Shown in pieces: positions 1 to 39,510 of a stretch of 39,510 nucleotides of DNA. Position numbers and translations under genes: made by a program. Origin of the DNA: Miltoncostaeales bacterium (lineage in GTDB: Bacteria; Actinomycetota; Thermoleophilia; Miltoncostaeales; Miltoncostaeaceae); assembly GCA_030829765.1 (NCBI GenBank), contig JAUROO010000040.1:1-39510 (forward strand), in the 5' to 3' direction. Positions within the stretch are counted from its first letter, which is position 1. Each line of letters starts with the position of its first letter. Below the pieces are notes generated by a model, which had not been told where the DNA came from, searched no databases, and was given only the letters and a program-made list of their open reading frames with translations.

Positions 1-1874
1 AGCGGCGGGTCGAGCAACCGGATGGTTACCGGCAGGCCGCGCATCTCCCGGAAGATCCCGGTGAAGTCATCCACCTGGAACGGACGCAGCAGCGCCAGCA
101 GGCGCCGCCGCGCATCCGGATCGTCACTGAGGATCATCGCCTGCATGAGGGGAACACGTTCCTCGCTGAAGAACATGTGCTCGGTACGGCAGAGCCCGAT
201 GCCCTCCGCACCGAGCTCCCGCGCGCGCCGGGCGTCATCGGGCGTGTCGGCGTTCGCGCGCACGCCGAGGTCACGCACGCGGTCGGCCCACTCGAGCACC
301 CGCATGAGGAACGGGTTCCGGGGGTCCGGTTCGATCACCGGGGCGGCGCCCGCGAATACCGCGCCCGAGGTTCCGTCGATGGTGATCACCTCGCCCTCAG
401 CCAGATCGCGCCCCGCGAGACGCGCCGCGCCGCCCTCCGGGAACTCCAGGGCATGCACGCCGCACACCGCGGGTCGGCCCATCCCCACGGCGACGATGGC
501 GGCATGGCTGGTCTTGCCGCCGCGCGCGGTGAGGATGCCGCGCGCGGCGATCATGCCGTGGAGGTCATCGGGGGTCGTCTCGTCGCGCACGAGGATCACG
601 TCCTCACCACGGGCCGCCCGGCGCTCGGCCTCATCCGCTGAGAGCACCACGGCACCCACAGCTGCCCCGGGTGATGCATTCACCCCGTGGGCGATCGGGC
701 CGCCCGCGGTCGCGGCATCCAGTTGGGGCAGGAGCAGCTGGGGAATCTGTCCGGGGTCGATCAGGTCGCGCAGGGCCTCGTCCTCGGAGACCAGCCCCTC
801 GTCCACCATGTCCACGGCGATGCGCACGCGCGCGAGGGCGCTGCGCTTGCCGCTGCGGGTCTGCAGCATGTACAGACGGCCGTCCTCGATGGTGAACTCG
901 ACATCCTGCATGTCGCGGTAAGTGCGCTCGAGCAGCGCCATGGTGTCCATGAGTTCGGCGAACGCGTCGGGAAGCACCGCCTCCAGCTCATCGAGCGGGC
1001 GGGGGGTGCGGATTCCCGCCACTACGTCCTCGCCCTGCGCGTTCACCAGGAAGTCACCGAATGGGTGGCCCCCCTCCCCCGTGACGTTGTCCCGGGTGAA
1101 GGCCACGCCGGTGGCCGACTGGTCCCCGGTATTGCCGAACACCATCCGCTGCACATTCACCGCGGTTCCGAGGTCGTGCGGGATTCCGTGGAGGCGGCGG
1201 TAGTCGTTGGCCCTCCGGTTCTCCCAACTGCCGAATACAGCCCGGATCGCCCCATCCAGCTGCGCCCGGGGATCCTGGGGGAACTCCTCGCCGAGATGCT
1301 CCTGGAAGATCGCCTTGAACGACGCCACGAGCTCTTCGAGGTCCGCGGCGTCCAGATCCACGTCAGACGCCACGCCGCGCGTGGACTTGAGCGCGGTGAG
1401 GGTCGCCTCGAAGCGCTCGCGTGGCACCTCGCGCACAACGTCCCCGTACATCTGGATGAACCGCCGGTACGAATCGAACGCGAACCGCCGATTGCCCGTC
1501 GCGGCGGCGAGCCCCTCCACGCTGGCGTCGTTCAGGCCGAGGTTGAGGATGGTGTCCATCATCCCCGGCATCGACTCGCGCGCGCCGCTGCGTACCGATA
1601 CGAGCAGAGGGTCCGCGGGGTCCCCGAGACGCTTCCCCGCCTCGTCCTCCAGACGTGCGAGATGCAGACGGACCTGCTGCTGGAGGCCGTCCGGGTACGC
1701 ACGCCCCCCCTCCAGGTACGCCATGCACGCCGCGGTGGTGATCGTGAAGCCCGGGGGCACCGGCAGCCCCAGGCGAGTCATCTCCGCGACGTTCGCGCCC
1801 TTGCCGCCAAGGAGATCGCGCATGTCGCGTGATCCCTCGCTGAACGCGTACACCCAGGTGGCCGACACCGCCAT
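1..1874 (-). CDS. ppdK: Pyruvate, phosphate dikinase (3' end outside window)
   Basis: Interconverts pyruvate + ATP + Pi and PEP + AMP + PPi in the cytoplasm, linking glycolysis and gluconeogenesis. I translated the frame by hand from the ATG at 1874 to the window edge: it stays open for 624 codons. The N-terminal nucleotide-binding part has GGKGANVAEM (about 23-32) and ARESMPGMMDTILNLGLND (from about 96). The swivelling phosphohistidine domain has TARGGKTSHAA with the catalytic His at residue 457. The start of the PEP-binding barrel has GLPVTIRLLDPP with Arg 619. These match H455 and R617 of the Clostridium symbiosum enzyme with an offset of two, so no insertion is needed. The TGGxTSHA-type site and N-terminus favour PPDK over PEP synthase. 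About 250 C-terminal residues lie beyond position 1. The ATG shares its A with the glyS stop (TGATG), implying translational coupling. Confidence 0.96.
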   Translation of the reverse strand, partial: MAVSATWVYAFSEGSRDMRDLLGGKGANVAEMTRLGLPVPPGFTITTAACMAYLEGGRAYPDGLQQQVRLHLARLEDEAGKRLGDPADPLLVSVRSGARESMPGMMDTILNLGLNDASVEGLAAATGNRRFAFDSYRRFIQMYGDVVREVPRERFEATLTALKSTRGVASDVDLDAADLEELVASFKAIFQEHLGEEFPQDPRAQLDGAIRAVFGSWENRRANDYRRLHGIPHDLGTAVNVQRMVFGNTGDQSATGVAFTRDNVTGEGGHPFGDFLVNAQGEDVVAGIRTPRPLDELEAVLPDAFAELMDTMALLERTYRDMQDVEFTIEDGRLYMLQTRSGKRSALARVRIAVDMVDEGLVSEDEALRDLIDPGQIPQLLLPQLDAATAGGPIAHGVNASPGAAVGAVVLSADEAERRAARGEDVILVRDETTPDDLHGMIAARGILTARGGKTSHAAIVAVGMGRPAVCGVHALEFPEGGAARLAGRDLAEGEVITIDGTSGAVFAGAAPVIEPDPRNPFLMRVLEWADRVRDLGVRANADTPDDARRARELGAEGIGLCRTEHMFFSEERVPLMQAMILSDDPDARRRLLALLRPFQVDDFTGIFREMRGLPVTIRLLDPP

Positions 1875-3973
1875 CACTCACCGCCCTTCAGGACGAGGAC
1901 CTCGAAGTCCGCGACCCGACCGTACGCCTCACCCGCCCTTCGCACCAGCGCGTGACGGCGGTCACGCACTGCGGGATCGTCGGCGTTGACCATGACATCC
2001 TCGAAGAACGCGTCCACGGCCCCGGACAGCTCGGCGGCCGCCGTGATCGCGCCCGCGGCATCGCCCGCGGCCCGCGCGGCCTCCACGGCCTGCTCGCCCA
2101 CGGCGAGGGCATCGGCGAGCCGGTCCTCCGCCGGGTCACCGGCCGAGGAGTACCCGGATATCCCATGCTCCGAACCGCTCACGATGCGACGGCAGCGGTT
2201 GGCGCCCATGGCGGCGCGGCCCAATCCGGCATCCTCGCGCGCGGCATCGAGGGCGCGGGCCCACGCGGCGATCGAGGCGACCCCGCCCACATCCGCGGCC
2301 AGTGCCGCGCGCACCGCATCGGCCGGCACTCCCTCCTGCCCCATCTGATGCACGAGCCGGTCGGCGATGAACTCCCCGAGGGCCTCCAGTGCGGCGTCAT
2401 CGGACAGCGCGAGGTCGGCCCCCTGTCGCCGGAAGCGGTCCATCGCCGTTCGGAGGACCTCCGCGGGGCGCAGATCCCATCCGCGATCGAGCGCAACGCG
2501 GACGAGGCCGGCTGCGGCACGGCGCAGTCCATAGGGATCACGTGACCCGGAGGGGATCTCGTCGATCAGGAAGGCCCCGGCGAGGTTGTCCACCTTCTCG
2601 GCGCACGCGAGGAGCGCGCCGGGCATGGATGCGGGCACCGGTGAGCCGGGGCCCTCCGGCAGGTACTGCTCGGCGACGGCCACGCACACCTCGGCGGGGC
2701 GCCCGGCCAGCGCGGCGTAATGCGACGCGGCGAAACCCTGGAGCTCGCTGAACTCCGCCACGAGGATCGCACCCTGGTCCGACTTCGCGAGCGCCGCGGC
2801 CCCGGTCGCGGCCTCGACATCCATAGGGTCGGCTCCCACGGCATCCCCGAGGTCCGCCACGCCGGCAATGAGTCGGTCCCGCTTATCGGCCAGTGTTCCC
2901 AGGCGGGCGTGGAAGACGATCGCCCCAAGGCGGGCGTCCAACTCGTCCAGGCCCGCGGCGACGTCCCGCTCGTACGAGAAGGCGGCATCCTGGAGGCGCG
3001 CGTCCAGCACGTCCTCGTTGCCGCGGGCAATGATCTCCGCCGCACCCGGATCCCCATTGGATACCGCGAGGAACGCGGGCATGAGGTTCCCACCGGAATC
3101 GTGCAGCGGCATGTATCGCTGGTGGCTCTGCATCGCGGTGACGAGCACCCTCTCGGGCAGCGCCAGGTGCTGCTCTGCGATGCGCCCGGTGATGACGCTC
3201 GGCCACTCGACCAGGTGCACAACCTCCTCGATCTTCCCGGCGGGGTCGCTCCAGGTGCCGCCCGCCGCGGCCGCGGCGGCGTCGAGGCCCTCGAGGATCG
3301 CCTCGCGTCGCTCACCGTGGTCCGCGATCACGAATGACGAGCGCAACCGTGCGCGGTACGCATCGGCGGAGGAAATCTCCACCGGCCCGCCGAGGAACCT
3401 GTGCCCCCGGCTCCATGCGCCGGCGGGCACGCCGGCCACCTCGAACGTCATCGCCCGGTCCCCCACCACGGCCGTGATCCAGCGCACCGGTCGCGAGAAT
3501 CGCAGGCCCGTGCCATCCCCCCACCGCATGGTCTTCCCGAACCGCAGGCCCTCCAGCACCCGCCGCGCGATGTCCGGCATCAGGTCGTCAAGCGGGGCAT
3601 CGTCGGCTGCGAGGTCCACCCAGACGAACTCCCGCCCGCTGGAGGGGTCCTCGCGCACCACCAGGTCGGACACCTCCACGCCCTGGCCGCGGGCGAATCC
3701 CGCGGCCGCCTTCGTGGGGACGCCATCCTCGCCGAATGCCGCCTGCACCGCCGGCCCGCGGACCGCCCGCGCCTCTCCCCCCTGCCGGGCGGCCACGCCC
3801 TCGCAGGAGACCGCGATACGGCGCGGGGCCACCCACGCGCACGGCTCCCCCGAGGCGTGCAGGTGCAGGTCGGCCAGGGCGGCGGCCAGCAGGCCGGGCG
3901 CCTGCGCGATGGCCTCACGGCAGGCGCTCGACGGAAGCTCCTCGCAGCCGATCTCGATCAGCAGGTCAGGCAC
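1874..3973 (-). CDS. glyS: Glycyl-tRNA synthetase beta subunit
   Basis: Beta chain of the bacterial alpha2beta2 glycyl-tRNA synthetase, which provides tRNA recognition and completes the active enzyme with GlyQ. The protein starts [14 protein letters not shown], the family's usual N-terminus. It carries [21 protein letters not shown] (about 157-177), a classic GlyS signature, and ends in a helical anticodon-binding-like region. I chose the GTG at 3973, which has GGAG seven bases upstream and overlaps the glyQ stop by eight bases. The alternative ATG at 3988 has no ribosome site and adds only MRSPP. The predicted length of 699 residues is close to the roughly 690 usual for the family. The stop TGA overlaps the ppdK ATG by one base, so glyQ-glyS-ppdK should be one transcript. 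Confidence 0.96.
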
Positions 3974-4853
3974 CGGCGGGCTCCGCATCGGATGGCGACG
4001 ACGTCGACGCAAGCCAGTCCTCCGCGCATCGCGCGGCGAGGGCGCGGACGCGCCAGATGTAGGCCCCGCGTTCGGTGACGCTGATCACCCCTCGGGCGTC
4101 CAGCAGGTTGAAGGCATGCGAGCACTTGAGCACCTGGTCGTATGCCGGAAGCACCAACCCGGCATCCAGGCATCGCAGGCATTCGCGCTCATGATCGTCG
4201 AAGTGCCGGAACAGGGTGTCCACGTCGGCCACCTCGAAGTTGAACGCACTCCACTGCCGCTCGTTGTCGCGGTAGACATCGCCGTACGTGACGCCCGGGG
4301 CCCACTCGAGGTCGTAGACGGAGCGCACCCCCTGCAGGTACATCGCGATCCGCTCGAGCCCGTACGTCAACTCGACCGGGATCGGCGCAAGGTCGATGCC
4401 CCCCGCCTGCTGGAAGTACGTGAACTGGGTGATCTCCATGCCGTCCAGCCACACCTCCCAGCCGAGGCCCCACGCGCCCAGCGTGGGCCCCTCCCAGTCG
4501 TCCTCGACGAACCGCACGTCGTGCACCGCGGGGTCGAGCCCGAGCGCGGTGAGCGAGCCGAGGTAGAGATCCTGCACGTCCTCCGGCGAGGGCTTCAGGA
4601 TCACCTGGTACTGGAAGTAGTGCTGCAGGCGGAAAGGGTTCTCGCCATACCGCCCGTCGGTCGGGCGGATGGAAGGCTCCACATAGGCCACCCGCCAGGG
4701 GTCGGGCCCAAGGCTGCGAAGCAGCGTGGCGGGATTGAAGGTGCCCGCGCCCACTTCGGTGTGGTACGGGTGCATGAGGGAGCAGCCGCGCGACGCCCAG
4801 TATGCGTGCAGGTCGAGGATGATCTGCTGGAAGGACGGGGCAGGCGCTGACAC
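3966..4853 (-). CDS. glyQ: Glycyl-tRNA synthetase alpha subunit
   Basis: Class II aminoacyl-tRNA synthetase catalytic subunit that forms glycyl-adenylate and works with GlyS. The sequence [18 protein letters not shown] at the N-terminus, then [38 protein letters not shown] and [20 protein letters not shown] are hallmark GlyQ segments. The predicted 295 residues fit the usual size of about 300. The open frame runs further upstream to about 5027, but that extension would cross the divergent gene and reads as arginine-rich noise. The GTG at 4853 lies eight bases after a TATGCT -10 box and has no Shine-Dalgarno sequence, so the mRNA is probably leaderless or nearly so. It overlaps glyS by eight bases. 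Confidence 0.96.
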
Positions 4854-4861
4854 GGGGGCGC

Positions 4862-4867
4862 AGCATA
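4862..4867 (-). promoter_or_regulatory. -10 box of glyQ-glyS-ppdK
   Basis: TATGCT on the minus strand fits TANNNT. With initiation seven bases downstream the transcript would start at about 4855, two bases before the glyQ GTG. No convincing -35 is visible. Supported by the same arrangement at several other genes here; not measured. Confidence 0.55.
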
Positions 4868-4891
4868 GCCGCCGCGTCCGGCTGGGGCGTC

Positions 4892-4897
4892 TAGGGT
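4892..4897 (+). promoter_or_regulatory. -10 box of the C5-epimerase-like gene
   Basis: TAGGGT lies 17 bases before the ATG at 4915, giving a predicted leader of about 11 bases. It stands back to back with the glyQ -10 box, about 24 bases apart, so this short region would drive two divergent units. No clear -35 or Shine-Dalgarno sequence is visible. Confidence 0.4.
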
Positions 4898-4914
4898 CAG
4901 GACGCACCCCACGC

Positions 4915-6471
4915 ATGCCCCGTCGCCCCACATCACCCGTGCTGACCGCCGCCCTCCTCGTCGGGGTCCTCTCGGCCTCCGTGGCCCTCGGGTGGACCGT
5001 TGCCCGGCACACGTCGGGAGTCGCCACCCGCGATGAGTGGGTGGCCCGCGGCGACCCGGCGGAGCCCGCCTACGTCCAGGAGCCCCCGGAGGCCCGTCGG
5101 GCGGGACGCGCACGTCCGGCACAGACCGTGCCGGCACCCGTGGAACCGATTCCAATCGGCCGTCCGGACGTGGGCACACCGGCCGTCGCCGAACCATCAG
5201 GGGCCGAAGGCGTGACGCCCGGTCGCACCATCCCGGCCGTCCCCGCGCCTCCCGCGGCAACCGCCACGACGGCCCCCCAGGCACCGGAACCCCCTGCCAC
5301 GCCCGCCGACCCGTCCGAGCCCGCGCTCGAGCCATACGACCCGCCGCCCGCGATCGGCATCGCCGCCGAGGCGCTCCCGCCGGACGGCGCGGCATGGTCG
5401 ATGATCACGGGGGCGCGGCGCGCCGCAGCCCCGGGCTCGCAGGAGCGCATCGACCTCGACTGGTTGGTGCAGTTCGCCCGCGAGGCCGCCGCCCCGGGCC
5501 GGCCGGAGGGCCGGAGGGCCACCGCGCGACGCGCCCTGCGCGTGAATGCCTGGTGGTACGCCACGCGTGAAGCGCCCGGCGCACGTGTGATCGCCCGCGA
5601 CCCCGAGGGCGTCATCCTCACCTACCGCCGCGGGCACGGGTTCATGGTGAATCCCGTCGCCACCATGGGGCGTTGGCGTGACCTGAACACCGCCTGGACT
5701 CCCGCTCAACTGGCCGACGCGATGCTGCCGATGATCGTGGAACGCGGGCACCCGGGCGGGGCGTGGGGAGCCCTCGAGTACTTCGATGTGCCCGGCGACC
5801 CGAGTGCCATCCGCCCAGGGGTGTCGGCCATGGCCCAGTCCCGCGGCGCCGCGCTGTTCGCCCGCGCGTGGCGGACCACGGGGGATCCGCGCTATCGGCA
5901 GGCGGCCGGTCGGCTGCTGCGGGCATTCGCGGTGCCGGTGGACGACGGCGGGGTGCGGTCGGAGGTCCCGGACCCGGCCGGCGGGGCCCCCGGCACGTGG
6001 TACCCCGAGCGCGCGTACCCCGGGAGCGCGCCGTGGACCGGCGGTGCGCTGAACGGCTTCATGGTGACCCTGATCGAACTGCGCCGCACCGCGTCAGGCC
6101 TCGCCGACACCCCGACGGGGACGCCCGGCGTCGTCGCCACCGCCGCGGGGCCCCCCGCTGACGGGATCGACGAAGCCGGGGCGGGTGCCGACGACCCCGG
6201 GGCCGCCCTCGCCCGCGCGCTGGCCGATGATGGCGCCGTATCGCTCCGGCGGTTCCTCCCCCACCATGACAGCGGTTCGTGGTCCTACTACGGGCTGCTC
6301 ACGCCCGGGAGACCGTGGCGCTCATACTTGGCCGACCTCAACTACCACTGCTACCACGTGGCCCTCCTGCGCGACCTGCATCCGCTGTATCCCGACGCCG
6401 GCTTCGCAGGCGTCTCGGAGCGCTGGCAGGCCTACGTCGATGCGCGCGGTGCCCAGTGCCCGGCACGGTAG
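4915..6471 (+). CDS. Membrane-anchored protein with D-glucuronyl C5-epimerase-like C-terminal domain
   Basis: A 518-residue protein, probably exported. Residues about 9-30 are a hydrophobic segment after an Arg-containing start (signal anchor). Residues about 45-150 are Pro/Ala/Thr-rich and low complexity, as in a wall-spanning linker. The C-terminal half resembles the C-terminal domain of heparan-type glucuronyl C5-epimerases: [20 protein letters not shown] (305-324), [18 protein letters not shown] (373-390), [13 protein letters not shown] (450-462), YHCYHVALL (477-485) and a SERW motif (501-504). Family enzymes invert uronic acid units in polysaccharides using active-site tyrosines; Tyr458, Tyr459 and Tyr480 are candidates. 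An Ala/Gly/Pro-rich insert at about 400-428 interrupts the domain. The substrate is unknown and no polysaccharide genes lie nearby, so the enzymatic role is inferred. Next to glyQ by divergent promoters. Confidence 0.72.
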
Positions 6472-6488
6472 GCCCGCCGCGCGTGGTC

Positions 6489-6494
6489 TACCCT
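6489..6494 (+). promoter_or_regulatory. -10 box of the cyclophilin gene
   Basis: TACCCT (TANNNT) begins 18 bases after the preceding stop codon. Predicted initiation at about 6501 leaves a 20-base leader with AGGAG at 6511-6515, five bases before the ATG. No good -35 is visible. Confidence 0.4.
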
Positions 6495-6520
6495 GTGCCG
6501 GTCCACGAACAGGAGCACCC

Positions 6521-7018
6521 ATGCCTGAGTTGCCGCCACCCGCAGACCCGTCGAAGTCCTACACGGCCGTGTTCGACACGACCGCCGGCGAGATCCGCTG
6601 CGATCTGTTCGCCGCGGAGTCGCCCCAGACCGTCGGGAACTTCGTCGGCCTCGCGGAGCAGGGCTACTACGACGGCCTGATCTTCCACCGGGTCATCCCG
6701 GACTTCATGATCCAGGGCGGCTGCCCGCAGGGCATCGGGACCGGCGGCCCCGGCTACAACTTCGCCGACGAGATCAACGACCACCCGCTTGTGCGGGGCA
6801 GCCTTGCCATGGCAAATGCCGGCCCCAACACCAACGGGTCCCAGTTCTTCATCGTCACGGCTGAGGCCACGCCATGGCTCGACGGCAATCACACGAACTT
6901 CGGCCGGGTCGCGGCGGGACAGGATGTCGTGAATGCCATCGGCACCACCGCCACGGGCGCGAACGACCGCCCGGTGGACGAGCAGCGGATCAACACGGTC
7001 ACGATCGAGGTCGCCTAG
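6521..7018 (+). CDS. Cyclophilin-type peptidyl-prolyl cis-trans isomerase
   Basis: Catalyses cis-trans isomerisation of peptidyl-proline bonds during protein folding. The 165-residue protein is a single cyclophilin domain with no signal peptide or membrane segment, so it should be cytoplasmic. The signature FHRVIPDFMIQGG sits at 55-67 and includes the catalytic Arg57. NTNGSQFFI follows at about 103-111, and PWLDGNHTNFGRV at 118-130 supplies the tryptophan of the cyclosporin-binding site. I chose the ATG at 6521 because of AGGAG five bases upstream; the frame is open further upstream but only inside the preceding gene. It has its own likely promoter. The next gene, the sigma factor, has a separate promoter. 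Confidence 0.95.
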   Translation: MPELPPPADPSKSYTAVFDTTAGEIRCDLFAAESPQTVGNFVGLAEQGYYDGLIFHRVIPDFMIQGGCPQGIGTGGPGYNFADEINDHPLVRGSLAMANAGPNTNGSQFFIVTAEATPWLDGNHTNFGRVAAGQDVVNAIGTTATGANDRPVDEQRINTVTIEVA

Positions 7019-7066
7019 CACGATTTCCGGGCGCGCGCCATCTTTCGCGCAGACCCCAATCGCATC

Positions 7067-7072
7067 TAGGAT
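7067..7072 (+). promoter_or_regulatory. -10 box of the principal sigma factor gene
   Basis: TAGGAT (TANNNT). Predicted start of transcription is about 7079, with a 24-base leader that contains GGAG at 7095-7098, four bases before the ATG. The -35 region is weak (TTTCGC around 7043-7048). Confidence 0.45.
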
Positions 7073-7102
7073 GCCCGACGACCCGACCCCCATCGGAGAC
7101 CG

Positions 7103-8188
7103 ATGACGACTTCACTCACGCAATTGGCGGAGCTCATCGACCACGGTGAGTTCCGGACCCTGCTGCAGCGGGGGCAGGAGGTGGGCTTCCTCTCGATCGA
7201 GGACGTCGCCGACATGCTCGACCTGCTCAGCGTGGACGCCGGGCTGGCCGAGGACATCTACCAGCAGCTCGACGAGGCTGGTATCGAGCTGCTCGAGCCG
7301 GCCGAGGCCGCGTCCCGCATGGCGGAGATCGCCGAGCAGGCCGATCGCCCACGACGCCAGGCCGCGGTGGAGCAGACCACCGACGCCCTGCAGCTGTTCC
7401 TCAAGGACATCGGCCGCGTGCCGCTGCTCACCGCGGCGCAGGAGGTTGATCTGGCGAAGCGGATCGAGTCCGGCGACCAGACCGCGAAGACGCAGATGGT
7501 GGAAGCCAACCTCCGCCTCGTGGTGTCCATCGCCAAGGGCTACCGGGGCCGCGGCCTGCCGTTCCTGGACCTGATCCAGGAGGGCACCCTTGGCCTGGTG
7601 CGCGCGGTGGAGAAGTTCGACTGGCGCCGTGGCTTCAAGTTCTCCACCTACGCCACATGGTGGATCCGGCAGGCCGTCACGCGCGCCCTGGCCGACAAGG
7701 GCCGTACCATCCGCATCCCGGTCCACGTGGTGGAGAAGCTGAACCAGATCAGCCGCGCGGAGCGCACGCTCGTCGGTCAGCTCGGGCGCGAGCCCACCGC
7801 CGAGGAGATCGGCGCCGTTGCCGGCCTTCCGGCCTCGGAGGTCGAGGACATCCTGCGCAGCGCCCAGCCGATCGTCTCGCTGGAGAAGCCGGTGGGCGAG
7901 GACGAGGAGTCCGAGTTCGGCCGCTTCCTCGCGGACGAGACGAGTATCGCCCCGGAGGTTGCCGCCGAGCAGGCGCTGCGCGACGAGGCGCTCCGCGACG
8001 TTCTCGACCAGCTCTCCTACCGGGAGCGCCGGGTGCTCGAGCTGCGCTACGGCCTCGGGGGCGAGAAGCCCCGCACGCTCGACGAGCTCGGCCGTATGTT
8101 CAACGTCACGCGCGAGCGGATCCGGCAGGTGGAGCACCAGTCGCTGCAGAAGCTCGCGAGCATGGCGGAGGCCAACCGGCTCTCGTAG
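7103..8188 (+). CDS. sigA: RNA polymerase principal sigma factor (sigma-70 family)
   Basis: Directs core RNA polymerase to housekeeping promoters. The 361-residue protein has a region 1.1-like acidic helical N-terminus (1-70) and region 1.2 with ALQLFLKDIGRVPLLTAAQE (95-114). Region 2 has ANLRLVVSIAKGY (135-147), FLDLIQEGTLGLVRAVEKFD (154-173) and FSTYATWWIRQA (180-191), the -10 recognition and melting helices. Region 3 follows, and region 4 has ERRVLELRYGL with the helix-turn-helix VTRERIRQVE near the C-terminus. The complete region 1-4 layout marks a principal (group 1) or very similar group 2 sigma. It fits the TANNNT boxes seen throughout the window. It has its own promoter and converges on the AlgH gene with only 20 bases between the stops. 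Confidence 0.94.
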   Translation: MTTSLTQLAELIDHGEFRTLLQRGQEVGFLSIEDVADMLDLLSVDAGLAEDIYQQLDEAGIELLEPAEAASRMAEIAEQADRPRRQAAVEQTTDALQLFLKDIGRVPLLTAAQEVDLAKRIESGDQTAKTQMVEANLRLVVSIAKGYRGRGLPFLDLIQEGTLGLVRAVEKFDWRRGFKFSTYATWWIRQAVTRALADKGRTIRIPVHVVEKLNQISRAERTLVGQLGREPTAEEIGAVAGLPASEVEDILRSAQPIVSLEKPVGEDEESEFGRFLADETSIAPEVAAEQALRDEALRDVLDQLSYRERRVLELRYGLGGEKPRTLDELGRMFNVTRERIRQVEHQSLQKLASMAEANRLS

Positions 8189-8208
8189 GGCCCGTCAGGC
8201 GGGTCGGA

Positions 8209-8769
8209 TCAGTTCAGCAGGGGATCGTCGGGCGCCATCGCCATGAGGCGGTATGAGGCTCCCGCGCGTGTGAGGGCCTCGCGCCAGAGGTCCTCCGGCT
8301 GCGCGGTGAATACATCCGCGACGTCGGGCTCGACGTCGATCCAGGCGTCCTGCCGGATCTCCGACTCGAGTTGGCCACCCCCCCATCCGGCGTAGCCGCC
8401 GAAGGCGCGCGCGCTGCGCATGCCGGGCAAGAGCCCGCCCTCGATGGATTCCGGATCGAGGATTCCCACCGAGCCGAAGGTGATGCCACCCGCCACCCCG
8501 GTGTCCTCGAAGTCCGCCAGCACGATGACCGTGCCGGGCTGGACTGGACCACCGCGGAACACCGGCGCGCCGTCCGGGACCACTGTCGAGAGCGGCTCCG
8601 GCAGTGCCTCGGCGGCCCGCACCTCCATCGGCTGGTTCAGCACGATGCCAAGGGCGCCCTCCTCGGCGTGCTCGAGCACCAGCACCACCGCACGGCGGAA
8701 GTTCGAGTCGTCATCCAGATGCGGAGCCGCCACCAGCAGGCGGCCCCTCCGCCAGCGGGGTGCACTCAT
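8209..8769 (-). CDS. YqgE/AlgH family protein (UPF0301)
   Basis: A 186-residue member of the AlgH/YqgE family, which has a known fold but no agreed molecular function. Recognisable family segments are GRLLVAAPHLDDDSNFRRAV (9-28), VLEHAEEGALGIVLNQP (31-47), VFRGGPVQPG at about 69-78, and GYAGWGGGQLESEI near 124-137. All are typical of full-length proteins of this family. It follows the small membrane-protein gene by about 30 bases and may be co-transcribed with it. It is convergent with the sigma factor gene. Confidence 0.93.
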   Translation of the reverse strand: MSAPRWRRGRLLVAAPHLDDDSNFRRAVVLVLEHAEEGALGIVLNQPMEVRAAEALPEPLSTVVPDGAPVFRGGPVQPGTVIVLADFEDTGVAGGITFGSVGILDPESIEGGLLPGMRSARAFGGYAGWGGGQLESEIRQDAWIDVEPDVADVFTAQPEDLWREALTRAGASYRLMAMAPDDPLLN

Positions 8770-8799
8770 GGCGCCAGCCCGCGGCGCTCCGTGCGCGCC

Positions 8800-9045
8800 C
8801 TACTGCAGCGCAGCGCGGCGACGACGGCCCTGCAGGGTGTTCCAGATGCCCCCGCCGATGATCAGCGCCAGGCCGACGACGATCCCGAACCAGAACACGC
8901 CATAGTGCTGCCACAGAGCCCGGCCCACGTCCTCGAAGGCGAAGCCGATCTGGAACCACACGAGCCCGACGACGATGAGGACTGCCCCGAGGGTGAACGG
9001 CCATACCACCGGCAGGCCGGAATCATCCTTGTCGTCATGCGCCAT
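8800..9045 (-). CDS. Small two-helix membrane protein, function unknown
   Basis: An 81-residue protein with an acidic N-terminus (MAHDDKDDSG), two hydrophobic segments (about 13-33 and 50-68) and an arginine-rich C-terminal tail (GRRRRAA), so both ends are probably cytoplasmic. I recognise no family. It is supported as a gene by a perfect GGAGG seven bases before the ATG and by a TATCGT -10 box 38 bases upstream. It precedes the AlgH-family gene by about 30 bases and may form a two-gene unit with it. Confidence 0.75.
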   Translation of the reverse strand: MAHDDKDDSGLPVVWPFTLGAVLIVVGLVWFQIGFAFEDVGRALWQHYGVFWFGIVVGLALIIGGGIWNTLQGRRRRAALQ

Positions 9046-9083
9046 TCGTCGTCCTCCGGGCGGATTTCCTGCGAATCGACGTC

Positions 9084-9089
9084 ACGATA
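9084..9089 (-). promoter_or_regulatory. -10 box of the small membrane protein gene
   Basis: TATCGT on the minus strand. Predicted initiation near 9077 gives a leader of about 32 bases carrying GGAGG. A GC-rich imperfect hairpin between 9112 and 9137, just upstream, could end the preceding transcript. Confidence 0.45.
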
Positions 9090-9137
9090 CCAGCGCGCAC
9101 GGCGCGGCACCGGCCCGCGCAGGGGCGAAGGGCCCGG

Positions 9138-9800
9138 TCAGACGGGCGGATCGTCCCCCGACGACAGTGCACGCGCCACACGCCGCTCGCGCGCGTCCAC
9201 CGCGAAACGCCCGCCCGCCGATCGGTAGAGGCGCGCCGGGCGCCCGCGCCCCTCGGCACGGAGCTCCCCCGATTCCTCGACCACCCCGGCGCGCAGGACA
9301 TCGCGGCGGAAGTTCCGGGCATCCAGCCGCCGGTCGAGCAGCACTTCGTACACGGCCTGCATCTCGCCCAGCGTGAACAGGTCCGGCAGGAGGTTGACGG
9401 CAACCGGGGCGTAGGACGTCTTCGCACGCAGGCGCTGCAGCCCGTAGGCCACCACCTGCTCCTGGCCCTCCGCGATGGACGGCAGGTCGTCATGCGCGAA
9501 CCACCGCACCTCCGCCACGTCCGGTCCTGGCGCGATGGGGTGGCGTCCCGCGTCGATCAGCGCCAGGTACGCGACCACCACCTCCTCCCCGCCGCGGTCG
9601 AAGGTGTAGAGCTGCTCCATCGCGATGCCGCGGACCCCCGAGGTGTCCTCCACGGCGCGGCCGGCGGCGGCCCCGAGCGCATCGGCCCCCCCGGGACCGG
9701 TGGCCGGAAGCGTCCAGGTACCACCGCCGACCCGGCCGAGCAGCACCTCGAGGCCCCCATCGCGCACCGTGAACACCGCCACCTCGATACGCACCCTCAT
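9138..9800 (-). CDS. NrtR-like transcriptional regulator (degenerate Nudix domain + winged helix)
   Basis: A 220-residue protein built like the NrtR family: an N-terminal Nudix-like domain (about 1-130) followed by a winged-helix DNA-binding domain (about 140-215). Winged-helix signs are LPDLFTLGEMQAVYEVLLD, NFRRDVL and a wing region with GRPARLYR. In NrtR proteins the Nudix fold senses ADP-ribose or a related NAD metabolite and does not hydrolyse it. Here the Nudix box is degenerate: in GRAVEDTSG the usual REXXEEXG is lost, which fits a sensor. No NAD biosynthesis gene lies in the window, so the regulon cannot be named from context. The ATG overlaps the stop of the upstream metallo-hydrolase gene by four bases (ATGA), so the two are co-expressed. 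Confidence 0.83.
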   Translation of the reverse strand: MRVRIEVAVFTVRDGGLEVLLGRVGGGTWTLPATGPGGADALGAAAGRAVEDTSGVRGIAMEQLYTFDRGGEEVVVAYLALIDAGRHPIAPGPDVAEVRWFAHDDLPSIAEGQEQVVAYGLQRLRAKTSYAPVAVNLLPDLFTLGEMQAVYEVLLDRRLDARNFRRDVLRAGVVEESGELRAEGRGRPARLYRSAGGRFAVDARERRVARALSSGDDPPV

Positions 9801-10714
9801 GCGCGCTGCCGCTCCTCGCGCTCAGCCATGCCCTGCAGGCCGAGGAGGTTGTTGTCCAGCCAGTTGAAGGCGGTCCAGCGCAGGAGCGCATCGGGGGTCC
9901 GCAGCGCCTCGGCGGGGGGCCACGCGGCGTCCACGGCCACCTGCAGCGCCCCGGGGTCGCCCGGCGCCTCACGATGGGCCCGGCGGGCCGCGTCGCCCAT
10001 CGCAGCCTGCGCGCGGCGGCCGAGGTCGATGGCCTCCGCCGGATCTGCGACCGGCCCGAAATGGCTCACGTACAGGCGCGCGGGCCGGAGTCCCTCCAGC
10101 ACATCGAGGCTCGCGAGCGCGGCATCCACGTCATACTCGGGCGGCGGGATGCTCGGGTACATCTCGCCCCCGCCCAGTTGCACGCCCACCGCATCCCCGG
10201 CGAAGACGATGCCCTCCGCCTCGTCCAGGAGGGACATGTGGTGCCGGGCGTGCCCCGGCGTCCACACCACCCGCAGCGCACGCCCCGGTGAGATCGCCAC
10301 GAGATCACCGTCCGCCGCCTCCCGGATGCGCTCCGCCGGGATGGCGGCGAGGCCGCCGATGGCCGGCGAGAGGCGGCCGAACAGGGCATGCGTGCCCGCC
10401 ACCAGGCGGGCCGGGTCCACGAGATGGGGCGCGCCCCGCGGGTGGACCACCACGGTCGCCCGCGGGAATGCCCGCGCGAGGTCGCCGGCCGCCCCGCAGT
10501 GATCGAGGTGCACGTGCGTCAGCACGATCCAGGCCAGATCGTCCGGGGCGATGCCCGCCGCCGCCAGCGCGTCCACGACCGTCACGGCGCTGGTCTGCGT
10601 ACCGCAATCGATGACCGCCGGCTGATCCCCGGGAACCACGTGCACGCCCGTCATGCCGGTGATTCCGGCCAGCAGGGTGTCGAACTGGATGATGCCGCCG
10701 GGGTGCCGGTCCAT
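9797..10714 (-). CDS. Metallo-beta-lactamase-fold hydrolase (glyoxalase II-like)
   Basis: A 305-residue MBL-fold enzyme. The di-metal motif THVHLDH is at 66-72 (His67, His69, Asp71, His72), the next ligand His154 is in TPGHARHHM, Asp174 is in FAGDA, and His218 is in YVSHFGP. The set of zinc ligands is complete, so it should be an active hydrolase, but the substrate cannot be read from sequence. A C-terminal helical part of about 80 residues follows the catalytic core. The frame is open far upstream (beyond 12800) inside murT on the other strand. I chose the ATG at 10714 because the protein begins there as family members do and it stands next to a divergent promoter. It is translationally coupled to the NrtR-like gene. 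Confidence 0.88.
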   Translation of the reverse strand: MDRHPGGIIQFDTLLAGITGMTGVHVVPGDQPAVIDCGTQTSAVTVVDALAAAGIAPDDLAWIVLTHVHLDHCGAAGDLARAFPRATVVVHPRGAPHLVDPARLVAGTHALFGRLSPAIGGLAAIPAERIREAADGDLVAISPGRALRVVWTPGHARHHMSLLDEAEGIVFAGDAVGVQLGGGEMYPSIPPPEYDVDAALASLDVLEGLRPARLYVSHFGPVADPAEAIDLGRRAQAAMGDAARRAHREAPGDPGALQVAVDAAWPPAEALRTPDALLRWTAFNWLDNNLLGLQGMAEREERQRA

Positions 10715-10726
10715 GCACGCGAGTCT

Positions 10727-10736
10727 CGCATACGCT
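10727..10736. promoter_or_regulatory. Overlapping back-to-back -10 boxes (MBL hydrolase / rpiA)
   Basis: On the plus strand TACGCT (10731-10736) lies six bases before the rpiA ATG, so transcription would start on the A of the start codon. On the minus strand TATGCG (10732-10727), which lacks the final T, would start transcription near 10720, six bases before the MBL ATG. The two boxes share two base pairs, so polymerase could bind in only one direction at a time. Confidence 0.45.
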
Positions 10737-10742
10737 TCGGGC

Positions 10743-11402
10743 ATGGCGAACGACAGGGAAGCCGCATGGGCGGCCGCCGGCAGTGCGTGCGCGGCGCTGG
10801 TGCAGGACGGGATGCGGGTCGGGCTCGGCACCGGGAGGGCCGCGACGGCCGGAATCCGCGCGCTCGGGCAACGCATCGATGACGAGGGCCTGCGGGTGAC
10901 GGGCGTGCCCACCTCCGAGGCGAGTGCACTGGTGGCCGCGGACGTGGGCATCCCGCTGGGCGACGCCGGGATGCCGCTCGACCTGGCCTTCGACGGCGCG
11001 GATGCCGTGGACCCGGCGGGCCTCTGCGTGAAGGGTGCGGGCGGCGCGATGGTCCGCGAGCGCGTGCTGGCGCATGCCGCGGCCCGGTTCGTGGTGCTGG
11101 TGGATGCACCCAAGATCGTCGCGACCCTGGACGACTGGGGCGTCCTCCCGATCGCCGTCGTGCCGTTCGCCGCGGCGGATGTCATGCGGGAACTGGACGA
11201 TCTCGCCCCGGATCGACGCGAGCGGGACAGTGATGATGCGATGGCGCTGGTGGACCTGCATGTTCCCGGGGGAGCGGACTGGCCCGCCGTGGCGGAGCGC
11301 GTGCGCGCCCTTCCCGGCGTGCTCGACCATGGACTGTTCCGGCTGGTGCTCGGTGACGTGCTGATCGGACACCCCGACGGAACGGTGACCACCGCCGGGT
11401 GA
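10743..11402 (+). CDS. rpiA: Ribose-5-phosphate isomerase A
   Basis: Interconverts ribose 5-phosphate and ribulose 5-phosphate in the pentose phosphate pathway. The 219-residue protein has GMRVGLGTGRAA (the phosphate-binding GxGTG loop), FDGADAVDP, and KGAGGAMVRERVLAHAA followed by FVVLVDAPKI, all in the normal RpiA order. One mild oddity is Arg-Ala where the loop usually reads GTGST. The ATG at 10743 was chosen over earlier in-frame codons because a TACGCT box ends six bases before it, giving a leaderless mRNA. It is first in a run of four overlapping genes: its TGA overlaps the GTG of murT (GTGA). Confidence 0.92.
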   Translation: MANDREAAWAAAGSACAALVQDGMRVGLGTGRAATAGIRALGQRIDDEGLRVTGVPTSEASALVAADVGIPLGDAGMPLDLAFDGADAVDPAGLCVKGAGGAMVRERVLAHAAARFVVLVDAPKIVATLDDWGVLPIAVVPFAAADVMRELDDLAPDRRERDSDDAMALVDLHVPGGADWPAVAERVRALPGVLDHGLFRLVLGDVLIGHPDGTVTTAG

Positions 11403-12781
11403 GCATCCGCGCGCGTACAGCGGCCGCCGTGGCGCGGGCGACCGGGCGTGCCTCCCGGGCGCTCGGCCGGGGCGGAGGCACCGCCGTTCCCGGTCACGTG
11501 CTCCTCCGGCTCGATCCGAACGGAATCGAGCACCTGTCCACCCGGATCGGTGGCGGCTCCATCCTCGTCTCGGCCACCAACGGCAAGACCACGACCACGC
11601 GGCTCCTGGCGGGGGCGCTGCGCACCGGGGGCGCTCCGGTGGTCACCAACGCCGCCGGCGCGAATCTCCTGAGTGGCGTGGCGACCACTCTCGCGGAGTC
11701 GGCGGGCAACCTCGGCGGGGCCACCCGGGGCGTCTTCGAGGTGGACGAGGCGGCGCTGCCCGAGGTCGCCGCCCGCATCCACCCCCGAGCCATTCTGCTG
11801 ATGAATCTGTTCCGCGACCAACTTGACCGCCACGGCGAACTCGAGGCAATTGCCGCGCGTTGGCAGGACATGATCGGCACGCTGCCGGCGACCACGCGAC
11901 TGGTGCTGTGCGCGGACGATCCGCTGGTGGCATCCCTTGCCCCAGCAGGCGCCGACGTGACGTGGTTCGGCATCGATGACCCCGAGGCGGCAGCGCCTGC
12001 CCTCCCCCATGCCTCGGACTCGACCCGGTGCCGTACATGCGGGGAGCCCCTGGCGTACGCCGCGGTGTGGGTGGGACACATCGGTGCGTGGTCGTGCCCC
12101 GCGTGCGGGCTGCAGCGCCCCCGCCCGGCGGTCCGGGTGCTGCGCGCAGGACTCCGGGGCACGGCGGGCTCGCGACCCATCATCGAGACACCGGCGGGCC
12201 GCGTGACCCTCGAACTCGCGCTGCCGGGCCTGCACAACGTGCTGAACGCGGCCGGCGCGCTTGCCGGCGCCATTGCGATGGGGATCCCCGGGGAGGCCGC
12301 CGCGGAGGCCATCTGCCGGGTTCCCGCGGCATTCGGCCGGGCCGAGCGGGTGGCGGTGGGTGATAGGGACGTCGTGCTGATGCTGGCCAAGAACCCCGCG
12401 GGGGCGAACGAGAACGTGCGCACCCTGCTGCTCGACACCGACGAGCATGACCTGCTCGTGGCGCTGAACGACCGCATCGCCGACGGGCGGGATGTCTCGT
12501 GGATCTGGGACGTCGACTGGGAACCCCTGCTGCCACGCGTCCGGCGCCTCACCGCCACGGGCGAACGGGCGCATGACCTCGCATTGCGCTTCCGCTACGC
12601 GGGGATGCCGCTTGAGCGCATCCACGTGCAGGAGGATCCCGGCCGGGCTCTCGATGCCGCCCTCGCAGCGGTGGCCCCCGGCGGCACGCTGCAGGTACTT
12701 CCCACGTACACCGTGATGCACCAGATCCGCGCGGACCTCGTCGCCAGGGGCGCTGCCAGCGACTTCTGGGAGGCCGGCTGA
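11399..12781 (+). CDS. murT: Lipid II isoglutaminyl synthase, MurT subunit
   Basis: MurT activates the alpha-carboxyl of D-glutamate in the lipid II stem peptide with ATP, and GatD supplies ammonia, giving D-isoglutamine. The 460-residue protein has a Mur-ligase central domain with the ATP loop ATNGKTTTT (59-67) and NLFRDQLDRHGEL (136-148). It has a Cys4 zinc-ribbon insert (Cys211, Cys214, Cys233, Cys236) characteristic of MurT, and LPGLHNVLNAAGAL (275-288). A C-terminal DUF1727 domain has LNDRIADGRDVSWIWDVDWE (356-375), which carries the aspartates proposed for catalysis. The GTG start overlaps the rpiA stop. Unusually its partner gatD is not next: a methyltransferase gene stands between them, one base after the murT stop. 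Confidence 0.95.
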   Translation: MSIRARTAAAVARATGRASRALGRGGGTAVPGHVLLRLDPNGIEHLSTRIGGGSILVSATNGKTTTTRLLAGALRTGGAPVVTNAAGANLLSGVATTLAESAGNLGGATRGVFEVDEAALPEVAARIHPRAILLMNLFRDQLDRHGELEAIAARWQDMIGTLPATTRLVLCADDPLVASLAPAGADVTWFGIDDPEAAAPALPHASDSTRCRTCGEPLAYAAVWVGHIGAWSCPACGLQRPRPAVRVLRAGLRGTAGSRPIIETPAGRVTLELALPGLHNVLNAAGALAGAIAMGIPGEAAAEAICRVPAAFGRAERVAVGDRDVVLMLAKNPAGANENVRTLLLDTDEHDLLVALNDRIADGRDVSWIWDVDWEPLLPRVRRLTATGERAHDLALRFRYAGMPLERIHVQEDPGRALDAALAAVAPGGTLQVLPTYTVMHQIRADLVARGAASDFWEAG

Positions 12782-12782
12782 G

Positions 12783-13556
12783 ATGGAGGGCACGGTCATC
12801 ACACCGGCCCGCGGCTTCATGGCCGAGCACGGCCACTACCACGACGACGACGGCTTCTGGGAGGCGCATGCCGACCGGCTCGGGGGCCCGGTGTGCGACG
12901 TGGGGGCGGCCGCGGGGCGGATCACCTTGCGGGTGGCCGCCCGGGGCCACGATGTGTGGGCCGTCGACACCGACCCCGAAATGCTCGAGGTGCTGCGCGA
13001 ACGGGCGGCCGGGGCCGGCATTGCGGACCGCGTGCACGGGGTCCGGGGGTCCATGACGGGCCCGCTTCCGGTGCGCGGCGCCGGGCTGGTGATGATCCCG
13101 ATGAACAGCCTGCAGCTGATGCGCTCGGGAGAGGATCGGCGTGCATGCTTCGCGGCGGCCCGCGATGCGCTTCGCCCCGGGGGCGAGATGATCTTCGACC
13201 TCGCCATGCCGCACTTCCCGGTGATCGGGGACCTCATCGGGGTGCTCCTGGACACCGGCCATTCCGTGGATCCGGACACCCGCGACCTGCTGATGCACCA
13301 GGCGGTCTTCGAACGCGTCAACCCCGCATGCGGCGAGGCCGACATGCGGATCATCATCGAGCGGATCCACGCGGATGGCACCCGGACACGCGTCGAACGT
13401 CCGCATCACCTGCATCTGTACGAGCCCGACGAGATCCCGGCGCTGGCATCGGATGCCGGCCTCGAGGTGGTCTGCTGCAGGGCGGGCTTCCGTGACGAGC
13501 CCCTGGTCCCGGACGCCGAGCGTCACGTCTGGCGCCTGCGGAGGCCCGACGCATGA
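12783..13556 (+). CDS. Class I SAM-dependent methyltransferase between murT and gatD
   Basis: A 257-residue protein with a Rossmann-type SAM site: motif I CDVGAAAGRITLRVA (38-52) and the acidic end of strand 2 in WAVDTDPEML (59-68). The post-motif region has PGGEMIFDLAMP, where family members read LxPGG. The substrate is unknown. It starts one base after the murT stop and ends with an ATGA overlap into gatD, so it is embedded in the lipid II amidation operon. Modification of a peptidoglycan precursor or related lipid is suggested by position only. Many small methyltransferases of this class act on unrelated metabolites. No membrane segment or signal peptide is visible. Confidence 0.88.
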   Translation: MEGTVITPARGFMAEHGHYHDDDGFWEAHADRLGGPVCDVGAAAGRITLRVAARGHDVWAVDTDPEMLEVLRERAAGAGIADRVHGVRGSMTGPLPVRGAGLVMIPMNSLQLMRSGEDRRACFAAARDALRPGGEMIFDLAMPHFPVIGDLIGVLLDTGHSVDPDTRDLLMHQAVFERVNPACGEADMRIIIERIHADGTRTRVERPHHLHLYEPDEIPALASDAGLEVVCCRAGFRDEPLVPDAERHVWRLRRPDA

Positions 13557-14335
13557 GCGCGCCGGACGATGAGGTGCGCCTGTGCCACCTGTATCCGCGC
13601 GAGCTGAACATCTATGCCGACCGGGGCAACATCGCGGTGCTGCGGATGCGCCTTGCGTGGCGCGGCATGCGCCTGCTGGTGGAGGAGGCGGGAGTGGGTG
13701 ACCCGGTGGCCCCCGGTCGCCATGACCTCTACTACCTGGGCGGCGGCCAGGACCGCGACCAGGCGATCGTGGCCGAGGACATGGCACGCGGCAAGGGCCG
13801 GGCAATCGTCTCCGCCGTGGAGGACGGGGCCGCCCTGCTGGCGGTGTGCGGTGGCTACCAGCTCGCAGGGCACCGCTACGTGGGCGTGGACGGCGTGGTG
13901 ATGCCGGGCATCGGGCTGCTGGATGCGGAGACCACCGCCGGGGACGACCGGCTCATCGGTGACGTCCTGGTGGAGGCCACCCTGGACGGCGTCTCACGCG
14001 AGGTGGCCGGATTCGAGAACCACGCGGGGCGGACGCACCTCGGTGCGGGTGCCACGGCCTTCGGGCGGGTGCTCGCCGGATTCGGAAACGACGGCCGCAG
14101 CGGCACGGAGGGAGTCACCTACCGGCGCGCCATCGGCACGTACCTCCACGGACCGCTTCTCCCCCGCAACCCGTGGGTGGCCGACACGCTGCTCGCGTGG
14201 GCCCTGGCCCATCGCACGGGCGAGCGCGTGACCCTGCCACCGCTCGATGACGCCCTTGAGGACGCGGCTCGTGCGGTCGCGGCCGGTCGCGCCCGGGGCG
14301 GACGGCAGGAACGGCTGATCGGCCGGCGCGCCTAG
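13553..14335 (+). CDS. gatD: Lipid II isoglutaminyl synthase, glutamine amidotransferase subunit GatD
   Basis: CobB/CobQ-like class I glutamine amidotransferase that releases ammonia from glutamine for MurT. The 260-residue protein begins with LCHLYPRELNIYADRGNI, the family's usual start (LYPxxLNxYGDxGN). It has YYLGGGQDRDQ (60-70), the nucleophile Cys99 in AVCGGYQLAG, GFENHAGRT (153-161), and the catalytic His199 in GTYLHGPLLPRNP. All catalytic residues are present. It overlaps the methyltransferase gene by four bases. Its TAG stop lies in a CTAG that also holds the stop of dut on the other strand. Confidence 0.95.
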   Translation: MSAPDDEVRLCHLYPRELNIYADRGNIAVLRMRLAWRGMRLLVEEAGVGDPVAPGRHDLYYLGGGQDRDQAIVAEDMARGKGRAIVSAVEDGAALLAVCGGYQLAGHRYVGVDGVVMPGIGLLDAETTAGDDRLIGDVLVEATLDGVSREVAGFENHAGRTHLGAGATAFGRVLAGFGNDGRSGTEGVTYRRAIGTYLHGPLLPRNPWVADTLLAWALAHRTGERVTLPPLDDALEDAARAVAAGRARGGRQERLIGRRA

Positions 14336-14757
14336 CGCCCCGTCGAGCCGAAGCCCCCCTCACCACGGCCATCCGTACCCGGCAGGCGATCGGCCTCCAC
14401 CGCCTCCCCCATCGCCACGGGCACGATCACCAATTGCGCCACCCGATCACCGGGATGGATCACCACCGGCGCATCCCCGAGGTTCACGAGGATCACGCGG
14501 AGCTCTCCGCGATAGCCGCTGTCGATGAGCCCGGGCGCGTTCGCGACGGTCAGGCCGTCCCGGAGGGCGCGACCGGATCGGGGCACGACCAGCCCCGCCA
14601 TGCCGCCGGGGACGGCCACCGCCAGCCCGGTGCCCACGGCGCACCGCGCCCCCGGGGCGATATCGGCTTGCTCCACGGATACCAGGTCGAGCCCCGCATC
14701 ACCCGGATGGGCGCGCTGCGGGATGACCGCCTCCGGCGCCAGGCGCCGGAACGGGAT
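14332..14757 (-). CDS. dut: dUTP diphosphatase (no canonical start codon)
   Basis: Hydrolyses dUTP to dUMP and PPi, keeping uracil out of DNA. Family motifs are present in order: HPGDAGLDL (motif 1), PRSGRAL (motif 2), GLIDSGYRGELRV (motif 3), PGDRVAQLVI (motif 4) and GRGEGGFGSTG (motif 5), so it is a complete trimeric-type enzyme. The start is a problem. The conserved N-terminus IPFRRLAPEAVIPQRAHPGD lies upstream of the first GTG (14676), and a start there would delete motif 1. Between the in-frame stop near 14802 and that GTG there is no ATG, GTG or TTG. I placed the start at ATC (14757), beside the dapL stop, as the best guess for a 141-residue protein. An indel or base error is the alternative. 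Confidence 0.85.
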   Translation of the reverse strand: MPFRRLAPEAVIPQRAHPGDAGLDLVSVEQADIAPGARCAVGTGLAVAVPGGMAGLVVPRSGRALRDGLTVANAPGLIDSGYRGELRVILVNLGDAPVVIHPGDRVAQLVIVPVAMGEAVEADRLPGTDGRGEGGFGSTGR

Positions 14758-14758
14758 G

Positions 14759-15934
14759 TCAGGCGCCGACGAGACGGGAGATGCGCTCCGCCGCTTCGAT
14801 CAGGCGGTCATCCGGCACCGTGAGGCTCATCCGCACGAATCCCTCGCCGCTGGGCCCGTATGCCGATCCCGGCGAGATCACGACAGCGGCCTCCTCCAGC
14901 ACCTTCTCGGTGAACGATGCCGAGGTCTCGCCCTGGGGGACCCGCGCCCACACGTAGATCGCGCCCTTCGGGGGCGTGAGATCGAGCCCGATGTCGCGCA
15001 GGGCGTCCACGAGGACGTCGCGGCGGCGGCGGTAGATGTCGCACATGGCCCGCACCGAGGCCTGGTCCGAGTCGAGGGCGGCGATGCTGGCCTCCTGCAC
15101 CGCCTCGAACATCCCGGAGTCGAGGTTCGTCTTCAGCTGCCAGTAGGCGCTCACGACCTCGGGATTGCCGACGACCGCACCACTTCGCCAGCCGGTCATG
15201 TTGTAGGTCTTCGACAGCGAGAACACCTCGATCCCGACGTCCTTCGCGCCGGGCGTGGCCAGGAACGACGGGGCGACGTAGCCGTCGTAGGTGATTTCCG
15301 AGTAGGCGTTGTCGTGGACGATGATGAAGTCGTGACGGCGGGCGAGGTCCACCGCGCGCGCGAACAGGTCGTCCTCCACCACCGCGCCGGTCGGGTTGTT
15401 CGGGTAGTTCAGGTACATGATCCGGGCACGATCGAGGTCGTCCCCGGGAATCGCCTCGAAGTCGGGCTGGAACCCGAGCTCCGGCACGAGGGGCATGGGG
15501 ACCGGCTCCGCGCCCACCAGCAGGGGGCCCATGGTGTACACCGGATAGCCGGGATCGCTCGCCAGGGCCACGTCGCCGGGGTCGAGCAGGGCGAGGTTGA
15601 GGTTGGCGATCGCCTCCTTGGCACCAAGGGCGGGGAGGACCTCGGTGTCCGGATCGAGCTCGACGCCGAACCTGCGGTCGTAGAAGCCCGCCACCGACTC
15701 GCGGAAGCCCGCGCGCCCGCGATTGGACGGGTACTGGTGGGTACCGGCGTCTGCAACGGCGTCCTGCATGCGGCGCACGACCAGGTCCGGGGTCGGGGTG
15801 TCCGGATCACCGATGCCCAGCGAGATGATGTCCACCCCCTCGGCCTTCTTCGCCGCGATCTTTCTCTCGATCTCCGCGAACAGGTACGGGGGCAGGAGCC
15901 CCAGCCGGGCCGCGCCGACAGGACGATTGCTCAC
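14759..15934 (-). CDS. dapL: LL-diaminopimelate aminotransferase
   Basis: PLP-dependent class I aminotransferase. DapL converts tetrahydrodipicolinate directly to LL-diaminopimelate with glutamate. The 391-residue protein reads LFAEIERKIAAKKAEGVDII (18-37), SLGIGDPDTPTPD (38-50) and NYPNNPTGAVV (176-186), with HDNAYSEITYDGY (207-219). The Schiff-base lysine is Lys242 in SLSKTYNMTGWR, which resembles the DapL consensus closely. Next to dapF, with dapA and dapB in the same window, the DAP role is well supported. Other aminotransferases of this subgroup (for example AspC- or AlaT-like) are possible. The GTG start overlaps the dapF stop (GTGA), and the stop lies one base before the proposed dut start. 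Confidence 0.88.
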   Translation of the reverse strand: MSNRPVGAARLGLLPPYLFAEIERKIAAKKAEGVDIISLGIGDPDTPTPDLVVRRMQDAVADAGTHQYPSNRGRAGFRESVAGFYDRRFGVELDPDTEVLPALGAKEAIANLNLALLDPGDVALASDPGYPVYTMGPLLVGAEPVPMPLVPELGFQPDFEAIPGDDLDRARIMYLNYPNNPTGAVVEDDLFARAVDLARRHDFIIVHDNAYSEITYDGYVAPSFLATPGAKDVGIEVFSLSKTYNMTGWRSGAVVGNPEVVSAYWQLKTNLDSGMFEAVQEASIAALDSDQASVRAMCDIYRRRRDVLVDALRDIGLDLTPPKGAIYVWARVPQGETSASFTEKVLEEAAVVISPGSAYGPSGEGFVRMSLTVPDDRLIEAAERISRLVGA

Positions 15935-16746
15935 AGAGCCTCCAGACGTGAGGTAAGGGCCGCGGACATGCGGCCGGAATAGATGGGGTCCGCGGGGCCG
16001 GTCATGGTGACGCGCAGGTCATCGGCCACATCGATCACCAGGTCGCCACCGGACAGGTGGACCGTCACGGGCGCCTCCAGGCCGTCCAGCCGGACTCCCG
16101 CCACTGCCGCGGCGCACGCGCCCGTGCCGCAGGCCATCGTCACACCGGCGCCGCGCTCCCACACCCGCATGGTGATCTCCGACGGCCCATCCCGCCGGAT
16201 GAACTCCACGTTGGTGCGCTGCGGGAAGCGGTCGGCCACTTCCACCGCGGGGCCGATGGTCGCGACCACGGCGTCCGGGTCGTCGTGGCGGATCACGGCG
16301 TGCGGATTGCCCATCGAGACCTCGGCGAGGGTCACGCTGCCCGCAGGGGTTTCGAGGGCCTCATCCGCCTCCCCGGCCGGGAAGCGCGCCTGCCCCATGT
16401 CCACCGACACCATCGACCCGTCCACGACCACGCGAACCTCGCCCGCCCCGGTCAGGATGCTCCCATCGGCCGGCAGCGCACCGGCCGCGTCCAGATACCG
16501 GGCCACCATCCGGATCCCGTTTCCGCAGTTCTCCGCCATGCTGCCGTCCGGATTCCACACCCGCATCTCGGGCATGGGGCCATCCATGCGCACCTCCAGG
16601 ATTCCGTCCGCCCCCACCCCGAAGTTGCGATCGCACACCAGGCGCGCCCGCGCAGCACTGATGGGGAACGGCCACGCCGCCGGGTCGGTCACCACGTAGT
16701 GGTTGCCGAGCCCCTGCCACTTCTCGAACGCGATTCCCTCATGCAC
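15931..16746 (-). CDS. dapF: Diaminopimelate epimerase
   Basis: Converts LL-DAP to meso-DAP for lysine and peptidoglycan using two cysteines. Predicted length 271. FEKWQGLGNHYVV at the N-terminus is the usual start. The first catalytic Cys74 is in NPDGSMAENCGNGIR and the second, Cys206, in GVTMACGTGACA. MGNPHAV and the RTNVEF segment are also present. I chose the GTG at 16746, 11 bases after the miaA stop. The frame is open far upstream, but only as an arginine-rich shadow of miaA. No strong ribosome site is visible, so translation may depend on coupling to miaA. The stop overlaps dapL. Confidence 0.95.
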   Translation of the reverse strand: MHEGIAFEKWQGLGNHYVVTDPAAWPFPISAARARLVCDRNFGVGADGILEVRMDGPMPEMRVWNPDGSMAENCGNGIRMVARYLDAAGALPADGSILTGAGEVRVVVDGSMVSVDMGQARFPAGEADEALETPAGSVTLAEVSMGNPHAVIRHDDPDAVVATIGPAVEVADRFPQRTNVEFIRRDGPSEITMRVWERGAGVTMACGTGACAAAVAGVRLDGLEAPVTVHLSGGDLVIDVADDLRVTMTGPADPIYSGRMSAALTSRLEAL

Positions 16747-16757
16747 GGTGCAGCAGG

Positions 16758-17666
16758 CTATCCGACGCCCTCGCGGGCGCGCCGCCATGCCGCCGCGATG
16801 GACGCCACGGCCGCCTCCGGTGGGCCGTCGCCCAGGTCGATCTGCAGGTCCGGGCACATCCTGCGCATCCAGGTGCCCTGCATCCGGGCAAGCCGCCGGG
16901 TGCGCACGTTCACGGCCTCCTCGAACTGCGCGATGTCGATGTCCCCCGCCGCAACTGCCCGGGCCTCTCCCATCCCGATCACCTGCGCTGGGCCGCGCGC
17001 GAGGTCCGGGCGGGATGCCGCCCTCGTCAACTCGTCGATGAGGCCGTCTGCCATCTCCCTGCGCACGCGCTGGGCGATGAGCCGGTGCAGTACGTCCCGC
17101 GGACGATCGAGCCCGACGACGAGAGTGGGGCGCCGGGGAGCCGCGGCCCAGATATCGCCTCCGCCCGCGTCCCCGGAATGCGCACGCTCCAGTGCCCGCG
17201 CCAGACGGCGCGGATTGGCGGGGTCGGTGGCCGCCGCGAGGTCCGGTGCGCGGCGGCGCAGTTCCGCCATGGCGGCAGCGGGATCGGCCGCCAGCGCCTC
17301 GGCCCATTCGCGCACATCGGCGTCGGGCGGCGGGCGCATGTCCAGGTCACACGTGGCCGCCCTCAGGTACAGCCCCGTGCCCCCCGCGATGATCGGCACG
17401 CGCCCCCTGCCCACGAGGTCGTCCACAACCGCGTGGGCCGCCTGCGCGAAGCCACCCGCACGGGAATCCTCATGCAATTCCAGATCGCCCACGAAGCGGT
17501 ATGTCACCTCGGCCCGTGCTGCGGGGCCCGGCGCGTCCGACGCCACCTCCAGGCCCCGGTAGCGCTGGAACGGGTCGGCCACCAGGACCTCGCCCCCCAT
17601 CTCCCGTGCCAGCGCGTGCGCCACCGCGCTCTTCCCGCATGCCGTGGGCCCGAACAGGGCGAGCAC
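16758..17666 (-). CDS. miaA: tRNA dimethylallyltransferase
   Basis: Transfers a dimethylallyl group to N6 of A37 in tRNAs that read UNN codons. Its product is the substrate of MiaB, encoded directly upstream. The 302-residue protein has the P-loop GPTACGKS at 6-13, VADPFQRYRGLEVASD (where DS-Q-YRG is usual), PIIAGGTGLYLRA, and RQMR-like C-terminal arginine motifs. The usual Asp-Ser of the catalytic segment appears as Asp-Pro here, a small departure. The GTG at 17666 is the first clear start, 14 bases after the miaB stop. A CTG at 17684 would add six residues. Confidence 0.93.
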   Translation of the reverse strand: MLALFGPTACGKSAVAHALAREMGGEVLVADPFQRYRGLEVASDAPGPAARAEVTYRFVGDLELHEDSRAGGFAQAAHAVVDDLVGRGRVPIIAGGTGLYLRAATCDLDMRPPPDADVREWAEALAADPAAAMAELRRRAPDLAAATDPANPRRLARALERAHSGDAGGGDIWAAAPRRPTLVVGLDRPRDVLHRLIAQRVRREMADGLIDELTRAASRPDLARGPAQVIGMGEARAVAAGDIDIAQFEEAVNVRTRRLARMQGTWMRRMCPDLQIDLGDGPPEAAVASIAAAWRRAREGVG

Positions 17667-17680
17667 CTCGGCGGGGGTGC

Positions 17681-19015
17681 TCAGGCGGCCCCCGCCGGTT
17701 GCGGCACGGCCACCCGATGCCCTGCCAGCGTCGTGGACGTCGCCGCGTCGATCATCACGGGCACGATCGTCCCGGCCTCCGCTGCCCCGTCGAAGTTGAC
17801 CGTCACGTTGTGCGACGACCGGCCGCTCATCCGCGACGGGTCGGTGCGCGACGGCCCCTCCACCAGGACGTCCGCGACCCGCCCGACGTGACGGGCCAGG
17901 CGCTCACGCGCAGTGGCCTGGACCACCTCGATGAGGCGCGCGATGCGCTCGGACTTCACCTCCGGGCGAACGTCGTCCTCCATCTGCTCGCCTGCCTCGG
18001 TTCCCGGGCGCGCCGAGTACACGAAGGTGTACGCACCGTCGTATCCCGCCTCGCGCACCAGCGATTCGGTGTCGGCGAAGTCGGCGTCCGTCTCGCCGGG
18101 GAAGCCGACGATCAGGTCGGTGGTCAACGCGACGTCCGGAACTGCCTCACGGATGCGCCCCACCAGGTCGAGGTACCGCTCCCGGTCATACGTACGGCGC
18201 ATGGCCTTGAGAACGCGGCTCGACCCCGACTGCGCGGGCAGGTGGATGTGCGCGCACACCTCGGGCACGTCGCGGTGGACGGCGATCACGTCCGCGCGGA
18301 TGTCCTTGGGATGGGGGCTCGTGTACCGGACGCGCCGGATCCCCGGCACGGCCGCAGCCGCTGCCAAGAGCTCCGCGAATCCCATGCGCGCATCGGCCGG
18401 AAGGTCCCGGCCATAGGAGTTCACGTTCTGGCCGAGCAGCGTGACCTCCACCACCCCGTCGTCAGCCTGGGCCGCGACCTCCTCCAGGATCGCCTGCGGC
18501 GGGCGGCTGCTCTCACGACCGCGCACCGAGGGCACGATGCAGTACGAGCAGACGCAGTTGCAGCCCACCGAGATCTGCACCCAGGCCTGATGCGGCCGCT
18601 CGCGCAGCGACGGCAGGTCCCCGCTGAACCGCCCGTCGAACGTGAATGCGCCCACTGACTGCAGGCGCTCGCGCGCGAGCAACTCGCCCAGGCGGGTCAC
18701 CTCGCCGGGCCCGAACGCGATGTCCACGAAGGGGAAGTCGCGGAACACCGACTCCTTCTGGCTCTGGGCCCAGCACCCGCCCACGGCCACCACCACGTCG
18801 GGCCGCTCGCGCTTGATACGCCGCGCATCGCCCAGGTTGCCCATGAAGCGCTCATCCGCCGACCCGCGGATCGTGCATGTGTTGAACACGATCAGGTCCG
18901 CGCCATCGCGATCCGGGCTCTCGTGGTAGCCGAGGGTGCCGAGCAGTCCACGCATCCGCTCGGAGTCATGCGCGTTCATCTGGCACCCGAAGGTGGTCAG
19001 GTGGTACCGGGGCAT
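17681..19015 (-). CDS. miaB: tRNA-2-methylthio-N6-dimethylallyladenosine synthase
   Basis: Radical SAM methylthiotransferase that adds a methylthio group to i6A37 made by MiaA. The 444-residue protein has the N-terminal UPF0004 domain with Cys11, Cys47 and Cys81 for the auxiliary cluster. The radical SAM domain has GCNCVCSYCIVP with Cys152, Cys156 and Cys159, and a C-terminal TRAM domain has GRSSHNVTVNF. All cluster cysteines are present. There are two possible ATGs. I prefer 19015 over 19024 because a TACGAT box ends seven bases before 19015 and itself contains the first ATG, so a transcript from it would begin at 19016. miaB-miaA-dapF-dapL-dut appears to be one unit. Confidence 0.94.
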   Translation of the reverse strand: MPRYHLTTFGCQMNAHDSERMRGLLGTLGYHESPDRDGADLIVFNTCTIRGSADERFMGNLGDARRIKRERPDVVVAVGGCWAQSQKESVFRDFPFVDIAFGPGEVTRLGELLARERLQSVGAFTFDGRFSGDLPSLRERPHQAWVQISVGCNCVCSYCIVPSVRGRESSRPPQAILEEVAAQADDGVVEVTLLGQNVNSYGRDLPADARMGFAELLAAAAAVPGIRRVRYTSPHPKDIRADVIAVHRDVPEVCAHIHLPAQSGSSRVLKAMRRTYDRERYLDLVGRIREAVPDVALTTDLIVGFPGETDADFADTESLVREAGYDGAYTFVYSARPGTEAGEQMEDDVRPEVKSERIARLIEVVQATARERLARHVGRVADVLVEGPSRTDPSRMSGRSSHNVTVNFDGAAEAGTIVPVMIDAATSTTLAGHRVAVPQPAGAA

Positions 19016-19022
19016 GGCCGCC

Positions 19023-19028
19023 ATCGTA
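19023..19028 (-). promoter_or_regulatory. -10 box of the miaB-miaA-dapF-dapL-dut unit
   Basis: TACGAT on the minus strand, seven bases before the ATG at 19015; predicted initiation at 19016, making the mRNA leaderless. The -35 and spacer positions lie inside the hairpin at 19030-19063. Confidence 0.5.
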
Positions 19029-19029
19029 G

Positions 19030-19063
19030 CCCCGCGCCCGCGGCGTCGCCGACGGGCGCGGGG
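19030..19063 (-). terminator. GC-rich hairpin after recA
   Basis: Eleven-base perfect inverted repeat: the left arm CCCCGCGCCCG at 19030-19040 matches CGGGCGCGGGG at 19053-19063, with a 12-base loop. It starts 13 bases after the recA stop. There is no U run, which is common for terminators of GC-rich actinobacteria. It abuts the miaB -10 box. Confidence 0.6.
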
Positions 19064-19076
19064 CCGCGGTGGGGTC

Positions 19077-20195
19077 CTACGCGGCCTTCACCTCTGCTGC
19101 GGCATCCTCCGTGCCACCTGCGACCTCCAGGACCTCGCCGGTCTCCGGGTCCACGACCAGGCCATCCTGCGGGATGATGCCGGTGGCCTCGCGGATGCGC
19201 CGCTCGATCTCGTCCGCGATGTCGGTGTGCTCGAGCAGGAATGCCCGCGCGGCATTGCGCCCCTGGCCCAGACGGTCATCACCGAACGAGTAATACGCGC
19301 CGCTCTTCGTGAGGATGTCGTGCTCGATGCCGAGGTCCAGCAGGGAGCCCTCGCGCGACACGCCCTCCCCGTAGAGGATGTCGAACTCCGCCTGCCGGAA
19401 CGGGGGCGCCACCTTGTTCTTCACCACCTTCACGCGGGCGCGGCTGCCGATCACCTCGGCGCCCTCCTTCAGGTTCTCGATGCGCCGGACATCCAGGCGC
19501 ACCGAGGAATAGAACTTCAGGGCGCGGCCGCCCGGCGTGGTCTCGGGTGAGCCGAACATCACGCCGATCTTCTCGCGGAGCTGGTTGGTGAACACGCAGA
19601 TGGTGCCGGCGCGGTTCAACGTGCCCGCAAGCTTGCGGAGCGCCTGGCTCATCAGGCGCGCCTGGAGGCCCACATGCGTGTCGCCCATCTCACCCTCGAT
19701 CTCGGCCTTGGGCACCAGGGCGGCCACCGAGTCGATCGCCACCACGTCCAGCGAACCGGAGCGCACCAGCAGGTCGGCGATCTCCAGCGCCTGCTCGCCA
19801 TGGTCGGGCTGGGACACCAGGAGCTCATCCGTGTTCACGCCGATGCGTCGCGCATAGGCGGGGTCCAGCGAGTGCTCGGCGTCGATGAAGGCGGCCAGTC
19901 CGCCCCGCTGCTGGGCCTGTGCCATCACGTGGTAGAGCAGGGTGGTCTTGCCCGATGCCTCCGGGCCGAAGATCTCGACGATGCGGCCGCGCGGAAGGCC
20001 CCCGATGCCCAGGGCGATGTCCAGCGGAAGCGCGCCCGTGGGCACGTAGTCGATGTCGGTCTGCGGCATGTCGCCCATCCGCATGATCGCGCCCTTGCCG
20101 AACTGCTTCTCGATCTGCGCGACCGCCGATCCCAGTGCCTCGGACTTCTCCACGGTGCCCCCCTGTCGCGCGCCTGCCGGCGCCCCTTGCGTCAT
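19077..20195 (-). CDS. recA: Recombinase RecA
   Basis: ATP-dependent DNA strand exchange protein and co-protease for LexA. Segments in order: [19 protein letters not shown] (24-42), Walker A GPEASGKT (77-84), [29 protein letters not shown], and [27 protein letters not shown]. No intein. With the ATG at 20195 the protein has 372 residues. A GTG at 20153, preceded by AGGGGGG four bases upstream, gives 358 and is a serious alternative because the residues before it ([12 protein letters not shown]) are not a conserved part of RecA. The gene is preceded by a LexA-type box and promoter and followed by a strong hairpin, so it is probably transcribed alone. Confidence 0.95.
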
Positions 20196-20211
20196 CTCGG
20201 TACCCGGGCGG

Positions 20212-20240
20212 AGTCTAGGTCGCCGCCCGGTCGTATGGAA
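20212..20240 (-). promoter_or_regulatory. recA promoter
   Basis: -10 TAGACT (20217-20212) and -35-like TTCCAT (20240-20235) with a 17-base spacer. Predicted initiation near 20205. The -35 hexamer overlaps the LexA box, the expected geometry for repression. Confidence 0.55.
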
Positions 20241-20249
20241 CACATGTTC
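20238..20249 (-). promoter_or_regulatory. LexA (SOS) box of recA
   Basis: Minus-strand GAACATGTGTTC, preceded by C, matches the Gram-positive/actinobacterial LexA site (C)GAAC-N4-GTTC with both half-sites perfect. It lies about 43 bases before the ATG and overlaps the -35. This predicts DNA-damage induction of recA. lexA itself is not in the window. Confidence 0.75.
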
Positions 20250-20319
20250 GCACAGGGACCGGACGCTCCTTCCCCGCCGCGGACAGTAGGGGCCAACCGC
20301 GCACCACCAATGCGCAGCG

Positions 20320-20337
20320 GTGCGCTTTGGCGCGCAC
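20320..20337 (-). terminator. Hairpin after cinA
   Basis: Perfect six-base inverted repeat GTGCGC / GCGCAC with a six-base loop, beginning eight bases after the cinA stop. No U run. It may separate cinA from recA transcription, but it is short. Confidence 0.35.
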
Positions 20338-20344
20338 AGCCGCG

Positions 20345-21580
20345 TCAGCCGGCGAGTGCCTGGCGCAGGAGGTGCAGGGCGATGGTGGCCGCCCTCGTGC
20401 GGATGCGTTCGCGGTCGCCGTGCAGCCGGAGTTCCCGCACCTCCTCGTGGCCGGGACCCGCCACGCACACGTACACCAGGCCGACCGGCTTCTGCGCAGT
20501 CGCGCCGCCCGGCCCCGCGATGCCGGTGACGGCGACGGACCAGTCCGCGCCGAGCGCAGCGCGTGCTCCACGCGCCATTTGCCGGGCCACGGGACCGGAC
20601 ACCGCCCCGTGCTCGTCCAGCATCGACCGGGGAACAGCCAGCACCGCGTGCTTGGCGTCGTCCGAGTAGGAGACCACGCCGCCGAGGTACCATGCGCTGG
20701 CCCCGGCCACGCCCGTGAGCCGCGCCCCGATCATGCCCCCCGTGCACGACTCCGCGGTCGCCAGGGCCTCTCCACGCTCTGCCAGGAGCCGACCAACCAC
20801 CTCCTCCACACCGGCGCCATCGCGGGAGAAGATCGCACCTGGGAAGCGTGCCTCGAGCAGGGCGGTGAAGGCGTCGGCCTCGGGGCCCGGCGGCCTGAGC
20901 GTCACCTCGAGCTCACCCGGGCGCGCGCACACGCCCACCACCAGGCCGCGGCCCTCCGGATCGGACTCGTCCAGGACCTGCATGAACTCGGACTCCACCA
21001 CCCCCGCCATCCGCAGTTCGCGCGGCGCGCCGCCGCCCGCAGCGTCCAGCACCCGGGCCACCACGGGCACCTGACGTGCGTCCTCCCACGCCGCCCGGCA
21101 CTCCCACGGCGGGCCGGGCAGCACCACCACCACAGTGCCCCCGGCTTCCACCACCGCCCCCGGAGCCGTGCCCGCCGGGGGCAGTACCACTGCCCCCTCC
21201 GGCACCTGGGCCTGCTTCCGGGCCCCGCGCTCCCGGGCCGCGTGGGGCCCGCGCACGGGGACCCGCTCGAGCGCGGCCTGCACGAGCGCGAGCGCCGCGG
21301 GGTCCTCCACCAGGCTCCTGCCCGAGGCGCGCGCCACGGCTTCCATGGTGCGGTCGTCGTGCGTGGGCCCCAGACCACCGGTCACCACCACCAGGTCCAC
21401 GCCGCCCGAGAACGCGAGCCGCACCGCATCCCGGATGTCGTCGAGGCCATCCCCCACCACGATCGTGCGGGTCAGTGACACGCCGGCTGCTGCCAGGTGG
21501 GCCCCGATCATCGCGCCGTTCTCGTCGCGTACCCGACCCTCCAGCACCTCCGTGCCGGTCACCACCACCGCCGCGCGCAC
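20345..21580 (-). CDS. cinA: Competence/damage-inducible protein A (CinA), with nicotinamide-nucleotide amidase domain
   Basis: Two-domain protein of 411 residues. The N-terminal molybdopterin-binding-like (COG1058) domain has [19 protein letters not shown] (7-25) and [10 protein letters not shown] (67-76). The C-terminal PncC-type domain has [16 protein letters not shown] (274-289) and [22 protein letters not shown]; such domains deamidate nicotinamide mononucleotide for NAD recycling. The N-terminal part of the family has ADP-ribose pyrophosphatase activity in some members. cinA next to recA is a classic arrangement in Gram-positive bacteria. Here a 150-base gap with an SOS-controlled promoter separates them. 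The GTG start lies three bases after the stop of the RodZ-like gene, so those two are coupled. Confidence 0.93.
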
Positions 21581-21583
21581 GGC

Positions 21584-22306
21584 TCAGCCCGCGGGCAGTC
21601 GCTCGACGCCGGTGCGCGTGATGAGGAACGTCCCCGTGCCGCCCGTGATCTGCACGGGCTCCCCGTCGATGGTGACGCCGATCGCCTTCGGCGCACCGAT
21701 CCGCACCCACGCGGACTCGGCGACCGGGAACGTGCGGGAGGCGCCCGGAACGAGCACGCCGCTGTACAGGGTGGGACCGTCCTCCGAGCCCCGTCGCACC
21801 TCGAGGTAGCTGCCCCGCGATCCCTCGCCCCGGAAGCCCACCTCCACCGGCGGTTGCGGAGCAGTGGCAGTAGTGGGCGTCGACTGGGCCGTCGGCGTGC
21901 TGCTGGTCGGCGTCCCCGCGGGGGATTCCCCGCCACCCACGCCGAGCCAGGCCAGGAGGGCCACTCCCGTCACGCCGCCGATGGCGAGCCACAGCAGCTG
22001 CGCCTCGCGCCGGCGTGGGCCCGCACCGACAGATCGCCGACTCCGGCGGGAGGTGTCGCCGTCCCCGGAGAACTCCCCGAAGCGGGAGTCGTATTCGTCC
22101 AGCACCAGTTCCGCATCGAGACCCAGGTAGTTCGCATACGCACGCAGGAACCCGCGGACGTACGAGGGGTCGGGGAGCAGGTCGAATTGCTCCTCCTCCA
22201 TGGCACGCAGGTACCGGGAGCGTATGCGCGTCCCGGCCTCCGCCGTGGGGTAGTCGATGCCCTGCCGCACGCGGGCCTCGCGAAGGCTGTTGCCGATCTC
22301 AAACGT
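21584..22306 (-). CDS. RodZ-like helix-turn-helix membrane protein (apparent ACG start)
   Basis: Predicted 240 residues. The N-terminal Xre-type HTH runs over about 4-70 (FEIGNSLREARV, RIRSRYLRAMEEEQFDLLP, YVRGFLRAYANYLGLD), then a basic linker with RRSRRS. One transmembrane segment follows (LLWLAIGGVTGVALLAWLGV), then a Ser/Thr/Pro linker and an extracellular DUF4115-like beta domain. RodZ proteins tie MreB-type shape control to the membrane; proteins of this type also occur without MreB. The HTH start is preceded by ACG exactly where ATG is expected. The first canonical codon (GTG 22270) would remove 12 residues of helix 1. A TAGCGT box ends six bases before the ACG, placing the transcription start on its A, so I placed the start there. 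It sits between ftsK and cinA. Confidence 0.85.
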   Translation of the reverse strand, partial: TFEIGNSLREARVRQGIDYPTAEAGTRIRSRYLRAMEEEQFDLLPDPSYVRGFLRAYANYLGLDAELVLDEYDSRFGEFSGDGDTSRRSRRSVGAGPRRREAQLLWLAIGGVTGVALLAWLGVGGGESPAGTPTSSTPTAQSTPTTATAPQPPVEVGFRGEGSRGSYLEVRRGSEDGPTLYSGVLVPGASRTFPVAESAWVRIGAPKAIGVTIDGEPVQITGGTGTFLITRTGVERLPAG

Positions 22307-22312
22307 GCCCCG

Positions 22313-22318
22313 ACGCTA
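22313..22318 (-). promoter_or_regulatory. -10 box of rodZ-like/cinA
   Basis: TAGCGT on the minus strand, six bases before the proposed ACG start; predicted initiation at 22306. It lies in the 35-base gap after ftsK. Confidence 0.45.
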
Positions 22319-22341
22319 TCACCGGCGGCGGGGCGGCGGGG

Positions 22342-24837
22342 CTAGGCGCCGGGGTCGTCGTCCGCGTCGACGCAGGCGATGCCCAGTACCCGGGGGATGT
22401 CCCCCTCGCCGATCAGCACGGTGCGGGGCTTCGACCCCTCGTGGCCGGAGATCACCCCGAGCCGCTCGAGAGAATCGACCAGGCGCCCGGCCCGCGCGTA
22501 GCCCACGCCCAGCCGGCGCTGCAGCAGCGATACCGAGGCGGTCCCCTGTTGCACGACGGTCTCCACGGCCGTGCGCAGCATCTCGTCACCGCCCGCGTCC
22601 ACCTCCGGCTCGGCCGGCTCGGCGCGCTCCAGCAAGTCCTCGCGCATCTCCGGCGCGCCCTGGCGCCGCCAGTGGTCGGTGATGGCCAGGATCTCGTCCT
22701 CGCCGACGTAGGCCCCCTGGAGGCGCTGCAGGCGCGATGTGCCAACCGGGCGGAACAGCATGTCACCGTTGCCGAGCAGGCTCTCCGCGCCACCGGAGTC
22801 CAGCACCACGCGCGAATCCACCTGGGACGACACCGCGAACGCGATACGCGATGGCACATTGGCCTTGATCATCCCGGTGATCACATCGACCGATGGCCGC
22901 TGCGTGGCCAGCACCAGGTGGATGCCGACCGCCCGCGCCTTCTGGGCGATGCGGATGATGGCGTCCTCCACCTCGCCCGGGGCGACCATCATGAGGTCGG
23001 CCAGCTCGTCGATCACCACCAGGATGTGCGGGATCTCCGACAACCCCTGGTCGCGCCGGATGGCATTCCAGTCGGTGAGGTTGCGCGCCCGCGCCGCGCC
23101 CATGATCTCGTAGCGCGACTCCATCTCCCGCACGATGTTCGCCAGCACGGCCGTGGCGTTCTTCATGTTCGTCACGACCGGGGTCAGGAGGTGGGGAATC
23201 CCCTCGTAGTGGTTGAGCTCCACCTTCTTCGGGTCGATCATGACCAGGCGCAGCTGGTCCGGCGTGGCGCGCAGCAGGATCGAGGCGAGGAGCCCGTTGA
23301 GGCACACGCTCTTCCCGGTGCCCGTCGAGCCCGCGATGAGCAGGTGCGGCATCCGGGCGATGTCCAGGAAGACCGCCTTGCCGCCGATATCCAGCCCGAG
23401 CCACGCTGCGAGCGGGCCGGTGCCCTCCGGGAAGTCCCGCCAGACGTCCCCCAGGGTCACCATGCTGGCGTCGCGGTTGGGGACCTCCACGCCCACCGCC
23501 TGCTTGCCGGGAATCGGGGCCAGGATCCTGAGCTCGTCGGTGGCCGCGAGGGCGTACGCCAGGTCGTCGCGCAGGTTCGACACCTTGGCCACCTTGGTGC
23601 CCGGTGCAAGCCGCAGTTCGTACCGTGTAACCCGGGGCCCCGATATGGCGTCGACCATCTCGGCCTCCACGCCGAACTCGGCCAGCGCCTCCACGAGGCG
23701 GCGGGAGGTGTCACGCACCTGCGCCACCGGCATCCGTGACACGCGGCCGGACGTGCGCAGCGACTTTCGTGGCGGGGTACGCCAGCCGCCGCGCGGCGCC
23801 CCGCCCGCAGCACCGTGCACGTCCTCGTCCGGCGCCGGCTCGTCGGCCGCCCCGTCACCGGCCGCCGCGGCAGCCGGGACCTCGACCGGCATGAAGGGAT
23901 CCCCGTCGGCATCGTCGCCGGCATCATCCAGCGGGTCATCCAGCACGTCGTGCGCGTCCGCGTCGGGGAACAGGTCGGCCGCCTCCCCGGCGTCATCGCC
24001 GTCATCGTCGGCGCCGCCCGGGGCGGGACCACCCGCAAGCGCGGGGCTGGGCGGCAGGTGGCCTTCCTCACCGAAGATATCCGGAAAGCTGTCCGCCCCA
24101 TCCACGGGGTCGACGCCCGGCTCGCGCCGCGTGCTGGGCGCGGCGACCGTGCGCGCGATGGCACGGGCCTCCTCCCCCGCGCGCCGGCTGCCGCGCACGG
24201 CGGTGCCCGTCGCGGTGGCCACGCCGCGCCCCACGGCGACCCCGGCCGCCTGCACTCCACGGCCGGAACCACGCAGCGCCTCGCCCAGCGATGCACCGCT
24301 CATCAGCACCATGCCGGCGGCGATGCCGAGCACGGTCAGGATGTTCGCACCCGCCGGGCCTATGGTGCTGTCCGCCGCCCACCACAGGCCCGCGCCGATC
24401 AGCCCGCCGGTGGCCTGCATCTCGTCCATGTCGAACGTGCCCGTTGCGGTGGCCATTCCCTCGCCGAATAGCCCGGATGCCAGGCCAAGCACGATTGCCA
24501 GGCCGGCCAGCAGCGCACCAATGCGGAACGGTGTGGAGTCGAACACCGGGATGCGGACGATGAGGTGGATACCGATCGCGACCATCACGAGCGGCGCCAG
24601 CCCCACGCCGCGACCCACGAACACGCGGATGAACTCCTCGAGGTACTGGCCGAACATCCCGCCGCTCACCCCGGCGAACACGACCGCGCCGAGGAATGCC
24701 CCGAGGGCGATGAGCGCGAGGCCGCCGATCTCGCGGTAGCCGCCACCCGGGCGCCGGGGCGGGGGTGCCGCACGACGCGACGACGATCCCTTGCGGGACC
24801 CGGAACGCGTGCGGGCCTTCGAGGCAGTCGCGGGCAT
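22342..24837 (-). CDS. ftsK: DNA translocase FtsK/SpoIIIE
   Basis: Septum-located DNA pump that clears chromosomes from the division plane. The 831-residue protein has a basic Ser/Arg-rich N-terminus (1-33) and about four or five membrane segments between 38 and 182. A long acidic, Ala/Asp/Gly-rich linker follows (about 235-345). The motor has Walker A GSTGTGKS (503-510), MIDPKKVELNHYEGIPHLLTP, the Walker B stretch LVVIDELADLM (606-616), and the AIIRIAQKARAVGIHLVLATQRPSVDVI segment. The C-terminal gamma winged helix has LLQRRLGVGYARAGRLVDSLE, which reads the orienting sequences on DNA. It starts 37 bases after the RNase J stop, probably in the dapA-rnj-ftsK transcript. Confidence 0.95.
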   Translation of the reverse strand: MPATASKARTRSGSRKGSSSRRAAPPPRRPGGGYREIGGLALIALGAFLGAVVFAGVSGGMFGQYLEEFIRVFVGRGVGLAPLVMVAIGIHLIVRIPVFDSTPFRIGALLAGLAIVLGLASGLFGEGMATATGTFDMDEMQATGGLIGAGLWWAADSTIGPAGANILTVLGIAAGMVLMSGASLGEALRGSGRGVQAAGVAVGRGVATATGTAVRGSRRAGEEARAIARTVAAPSTRREPGVDPVDGADSFPDIFGEEGHLPPSPALAGGPAPGGADDDGDDAGEAADLFPDADAHDVLDDPLDDAGDDADGDPFMPVEVPAAAAAGDGAADEPAPDEDVHGAAGGAPRGGWRTPPRKSLRTSGRVSRMPVAQVRDTSRRLVEALAEFGVEAEMVDAISGPRVTRYELRLAPGTKVAKVSNLRDDLAYALAATDELRILAPIPGKQAVGVEVPNRDASMVTLGDVWRDFPEGTGPLAAWLGLDIGGKAVFLDIARMPHLLIAGSTGTGKSVCLNGLLASILLRATPDQLRLVMIDPKKVELNHYEGIPHLLTPVVTNMKNATAVLANIVREMESRYEIMGAARARNLTDWNAIRRDQGLSEIPHILVVIDELADLMMVAPGEVEDAIIRIAQKARAVGIHLVLATQRPSVDVITGMIKANVPSRIAFAVSSQVDSRVVLDSGGAESLLGNGDMLFRPVGTSRLQRLQGAYVGEDEILAITDHWRRQGAPEMREDLLERAEPAEPEVDAGGDEMLRTAVETVVQQGTASVSLLQRRLGVGYARAGRLVDSLERLGVISGHEGSKPRTVLIGEGDIPRVLGIACVDADDDPGA

Positions 24838-24874
24838 ACGTGACCTATTTGGCCCCGCGAACCCGCGTTCCTTC

Positions 24875-26551
24875 CTAGACCTCGACCACCACCGGCAGGA
24901 TCACTGGCCGCTGGCGCGACTTCCGGTTGATGAGCGAGGCGACGGCATCGTGCAACTGCTTCTGGAGGACGTCGATCTCATGCACGCGCTCCTCGGACGA
25001 CTCGGCGATGCTCTCGGCCACCCGCTCGCGGATCGCATCGATCAAGAGGTCGTCCTCCGCCCCGCCGAAGCCGCGCGTGACGATGTCGGGCGTCCCCTCG
25101 ATGGTGCCGTCATGCGCGTCCACCTGCACCACGATGAGGACCAGCCCGTCCTCTGACATATGCCGGCGATCGCGCACGACCCCCTCCCCCACATCGGCCA
25201 CGCCGTAGGAGTCGACATAGGTGATGCCCGACGGCACGCGCCCGCTGATCACAGCCCCGTCGACGGTCACCTCCATCACGTCGCCGTTCTCGAGGATGAG
25301 GGTGCGCTCGGGGATGCCCAGCTTCGTCGCGAGGTCGGCGTGGGCCACCTGGTGGCGGGCCTCGCCGTGAATGGGCGCGAAGAATCGCGGGCGGACCAGC
25401 TGCAGCATCCAGGCGAGCTCATCGCGGACGGCGTGCCCCGATGCGTGGATGTCCGAGCGGTCATCCGGGGTCACCACGCGTGCGCCGGCGGCCACGAGCC
25501 GGTTGATGGTCTCGTCGATGGCGAGCTCGTTGCCGGGAATGCGCCGTGAGCTGTACACCACCGTGTCGCCGGCGCGGATGGTCACCCGGGGGTGGGCGTG
25601 ATTCGCCATTCGCCGGAGCGCCGACAGCGGCTCGCCCTGGCTGCCCGTGGTGAGGATCACCAGCTCATCGTCGGGGATCCGGTCGATCTCCTTGTCGGAG
25701 ATGATCACGCCGTCCGGGGCCTTCAGGTAGCCCAGATTGCGCGCCACGTTGACGTTGCGCACCATGGAGCGGCCGATCACGGCCACTACGCGGCCATCAC
25801 GGTAGGCGGCGTCGACCACCTGCTGCATGCGGTCGACCTGCGACGAGAAGGTGGTCACGATCACCCGGCCCGGCGAGGTGGCGAACAGGCTCGCGAGCGC
25901 CGGACCCACGGCCTCCTCTGCCCGCTTGCCCGAGACGGGCACGTCCGCGTTGGTCGAATCGCCCAGCATCACCAGCACGCCGCGATCACCCAGCCGGGCC
26001 AGGCCGGGGACGTCGCTGCGCGCGGCCGGTCCACCGATCGGCAGGTGGTCGAACTTGAAGTCGCCGGTGTGCAGCACCGTGCCGGCGGGCGAGTGCAGGG
26101 CCACGGCCACGCAATCGGGAATCGAGTGGGTCACGCGCAGGAACTCCGCCTCGAACGGGCCCACCCGTCGTGGCGGGTCCCCGGCCGCGACCTCGATGAG
26201 CTCGGCATCCCCGAGCAGGCGGTGCTCATCCAGCTTTCCGCGCACCAGCGCGAGGGTGAACCGGGTGCCGAGGATCGGCACCGGACCGACCTCGCGCAGG
26301 AACCAGGGCACGGCACCGATGTGATCCTCATGCCCGTGGGTGAGGATAAGGGCGTCGATGCGCGAGGCGTTCTCCGCCAGGTAGGTCATGTCCGGCAGCA
26401 CCAGGTCCACGCCCAGCTGGTCCGGTGTGGGGAATGTGACCCCGCAGTCGATGACCACCATCCGCCCGTCGTACTCGACCACGTAAAGGTTCTTGCCGAT
26501 CTCGCCCACCCCCCCGAGGGGGACGATGCGGATGGGGCCGGTCTCGCTCAT
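24875..26551 (-). CDS. rnj: Ribonuclease J
   Basis: MBL/beta-CASP ribonuclease with endo- and 5'-3' exonuclease activity in mRNA decay and rRNA maturation. The 558-residue protein has PLGGVGEIGKNLYVVEY (11-27), the metal site LTHGHEDHIG with His72, His74, Asp76 and His77, VTHSIPDCVAVA, HTGDFKFD, GDSTNAD, and the beta-CASP segments RSMVRNVNVARNLGYL, TGSQGEPLSALRRMAN and VYSSRRIPGNE. HASGHA and PIHGEARHQVAHADLA complete the active site. A C-terminal domain of about 110 residues follows. The ATG at 26551 overlaps the dapA stop by four bases. The frame is open upstream only inside dapA. Confidence 0.96.
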   Translation of the reverse strand: MSETGPIRIVPLGGVGEIGKNLYVVEYDGRMVVIDCGVTFPTPDQLGVDLVLPDMTYLAENASRIDALILTHGHEDHIGAVPWFLREVGPVPILGTRFTLALVRGKLDEHRLLGDAELIEVAAGDPPRRVGPFEAEFLRVTHSIPDCVAVALHSPAGTVLHTGDFKFDHLPIGGPAARSDVPGLARLGDRGVLVMLGDSTNADVPVSGKRAEEAVGPALASLFATSPGRVIVTTFSSQVDRMQQVVDAAYRDGRVVAVIGRSMVRNVNVARNLGYLKAPDGVIISDKEIDRIPDDELVILTTGSQGEPLSALRRMANHAHPRVTIRAGDTVVYSSRRIPGNELAIDETINRLVAAGARVVTPDDRSDIHASGHAVRDELAWMLQLVRPRFFAPIHGEARHQVAHADLATKLGIPERTLILENGDVMEVTVDGAVISGRVPSGITYVDSYGVADVGEGVVRDRRHMSEDGLVLIVVQVDAHDGTIEGTPDIVTRGFGGAEDDLLIDAIRERVAESIAESSEERVHEIDVLQKQLHDAVASLINRKSRQRPVILPVVVEV

Positions 26552-27425
26552 GAGCCTCCGGTGATGCCGTGGTCGTCGAGCAGCGCGGCAAGTCGGCCGC
26601 GCTCGCCCGCAGTGGCCGAAACCAGCGGGAGGCGCAGGTGGTCGGTCGGAATCATTCCGCACATGACGAGCGCCGCCTTGATGAGGATGGGGTTGGTCGC
26701 CTCGAACAACCCGGACCACAGCGTAGTCAGCGAGGTGTCGATCGCCCGCGCACCATCGAGGTCCCCCGCGGCCGCGAGGGCAACCATCTGCTGCATCGCG
26801 TCACCCACGAGGTGCGACGCAACGGAGATCACGCCCGTCCCGCCCATCTCCAGGACCGGCATCAGCATGTCGTCGTTACCCGCATAGATGGCCAGGTCGC
26901 AGGCATCCATCACCTGCGCCAGCTGCGAGAGGTCGTCGTTCGCCTGCTTCAGCGCAATAACACCGGGGATCGCGGCGAGCTCGGCGATGAGCGCGGGCTC
27001 CATGTTCAGCGCCGTGCGCCCGGGGATGTTGTAGAGCACGACGGGCACCCCCACCTCTGCGATGGCCGCCACGTGGCGCCGGATGCCCTCGGCGGGGGGC
27101 TTGTTGTAATAGGGGTCACCACCAGCACCGCATCGGCACCGAGCTCGGCCGCGACCTGGGTGAGGTGCACCGAGTGCGCGGTGTCGTTGCTGCCCGTTCC
27201 GGCCACCATGGTGCCGCGCCCCCGCGTCTCCTCGCGGCCGGCCTCGAACAGCGCGATGCGCTCGACATCGCTGAGCGTCGAGGCCTCGCCCGTGGTCCCG
27301 GCCACCACGATCCCATCCGACCCGGAGTCGAGCAGGCGACGCACAAGCGCGCGATAGGCGGCCTCGTCGACGCCCCCCGATTCGTCGAAGGGCGTGACGG
27401 CCGCGGTGAGTACGGCTCCGAGCAC
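26548..27425 (-). CDS. dapA: 4-hydroxy-tetrahydrodipicolinate synthase, with a one-base frameshift
   Basis: Condenses pyruvate and aspartate semialdehyde at the entry to DAP/lysine synthesis. Two frames must be joined. The N-terminal part starts at GTG 27425 with VLGAVLTAAVTPFDESGG and GTTGE (43-47). The reading frame shifts at the GGGG run 27112-27115. The C-terminal part then runs with YYNKPPAEGIRRH, VVLYNIPGRTA, the Schiff-base lysine about 160 in GVIALKQAND, and GNDDMLMPVLEMGG. Adding one base to the run restores TPYYNKP and gives 292 residues, the normal family length. As written, the N-terminal frame leaves the family sequence just before the catalytic tyrosines. All other dap genes here are intact, so a consensus error in the homopolymer is more likely than a real mutation. 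Overlaps rnj by four bases. Confidence 0.85.
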
Positions 27426-27432
27426 GGGCGGC

Positions 27433-27438
27433 AGTATA
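27433..27438 (-). promoter_or_regulatory. -10 box of dapA-rnj-ftsK
   Basis: TATACT on the minus strand, the best -10 in the window, seven bases before the GTG of dapA; predicted initiation at 27426, so the mRNA is leaderless or has a one-base leader. No -35 is visible. Confidence 0.55.
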
Positions 27439-27463
27439 GGGGCGGCTGTTCCGGCGGGGCGAC

Positions 27464-28546
27464 TCAGGCCGGAATGGCGGCCGCGGGCAGCGGCTCGCGC
27501 GCGCGGCCGTCCGTCAGGAGGTCGGGGCTCGCGACGTTCCAGTACGCGCGGACCGCCCATGTCAGCACACGCCGGCTCGCCACCACGCGGGCAAAATCCG
27601 CGAACAACGGGTCCGGCAGGACATCCAGGGCCGTCTGAAGCCGCTCGAGGATGCGATAGCCCCGGGCGCGGGACGACACGGCCGCGCGATAGGCCGCAAG
27701 CGCCTCGCCCAGCGGCATCTCTCCCGTCCTCACGCGCTCGGCAAGCCGACCGGCCACCTGGCCGAAGACGAGCGCCGGGCGGATGCCCTCGCCGGACACC
27801 GGCAGGCACATGCCGGCCGAGTCGCCCACGAGGAACATGCCATCGCGCACGGGGTCGATCAGCACCGATGTGAAGAACCCGCCATGCACCGGGCCCGGCT
27901 CCCCGAGGTGCAGGTCGTCGCAGAAGGCGCGCAGATCCCCCGACAGATCGGAGTCCCCGGTGTAGGTGGCAAGCCCTGCGCGCAGGTGATCGCCCGCGGG
28001 GAACGCCCAGTAGAAGCGTCGTGTGCCACGGCTCGGCCCCACGTAGAAGTGCAGTCCCTCGCCACGGAACGGCTGCCGTGCCTCGATGCCGAAGCTCTTC
28101 CGGGGCGCCCGCGCCGCACGGCGGCGGTCCCGCGGAGCCACTGTGCGCCACCCCGCGGCATCCACGACCACTGGTGCGTCGAAGGCGCCTTCGGTGGTCT
28201 CCACGCGCCCTGCCCGTGCACCGGTGATGCGCGCGCGCAGGAAGTCGGCGCCGGTGCGGTCGAACAGTTCCTCGCAGAAGCGCCGGTAGTCGAAGGTGCA
28301 GAACGGGAAGAACCGCAGCACCTGCGACCGGCGCCGGGTGTGGATGATGATGTCGTCATGCACCTGGTCGATGACGTGGGTCATTCCCAGGTTCTCAAGG
28401 CAGGCGAGGGGCACGGCCGATGCGGACGTTTCCCCGTCACCGATCTCCAGGCTGTCGATCACCAGCACCCGGCCGCCGATCTGCTGGGCGGCGGCCAGCC
28501 CCGCGAACGACCCGCCGCAGACGATGGCGTCGTACGCCTGCGCCAT
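27464..28546 (-). CDS. FAD-dependent oxidoreductase, geranylgeranyl reductase-like
   Basis: A 360-residue flavoprotein. The N-terminal Rossmann motif is AIVCGGSFAGLAAA (7-20). A central substrate part has FDYRRFCEELFDRTGADFL, and VVVDAAGWRT follows. The second FAD motif is GMFLVGDSAGMCLPVSGEGI, typical of the GGR/aromatic hydroxylase superfamily. GGR-type enzymes reduce isoprenoid chains of lipids or quinones, and related enzymes hydroxylate or halogenate. I cannot choose the substrate. The ATG shares its A with the cupin stop (TGATG), so the two are coupled. It sits among dap genes without an evident metabolic link. No membrane helix is visible. Confidence 0.8.
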   Translation of the reverse strand: MAQAYDAIVCGGSFAGLAAAQQIGGRVLVIDSLEIGDGETSASAVPLACLENLGMTHVIDQVHDDIIIHTRRRSQVLRFFPFCTFDYRRFCEELFDRTGADFLRARITGARAGRVETTEGAFDAPVVVDAAGWRTVAPRDRRRAARAPRKSFGIEARQPFRGEGLHFYVGPSRGTRRFYWAFPAGDHLRAGLATYTGDSDLSGDLRAFCDDLHLGEPGPVHGGFFTSVLIDPVRDGMFLVGDSAGMCLPVSGEGIRPALVFGQVAGRLAERVRTGEMPLGEALAAYRAAVSSRARGYRILERLQTALDVLPDPLFADFARVVASRRVLTWAVRAYWNVASPDLLTDGRAREPLPAAAIPA

Positions 28547-28953
28547 CAGGTGCGGGGGATCTCCTCGCCGGTCTCCGGGTTGATGCGGATGCCGTCGGTG
28601 ATGCCCGTGCCCGGGGGTGCACCGATCACGAGCCAGGTGGCGTCGCGGTCGCTGTTGTTCTGGATGCGGCGGGTGGTGTCCTTGCCCACGCGGACCCAGT
28701 CCTGGTCCTCGATGGCGACGACCTCGCCCTCGATCAGCATCTCCTGAGGACCGCCGGCGATCAGGTGGTAGAGCTCCTCCTGCTCATGATGGCGGTGATA
28801 GGCCATCTGGTCCCCGGGATGGAAGATCCACACGCGGCAGGTCATCTGCTCGCAGCCGGTGGAGCCGGCGAAGTCCTGGGAGGAGGGGCCGCCGCCCTTC
28901 CGCTCCCTGCGCTCAACATCGGCGGCGTGGACGTGCGTAAAGCCATCGGCCAT
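28546..28953 (-). CDS. Cupin-domain protein
   Basis: A 135-residue single-domain cupin. The first metal motif is present: HRHHEQEELYHL with His53, His55 and Glu60. In the second motif the usual histidine is replaced: KDTTRRIQN has Arg95 or Arg96 there. Metal binding would thus rest on three ligands, or function may be non-enzymatic. The N-terminal ADVERRERKGGGPSS part is polar. AGGAG lies six bases before the ATG. It follows dapB by about 32 bases and is translationally coupled to the FAD oxidoreductase, so the pair probably acts together on one substrate. The substrate cannot be named. Confidence 0.83.
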   Translation of the reverse strand: MADGFTHVHAADVERRERKGGGPSSQDFAGSTGCEQMTCRVWIFHPGDQMAYHRHHEQEELYHLIAGGPQEMLIEGEVVAIEDQDWVRVGKDTTRRIQNNSDRDATWLVIGAPPGTGITDGIRINPETGEEIPRT

Positions 28954-28985
28954 GACGTTCTCCTGATCCGTGAACGCGTCTGAGA

Positions 28986-29675
28986 CTAGTCGAACAGCAC
29001 GGATTCGAGGCCCACGGTCACGCCGGGGCGCTCGCGCACCGCGCGCACCGCCATGAGCACGCCCGGCATGAAGCTCTCACGCGACAGGCTGTCGTGACGG
29101 ATGGTGAGCGTCTCGCCCAGCCCGCCCAGAATGACCTCCTGATGCGCGACGAGGCCCGGCAGTCGAACGGAGTGGATGGGCACATCGCCCTCCATGAGTC
29201 CGGAGGTGCGCGCCGCCGTGCCGGATGGGGCGTCGAGCTTCCCGTCGTGGTGCAGCTCGATGATCTCGGCGGCCGGCATGTGGCGTGATGCCTCGGCTGC
29301 GAAACGCATCATCAGGACCGCGCCGATCGCGAAGTTCGGCGCCACGAGCAGGTTGGCCGCACCCTCCTCCGCGCAACTGACCAGGTCGTCCATCTGCGCC
29401 GGCTCGAGCCCGGTTGTGCCCACGACGGCGTGAACGCCGGCGTCCAGGCAGGCGCGCACGGTCCCATGGGCCACGGCCGGCTGGGTGAAGTCCACGGCGA
29501 CATCCGGCGCGGCAGCCGGGATGGCCTCGGCCACGGAGGCGAAGGCGGTGCGCCCGTCGGAAGTGAGCGCGGGGTCCACCCGGGCGACCAGTTCCATGTC
29601 GTCCGCAGCGCCGACGGCCGCAACGACCGCCTGCCCCATGCGCCCCGCGGCGCCGGTCACCATCACCCGGATCAT
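28986..29675 (-). CDS. dapB: 4-hydroxy-tetrahydrodipicolinate reductase
   Basis: NAD(P)H-dependent reduction that gives tetrahydrodipicolinate, the substrate of DapL. The 229-residue protein has the dinucleotide site TGAAGRMGQ (7-15), VVGTTGL (84-90), and PNFAIGAVLMMRF (113-125). The signature ELHHDGKLDAPSGTA (140-154) includes His142, His143 and Lys146. It is shorter than the E. coli enzyme (273) but close to actinobacterial versions. The ATG at 29675 overlaps the stop of the M16 peptidase gene. The frame is open upstream only inside that gene. Confidence 0.95.
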   Translation of the reverse strand: MIRVMVTGAAGRMGQAVVAAVGAADDMELVARVDPALTSDGRTAFASVAEAIPAAAPDVAVDFTQPAVAHGTVRACLDAGVHAVVGTTGLEPAQMDDLVSCAEEGAANLLVAPNFAIGAVLMMRFAAEASRHMPAAEIIELHHDGKLDAPSGTAARTSGLMEGDVPIHSVRLPGLVAHQEVILGGLGETLTIRHDSLSRESFMPGVLMAVRAVRERPGVTVGLESVLFD

Positions 29676-30952
29676 GCCGCTTCCACGAGCTCGGGGGCCA
29701 GATGCGCCACGGCGGCGCGCACGGCCTCGGTCCGCGGGCCGATCGCCGCGATCGACAGGCAAGAGGGGTCCCAGAACTCCCGGGCCAGGTCGAGGATGTC
29801 GTCCGCGCTCACTGCATCCACGCGGGCGATGATCTCGTCCACGTCGAGGAGCTCCGTGCCACTGAGCACCGACCGGCCGATCCTGTGCATGCGGGTGGCC
29901 GGGCTCTCGAGGCCGAGCACGAGCCGGCCCTTCAGGTGCTCCTTGGCCCGGGCCAACTCATCGGCGGGCACGGGATCCTCCCCTATGCGGCGGAGCTCGC
30001 GCGCGATGATCTCCGAGGCCTCGACGAGGTTGTCCTCGCGGGTGCCCAGGTACACGCCCACCTGCCCGGTGTCCGAGTACCCCACGGAATACGTGCCCAC
30101 CGAGTAGGCCAGGCCGCGCTTCTCGCGGATCTCCTGGAACAGGCGCGAGCTCATTGACCCACCGAGCACCACGTCCAGCACCCCCATCGCGTGCCGGCGG
30201 TCATCCGAGCGATCGAGGCCCGGGCCCCCCAGGGCGACGTGGTACTGCTCGGTGGGCTTGGCCCGAGCGACCAGGCGCGGGGTGCCGGGGGCCGCGGCCT
30301 GCACCTCGTGGGCCGCGCCGCGGGCCAGGTCGCCCAGATGCCGCTCCGCGAGGTCCACCAGGTGCCCGTGCTCGATGTTCCCGCTCGCCGCCACCACGAT
30401 GTTGCCCGCCGTGTAGTGCCCGGCGTGGAACGCCCGTATCTCCTCCTCGGGCATGCCGGCGATCACCTCGGAGGTCCCGATGACGGGCCTGCCCAGCGGC
30501 TGATCGGGGAACACGGCCTCCGACATCAGGTCATGCACCAGGTCCCCGGGGTCGTCCTCGTACATGAGGATCTCCTCGAGGATCACCTGGCGCTCCTGCT
30601 CGAGTTCGCGGAACGCCGGGCGCACCAGCATGTCGGCGAGGACGTCGAAGGCGCGGTCCAGGTGCTCGTCCAGCACGCGGGTGTAGAGCACCGTGTGGTC
30701 CCTGCCGGTTGCCGCGTTCACCTCACCGCCGATCGCGTCGAACGCCTCGGCGATTCCCGCGGCCGAGAACCGGTCTGTCCCCTTGAACAGCAGGTGCTCG
30801 ATGAAGTGCGAGATACCGCCCTCGGACGGCCGCTCGAAGCGCGAGCCCACCCCGATCCACACTCCGAGCGCGATCGAGCGCACACCGCCGAGGGGCTCCG
30901 AGACAACCCGGAGCCCCCCTGCGGTGGTGTCGAGCGCCCTGTTGGAGGTCAC
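29672..30952 (-). CDS. M16 family zinc metallopeptidase (processing-peptidase-like)
   Basis: A 426-residue pitrilysin-family peptidase. The inverted zinc motif HFIEH has His49, Glu52 (base) and His53, with the third ligand expected in the EEILMYEDDP segment. The second M16 domain has GGSMSSRLFQEIREKRGLAYSV, where the R/Y pair helps substrate binding. No signal peptide is visible. Co-location directly after pnp is a conserved arrangement in many Gram-positive bacteria (the B. subtilis pnp-ymxG/mlpA type). The physiological substrate is unknown. The GTG overlaps the pnp stop by four bases (GTGA). Confidence 0.92.
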   Translation of the reverse strand: MTSNRALDTTAGGLRVVSEPLGGVRSIALGVWIGVGSRFERPSEGGISHFIEHLLFKGTDRFSAAGIAEAFDAIGGEVNAATGRDHTVLYTRVLDEHLDRAFDVLADMLVRPAFRELEQERQVILEEILMYEDDPGDLVHDLMSEAVFPDQPLGRPVIGTSEVIAGMPEEEIRAFHAGHYTAGNIVVAASGNIEHGHLVDLAERHLGDLARGAAHEVQAAAPGTPRLVARAKPTEQYHVALGGPGLDRSDDRRHAMGVLDVVLGGSMSSRLFQEIREKRGLAYSVGTYSVGYSDTGQVGVYLGTREDNLVEASEIIARELRRIGEDPVPADELARAKEHLKGRLVLGLESPATRMHRIGRSVLSGTELLDVDEIIARVDAVSADDILDLAREFWDPSCLSIAAIGPRTEAVRAAVAHLAPELVEAA

Positions 30953-33147
30953 TCGGAGACGTCGCTCGCGGACATCTTCCGGCGCCGCCGCGGGCGGCGG
31001 TGCGTGCTCTCGTCCGACTCGGTGTCGCCGTCCCCGGCGGGTGCCGAGTCGTCCGACAGCAGGCGCAGCCCGATACGGCCGCGGGCCCGGTCGACCTCCT
31101 CCACGCGCACGTCCACCGAGTCGCCGCGGTTCAGGACGTCCTCCACCTTCTCCACCCGGCCGGAGCCCAGGTTGGAGATGTGCAGCAGTCCGTCCACGCC
31201 CTTTGTGAGTTCGATGAACGCCCCGAAGGTCGTGGTCTTCACGACCTTGGCGCCCTCGTAGACATCGCCCACCTCGACGTCCTTCGTCATGGAGCGGATC
31301 CGCTCGACGCACTGGTCGGCCTTCTCGCCCTGCACGCCGTAGACGCTCACGGTGCCGTCATCCTCGATGGAGATCTCCACCTCGAAGTCGGCCTCGAGAG
31401 CGCGGATGGTCTCGCCGCCCTTGCCGATGACCATCCCGATCTTGTCGGGATCGATCTTGATGGCGGTGATGCGCGGTGCCCATGCGCTCAGCTCCTCGCG
31501 GGGGCCCGGGATCGTGTCGGCCATGGCGCCCAGGATCGTGAGGCGTGCCTGCTTGGCCTGCTGCAGGGCCTGCGCCAGGGTCTCCTGGGTGACCCCGGCC
31601 ACCTTGTTGTCCATCTGCAGGGCCGTGACGCCCTCGGAGGTGCCCGCCACCTTGAAGTCCATGTCGCCGAGGTGGTCCTCGTCGCCCTGGATGTCGGTGA
31701 GCACGATCAGGTCATCGCCCTCCTTGATGAGGCCCATGGCGATGCCGGCGACCGGGCGGGTGATGTTCACGCCTGCGTCCAGCAGGGCCAGCGTGGAGCC
31801 GCACACCGAGGCCATCGACGACGACCCGTTGCTCTCGAGCGTCTCCGAGACCAGGCGGAGGGTGTAGGGGAACTCCTCCTCCGGCGGGATGACCGGGATC
31901 AGCGCCCGCTCCGCGAGGGCCCCGTGTCCGATGTCACGCCGCTTGGGCCCGCGCATGAAACCGGTCTCGCCGACGCTGAACGGCGGGAAGTTGTCGTGGT
32001 GGATGTAGCGCTTCGTCGTGTCGATGGACAGGTCGTCGATGCGCTGGGCCTCCTTCATCGTGCCGAGCGCCAGCAGGGTGAGCACCTGCGTCTCGCCGCG
32101 CGTGAAGAGCCCCGAGCCGTGCGTGCGCGGCGCGATGCCGGTGTCGCACCAGATGGGGCGGATCTCCTCCGCCGACCGGCCGTCCGGACGCCGCTTGTCC
32201 ACGGCGATGCGACGGCGGATCGTGCGCTTGATCAGCTGGTCGAACGCCATCGAGAACTGCGCGCGCTGATCCGGCGAGGGCTCATCGCCCACGACCTCCA
32301 GCTGGGCGGCGGTCTTCGCCGCGGCGATCTTGTCGCGGCGCTCGAGCTTGCCCTGCTCGAGCGTGGCCTCCTCGATGGATGCCAGGGCGACCTTCTCGAC
32401 CTCGGCGAGCATCGCCGGGTCGACGACCTGCGGCACGACATCCCACTTGGGCTTGCCCGCCTTCTCGCGGAGCTCGTCCTGCACGTCGCAGAGCTTGCGG
32501 ATCTCGTCATGCGCGATCTGCAGGGCCTCGAGCAGGTCCTCTTCCGACACCTCCTTCGCGCCGGCCTCGACCATCGAGATGGCGTCGCGCGTACCGGCCA
32601 CGACCAGGTCGAGCTTGCTCTCCTCCATCTCCTGGAGGGTCGGGTTGATGACGAAGTCGTCATCCAGCATGCCGATGCGCACGGCCCCGACCGGACCCTC
32701 GAACGGCAGCTCCGACAGCATGAGCGCCGCGGAGGCCCCGTTGATCGAGAGGATGTCGAACGCGTTGACCTTGTCGATCGAGAGCACCGTGGTGACAACC
32801 TGCACCTCGTTGCGGTAGCCCTTGGGCCACAGCGGCCGGAGCGGGCGGTCGGTCATGCGCGCGGTGAGGATGGCGCGCTCGCTCGGGCGGCTCTCGCGCT
32901 TGATGAAGCCACCGGGGATCGCCCCCTTGGCGTACATGCGCTCCTCGACGTCCACGGTGAGCGGGAAGAAGTCCGTCCCCTCCCGCGGCGCGCGCGCGCC
33001 CACGGCCGTGACCAGCACCAGGCTGTCGCCCGACCGTACGAGCACCGAGCCGCTGGCCTGCTTGGCCAGCCTGCCGGTCTCGAAGATGATCTCCTGGCCG
33101 CCGATATCGGCGACGACGCGCGTGGCGTCAGGGCCCTTCACTGTCAT
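30949..33147 (-). CDS. pnp: Polyribonucleotide nucleotidyltransferase
   Basis: Phosphorolytic 3'-5' exoribonuclease in mRNA decay. The 732-residue protein has two RNase PH-like cores. The first has TDFFPLTVDVEERMYAKGAIPGG and RPLRPLW. The second has RTHGSGLFTRGETQVLTL, YIHHDNFPPFSVGE and SNGSSSMASVCG. A KH domain (DKIGMVIGKGGETIRALE) and an S1 domain (GDVYEGAKVVKTTTFGAFIEL) follow, then a basic tail (RRPRRRRK). I chose the ATG at 33147 with GGGG six bases upstream. An ATG at 33159 would add four residues with poorer spacing. It follows rpsO with a hairpin in the gap, the arrangement from which pnp autoregulation is known in E. coli. Confidence 0.95.
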   Translation of the reverse strand: MTVKGPDATRVVADIGGQEIIFETGRLAKQASGSVLVRSGDSLVLVTAVGARAPREGTDFFPLTVDVEERMYAKGAIPGGFIKRESRPSERAILTARMTDRPLRPLWPKGYRNEVQVVTTVLSIDKVNAFDILSINGASAALMLSELPFEGPVGAVRIGMLDDDFVINPTLQEMEESKLDLVVAGTRDAISMVEAGAKEVSEEDLLEALQIAHDEIRKLCDVQDELREKAGKPKWDVVPQVVDPAMLAEVEKVALASIEEATLEQGKLERRDKIAAAKTAAQLEVVGDEPSPDQRAQFSMAFDQLIKRTIRRRIAVDKRRPDGRSAEEIRPIWCDTGIAPRTHGSGLFTRGETQVLTLLALGTMKEAQRIDDLSIDTTKRYIHHDNFPPFSVGETGFMRGPKRRDIGHGALAERALIPVIPPEEEFPYTLRLVSETLESNGSSSMASVCGSTLALLDAGVNITRPVAGIAMGLIKEGDDLIVLTDIQGDEDHLGDMDFKVAGTSEGVTALQMDNKVAGVTQETLAQALQQAKQARLTILGAMADTIPGPREELSAWAPRITAIKIDPDKIGMVIGKGGETIRALEADFEVEISIEDDGTVSVYGVQGEKADQCVERIRSMTKDVEVGDVYEGAKVVKTTTFGAFIELTKGVDGLLHISNLGSGRVEKVEDVLNRGDSVDVRVEEVDRARGRIGLRLLSDDSAPAGDGDTESDESTHRRPRRRRKMSASDVSE

Positions 33148-33177
33148 TGCGTTCCCCATCCCTTCGCGCCGTACCCC

Positions 33178-33202
33178 CGGCACGGCTCATCACGCGGTGC
33201 CG
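33178..33202 (-). promoter_or_regulatory. Hairpin in the rpsO-pnp gap
   Basis: Minus-strand CGGCAC at 33202-33197 pairs with GTGCCG at 33183-33178, a six-base stem continuing after one mismatch. It sits about 15 bases before the pnp ribosome site. It could be a processing site or attenuator as at the E. coli rpsO-pnp junction; this is by analogy only. Confidence 0.35.
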
Positions 33203-33248
33203 CCATCCGGGCGGCCCGCCGTCACGGGCGCGATGCGCCCCGGTTCGC

Positions 33249-33515
33249 CTACCTGCGGATGCCGAGCGAGTCGGTGAGCTCGCGGTAGGCGTTCAGGTCC
33301 TTCCTCTCGAGGTAGCTCAGGAGCCGACGGCGCCGGCCGACCATGGTCAGCAGACCGCGCCGCGAGTGATGATCCTTGTGGTGGCTCTTGAGGTGCTCGG
33401 TGAGCTGGTTGATCCTCTCGGTGAGGATCGCGATCTGGACCTGGGGCGAGCCCGTGTCCGTGTCGTGCTTGCGGTGGGGCGCCATGACCCCCGCCTTGGT
33501 GTCCTTGTCCAGCAT
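33249..33515 (-). CDS. rpsO: 30S ribosomal protein S15
   Basis: Primary 16S rRNA-binding protein of the small subunit platform. The 88-residue length is typical. Segments: [48 protein letters not shown], and the C-terminal [12 protein letters not shown], all strongly conserved in S15. A GGAG lies nine bases before the ATG. The 70-base gap after ribF contains TTGACC (33568-33563 on the minus strand), but I see no matching -10, so its own promoter is unproven. pnp follows after about 100 bases. Confidence 0.97.
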
Positions 33516-33585
33516 CTATGTCTGCTCCATGTCCGGCCGCGGGGCAGCCGTGGCCGCACCCGGGTCAATGTGACCGCGGAGGATA

Positions 33586-34530
33586 TCAGGCCCCGCCCGT
33601 CACCTCGCGGGTGCGCGCGATGTCCTCGTTCACCTGACGCACGAGCGCATCGGGAGTCGGGAACCGCTGCTCGTCGCGCAGCCGCTCGATGAACTCCACG
33701 CGCACGCGCTGCCCGTACAGATCGTCCCCCTCATAGTCGAGGATGAAGGCCTCCAGACGCAGGGGTGCGTCGTCCCCGCCCGCGAAGGTGGGTGAGTACC
33801 CGAGGTTCACGGCCGCGGGGAATCGCCCCGCCCCCAGCGCCACCCGGCCTGCGTACACGCCGCGCGCCGGCAGGGCGATCCCCTCCGGCACGGCGACGTT
33901 CGCCGTGGGCAGGCCCAGCGCCCGCCCCCGCTGCTCGCCCGGGACCACCATGCCCTCGACGAGATGCGGACGGCCGAGGAGTGGCGTGACCTCGCCGACC
34001 TGGCCGCGCGCCACGAGGCGGCGCACGCGGGTGGACGACACCGGCTTCCCATCCGGGCTCACGACCGTCGCCGGGCTCTCGACGATCAGCCCCTTCGCCC
34101 GCCCGAGGCGCTGGAGGTAGGCCACCGTGCCCGATCCCCCATGCCCGAATCGGAAGTTCGCGCCCACGACGATGCTCTCGGCGTTGAGGGGCGCGGAACA
34201 CAGCATCTCGGCGAAACGGTCGGCCCGTATGCGCGCGAACGCCTGGGTGAACGGGACGACCAGCAGCGCGTCGGCCCCGAGGGCCTCGATCAGCTGGGAC
34301 TTGACGGCCGGCTCGGTGAGGACGGCCGGCGCGAGTTCAGGACGCAGAACCGCAAGGGGGTTCGGCTCGAAGGTGAGCACCATCGACTGCAGACCCCTCT
34401 CGCGCGCGCGCTCGATGGCCCGGCCGATGATCGCCTGATGCCCGAGGTGCACGCCATCGAAGGTCCCGATGGCCACCACGCGCCGCTCGTCCCCCAGCGG
34501 CAATTCGCCGATCGACTGGTAGCGCCTCAC
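33586..34530 (-). CDS. ribF: Bifunctional riboflavin kinase / FMN adenylyltransferase
   Basis: Makes FMN and then FAD from riboflavin. The 314-residue protein has an N-terminal adenylyltransferase domain with GTFDGVHLGHQ (22-32), TFEPNP, FRFGHGGSGTV and SSTRVR. The C-terminal kinase domain has GLPTANVAVPEG, GVYAGRVALG and NLGYSPTF. Both domains are complete. The GTG start overlaps the truB stop by four bases (GTGA). It follows the infB-rbfA-truB group, a very common bacterial arrangement. Confidence 0.96.
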   Translation of the reverse strand: MRRYQSIGELPLGDERRVVAIGTFDGVHLGHQAIIGRAIERARERGLQSMVLTFEPNPLAVLRPELAPAVLTEPAVKSQLIEALGADALLVVPFTQAFARIRADRFAEMLCSAPLNAESIVVGANFRFGHGGSGTVAYLQRLGRAKGLIVESPATVVSPDGKPVSSTRVRRLVARGQVGEVTPLLGRPHLVEGMVVPGEQRGRALGLPTANVAVPEGIALPARGVYAGRVALGAGRFPAAVNLGYSPTFAGGDDAPLRLEAFILDYEGDDLYGQRVRVEFIERLRDEQRFPTPDALVRQVNEDIARTREVTGGA

Positions 34531-35381
34531 CCGGCCAGGACCACCCGCGGCCGCAGCACCCCGGCATCGGCCTCGGCGATGGCCACGAGGTGGCCGTCGG
34601 CCACCAGCGCCGCCGGGCCGGCCCCGCCCGCCCGCGGGTCGGGCACCGGTCGGCCGTGGACCACGGCCGCGGCTCCGACGGGGTCCAGGTCCACGCGCCC
34701 GATGTGCCCGAGCACGGCGAGCGCATCCGTCACCTGGGCGCTGCCCACGGCATCCGGGGCGATGGCCCCGTCAACCCCCAGATGGCCCACGGCGGTGCGG
34801 CGAAGGGTCGCGCAGTACCCGCCGCAGCCGAGCGCCTCACCCAGGTCAACGGCGATCTGGCGCACGTACGTGCCTGCGCTGCATCGGATGTCGACCTCGG
34901 CGCGTCCGGTCATGGGGTCGTAGGACACCAGATCCGCGCGCTCCACGACGACCGCGCGCGTGGGACGTTCGACCTCGCCGCCCCGGCGGGTGATCGCGTA
35001 CAGGCGCTCGCCGCCCACCTTGACCGCCGACAGCCCGGGCACCACCTGCGTGAGGTCACCCACCATCCCGGCCAGCGCATCCCGGACGGCATCCACCGAG
35101 GCCGGGACTGCGCCGCCAGCCGTGATGGGGCCCTCGGGATCGCCGGATTCCGATCGGGCACCCAGTGCGATCCCTGCCCGGTACCCCTTCGGAAGACCGC
35201 TCAGGAAGGGCGCAAGGCGCGTGGCGCGACCCGTCAGCACGACCATCAGCCCGGTCGCGAACGGGTCGAGCGTGCCCGTGTGCCCCGCGCGGACACCCCC
35301 CAGCGCCCGGCGGCATGCGGCGACGACGTCATGCGAGGTCGGCCCCGCGGGCTTGTCCACCAGCACCGCGCCGGTCGGCAT
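34527..35381 (-). CDS. truB: tRNA pseudouridine(55) synthase
   Basis: Makes pseudouridine 55 in the T-loop of tRNAs. The 284-residue protein has GAVLVDKPAGPTSHDVV (4-20), the catalytic Asp39 in GHTGTLDPFATG, KGYRAGIALG, and SAGTYVRQIAVDLGEALG. A C-terminal region of about 70 residues, including a PUA-like end (GRPVPDPRAG, ALVADGHLVAIAEA), follows. I chose the ATG at 35381. Upstream codons in frame lie inside nrnA and read as noise. It is 17 bases after the nrnA stop without a clear ribosome site and overlaps ribF. Confidence 0.95.
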   Translation of the reverse strand: MPTGAVLVDKPAGPTSHDVVAACRRALGGVRAGHTGTLDPFATGLMVVLTGRATRLAPFLSGLPKGYRAGIALGARSESGDPEGPITAGGAVPASVDAVRDALAGMVGDLTQVVPGLSAVKVGGERLYAITRRGGEVERPTRAVVVERADLVSYDPMTGRAEVDIRCSAGTYVRQIAVDLGEALGCGGYCATLRRTAVGHLGVDGAIAPDAVGSAQVTDALAVLGHIGRVDLDPVGAAAVVHGRPVPDPRAGGAGPAALVADGHLVAIAEADAGVLRPRVVLAG

Positions 35382-35398
35382 GTCGGGACGGCGGCCCA

Positions 35399-36406
35399 CT
35401 AGGCGCCCTGATCGAGCATCGCCTGCCGGATGAGCGCGATGATCTCGCCGGGGGCGCGGTGCGACGTGAAGCCTGCCGCCGCGCGGTGGCCGCCGCCGCC
35501 CTCGAGGGCCGCGATGGCCGAGACGTCGATGGCCCCGCCGGAAGCCCGCGTGGACACACGCCACTCGCCGTCGGCAACCTGCCGGATGACCGCTGCCACC
35601 TGCGCGCCCCGTGCGCCGCGCAGGGCCTCCACGACCCCGTCGGAGTCGGTCCCGCCTGCGGCGCGTTCGTCCTCCGGGGTGATCACCGCCACCACGAGGC
35701 GTCCGTCCAGTTCGGAGCGCGCCCCTGCAACGGCGCGCCCCGCCAGCCGGAGATCCCCGAGCGGGATGCCCTCGTACAGGCGCCGGTAGACGGCCCCGGG
35801 GTCCACCCCGGCCTCGATCATCCGGGCCGCCGCCGCGTGCGCCCCCGCGCCGGTGCTCGAGTAGGAGAACCGTCCGGTGTCGGTCACGAGGCCCACGTAC
35901 AGCGGTAGCGCGATGCGGCGCTCCAGCGGCGCACCCATCGCATCCATCACGCGCAGCACCAACTCGGCGGTGCTCGAGGCGTCGCCGTCGATGAGGTTCA
36001 GGTCGCCCCAGGCCGGGTCGTCATGGTGGTGATCGATGTTGATGATCGGACGGCCCAGCGATGTGGGGTCCTCGTCGGTCACGCGGTGGGACGTGGCGGC
36101 ATCCACGCTCACCAGCACCCTGTCCGCGGCGTCCGCGACCCGTCCGGCCCGCACCTCCTCCCCGGGTTCCAGGAGCCAGGCGAGGTCCTCGGCCAACCCC
36201 GGACCCTCCACGTGCCACATCACCACGTCATGCCCGCGCCCGCGCAAGACACGCGCGAGGGCGATCATCGATCCCGCGGCGTCGCCATCCGGCTTGCGAT
36301 GCGTGGTAACCGTGTACCGGCCGCCGGGTGCCGAGAGCGCCGCGGCGATGCCGGCGGCATCCACCCGCGACCCCACCGGCCGATGATGATGCGGGCCGTG
36401 GCTCAC
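35399..36406 (-). CDS. nrnA: DHH/DHHA1 phosphoesterase (NrnA-like oligoribonuclease / pAp phosphatase)
   Basis: Degrades very short RNAs and in many species pAp. The 335-residue protein has the metal motifs THRKPDGDAAGS (35-46) with Asp40 and Asp42, VDAAT about 101-105, and INIDHHHDDP (122-131), which carries the DHH triad. Further on are GLVTDTGRFSYSSTG, and in the DHHA1 part the GGGGHRAAAGF signature. Complete active site. I chose the GTG at 36406, four bases after the rbfA stop. No strong ribosome site is visible, so coupling is likely. The position between rbfA and truB is standard in Gram-positive bacteria. Confidence 0.94.
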   Translation of the reverse strand: MSHGPHHHRPVGSRVDAAGIAAALSAPGGRYTVTTHRKPDGDAAGSMIALARVLRGRGHDVVMWHVEGPGLAEDLAWLLEPGEEVRAGRVADAADRVLVSVDAATSHRVTDEDPTSLGRPIINIDHHHDDPAWGDLNLIDGDASSTAELVLRVMDAMGAPLERRIALPLYVGLVTDTGRFSYSSTGAGAHAAAARMIEAGVDPGAVYRRLYEGIPLGDLRLAGRAVAGARSELDGRLVVAVITPEDERAAGGTDSDGVVEALRGARGAQVAAVIRQVADGEWRVSTRASGGAIDVSAIAALEGGGGHRAAAGFTSHRAPGEIIALIRQAMLDQGA

Positions 36407-36410
36407 GAGG

Positions 36411-36794
36411 TCAGCGTCCGCCGGAGCCGTCGGGCCCGCCGGAATCCGCCGGAGGCGCGACCTCATCGATGAGTGCCGTGAGCCGTCGGGCCCTGTCCTG
36501 GAGCTCATCGCGCTCAAATGTGAGCTGCGGGGTATTGCGGCTGCGGAGTGCACGCCCCACTCGCCCCTGAAGCACCCCGCGTGCGGACTCCAGCGCCGCC
36601 GCGGCTGCTTCGGCGCGCGCAGGGTCGAGCACCGTCCACCAGACCCGCGCGTGGGCCAGGTCGGGGCTCGTCTCCACCGACGTGATGGTCACCATCTGCA
36701 GGCGCGGATCCGACAACTCGGTGAGCAGCGCGCCGGCGATGGCCTCGCGGATGGCCTCGTTCGCCCGGCGCTGGCGCTGGCGCGGTGCGCTCAT
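36411..36794 (-). CDS. rbfA: 30S ribosome-binding factor A
   Basis: Late small-subunit maturation factor with a single KH-like domain. The 127-residue protein has RRANEAIREAIAGALLTEL, DPRLQMVTITSVETSPDLAHARVWW, and RVGRALRSRNTPQLTFERDE, matching the family throughout. A short Gly/Asp/Ser-rich tail ends it. The ATG overlaps the stop of the DUF503 gene (ATGA). Confidence 0.95.
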   Translation of the reverse strand: MSAPRQRQRRANEAIREAIAGALLTELSDPRLQMVTITSVETSPDLAHARVWWTVLDPARAEAAAAALESARGVLQGRVGRALRSRNTPQLTFERDELQDRARRLTALIDEVAPPADSGGPDGSGGR

Positions 36795-37102
36795 GCGATG
36801 TCCTCCCCGATCCCGATCACCTCGCGGTGCTCCGCGAGCAGTTGCCACTCGGGGTCCGCGGACAGCAGGCGCGATGCGCGGTCCAGCCCGGCCGCGGCCT
36901 CGCCCGCGCCGGGCTCGACCACCGCCAGGGACAGGCGGCACCGCTGCCACAGGTCGTGGTGGTCCACCTCGGCGACGCTGGCGCCACAGTTCCGCGCGAG
37001 CCCCTGCCGCACGCGCAGCACCTGACGCCGCTTGTCCTTCAGGGACCCGGCGGTCGGCAGGTGCATGTCCACGGTGAGGATGCCCACGAAGCCGGCTCCC
37101 AT
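36791..37102 (-). CDS. DUF503 domain protein
   Basis: A small protein (103 residues from the ATG at 37102) with the family start GFVGILTVDMHLPTAGSLKDKRRQVLRVRQGLARN divided over residues 4-38, followed by the EVDHHDLWQRCRLSLAVV segment. The molecular function of DUF503 is unknown. It sits almost always between infB and rbfA, suggesting a link to ribosome assembly or initiation. A GTG at 37087 has GGGAG eight bases upstream and would give 98 residues, closer to family length, so it may be the true start. It lies about 17 bases after the infB stop. Confidence 0.9.
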   Translation of the reverse strand: MGAGFVGILTVDMHLPTAGSLKDKRRQVLRVRQGLARNCGASVAEVDHHDLWQRCRLSLAVVEPGAGEAAAGLDRASRLLSADPEWQLLAEHREVIGIGEDIA

Positions 37103-37118
37103 CGCCGTCGCGGACCGG

Positions 37119-39510
37119 CTACTCGGCGGCCTCGGCGGCCGCGGGAGCGGATGCCTGGGCCGTACGGGCGACCTCCTTGAGCTCGAACACCTCGATCTCG
37201 TCGCCGTCCTTGACGTCGTTGTAGTCCTCGAGCAGCACGCCGCACTCGAAGCCCTGCTGCACCTCGCGCACGTCGTCATCAATCCGGCGCAGGGAGCCGA
37301 TCCGGCCGGCATGCACCACGGTGCCGTCTCGCACCAGGCGGCAATCGGCACCCCGTCGCACGGTCCCCTCGGTCACGTAGCAACCGGCGATCGTGCCCAG
37401 GCGACTCGCCTTGAACGTTGCGCGCACCTCCAACGAGCCCAGCGGCTCCTCGACGATGTCCGGCTCGAGCATGCCCACCAGGGCGTCGCGGACGTCCTCG
37501 ATTGCGCGGTAGATCACGCGGTAGGTGCGGATGTCCACGCCCTCGCGCTCGGCGAGCAGCTTGGCCTCCGGGCGCGGCCGCACGTTGAAACCGATGACGA
37601 TCGCCTGGGATGCAGCGGCGAGCATCACGTCGCTCTCGGTGACGGCGCCAACGCCGGTGTGGATGATGCGCAGGCGCACCTCGGTCTGCTCCACCTTGTT
37701 GAGGGCATCCTCCAGGGCGCCGACGGACCCCTGCACGTCGCCCTTGATGATGATGTTGAGCTCCTTGAGCCCGCCCTCCTGAATCCGCGCGAACAGGTCC
37801 TCCAGCGACACCGGCCTGCGGTTCGCCAGCTCCTCCGAGCGCAGGCGCTGGCTGCGCGTGGAGGCGATCTGGCGCGCCAGGCGCTCGTTCTCCACCACGC
37901 GGAACTTCTCGCCCGCGTCCGGGACGCCGTCGAGCCCGAGGATCTCCACCGGTACGGCAGGGGTGGCCTCGCCGAGGGGCTCGCCGTTGTAGTCGAGCAT
38001 CGCCCGCACGCGGCCGAAGGTCTCGCCCACCACGAGGATGTCGCCCACCCGCATGGTGCCGCGCTGAACCAGGAGGGTGCAGACGGGACCACGGCCCGCA
38101 TCGAGCCGGGACTCCACGACGGTCCCCGATGCCTCGGCCGACGGATTGGCCTTGGGATCGGCATCGGCATCGGCCACGAGCAGCACCGTCTCCAGCAGGT
38201 CCTCCAGGCCGTCGCCGCGCTGGGCCGAGACGTTCACGAACTCCGTCCCCCCGCCCCAATCGGTGGGGATCACCTCATGCGTCGAGAGCTCCTGCTTGAC
38301 CTTCTCGGGGTTCGCGTTCTCCTTGTCGATCTTGTTCACGGCGACGACGAACGGCACCTCGGCCGCCTTCGCGTGGTCGATCGCCTCGATCGTCTGGGGC
38401 ATCACGCCGTCATCGGCCGCCACCACGATCACGGCCACGTCGGTGATCCGCGCGCCGCGCGCGCGCATCGCGGTAAACGCCTCGTGGCCGGGCGTGTCGA
38501 GGAAGGTGACCTCGCGGTCGTTGTGGTGAACCTGGTACGCCCCGATGTGCTGGGTGATGCCGCCGGCCTCGCCTGCGGCCACCTCGGTGCGACGGATGGC
38601 ATCCAGCAGCGACGTCTTGCCGTGGTCCACATGGCCCATCACGGTGACGACCGGTGCGCGCGCGACGAGGTCCGCCGGGTCGTCCTCGACCGTCACTTCG
38701 AGGTCGGGCTCCTCCTCGGCGTGGATGACGTTGACCTTGCGCTCGACGTCCGCCGCGATCAGCTCGATGGCGTCGTCGGACAGAGACTGGGTGATGGTGA
38801 CCAGCTCACCCATGCCCATCATGAACTTGATGATCTGCGCAGTCGGAATGCCGAGCCCCTCGGCGACGTCCTTCACGGTCGCGCCCGAGCGGATTTCGGC
38901 AGGCGGCATGTCCGCCGGGTTGATCTGCGGCTGGGCCTGCTGCTCGGAGTGATCCTTGCCGCCACCCCGCCTGTCGCGCCTGTCGCGGCCGCCGCCGCCC
39001 TGCCGGCGCCCCGCCTGGGCGTCGATGACGACGCGTCGCTTGCGGCCGCGCCCGCCTCCGGGGCGACCGATGCCACCCGTGCCTCGCGGCGGCAGGGTGC
39101 CCGACCGCCCGCGATCGCCGGGGTGGCCGGAGCCGGGCCCGGCGCCGTAGCCGCCGGAGGGCCCCGACGGGGTGGGTGGCGATGGTGGTGGCGAGTCACG
39201 CCTCGGCGGTGGGAGCACAATCTTCTCCGGCGCGCGCTTGGGCGGGATCCGCTCCTCCGTCTTCTTCGGGGCCTCCTCCGCCGTCGGCGCAGCGGGGGAC
39301 TCCTCGCCCGCCGGAGGCTCAACAGCCTTCGGCTCGGCGGCGGGCGCCCCGGGCTTCTCCGCAGACTCCCCGGCGGCCGGGCCCGGGGCCGCCTCGTCCC
39401 CGGAGGCAGGGGCCTCGGCCGTCGGCTCCGGGGTGGGCTCCTCGGCCGTCGGCTCCGGGGTGGGCTCCTCGGCCGTCGGCTCCGGGGTGGGCTCTTCGGC
39501 CGTCGGCTCC
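37119..39510 (-). CDS. infB: Translation initiation factor IF-2 (5' end outside window)
   Basis: GTPase that places initiator tRNA on the ribosome. About 797 codons are visible; the start lies beyond 39510. Reading toward the C-terminus, there is a Pro/Glu/Ala-rich repetitive N-terminal part (39510 to about 39220) and a Gly/Pro/Arg-rich stretch with [13 protein letters not shown]. The IF2_N domain has [20 protein letters not shown]. The G domain has GHVDHGKT (about 38636-38613), [20 protein letters not shown] and NKIDK, and the beta-barrel domains follow to the end. G1-G4 motifs are intact. It heads the DUF503-rbfA-nrnA-truB-ribF run. Its frame remains open to the window edge. Confidence 0.96.
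39415..39510 (-). repeat. 27-bp tandem repeat in the infB N-terminal region
   Basis: Units at 39415-39441, 39442-39468 and 39469-39495 are identical except for the last base of the third; a fourth is cut by the window edge. In frame on the minus strand each encodes a nine-residue EEPTPEPTA-type unit, so length changes by whole units keep the frame. Confidence 0.9.

Follow-up and report, generated by a model that had tools for sequence, protein, structure and literature searches.

Does a gene that lies beside glyQ in a freshwater actinobacterium encode an enzyme that inverts uronic acids outside the cell? The window (the whole stretch of DNA analyzed, 39,510 nucleotides from a Miltoncostaeales bacterium) had been read from its letters as carrying an epimerase-like open reading frame with a signal anchor and a linker, and this observation is confirmed: positions 4915-6471 of the forward strand encode an anchored protein of the C5-epimerase family. 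The sequence-only reading was right to place the frame beside glyQ but had it begin at position 4854, where there is no start codon; the genus relatives share an ATG at 4915, and with this conserved start the protein is 518 residues long. On the minus strand glyQ starts with a GTG at 4853, which leaves 61 bp between the two divergent genes. The gene, its neighbors, and the parts of its product are as follows.

3966-4853, minus strand: glyQ, divergent neighbor of the epimerase gene (sequence; synteny)
4915-6471, plus strand: anchored C5-epimerase-family protein, 518 residues (ATG start kept in genus relatives; Pfam)
4939-4998, plus strand: signal anchor, about residues 9-28 (hydropathy; same element in relatives)
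5020-5349, plus strand: Pro/Ala-rich linker, residues 36-145 (composition; relatives)
5350-5706, plus strand: helical N-terminal segment of the catalytic region; it holds a β-hairpin motif of 23 residues (model)
5818-6429, plus strand: C5-epim_C domain PF06662, residues 302-505 (Pfam; fold)
6091-6207, plus strand: low-complexity insert, residues 393-431 (alignment of relatives, model, dN/dS)
6521-7018, plus strand: cyclophilin-type peptidyl-prolyl isomerase, downstream neighbor (open reading frame scan; synteny)

The C-terminal domain belongs to the family of GLCE, the animal enzyme that makes the iduronic acid of heparan sulfate. A search with the Pfam model C5-epim_C (PF06662) gave a highly significant match over residues 302-505 (E = 7e-23; 81.5 bits against a cut-off of 23.3), and so the family assignment did not fail for want of one; the landmarks on which it had been based are also all present (AMAQS at 305-309, an 11-residue motif at 379-389, WSYYG at 456-460, and SERW at 501-504). 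Among solved structures phmmer found zebrafish GLCE (5e-7) and human GLCE (7e-5), a profile of 43 relatives matched the same two proteins in the PDB at E = 3e-48 and E = 6e-48, respectively, and hhalign of the core profile with the zebrafish GLCE segment gave E = 6.5e-33. NCBIfam held no model matching the epimerase protein. When residues 138-518 were modeled with AlphaFold2 (pLDDT 90.8, pTM 0.90), the sole Foldseek matches in the PDB at E<=1e-3 were eight GLCE chains (E about 3e-8), and the core (residues 262-514) superimposed on GLCE over 250 columns with a TM score of 0.67 and a deviation of 4.2 Å. The next PDB match had E = 6e-3, and no viral structural relative was found at E<=1e-3. At that threshold the predicted fold matches that of animal GLCE alone. 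The N-terminal part of the model is mostly helical and contains one hairpin, a motif common to the secreted branch of the PF06662 family. The β-sandwich and dimerizing hairpin domains of the animal enzyme were not found in the model or by a hairpin profile. Homology of the bacterial hairpin to that of GLCE, suggested by an apparent resemblance, was rejected, as the hairpin profile search finds no GLCE. Finally, dN/dS was computed against the closest relative (G078): the insert stands at 0.98, the linker evolves fast (0.62), and the domain, at 0.07, is under purifying selection. Given the Pfam match, the profile match to GLCE, and this low ratio, the observation is not a product of chance.

The catalytic residues of GLCE are E499, Y500, N510, Y560, and Y578 (PMC13308652). 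Four of the five align directly with residues of the protein, and a glutamate lies near the place of the other.

6007-6009, plus strand: E365, a Glu invariant in the clade and set back from the Tyr by two residues more than human E499 (alignment)
6016-6018, plus strand: Y368, aligned with human Y500 (alignment)
6052-6054, plus strand: N380, aligned with human N510 and invariant in 43 sequences (alignment)
6289-6291, plus strand: Y459, aligned with human Y560 and invariant in 43 sequences (alignment)
6343-6345, plus strand: Y477, aligned with human Y578 and invariant in 43 sequences (alignment)

The equivalent of Y500 is conserved at a level of at least 90% over the 43 sequences. Thus, a C5-epimerase-family domain with its catalytic tyrosines (Y368, Y459, and Y477) is supported, and the tyrosines are kept within a GLCE-type fold, a result that stands at the level of alignment and fold only. 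The displacement of the glutamate stems from an insertion of two residues between Glu and Tyr in the clade sequence W[YF][PV]ERA[YFH]; elsewhere in Thermoleophilia the position reads EEYP in a cytoplasmic-looking group and is variable in a secreted group. Human R563, whose position we read from the aligned YDLR, is replaced by Leu. As a check on the numbering, the Tyr of 6HZZ that aligns with Y477 is a Phe in the chain of 6I01, which we take to be a Y578F variant.

The domain is carried behind an anchor and a linker. The anchor is the sole strongly hydrophobic stretch of the protein (Kyte-Doolittle peak 2.05); basic residues precede it, and it lacks a lipobox Cys. The linker spans 110 residues, of which 25% are Pro and 20% Ala. 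Both elements had been reported (the linker at about 100 residues), and both recur in the genus, where relatives show the same order of anchor, Pro/Ala linker, and domain with poorly conserved linker sequence. The low-complexity insert ascribed to the C-terminal domain is likewise present; as the lowest-confidence stretch of the model, missing or very short in four relatives (L021, L023, L073, and L072), it is a neutral, disordered loop without sign of function. A sister protein (L022) has an apparent cleavable signal peptide and no linker, which fits action outside the membrane. No sortase motif or wall-binding repeat was seen by eye in the sequence, only PF06662 passes its Pfam cut-off, and the anchor is a membrane segment. 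The idea of an anchored uronic-acid epimerase thus holds in that a domain of the family is, we infer, placed outside the membrane behind anchor and linker, but the claim that it is wall-bound is not supported; what the sequence shows is anchoring in the membrane. All members of the clade have two cysteines, C479 (in NYHCYH) and C515 (in a C-terminal CPxR), that the other groups lack at these positions; the pair may form a disulfide, which would suit a protein located outside the cytoplasm.

The order glyS-glyQ-epimerase-cyclophilin-rpoD is kept in the genus. Members of the close clade occur in 15 of 20 genomes of the genus and in 27 of 42 of the family, and the gene is absent from five of the genus genomes, three of which are at least 90% complete. 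G019 and G049 have both glyQ and the cyclophilin gene with no epimerase gene between them (L083:1381-1860; L084:1335-1615), and G049 retains a degenerate trace of the epimerase start region (query residues 1-56 at 2e-4; L021 at 1.5e-9). On the strength of these two loci and the remnant, the ancestor of the genus probably already had the gene, which its descendants can probably do without and which some species have lost by deletion. None of the neighbors is carried over outside the genus in the relatives examined, except for rpoD downstream in L068; the contexts there include GGDEF/HD, aldehyde dehydrogenase, myo-inositol-1-phosphate synthase, and MGH1-like hydrolase genes. No plasmid-borne copies were found. 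As noted before, no capsule or glycosaminoglycan gene lies nearby, at least among the window open reading frames scanned, which are housekeeping genes. An attempt to deduce the substrate from the neighborhood was rejected because the window neighbors are housekeeping genes and the context changes beyond the genus. Contigs C20 and C123 of genome G100 (L045, L046) each hold part of an epimerase gene, representing either two copies or strain-level redundancy of the assembly.

What, then, does the protein do? It is probably an extracytoplasmic, membrane-tethered uronosyl C5-epimerase that acts on a uronic-acid polymer of the cell surface, with glucuronic acid to iduronic acid the most likely conversion. 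As a type II membrane protein it would be held in the cytoplasmic membrane by its N-terminal anchor, with the catalytic domain extended into the cell envelope on the flexible Pro/Ala linker. In the envelope, the helical domain would bind a uronic-acid-containing polymer and invert C5 of a uronosyl residue by removing the C5 proton from one face and adding a proton back from the opposite face; the most likely change is from D-glucuronosyl to L-iduronosyl, with Y477, Y459, Y368, N380, and perhaps E365 taking part. Against this reading count the displaced Glu aligned with E499, the change of R563 to Leu, the animal extra domains that were not found, the lack of an adjacent glycan gene, and the change of neighbors in the relatives examined outside the genus.

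Precursors for such a polymer can probably be made by these cells, as judged from the gene content of the genome. It contains a candidate UDP-glucose 6-dehydrogenase (best NCBIfam model TuaD, below the equivalog cut-off), whose neighbors are a sugar-1-phosphate nucleotidyltransferase and a LytR_C protein (L074). Relatives of this candidate occur in all 20 genomes of the genus, even where the epimerase is missing, with only the weaker paralogue matched in a few. In three genus relatives an in-frame intein interrupts the UDP-glucose 6-dehydrogenase (G067 C22, L085:231-3200, minus strand; G095 C184; G037 C12); that of G067 is 473 residues long and starts at the catalytic Cys motif (GGS^CLDG...VVHN^CFPKD). 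The intein matches LAGLIDADG_3 above the Pfam cut-off and Intein_splicing below threshold. The enzyme of the window genome has no such insert, and that of G100 is split over two contigs and may carry an intein too.

The genome also encodes an enzyme like UDP-ManNAcA dehydrogenase adjoining a WecB-type UDP-GlcNAc 2-epimerase (L075). This pair is consistent with a C5-epimerase that acts on a uronic residue other than glucuronic acid (ManNAcA, ManA, or GalA, for example) in a teichuronic-type or otherwise acidic wall polymer, as are the loss of R563 on the substrate side, the shift of E499, and the lack of heparosan-type synthesis genes nearby. Yet all of the nearest structures (E<=1e-3) act on glucuronic or iduronic acid and the catalytic tyrosine set is that of GLCE, so that we regard another uronate as an unlikely, if respectable, alternative to glucuronic acid. 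Less probable still is a polysaccharide lyase or other uronic-acid-active enzyme, which would abstract the same C5 proton and proceed to elimination rather than epimerization: the altered position of E499, a sub-threshold match to Pfam Alginate_lyase (16.2 bits against a cut-off of 22.2), and a distant Foldseek match to the polysaccharide lyase 5noa (E = 0.49) would accord with it, but the similarity to GLCE is far stronger and more specific, and the Tyr/Asn set of GLCE is kept. That the protein binds acidic polysaccharide at the surface and catalyzes nothing would suit a gene that is dispensable and has left a degenerate remnant, but is very improbable in light of its invariant active-site residues and the low dN/dS of the domain.

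How unusual is this presumed epimerase? PF06662 occurs in 136 of 249 sampled genomes (55%) of the class Thermoleophilia and, in a phylum sample of 297 genomes, in 25, of which 13 lie outside this class. These figures weaken the claim that the protein would be notable in an actinobacterium: it is less unusual than had been held. Its family is known and locally common, and what distinguishes this member is the anchored architecture. The records of relatives include Miltoncostaeales and Thermoleophilia metagenome-assembled genomes. Two records that bear the title Bifidobacterium breve (L056, L063) and one labeled Acidobacteria bacterium (L067) share the clade gene and the same glyS-glyQ/rpoD neighborhood, and so their titles are probably wrong. 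The tree, for which the program warned of long branches, places the clade with the secreted branch (95/90) and away from the cytoplasmic-looking group. One open reading frame of genome G197 (L010:385-2106, plus strand) has both glycosyltransferase family 28 C-terminal and C5-epim_C domains; it is possibly a natural fusion of sugar transferase and epimerase, which would suggest that epimerization and polymer synthesis are coupled there. A literature search by Pfam accession or family name returned nothing relevant on PF06662, and the family goes unmentioned in the Thermoleophilia marker paper. A single bacterial glucuronyl C5-epimerase is known (PMC13308652), as against domains with the same tyrosines in more than half of the sampled genomes of the class. 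We raise, tentatively, the idea that a class-wide extracytoplasmic lineage, with a rearranged Glu and a membrane tether, might remodel surface uronic-acid polymers after their synthesis and that C5-inverted uronate, such as iduronic acid, might be common and unrecognized in Thermoleophilia envelopes. If active, the enzymes would suggest that common freshwater bacteria bear polymers of the iduronic-acid type, and would offer new tools for the synthesis of heparin-like sugars.

Among known systems, the alginate C5-epimerases AlgG and AlgE likewise epimerize uronic acid at C5 at the polymer level, but with a β-helix fold unrelated to the helical fold of our protein. Animal GLCE (PDB 6HZZ, 4PW2) shares the PF06662 domain, the helical fold, and the equivalents of Y500, N510, Y560, and Y578. 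GLCE is also a type II membrane protein with its catalytic domain outside the cytosol, so that the bacterial tether is an analogous arrangement. The bacterial protein differs in its Glu, displaced by two residues, in the Leu at R563, in its long Pro/Ala linker, in that no β-sandwich or dimerization domain was found, and in its setting, a bacterial envelope rather than the Golgi. The cytoplasmic-looking (L002-L006, EEYP) and secreted (L024, L030) groups of Thermoleophilia have the same domain and invariant Asn/Tyr set, and the secreted group shares the β-hairpin motif and branches nearest to the clade; peculiar to the clade are the ERAY(P) insertion and a Cys that invariably follows the catalytic Tyr-His (NYHCYH; GYHCYH in L022), and, unlike the other groups, the clade is mostly membrane-anchored. 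RED65_08024 of Bermanella marisrubri, a bacterial GLCE relative considered here by its published description, is a glucuronic acid C5-epimerase active in vitro (PMC4432689, PMC13308652) with 37% similarity to human GLCE (PMC4432689). Haloarchaeal Agl32 also forms iduronic from glucuronic acid and has a helical fold; it keeps none of the catalytic residues of GLCE (PMC13308652) and is a separate solution to the formation of iduronic acid.
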